Assembly (NCBI GenBank): GCA_943324165.2
Contig: CALPKO020000022.1
Location: forward strand, 1 to 10,161
DNA length: 10,161 nucleotides
Source of the DNA: Bdellovibrio sp. ZAP7
GTDB taxonomy: Bacteria; Bacteroidota; Bacteroidia; Flavobacteriales; Flavobacteriaceae
Direction: 5' to 3'
Positions 1 through 10,161 of the stretch are shown here, in pieces. The stretch's first letter is position 1, and every line of letters starts with the position of its first letter. Below the pieces are notes generated by a model. That model was given only the letters and a program-made list of their open reading frames with translations, was not told where the DNA came from and ran no database searches. The translations under genes were made by a program, and so were the position numbers.

Positions 1-510
1 CTCATCTTTATAAATAAATCGAAACAAATCACATAAATTCTTGCTGTTATTCTTGTTGATTTCGCCAGAAACTAACGGAACTCTCGCAGAATGGATGGTA
101 GATAAAGGCATTTTACCGCCCTGATAGTCAATATAAAAAGAACTGTCTTTGTTAAAAACCCTAGCAATAGGTGTTTTTTGTTTTACGACTGCTTTCAAAA
201 CACCATCAATTGTAACAAATACATCCGATTGCTCGACCATATCGTTGTTGTTAACAGATTTTTCCAAGTTGTTCAAATCTAAATTAACTTTGCGAATAGT
301 TTTTACGTCCGAATTATTTTCTATTAACAATTTATTAACCGTTTTTTTATTCAAAAATTCTTGGTCTTCTCCGAGAAATTCTACCGTCAATTTTTTTAAT
401 TTTCTATTTTCATTTCTGATTGAAGTAAAAGAATAAAAGAAAATTACTAATGCGAACATTAATACCAATCTTACGTTTATCCAAATATTTAACCAGTTGA
501 TATTTTTCAT
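1..510 (-). CDS. ftsQ: Cell division protein FtsQ (N-terminal part, 3' end outside window)
   Basis: The reading frame is open from an ATG at 510-508 to the left edge, giving 170 residues; the remaining C-terminus is cut off. FtsQ is a bitopic inner-membrane divisome protein that bridges early and late division proteins. What is visible: a short cytoplasmic N-terminus, one hydrophobic segment at about residues 11-29 (VRLVLMFALVIFFYSF), then an extracytoplasmic region. Residues about 82-118 (LEKSV...DVFVTIDGVLKAVVKQKTPIARV) have the layout of the POTRA-like and beta part of Bacteroidota FtsQ, where a 'V.I.G.L...V.Q..PIARV' pattern recurs. Position directly after murC is the standard place for ftsQ in this phylum, with ftsA expected next. 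The 67-base leader from the murC stop is A-rich with no Shine-Dalgarno sequence. FtsQ is poorly conserved, so the call rests partly on context. Confidence 0.85.
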   Translation of the reverse strand, partial: MKNINWLNIWINVRLVLMFALVIFFYSFTSIRNENRKLKKLTVEFLGEDQEFLNKKTVNKLLIENNSDVKTIRKVNLDLNNLEKSVNNNDMVEQSDVFVTIDGVLKAVVKQKTPIARVFNKDSSFYIDYQGGKMPLSTIHSARVPLVSGEINKNNSKNLCDLFRFIYKDE

Positions 511-577
511 TTATTATTTTAATTATCTTATTTTCAATGTTTTAATTTAAAATAGATTTGTAATCTTTTCTTTTTTG

Positions 578-1930
578 TTATTTGTATTTAGCCAAAAGCG
601 CCGTTTTTATATCGTTTACTAATTCGCCAATATCACCCGCGCCAATGGTTACAATTATTTTTTCATCGCTATTTTTAATGGCTTCAATTAAATTTTCTTT
701 GGATACCAATTGCTTGTTAATATTTGTCATTTTTGTTAATAACCATTTAGAATTTACACCTTCGATTGGCATTTCGCGCGCCGGATAAATATCAAGCAAA
801 ATTGTGTTTGAAAATTGTGATAAACTCTGCGCAAAATCATCAATAAAATCTCTTGTCCGACTGAACAAGTGTGGCTGAAAAATTGCCAGCACTTTTTGAT
901 TGGGGTACAATTCTGAAACAGCCTGAACAACAGCATTTATTTCTGTTGGATGGTGTGCATAATCATCAATATAAACAACTTTATCCGTTTTTATTTGATA
1001 AGAAAACCGTCTTTTTATTCCTTTGAACGAATGGAGTGCTTTGGCAATATCCTCGCTGGTTGTCCCAAAGGTTTTTGCCATAGCAATTGCCATCAAAGCA
1101 TTCATCAAATTGTGTTTTCCTGGCAAACCGAATTGCAAATTCTCAATGACTTCCGTTGGCGTTTGAACATCAAAAACATATTGACTATTTTCAATTCTTA
1201 TGTTAAATGCAGTATAATTTGCATCTTCATTTACAGCGACAGTAATGCCCTGCAACGGCAAACCTTTTGCGATAAACAAATTCGACTTGTCTTGAATTTT
1301 CTCTGCAAATTCTACAAAAGATGCTTCGATGGTAGCACTGTCGCCATAGATGTCCAAATGATCAGCATCCATAGAAGTAATGCAAGCAATATTTGGATAT
1401 AAATGCAAAAATGATCTGTCAAATTCGTCTGCCTCCACCACGGTAATGGTTTTTCCGTTCCCAATTAAATTGGAATTGTAATTCTCGACAATTCCTCCTA
1501 AAAAGGAAGTTACATCTGCACCACTTTCGAATAAAATATGTCCTAAGATACTTGAAGTGGTAGTTTTTCCGTGCGTTCCTGCCACTGCAAAACAAAAAGT
1601 GTCTTTTGTGATTATGCCTAAAACTTCTGCTCTTTTTTTAATTTGAAAATGGCTGCCTAAAAAATAATTCCATTCTGAATGCGATTTTGGAACTGCTGGT
1701 GTAATAACAACCAAAGTGTTTTCGCTATAAAAATCTATTGGAATCAATTCGATATTGTCTTCAAAATGAATAGCAATACCACTCTCTATCAATTGGTCCG
1801 TTAATGAAGTTGGTGTTTTGTCGTAACCAGCCACATTTTTGCCGATGGTTTTGAAATAACGCGCCAAAGCACTCATTCCGATACCACCGATTCCGATAAA
1901 ATAGACGTTATGTATTTGGCTCAGGTTCAT
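578..1930 (-). CDS. murC: UDP-N-acetylmuramate--L-alanine ligase (MurC)
   Basis: MurC is a cytoplasmic ATP-dependent ligase that adds L-alanine to UDP-MurNAc, the first step of stem-peptide assembly. The 450-residue product has the three Mur ligase domains. An N-terminal nucleotide-binding domain carries [11 protein letters not shown] at about 14-24. The central ATPase domain has the P-loop GTHGKTT at 118-124, the EADEFDRSF segment at about 166-174 and the [10 protein letters not shown] segment at about 188-197. The C-terminal domain follows GKHNLMNA at 271-278 and has DDYAHHPTE at 322-330 and FQPHLFSRT at 351-359; the HHPTE and PHLFSRT motifs are typical of MurC. Length is normal. The ATG overlaps the murG stop in an ATGA (1930-1927), which suggests translational coupling and fixes the start. 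No anomalies are seen. Confidence 0.98.
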
Positions 1931-3018
1931 TTTATCAATTTTATAATTTCGTCAACAATATCTTTTGTTGCATTGGTTTTGGCTAACTTCGAAATGTTTT
2001 CAGACAATTCGATTTGCTCCTTTTCATTGTTCAATAAATTACTAAAAACATTATTGAATTGGGTGTCCAATTCGATTTCTTTAATCATCAAAGCACCATT
2101 TTTATCAACAATTGATTTGGCATTTTTCGTTTGGTGATCTTCGGCAACATTGGGTGAAGGAATAAAAATGACAGGTTTTCCAACAATACAAAGTTCTGAA
2201 ACTGAAGACGCACCAGAGCGAGAAATTACGATATCTGCTGCGGCATAAACCAAATCCATTCGGTCAATAAATGCCAAAACTTGAACGTTTTTATTTTCGT
2301 TGTAATGTTTGTATTCTTCAAAGTACAACTTGCCACACTGCCAAATAATCTGTACATTTTGTGATGAAAAATTCACCAATTCTTTTGCTATCAATTGATT
2401 GATTCTTCTTGCGCCAAGACTTCCGCCAAGAATTAATAATGTTTTTTTATCATCAGCAAGTTTAAAATAGTCAATTGCTTCTTGTCTTTTTCCTTTGATA
2501 GCAATCAAATCTTGACGAACCGGATTTCCAGTCATTACTATTTTATTTTTAGGGAAAAACTGTTCTAGGTTTTCGTAAGCCACACAAATTTTATTGGCTT
2601 TACGGCTCAACCATTTGTTGGTGATTCCGGGATAAGAATTTTGTTCTTGAATTACGGTAGGAATTCCAGCACTGGCAGCAACTCTGAGTAAAGGTCCGCT
2701 TGCAAAACCTCCGGTGCCAATCACTACGTTGGGTTTAAAATCGCGAATAATTGTTCTAGATTTTAATAAACTTGAAATTAATTTTAAAGGGAAAAGTGAA
2801 TTATCTAATGTTAATCTTCTCTGAATACCCGCAATCCACAAACCAATGATTTTGTATCCCGCCTGAGGCACTTTTTGCATTTCCATTTTGTTGTTTGCAC
2901 CTACAAAAAGGATTTCACAATCTGGAAAACGCAATTTTAATTCATTGGCAATAGCAATGGCTGGATAAATATGTCCACCCGTTCCGCCACCACTCAATAT
3001 GAATTTTAAATTTGTCAT
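1927..3018 (-). CDS. murG: UDP-GlcNAc:lipid I N-acetylglucosaminyltransferase (MurG)
   Basis: MurG is a peripheral inner-membrane GT28 glycosyltransferase that transfers GlcNAc from UDP-GlcNAc to lipid I, making lipid II. The 363-residue product has the two-Rossmann-fold layout. The N-terminal glycine-rich loop [12 protein letters not shown] is at 9-20, a second one (GTGGFASGP) at 101-109, and [11 protein letters not shown] at 125-135. The C-terminal domain has GGSLGA at 198-203, [11 protein letters not shown] at about 266-276, which corresponds to the UDP-GlcNAc-binding region, and [14 protein letters not shown] at about 287-300. Length is typical. It follows ftsW after a 41-base spacer and overlaps murC by 4 bases (ATGA), so it is probably translated from the same mRNA. 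The leader is A-rich (AAGAAA just before the ATG) without a Shine-Dalgarno sequence, as is usual in Bacteroidota. Confidence 0.98.
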
Positions 3019-3059
3019 TTTCTTAAATCTATTATCTCTTTGTCTATTGTCTTTTTAAT

Positions 3060-4391
3060 CTATTTATTCTTCACCGCATTCATCGGATTTCTTGCCGAAT
3101 CAGTAATCGAATAATCTTCATTTTCTTCTTCATCAAGAACCTCATTTTCGGTGGCATCTTCTTCTAATTGTTTGTCGATTAATTTATCCAACGCTATTTT
3201 TCTTTGTTCTCTTTCGTCTAATTCTTGTGCAATTTCTTCCTCTTTTTTGGTTACACTTATTATGATTCCAATAGCGATGCAAGTCATCCAAATGGAACTT
3301 CCTCCGCTACTTACCAATGGCAGCGTTTGTCCGGTAACTGGTAATAATTGAACTGCAACGCCCATATTAATTAATGCTTGAAAAATAATTGGAAACCCAA
3401 GTCCAACAACCAACAATCTTCCGAAAGGTGAATTGGCTTTGTGGGCAGCAATGATGAACCTAAAAAACAACAATAAATAAAGCAACAAAACCCCAAAACC
3501 TCCTATCAATCCATATTCTTCCACAATAATAGCGAAAATAAAATCTGAAGAAGATTGAGGCAAAAAGTTTTTCTGAACACTTTTTCCCGGCCCTAAACCA
3601 TAAACTCCACCGGAAGCGATAGCAGTTTTTGCTTTTTCAATTTGATAATCATCATCGGTTATTTCTTTATTGTTGGAAAAAAAATTTCCTACTCTATTTT
3701 CCCACGTTTTTACCCGCCCAAATATTTTTGGTGTGTTATCAGGATTCGTTTTTTCGACAACTTTTGCTGTGATAATAAACAAGGTAAAAAGAGCAATTCC
3801 GCCACCAATAACAATTGTAATGAACTTAAACGGATAATTTCCAACAAAAGTTAACATCAACACCATCGAAAATATTAGTGCTGCCGTTGAGAAATTGTTG
3901 GGCAAAATCAGCATTAATGTTATTCCTACAGGAATCCACAAATCGATAAATGAGGATTTAAAAGTCAATGGTTCCGTTTGTGTTTTAGACAAATACCTGG
4001 CAACATAAACCATTAAAACAATAAATGCCAAAGCAGAAGTTTGAAAAGAAATTCCCACAAACGGCACCTGAATCCATCGCGTTGCACTGCCTTGTTCTAC
4101 TCCAAAAAATAGGGTATATGTCAAAAGTATCCAAACAATTGGTAAAGCAATTCTTGAAATACTGCGAAAATAATGGTACGGTACTTTTTGAATTTGGTAA
4201 AGGATAAAAAATCCAAATATAATATGCACAGCATGTTTCAAAAGATAACCTAAGGTGTTCCCAGTGCCATGATTCATATAAGCCAAATTACTACTTGCAC
4301 TAAAAACAGGCATGAACGAAAACATGGCCAATAGCGCCACGAACGACCAAATGCCCTTGTCTCCTTTTAATGTGTTGAGTAATTTTATCAT
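3060..4391 (-). CDS. ftsW: SEDS peptidoglycan glycosyltransferase FtsW
   Basis: FtsW is the septal SEDS-family glycan polymerase that uses lipid II and works with FtsI. The 443-residue protein has about ten hydrophobic segments from residue 15 to 381. SEDS hallmarks are visible: YQIEKAKTAIASGGVYGLGPGKS at about 249-271 in the large extracytoplasmic loop, QSSSDFIFAIIVEEYGLIGG at about 279-298 including the conserved Asp-283, and NMGVAVQLLPVTGQTLPLVSSGGSS at about 342-366. The family also includes RodA and SpoVE; the location between murD and murG and next to the other dcw genes argues for FtsW. After the last membrane segment comes a cytoplasmic tail of about 60 residues (382-443), charged and then strongly acidic (EEDATENEVLDEEENEDY). 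The start lies 6 bases from the inverted-repeat tail of the four-helix-bundle insertion upstream. Confidence 0.95.
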   Translation of the reverse strand: MIKLLNTLKGDKGIWSFVALLAMFSFMPVFSASSNLAYMNHGTGNTLGYLLKHAVHIIFGFFILYQIQKVPYHYFRSISRIALPIVWILLTYTLFFGVEQGSATRWIQVPFVGISFQTSALAFIVLMVYVARYLSKTQTEPLTFKSSFIDLWIPVGITLMLILPNNFSTAALIFSMVLMLTFVGNYPFKFITIVIGGGIALFTLFIITAKVVEKTNPDNTPKIFGRVKTWENRVGNFFSNNKEITDDDYQIEKAKTAIASGGVYGLGPGKSVQKNFLPQSSSDFIFAIIVEEYGLIGGFGVLLLYLLLFFRFIIAAHKANSPFGRLLVVGLGFPIIFQALINMGVAVQLLPVTGQTLPLVSSGGSSIWMTCIAIGIIISVTKKEEEIAQELDEREQRKIALDKLIDKQLEEDATENEVLDEEENEDYSITDSARNPMNAVKNK

Positions 4392-4402
4392 ATTGTATTT
4401 AG

Positions 4403-4424
4403 AATTTAGATTTTAGAATTTAGA
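4403..4424. repeat. Inverted repeat arm, unit 1 left (TTTAGAA heptamers)
   Basis: These 22 bases are the exact reverse complement of 4832-4853. They lie in a tandem run of four 7-base units at 4398-4425 (TTTAGAA, TTTAGAT, TTTAGAA, TTTAGAA). In the mRNA this is the downstream arm, between the four-helix-bundle stop codon and the ftsW start codon. Confidence 0.9.
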
Positions 4425-4447
4425 ATTGTGCTAATCCTAAAATCTAA
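4406..4447 (-). other. Hairpin directly after the four-helix-bundle stop codon
   Basis: In the minus-strand RNA, 4447-4433 can pair with 4420-4406: 15 positions with one G-U wobble, and a 12-base loop at 4432-4421. The first base of the stem is one base after the TAA of the upstream gene. The downstream arm is the same sequence that can pair with the distal arm at 4832-4853, so the two folds exclude each other. The stem is A/U-rich and has no following U run, so it is not a classical intrinsic terminator; it may protect or process the mRNA, which is inference. Confidence 0.6.
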
Positions 4448-4448
4448 T

Positions 4449-4808
4449 TTATTTTGTATTTTTTATTTTACAATTCATTGTTTTTAATGTGCTTACAAAT
4501 ATTGAAGTCAACTCATTTCCTTCGTTCCAAACTATATCTAATTCTGTTTTATCAATCCAATTTTTATCGGAAATAATTTCTAACCAAAATAGAGTTTCGT
4601 CAGATTCTTCTAAAACAATATTCATTTTTGAAACAAACTCTCGATCGCTTCTAGCCCTGCATACAGCTCTGTAATTTGCACCGACTGAAGTTCCGCTTTT
4701 CACAATTTGATTAGAAATAACCCTTCCGGAAATTGTATTGGGTAGCTTTTCTACTAAATCAATAACCATCAATGAAAAGTTCTTTGTTCTAAATTTCAAA
4801 TCTGTCAT
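4449..4808 (-). CDS. Four-helix-bundle protein, S23 / 23S rRNA intervening-sequence family
   Basis: This intact 119-residue protein belongs to the S23/IVP family (four-helix bundle, structurally related to the Avd accessory protein of diversity-generating retroelements). The family signature is IVKSGTSVGANYRA at about 35-48, followed by ARSDREFVSKMNIVLEESDETLFWLEII at about 52-79, where SGTS.GAN, the R/SDREF segment and the E..ET.FWLE helix are typical. It is predicted all-helical with no membrane segment or catalytic motif. Cellular function is unknown for most family members; RNA or nucleic-acid binding is a reasonable inference from Avd and from basic surfaces, not something shown here. 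It sits alone between murD and ftsW, enclosed by inverted repeats, and has no functional link to peptidoglycan synthesis. It differs clearly from the broken paralogue at 6242-6601, so the two are not a recent duplication. Confidence 0.88.
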   Translation of the reverse strand: MTDLKFRTKNFSLMVIDLVEKLPNTISGRVISNQIVKSGTSVGANYRAVCRARSDREFVSKMNIVLEESDETLFWLEIISDKNWIDKTELDIVWNEGNELTSIFVSTLKTMNCKIKNTK

Positions 4809-4831
4809 TTTATTAATTATATTTTCTGAAA

Positions 4832-4853
4832 TCTAAATTCTAAAATCTAAATT
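4832..4853. repeat. Inverted repeat arm, unit 1 right (TTTAGAA heptamers)
   Basis: These 22 bases are the exact reverse complement of 4403-4424. On the minus strand the tract reads TTTGTAA, TTTAGAT, TTTAGAA, TTTAGAT (4858-4831) and begins at the base immediately after the murD stop codon. It is the upstream arm of the stem that could enclose the four-helix-bundle gene in the mRNA. Confidence 0.9.
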
Positions 4854-4858
4854 ACAAA

Positions 4859-6193
4859 TTACAAATCCTGCACTGCAGCTTTAAATTGATTTCCTCTGTC
4901 TTCATAGTTTTTAAACAAATCAAAACTTGCGCAACATGGCGAAAGTAAAACCGTATCGCCTTTTTCAGCTATGCGTTGTGATAATTTTACAGCATCTTGC
5001 ATATCATCTACTTCAATCATTATATCCACCACATTTCCAAAAGTATCGATGATCTTTTTATTGTCCATTCCCAGACAAACAATGGCTTTTACTTTTTCTC
5101 GAACCAACGACATCAATTCGGTGTAATCATTTCCTTTGTCCACACCTCCAACAATCCAAACTGTTGGCGCAGTCATGCTGTCTAAAGCATAGAACGTTGC
5201 GTTTACATTCGTGGCTTTTGAATCGTTAATGTATTGCACATGCTGAATTTTCAACACTTTTTCTAATCGATGTGGCACACCTTCAAAATTCGACATACTT
5301 TGTTTGATTGTCTCTTTTCTAATTTTGAGCAACTGCGCTACTGATGTTGCGGCCATTGCATTTTTAATATTGTGCTTTCCTTCTAGTGCTATGTCCATTG
5401 TGTCCATTGTAAATTCGTCGTTTTTAGTTATTATTTTCATGGTTGTGTTGTTTAATGATGCTCCAAATTCTAGTTGTTTTGAAATCGAAAAAGGAACTAT
5501 TTGTGCTTTTGTTTTGTTGTTTTTAAACCATTGTGCAATTGCTTCATCATCATCATCAAAAATTAAAAAGTCCTTTTCATCTTGCTTTTGCGTTATTCTA
5601 AACTTCGAGGCGATGTAATTTTCATATTTATATTCATACCTATCTAAATGATCCGGACTAATATTCAACAAAATCGCAATATGCGGTTTATACTCGAAGC
5701 AGCCATCTAATTGAAAACTGCTCAATTCTAAAACATAGATGTCAAAATCATTTTCTGCGACTTGCCAAGCAAAACTCTTTCCTATGTTTCCTCCTAAACC
5801 TACATTCAAACCAGCTGATTTTAGCAAATGGTAAGTCAACATCGTTGTAGTTGTTTTGCCATTGCTTCCTGTAATACCGACTGTAATTGCATTGGTGTAC
5901 GGAAAAGCAAACTCAATTTCGGAAATCACCGGAACTTTCTTTTCTATTAATTGCTTTACAATTGCAGATTTTTCAGGAATTCCGGGGCTTTTCATAACCA
6001 AATCGGCATTCAAAATCAGGCTTTCAGTATGTGTTTCGTCTTCCCATTCAATTTCATATTTATCAAGAACTTCCTTGTACTTCTCGTTTATTTTTCCAAA
6101 ATCAGAAACAAAAACTTCAAATCCTTCTTTTTTCCCTAAAATTGCGGTTCCCACGCCACTTTCTCCGCCTCCTAGGATCACTAATCTTTTCAT
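4859..6193 (-). CDS. murD: UDP-N-acetylmuramoyl-L-alanine--D-glutamate ligase (MurD)
   Basis: MurD is a cytoplasmic ATP-dependent ligase that adds D-glutamate to UDP-MurNAc-L-Ala. The 444-residue product has the N-terminal Rossmann domain (VILGGGESGVGTA at about 5-17, MKSPGIP at about 67-73), the central ATPase domain with the P-loop GITGSNGKTTTT at 106-117, LELSSFQL and NISPDHLDRY, then GKHNIKNAMAA and the C-terminal domain with NDSKATNVNAT and LLSPCCASFDLFKNYEDRGNQF. The NDSKATN and SP.CASFD..KNYEDRG motifs distinguish MurD from MurC, MurE and MurF. Length is normal. It is bracketed by two four-helix-bundle insertions. Its ATG lies 3 bases downstream of the ATTACGA-type repeat, so the repeat makes up its whole 5' leader; translation may depend on unfolding that repeat. 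Confidence 0.97.
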   Translation of the reverse strand: MKRLVILGGGESGVGTAILGKKEGFEVFVSDFGKINEKYKEVLDKYEIEWEDETHTESLILNADLVMKSPGIPEKSAIVKQLIEKKVPVISEIEFAFPYTNAITVGITGSNGKTTTTMLTYHLLKSAGLNVGLGGNIGKSFAWQVAENDFDIYVLELSSFQLDGCFEYKPHIAILLNISPDHLDRYEYKYENYIASKFRITQKQDEKDFLIFDDDDEAIAQWFKNNKTKAQIVPFSISKQLEFGASLNNTTMKIITKNDEFTMDTMDIALEGKHNIKNAMAATSVAQLLKIRKETIKQSMSNFEGVPHRLEKVLKIQHVQYINDSKATNVNATFYALDSMTAPTVWIVGGVDKGNDYTELMSLVREKVKAIVCLGMDNKKIIDTFGNVVDIMIEVDDMQDAVKLSQRIAEKGDTVLLSPCCASFDLFKNYEDRGNQFKAAVQDL

Positions 6194-6196
6194 TTT

Positions 6197-6247
6197 AAAT
6201 TACGAATTACGAATTACGAATTCTCAATTGTCAATCAATTTTCAATT
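6197..6247. repeat. Heptameric tail and inverted arm, unit 2 left
   Basis: Read on the minus strand this tract is a chain of 7-base units that all begin AATT: AATTGAA, AATTGAT, a 4-base TGAC, AATTGAG, then AATTCGT three times and a final AATTT. The stop codon of the broken four-helix-bundle gene falls inside the first unit. The AATTCGT part (6197-6216) is the exact inverse of 6614-6633. Confidence 0.85.
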
Positions 6248-6601
6248 GGCATTTTTTTTCTTTATTGCAATTTGAATACTTCCCAAAATTTTGCAAATTT
6301 CTTCTGCATCATTAAAAAGACTTTCAAATTCCTCTGTTTTTATATAATCTGTTTCCTTTAATAGCTTTAACCAATAAATGGTTTCCCGTGTTTCTTTGTA
6401 AGAAATACTAATTTTTGATAAAAAATCTCTTTCTGACTGTCCTCCAATTGATTCTTCAATATTTGCTCCTATTGAAGTACCACTTCTTAATATTTGTTTG
6501 CTTAACACGAACTATTTCTTCTCATTTGTTAAGTATTTGTATAAATTTATTATTCTAACAGCAAACAAAAAAGATTTCTGTTGAACAATATTTTCTTTCA
6601 T
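6242..6601 (-). pseudogene. Four-helix-bundle (S23/IVP family) gene interrupted by one TAG codon
   Basis: From the ATG at 6601-6599 the frame runs 120 codons to a TGA at 6244-6242, the same length as the intact relative at 4449-4808. The product would start MKENIVQQKSFLFAVRIINL, continue through YKYLTNEKK, meet a TAG at 6514-6512 (codon 30), and continue FVLSKQILRSGTSIGANIEE, with SERDFLSKISISYKETRETIYWLKLLKETDYI further on. The frame is unchanged across the stop and both sides match the family: most members read 'K-E-(Y/F)-V-L-S-K-Q' here, so the TAG probably replaces a Glu (GAG) or Gln codon. This suggests a recent single-base loss. A GTG at 6508-6506, two codons after the TAG, could allow re-initiation of an 88-residue C-terminal part lacking helix 1. 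Its sequence differs from the other copy (ANIEESIGGQS versus ANYRAVCRARS). Confidence 0.85.
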
Positions 6602-6605
6602 AATA

Positions 6606-6633
6606 ATAATTTTTAATTCGTAATTCGTAATTT
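6606..6633. repeat. 28-bp direct repeat, copy A (also inverted arm of unit 2)
   Basis: This sequence is identical over 28 bases to 8050-8077, in the same orientation. Its 20 bases at 6614-6633 are the exact inverse of 6197-6216. On the minus strand it holds two ATTACGA units and lies between the mraY stop and the ATG of the four-helix-bundle gene. Confidence 0.9.
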
Positions 6634-6641
6634 CTAATTGA

Positions 6642-7871
6642 TTATCTGAGTTTCAAAGTCACAATAGAAAGAATTGCCAAAAGAATCCCCACAATCCAAA
6701 AACGCGTGACGATTTTACTTTCGTGATAACCTTTCTTCTGATAATGATGGTGTAATGGCGACATCAGAAAGATTCTTCGACCTTCTCCGAAACGTTTTTT
6801 AGTATATTTAAAGTAACTTACTTGAAGAATAACCGAAAAATTCTCGACCAAAAAGATACCGCAAAGCAAAGGAATCATCAGTTCTTTTCTGACTGCAATT
6901 GCCAAAACAGCTATTATTCCACCAATGGTTAAACTTCCTGTATCTCCCATAAATACTGATGCTGGATACGAGTTATACCATAAAAATCCAATTAATGCGC
7001 CTACAAACGCAGCTATAAAAACGGTCATCTCACCAGAATTTGGAATGTACATGATGTTGAGATAATTGGACAAAATGATGTTTCCAGAAACATAAGTAAA
7101 AAGCCCTAACGAAATCACCGAAATAGCTGATGTCCCTGCGGCCAATCCGTCAATTCCATCTGTCAAATTTGCTCCATTAGAAACCGCAGTGATTATAAAA
7201 ATTACGACTGGAATGAAAATTAACCAAGCCCATTTTTCATACCCTTCGCCCGTCCAAGCCAAAACTTCTGCATAGTCAAATTCGTTGTTCTTGAAAAACG
7301 GAATTGTTGTGGTTGTAGATTTTTCTTCAAGAGGCATTCTCGTAATTTCCGTTTGATTCTGAGATTTATAAGTATAGGTTGATGCGGCATCTTGACGCAC
7401 AGTAACCCCAGGATGCAAGTACAAAACTGAACCAACAATCAGTCCCAATCCGACTTGCCCAATCACTTTAAAAACGCCTTTCAAACCTTGTTTGTCTTTT
7501 TTGAAAATCTTGATATAATCATCAATAAAGCCAATTGTTCCCATCCAAAGCGTAGTAACTATTAACAGAATGATGTATATATTATCTAGTTTAGTCAACA
7601 AAACCACTGGAATCAAAGTCGCAATAATAATGATTAAACCACCCATTGTTGGCGTTCCCGCTTTCTCATTTTGTCCTGCCAAACCTAATTCTCTCACTGT
7701 CTCACCCACTTGCTGATTTCTCAGAAAATTGATAATGCGCTTTCCAAAAATCGTAGAAAGCGACAACGAGATAATCACGGCCAAAGCGGAACGAAAAGTG
7801 ATGTACTGAAAAACACCTGCTCCCGGAAAGTTGAGCGCTTTGTGCAAATAATCGAATAAATAGTATAACAT
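6642..7871 (-). CDS. mraY: Phospho-N-acetylmuramoyl-pentapeptide transferase (MraY)
   Basis: MraY is the integral membrane enzyme that transfers phospho-MurNAc-pentapeptide from UDP to undecaprenyl phosphate, forming lipid I. The 409-residue protein has about ten hydrophobic segments. Family motifs: AGTPTMGG at 71-78, the Mg-binding Asp pair FIDDYIK at 115-121, [15 protein letters not shown] at 232-246, [12 protein letters not shown] at 303-314, and the histidine motif [11 protein letters not shown] at 371-381. It is about 50 residues longer than the 360-residue E. coli enzyme because of a hydrophilic stretch at about 155-212 between membrane segments; this is consistent with Bacteroidota MraY. 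The start [19 protein letters not shown] is the usual family N-terminus. The 211-base spacer from murE is unusual and holds two repeat types. A 12-base perfect palindrome at 7919-7930 lies 48 bases upstream of the start. Confidence 0.98.
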
Positions 7872-7918
7872 TTGATTCGTTTTTTTGGTTTATAATTGAT
7901 TTTTATTTTATTTCTAAT

Positions 7919-7930
7919 TTATTCGAATAA
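7919..7930. repeat. 12-bp perfect palindrome upstream of mraY
   Basis: TTATTCGAATAA is its own reverse complement and lies between the 21-bp tandem repeats and the mraY leader. It could be a weak protein-binding site, but AT-rich 12-mers of this kind arise by chance and no partner is evident. Confidence 0.4.
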
Positions 7931-7931
7931 T

Positions 7932-7994
7932 CATTTCTCCCGGTGGAAAAACCATTCCTCCCGGTGGAAAAATCACTTCTCCTGGTGGAAAAAC
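7932..7994. repeat. Three-copy 21-bp tandem repeat in the murE-mraY spacer
   Basis: Three adjacent 21-base units (7932-7952, 7953-7973, 7974-7994) share the core CTCC(C/T)GGTGGAAAAA and differ at about five positions; the first bases of a fourth follow at 7995. The G/C-rich core stands out from the AT-rich surroundings. Because 21 is a multiple of 3, all frames stay open through the array. On the minus strand a 27-codon ORF (ATG 7997-7995, TAG 7916-7914) reads MVFPPGE, VIFPPGG, MVFPPGE, MIIRIN. The leader before this ATG shows no clear initiation signal, so I treat it as a repeat with a possible peptide and not as an established gene. Confidence 0.9.
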
Positions 7995-8049
7995 CATTTT
8001 TGACAGATTGAAAATCGTTTTTAATAACGCTATAAGAACTTCAACAACG

Positions 8050-8077
8050 ATAATTTTTAATTCGTAATTCGTAATTT
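8050..8077. repeat. 28-bp direct repeat, copy B (solo ATTACGA-type repeat after murE)
   Basis: This sequence is identical to 6606-6633 and in the same orientation. It begins 5 bases after the murE stop, as copy A begins 8 bases after the mraY stop. Unlike copy A it has no inverted partner nearby and no four-helix-bundle gene, so it may be the remnant of a lost unit or an independent insertion of the tail alone. Confidence 0.9.
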
Positions 8078-8082
8078 AAAAC

Positions 8083-9546
8083 TCATTTCCCTAACAATTC
8101 TAATATTTCAGAAACCGTTTCCATATCATCAAAATGATGTCTAATGCCATCAATTTCTTGGTAATTTTCGTGTCCTTTTCCTGCAATTAAAATAATGTCG
8201 TTGGTTTGTGCCAATTGACAAGCCATTTTGATTGCCTGTTTCCTATCTATTATTGAAACAGCCTTTTTATAGTTTTGAGGTTCAACACCTTTCTCCATTT
8301 CTTCGATAATGGTTTGAGGGTTTTCCGTCCGAGGATTGTCTGATGTAATAATCACTTTGTCACTCAACATCGAAGCAATATTCGCCATTATTGGTCGTTT
8401 GGTTTTGTCTCGATCGCCGCCACAACCCACCACTGTAATCAATTGTTCGTTTTTTGTACGAATGTCGTTGATGGTTTTCAATACGTTTTCTAAAGCATCT
8501 GGCGTATGGGCGTAATCTACAATGGCCGTAATTTTTTCGTTAGAAACTATGAACTGAAATCTGCCTGAAACACTTTCTAATTCAGATAAAATGCGCAAAA
8601 CTTCGAGATTATCTAACCCCAATTCTACCGCGGTGCCATAAATCGCCAATAGATTATAAGCATTAAAAGTGCCAATCAATCGCACCCAAACCTCATTATT
8701 ATTGATTTTTAACAATAATCCTGACAGTTGATTTTCTAAAATCTGTGCTTTATAATCGGCATACGTTTTCAGTGCGTAGGTCAATTTTCTGGCCGCAGTG
8801 TTTTGCAACATCACCATGCCATTTTTGTCGTCGATATTCGTTAATGCAAAAGCAGTTTTTGGTAAATCGTCAAAAAAAGCTTTTTTTACATCTCTGTACT
8901 CTGCAAAAGTTTTGTGATAATCTAAGTGATCGTGTGTAATGTTGGAGAAAATTCCGCCAGCAAAAGTTAGCGCTTCCGTTCTTTTTTGATGAATTCCGTG
9001 AGAACTTACTTCCATAAAACAAAACTGAACCCCATCAGCAACCATTTCTCTCAAAAATCGATTAATTGTAAGCGAATCAGGTGTTGTATGCGTAGCTTTA
9101 TATTCTTTTTCATCAACCAAAATCTTCACTGTCGAAAGCAATCCGACTTTAAAACCAGCTTTTTTAAACAATTGATACAGTAAAGAAGCAACTGTTGTTT
9201 TGCCATTTGTGCCGGTAATTCCAACTAATTTTAAATCTTTTGATGGATTATCATAAAAGTTAGCCGCCATAATTGCCAACGCTTTGTTAGTGTCTTTCAC
9301 TTGTATGTAAGTAATTCCAACAACAATATTTTCTGGAAATACATCACAAACAATTGCGACAGCGCCAAGACTAATAGCTTTTTCAATAAAATCGTGACCG
9401 TCTGAAATCGTGCCACGGATTGCTACAAAAACATCGTTTTGTGCAATTTTTCTCGAATCGAAATCAATTGCATTGATGTTTACATCTGCGTTTCCTTTGA
9501 TGGCCTCGATGTTGACTTTATATAATATTTCTTTTAAGACGTTCAC
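8083..9546 (-). CDS. murE: UDP-MurNAc-L-Ala-D-Glu--meso-diaminopimelate ligase (MurE)
   Basis: MurE is the cytoplasmic ATP-dependent ligase that adds the third stem-peptide residue. The 487-residue protein has the N-terminal UDP-binding domain (IDFDSRKI at about 27-34, VAIRGTISDGHDFI at 41-54), the central ATPase domain with the P-loop GITGTNGKTT at 109-118, HTTPDSLT at 153-160, MEVSSHGIHQKR at 178-189, NITHDHLDYH at 202-211 and the lysine pair at 221-222 where the family's carbamylated lysine lies, then VDYAHTPDALE at 343-353. DNPR at 403-406 is the meso-DAP specificity motif, as opposed to lysine-type enzymes. The start is GTG (9546-9544), overlapping the ftsI stop as GTGA; this codon fits the family N-terminus (VLKEILYKV) and implies translational coupling with ftsI. 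Confidence 0.98.
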   Translation of the reverse strand: MNVLKEILYKVNIEAIKGNADVNINAIDFDSRKIAQNDVFVAIRGTISDGHDFIEKAISLGAVAIVCDVFPENIVVGITYIQVKDTNKALAIMAANFYDNPSKDLKLVGITGTNGKTTVASLLYQLFKKAGFKVGLLSTVKILVDEKEYKATHTTPDSLTINRFLREMVADGVQFCFMEVSSHGIHQKRTEALTFAGGIFSNITHDHLDYHKTFAEYRDVKKAFFDDLPKTAFALTNIDDKNGMVMLQNTAARKLTYALKTYADYKAQILENQLSGLLLKINNNEVWVRLIGTFNAYNLLAIYGTAVELGLDNLEVLRILSELESVSGRFQFIVSNEKITAIVDYAHTPDALENVLKTINDIRTKNEQLITVVGCGGDRDKTKRPIMANIASMLSDKVIITSDNPRTENPQTIIEEMEKGVEPQNYKKAVSIIDRKQAIKMACQLAQTNDIILIAGKGHENYQEIDGIRHHFDDMETVSEILELLGK

Positions 9547-10161
9547 GATAATTCTAAGATTATTGTTTTTGATTTATCCAACTTTACCCCAGGATTAAGC
9601 GATTGTTTTTTAACTTTTCCAACGCCAATGGCTTTTACTTTTATGCCTAGATTTTCCAGCAATGTTACCGCATCCATACCTGACATCCCTTTTACATTCG
9701 GAATCGTATCGTATTTCAAAGCTACTTTTTCGTCAAATCGATTAAAATTTCTTTCTTGACTTTGATTTTTCTTTTTCAAATTTTTAACCACATTCATCGT
9801 TGGCGAATCTGTAAAAATCTTTTGTGCAATTCGTTTAAAAACGGGTCCCGCAACATCAGCTCCGTAATAATTATTGTTAATGGTACTTGGTTTATGCACT
9901 ACAACAATACAAGAATATTTAGGGGCATCTGCTGGAAAAAATCCAACAAAAGACGAAGCATAATATTGGTCTGCACCACCATTTTTGGCGTAATCTACTT
10001 GTGCAGTTCCTGTTTTTCCTGCCATCGAAAAATCGCGAGAATACAATTTAGAACCGGTTCCTTTTTTAACCACATTTTTCAAAACTGCCGTTACTTTCGC
10101 AACCGTTTCATCTGAACAGATCTTAGGATTAATCACAATTTTATCAAACTTTTTGATGGTA
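9543..10161 (-). CDS. ftsI: Septal peptidoglycan transpeptidase FtsI/PBP3-type with PASTA domain (C-terminal part; 5' end outside window)
   Basis: The frame is open from the right edge to a TGA at 9545-9543, giving 205 complete residues of the C-terminus. The visible part holds the third active-site motif of penicillin-binding transpeptidases, KTGTAQ, at visible residues 49-54, followed by YYASSFVGFFPADAPKYSCIVVVHKP at about 66-91, the usual end of the transpeptidase domain. After a basic linker (about 126-148) comes one PASTA domain at about 149-205 (IPNVKGMSGMDAVTLLENLGIKV). The SxxK and SxN motifs lie upstream of the window. FtsI crosslinks septal peptidoglycan in the periplasm, partnered with FtsW. 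Position immediately before murE with a 4-base overlap supports FtsI over the elongation enzyme PBP2. Confidence 0.93.
   Translation of the reverse strand, partial: TIKKFDKIVINPKICSDETVAKVTAVLKNVVKKGTGSKLYSRDFSMAGKTGTAQVDYAKNGGADQYYASSFVGFFPADAPKYSCIVVVHKPSTINNNYYGADVAGPVFKRIAQKIFTDSPTMNVVKNLKKKNQSQERNFNRFDEKVALKYDTIPNVKGMSGMDAVTLLENLGIKVKAIGVGKVKKQSLNPGVKLDKSKTIILELS

Follow-up and report, generated by a model that had tools for sequence, protein, structure and literature searches.

What is the element that fills the gap between murD and an ftsW/rodA-family gene in this genome of the Flavobacterium group (1.85 Mb, 68% complete, 335 contigs), and what maintains it inside an essential operon? 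The window, by which we mean the whole stretch of 10,161 nucleotides analysed here, carries the mur operon on its minus strand according to a profile scan. The gap comprises positions 4392-4858 (467 nt), nearly all of which belongs to the element that we call unit 1. The features needed for the argument are these.

3060..4391, minus strand: ftsW/rodA-family gene, downstream of unit 1, ATG at 4391-4389; best profile TIGR02614, 264.7 bits, below that profile's own cut-off of 337.5
4398..4427, no strand: 3' arm of unit 1 (gene sense), inverted heptamer array, its last base 6 bases before the ftsW ATG
4403..4424 pairing with 4832..4853, no strand: perfect 22-base arms
4449..4808, minus strand: intact S23/IVP-family four-helix-bundle gene, 119 aa (ORF list, PF05635, TIGR02436, predicted fold)
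4829..4858, no strand: 5' arm of unit 1 (gene sense), heptamer array, its first base directly after the murD stop
4859..6193, minus strand: murD, upstream of unit 1; TIGR01087, 407.5 bits; stop TAA at 4859-4861
6193..6638, minus strand: unit 2, in the mraY-murD gap, with AATTACG arms at about 6193-6222 and 6608-6638
8049..8081, no strand: solo array of the unit 2 word, lacking a gene, in the mraY-murE gap

The original prediction held that perfect 22-base inverted arms, lying in tracts that run from the first base past the murD stop to a point 6 bases short of the ftsW ATG, enclose an intact gene for a 119-residue four-helix bundle, and each part of this description is borne out. The longest perfect inverted pair in the gap is indeed 22 nt long, compared to a maximum of 14 and a mean of 9.3 in 60 dinucleotide shuffles, and the tract limits agree with the coordinates given above. 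When extended to 31 nt (4397-4427 and 4829-4859), the arms are 90% complementary, and their sequence is a tandem array of the heptamer TTTAGAA/TTTTAGA. In the predicted fold of the transcript the two arms close the S23 gene (z -3.95; none of 100 shuffles does as well), giving a predicted stem of the type in which terminal inverted repeats enclose the ORF of an intervening sequence (IVS). Besides the S23 gene, unit 1 holds one further ORF of at least 60 aa, an antisense frame of 61 aa, and an Rfam scan of the window gave no match at gathering scores.

Membership of the encoded protein in the S23/IVP family is established by profile scores of 50.4 bits for PF05635 (cut-off 33.8) and 78.4 bits for TIGR02436 (cut-off 24). 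PF05635 is the only domain above its cut-off in a domain scan, which gave no known catalytic domain. AlphaFold2 modeling from an alignment of 30 sequences, across which Q34, S41, N45, and E71 are invariant, predicts a four-helix bundle with a pLDDT of 96.3. Foldseek retrieves the S23-family protein 2rld from Bacteroides (E 1.7e-6, TM 0.81-0.84 normalised to the query), 2gsc (Xcc0516; E 2e-3), and, more weakly, Avd (4dwl) and the ribonucleoprotein 8ub7 of a diversity-generating retroelement (DGR), both with E of about 0.04-0.05. Five chains are listed for each of 2rld and 2gsc, and the title of the 2gsc paper speaks of 'five four-helix bundles'. Structures of this family have been solved since 2006-2007, judging by their release dates, and one was deposited as a 'protein with unknown function'. 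Selection was assessed on eight of the nine S23 genes found at murD-ftsW in the genus, the ninth (L230, which has an internal stop) being excluded by length. Values of dN/dS are 0.04-0.22 in the 18 of 28 gene pairs listed with dS <1.5, and the median pN/pS over all 28 pairs is 0.21. These low ratios indicate that selection maintains the coding function of the gene.

A MurD homologue of some kind is present in all 121 genus genomes drawn, and the murD-ftsW gap was parsed in 90 of them (30 loci and 60 fetched). Nine of these gaps hold a unit-1-type S23 gene, with L230 as the one interrupted copy, 36 hold a gene-less hairpin, defined as one above the 95th percentile of a shuffle null, 17 are no longer than 40 nt, and 28 fall into none of these classes. 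The gap therefore often holds something of the build of unit 1, most often a gene-less hairpin. Moreover, filled, empty, and gene-less states are found among very close relatives. The 450-nt unit of G048 is replaced in G040 by a gap of 25 nt with flanks that are 95.2% and 98.8% identical, and G068, which is 91-94% identical to G048, has a gene-less hairpin. Similarly, G006 has a unit and G063 a gene-less hairpin of another word, with the compared flanks being 94.7% identical. For the genome of the window, the nearest gene-less relatives are just 78% identical at murD-ftsW. A quick FtsW/MurD tree of 90 rows gives six changes of S23 state, but this tree is weakly supported, with 12 of its 80 inner branches starred. 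Among the gene-less hairpins of this gap, the most frequent word (GTTTCAAG type) is not one of the arm words listed in our genus survey.

These comparisons bear on several expectations of the original prediction. Relatives lacking the unit do exist, as G040 with its near-identical flanks makes clear, but the hope that they would define the exact ends of the insertion was disappointed. Filled and empty alleles differ throughout the gap and have no recognisable gap sequence in common, so that neither insertion ends nor a target duplication can be read from them. We found no sign of a target duplication or excision product, and no nuclease or recombinase. The idea of a one-off independent insertion has to be given up, given that the same gene type occupies murD-ftsW in nine of 90 genomes and is conserved as a protein. 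On the other hand, the proposal that intergenic gaps are the target has gained support, since gaps between genes recur as sites.

Covariation of arm sequence with protein subgroup had been set as a test beforehand, and the outcome is positive at unrelated loci. We surveyed the genus using best-scoring matches, which are skewed to well-conserved genes, and obtained 141 unique units from 161 loci; nine units have a stop within the 119-codon window, and single linkage places the 141 in 27 locus groups. For the 136 units with at least 100 nt of flank on both sides, the median arm complementarity is 38, compared to 18 in mismatched pairs. Of these real pairs, 84 exceed the 95th percentile and 29 the 99th percentile of the mismatched-pair null, the upper tail of which is raised by the same-subgroup pairs that it includes. 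The arms are specifically inverted because same-strand similarity of the two flanks is not raised (median 19, with 3/136 above the 99th percentile of the null). Covariation was evaluated for the 93 units with an arm score of at least 30 (43 were dropped), using the 3902 of their 4278 pairs that have no common flank protein. Protein identity and arm similarity are correlated (Spearman 0.30), a value reached in none of 1000 Mantel permutations (maximum 0.137). Mean arm similarity is 0.21 below 25% protein identity (n = 1852), flat at about 0.27 from 30 to 50% identity, 0.44 at 50-70% (n = 217), and 0.62 at 70% or more (n = 22). In addition, the nearest arm comes from the same protein subgroup for 61 of 88 units at a 40% identity threshold (expected 14.8), for 45/80 at 50% (expected 5.6), and for 29/38 at 60% (expected 1.6). 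The effect can be seen in a single gap, where the unit-1-type genes of L075, L082, and L083 have TTTAGA/AGTTAGA-like arms; the homologous gap of L002 in the genome of the window, assigned by matching the upstream gene by eye, holds a gene of a different subgroup with GGAAG arms. Over close to moderate protein distances, the array word goes with the protein. With empty sites in existence and arms that track the subgroup, the original prediction survives both of the outcomes that it had named as fatal, namely a lack of empty-site relatives and arms unrelated to subgroup.

Autocorrelation of the 5' arms defines the repeat period. For Flavobacterium units with a score of at least 30, the values are 0.58 at lag 7 and 0.56 at lag 14, with a shoulder of 0.43 at lag 8, and for ten named genomes outside Flavobacterium they are 0.72 and 0.71; other lags give 0.23-0.43. 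The arms thus have a tandem 7-nt period like the STRR sequences of Cyanobacteria, which are heptamer repeats, and an earlier description of the arms as mixed motifs of 7-10 nt was abandoned after this analysis. Arm length has quartiles of 29, 34, and 38 nt (n = 93), or about five heptamers. The 5' arm is poor in C (6.5% compared to 16.7% in the flanks), and G exceeds C in 81/93 Flavobacterium arms and in 25/33 other loci, the latter being part of their set. The same layout is present in other phyla. The best 80 of 135 loci from a scan of species genomes include Bacteroidota (Flavobacterium among them), Planctomycetota, Verrucomicrobiota, Cyanobacteria, Chloroflexota, Deltaproteobacteria, a Methylobacter, a Ruminococcus, and others; of the 79 usable loci in this set, some of them Flavobacterium, 56 exceed the 95th percentile for mismatched pairs. 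So do 23 of 30 units (30 of 54 matches) from the ten named genomes outside Flavobacterium. One Nostoc unit, L377, has GGGGAGT arms. A link of S23 units to the G-rich repeats of Xanthomonas and Nostoc is a prediction at this stage; among the loci fetched for the period analysis, GGGGAATCGGGGAA has no match.

The genome of the window itself contains nine S23 genes. Inspected by eye, each has a separate repeat word in its flanks, with the exception of the close paralogues L006 and L009, and a single flank is visible for the four of the nine loci located at contig ends. These four (L004, L006, L008, and L009) lie within 60 nt of the end, as if the assembly breaks there. Upstream of L006, at L254:14774-15064, GATTAACG heptamers are organized in a higher-order 56-nt repeat, with six units visible. 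The S23 gene of unit 2 is interrupted by one in-frame TAG, and an uninterrupted relative with AATTAAAAATTAG-type arms is located in the mraY-murD gap of G106 (L036). The mraY-murE gap, in addition to the solo array, contains three copies of a CTCCCGGTGGAAAAACCATT-type sequence at 21-nt spacing (7925-7998), which are unrelated to the heptamers.

Arm words also occur away from S23 genes, and we asked how far their genome-wide load follows the cognate subgroup. In 121 Flavobacterium genomes, the GATTAACG word has 558 matches and the reversed word 27. The load of the GATTAACG word tracks its own S23 subgroup (p = 1.4e-6), and this association persists in phylogenetically independent pairs (5.9 the same way, 0 opposite, median p 0.03), although some of the matches come from the arms of the S23 gene itself. 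When words and subgroups are swapped there is no association (p 0.99 and 0.31). The word of unit 1 likewise tracks its own gene genome-wide if phylogeny is not controlled for (p = 3e-5), but this association vanishes in phylogenetically independent pairs (1.4 the same way, 1.5 opposite) and we have rejected it as evidence. A reversed-pattern control for three copies of TTTAGAW was discarded as invalid, the reversed word being approximately the same tandem repeat in another register. Arrays can also be abundant where no cognate S23 gene was found, as with 104 GATTAACG matches in G056 and 123 TTTAGA matches in G091. For G056, the gene may have been lost or missed, or the arrays may have spread without it.

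A second case is provided by an S23 subgroup of Nostoc and Scytonema (SLVYEKAYKF), the TCAGTTA arms of which are the reverse complement of TAACTGA. At an identity of at least 70%, this subgroup occurs in 15 of 118 genomes of the Nostoc family, and exact three-unit TAACTGA arrays have a median of 65 in these 15 genomes compared to 0 in the other 103 (p = 1.1e-5, kinship ignored). The load does not differ between the 48 genomes with more distant S23 matches only and the 55 with none at E 1e-12 (p = 0.13). The array count ranges from 0 to 569 within the family, and arrays are present in 49 of the 103 genomes lacking the subgroup. Five of the 15 subgroup genes are interrupted, four by one internal stop and one by being split. 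Eight have clear TCAGTTA arms (one single-sided) in genomes with 13 to 569 TAACTGA matches, and three have partial arms in genomes with 6, 62, and 83 matches. The remaining four have other words, these being CAGTGAC in L407 and AGTAAAC in L410 (0 TAACTGA matches), a CAGTGAA-like word in L404 (7), and CAGTCAC in L408 of G200, although that genome has 154 TAACTGA arrays. The notion that TAACTGA load is absent exactly where the arms of the subgroup have changed is contradicted by G200. The reversed control, three copies of ATTGACT, has 196-255 matches in G163, G236, and G244, which probably represent another heptamer family.

Most of the dispersed sites that we sampled lie outside ORFs of at least 100 codons (18/20 for GATTAACG, 17/20 for TAACTGA). 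Hairpins above the 95th percentile of mononucleotide shuffles were found at 10/20 and 7/20 of these sites, respectively, implying that many dispersed arrays are one-sided or degenerate. A hairpin score of at least 26 is reached by 67 of the 201 intergenic gaps in 400 kb of G109, compared to 4 in shuffles. Several of these hairpins have the GGTTCTAAG-type word that belongs to an S23 subgroup; other families have no visible S23 link. Such hairpins are found in 14/127 gaps over 219 kb of the genome of the window, with 2 in shuffles. Other dispersed, gene-less hairpin families in G109 (L270-L289) are GTCATTTCGACGAAGGAG, GCCACAGATTAAAAGGATT, and CGCAAAGTTCGCAAAG.

Unit 1 resembles several known systems in part. 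The IVS elements in the 23S rRNA genes of Leptospira and Coxiella also have an S23-family ORF closed by terminal inverted repeats into a long stem (28 bp in Coxiella; PMC4990558), and an earlier proposal cited in the same paper is that the S23 ORF serves mobility. Unit 1 differs in being located between the protein genes murD and ftsW rather than in 16S or 23S rRNA, and in having heptamer arrays as arms, with a word that matches the protein subgroup. S23-family genes have been described in insertions in both 16S and 23S rRNA of CPR bacteria (PMC11270868) and between genes of cas operons (PMC3936711), as would suit an element that lodges between genes and in RNA loops where it is tolerated. RAYT genes are found near, and are matched to, short repeats that are also dispersed as inverted doublets with predicted hairpins, the REPINs (PMC3116915). 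The S23 gene is flanked by a repeat matched to its subgroup, and gene-less arrays are dispersed elsewhere, with 10/20 and 7/20 of the sampled sites giving hairpins above the shuffle null. RAYT is a tyrosine transposase, whereas the S23 protein has PF05635 as its only domain above cut-off, and the S23 repeat is a heptamer array. The Avd protein of DGRs has the same four-helix bundle (4dwl, 8ub7), a resemblance to PF05635 having been noted in PMC10053308, and works with a partner DGR enzyme (PMC10053308). There is no reverse transcriptase among the seven window ORFs scanned, a set without ORFs 578-1930 and 9543-10136.

Heptamer repeats have themselves been described in bacteria. In the Beggiatoaceae genome treated by MacGregor (2015), most TAACTGA repeats lie just upstream of start codons, and the repeat is reported from Cyanobacteria and five Bacteroidetes as well (PMC4679880). 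For its spread 'no mechanism is evident' according to that article, which proposes a post-transcriptional regulator (PMC4679880). For the GGGAATC and GGGGA(C/T)T heptamers, Rehm (2015) generally sees no link to mobile elements. These repeats share with the arrays described here a period of 7, a mainly intergenic location that is partly near start codons, and a partial arrangement in inverted pairs, and many genes in one S23 subgroup have TAACTGA as their arm word. In a term search, neither article was found to mention S23, four-helix, or intervening sequence. S23 ORFs in stem-closed IVS elements, the idea of their mobility, and heptamer repeats are thus already known. In a literature search that covered few subscription papers, we recognised no paper joining S23/PF05635 to heptamer arrays, and to this extent the association of S23 genes with subgroup-specific heptamer words in intergenic units appears to be new.

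On balance, and with moderate confidence, we view unit 1 as one of a widespread set of modules in which an S23/IVP (Avd-like) protein and a cognate heptamer hairpin, presumably recognised by a pentamer, form what is probably a tolerated selfish pair. Outside rRNA, such a combination is probably the counterpart of RAYT and REPIN, binding and mobility being inferred. By analogy to its solved relatives, the S23 protein would assemble as a pentameric ring, and this ring might recognise the array at approximately one heptamer per subunit, a proposal suggested by the median arm of 34 nt, which corresponds to about five heptamers. Transcription of the operon would place both arms in one RNA, where they could pair, and the recognition target may be the hairpin formed by RNA or by single-stranded DNA. 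Gene-less arrays would then be non-autonomous copies on which the protein acts in trans. The pair would persist in operon gaps as a tolerated selfish element, an intergenic counterpart of the S23 rRNA IVS. Copying could be carried out by a cellular polymerase or reverse transcriptase, much as Avd works with a partner enzyme. Recognition might serve the spread of arrays (as for RAYT/REPIN), the processing or protection of transcripts (as for an IVS), or control of the next gene (as for TRAP). We favor spread for three reasons: relatives differ widely in array load, alleles switch at one site, and the unit would need no enzyme of its own if the copying were left to a cellular polymerase or reverse transcriptase.

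An unlikely alternative is that the S23 protein is a host regulator. The S23 ring, similar to that of TRAP, would bind heptamer leaders of mRNAs and control the genes behind them together with its own gene, the arrays being host operators. Purifying selection on the protein is consistent with such a role, as is the fact that units stay put in few locus groups, and the 3' arms of murD-ftsW units reach the next start codon or stop just short of it. The position of TAACTGA upstream of start codons, and the regulator proposed for it (PMC4679880), point in the same direction. However, the content and the words of the murD-ftsW gap switch among very close relatives, which argues that there is no stable regulon at this gap, TAACTGA arrays vary from 0 to 569 within one family, and the predicted functions of genes downstream of TAACTGA are without pattern in MacGregor's genome (PMC4679880).

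It is also improbable, in our judgement, that protein and array do not interact at all. Here, arrays would arise in gaps by replication slippage and template switching, S23 genes would be old residents, and the match between the two would reflect common descent together with gene conversion of the arms. The arms are tandem and degenerate, like slippage products, most units are passed on at a fixed locus (the 141 units form 27 locus groups), and arrays lacking a cognate gene are common. Moreover, the word of unit 1 fails to track its gene after phylogenetic pairing, and G200 is rich in TAACTGA arrays despite the other arms on its subgroup gene. Common descent and conversion are, however, difficult to reconcile with a match that extends across unrelated loci and peaks at high protein identity, with distinct subgroups that keep distinct words in one genome or gap, and with a GATTAACG load that follows its subgroup in independent pairs. 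Finally, an ordinary transposon or IS remnant carrying S23 as a passenger gene, for which terminal inverted arms and filled/empty alleles might speak, is scarcely credible given that unit 1 has no transposase gene and no ORF of at least 60 aa besides the S23 gene and the 61-aa antisense frame, that its arms are heptamer arrays varying between units instead of a single fixed terminal sequence, and that the same build recurs with S23-family genes in many phyla.

The selfish pair of S23 protein and heptamer hairpin that we prefer for unit 1 may have a wider counterpart, which we offer tentatively, as possible though doubtful. S23 proteins in general would be pan-bacterial heptamer-array proteins, forming pentameric rings with one heptamer per subunit and copying or moving their own array, so that heptamer repeats are their footprints and the rRNA IVS is a special case. 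If this were true, the heptamer repeats of Cyanobacteria, Beggiatoaceae, Xanthomonas, and Bacteroidota would be footprints of S23 proteins, and a borrowed cellular reverse transcriptase would perhaps be involved, as in the partnership of Avd with the DGR enzyme. There is a realistic chance that the hairpin-closed intergenic S23 element is the key to a larger class. The heptamer repeats of bacteria have so far been without an agent, and the match between S23 subgroup and array word provides a candidate mechanism for them, even inside essential operons. Because this match is subgroup-specific, the function of S23 proteins and the origin of the heptamers both become directly testable by a binding assay.
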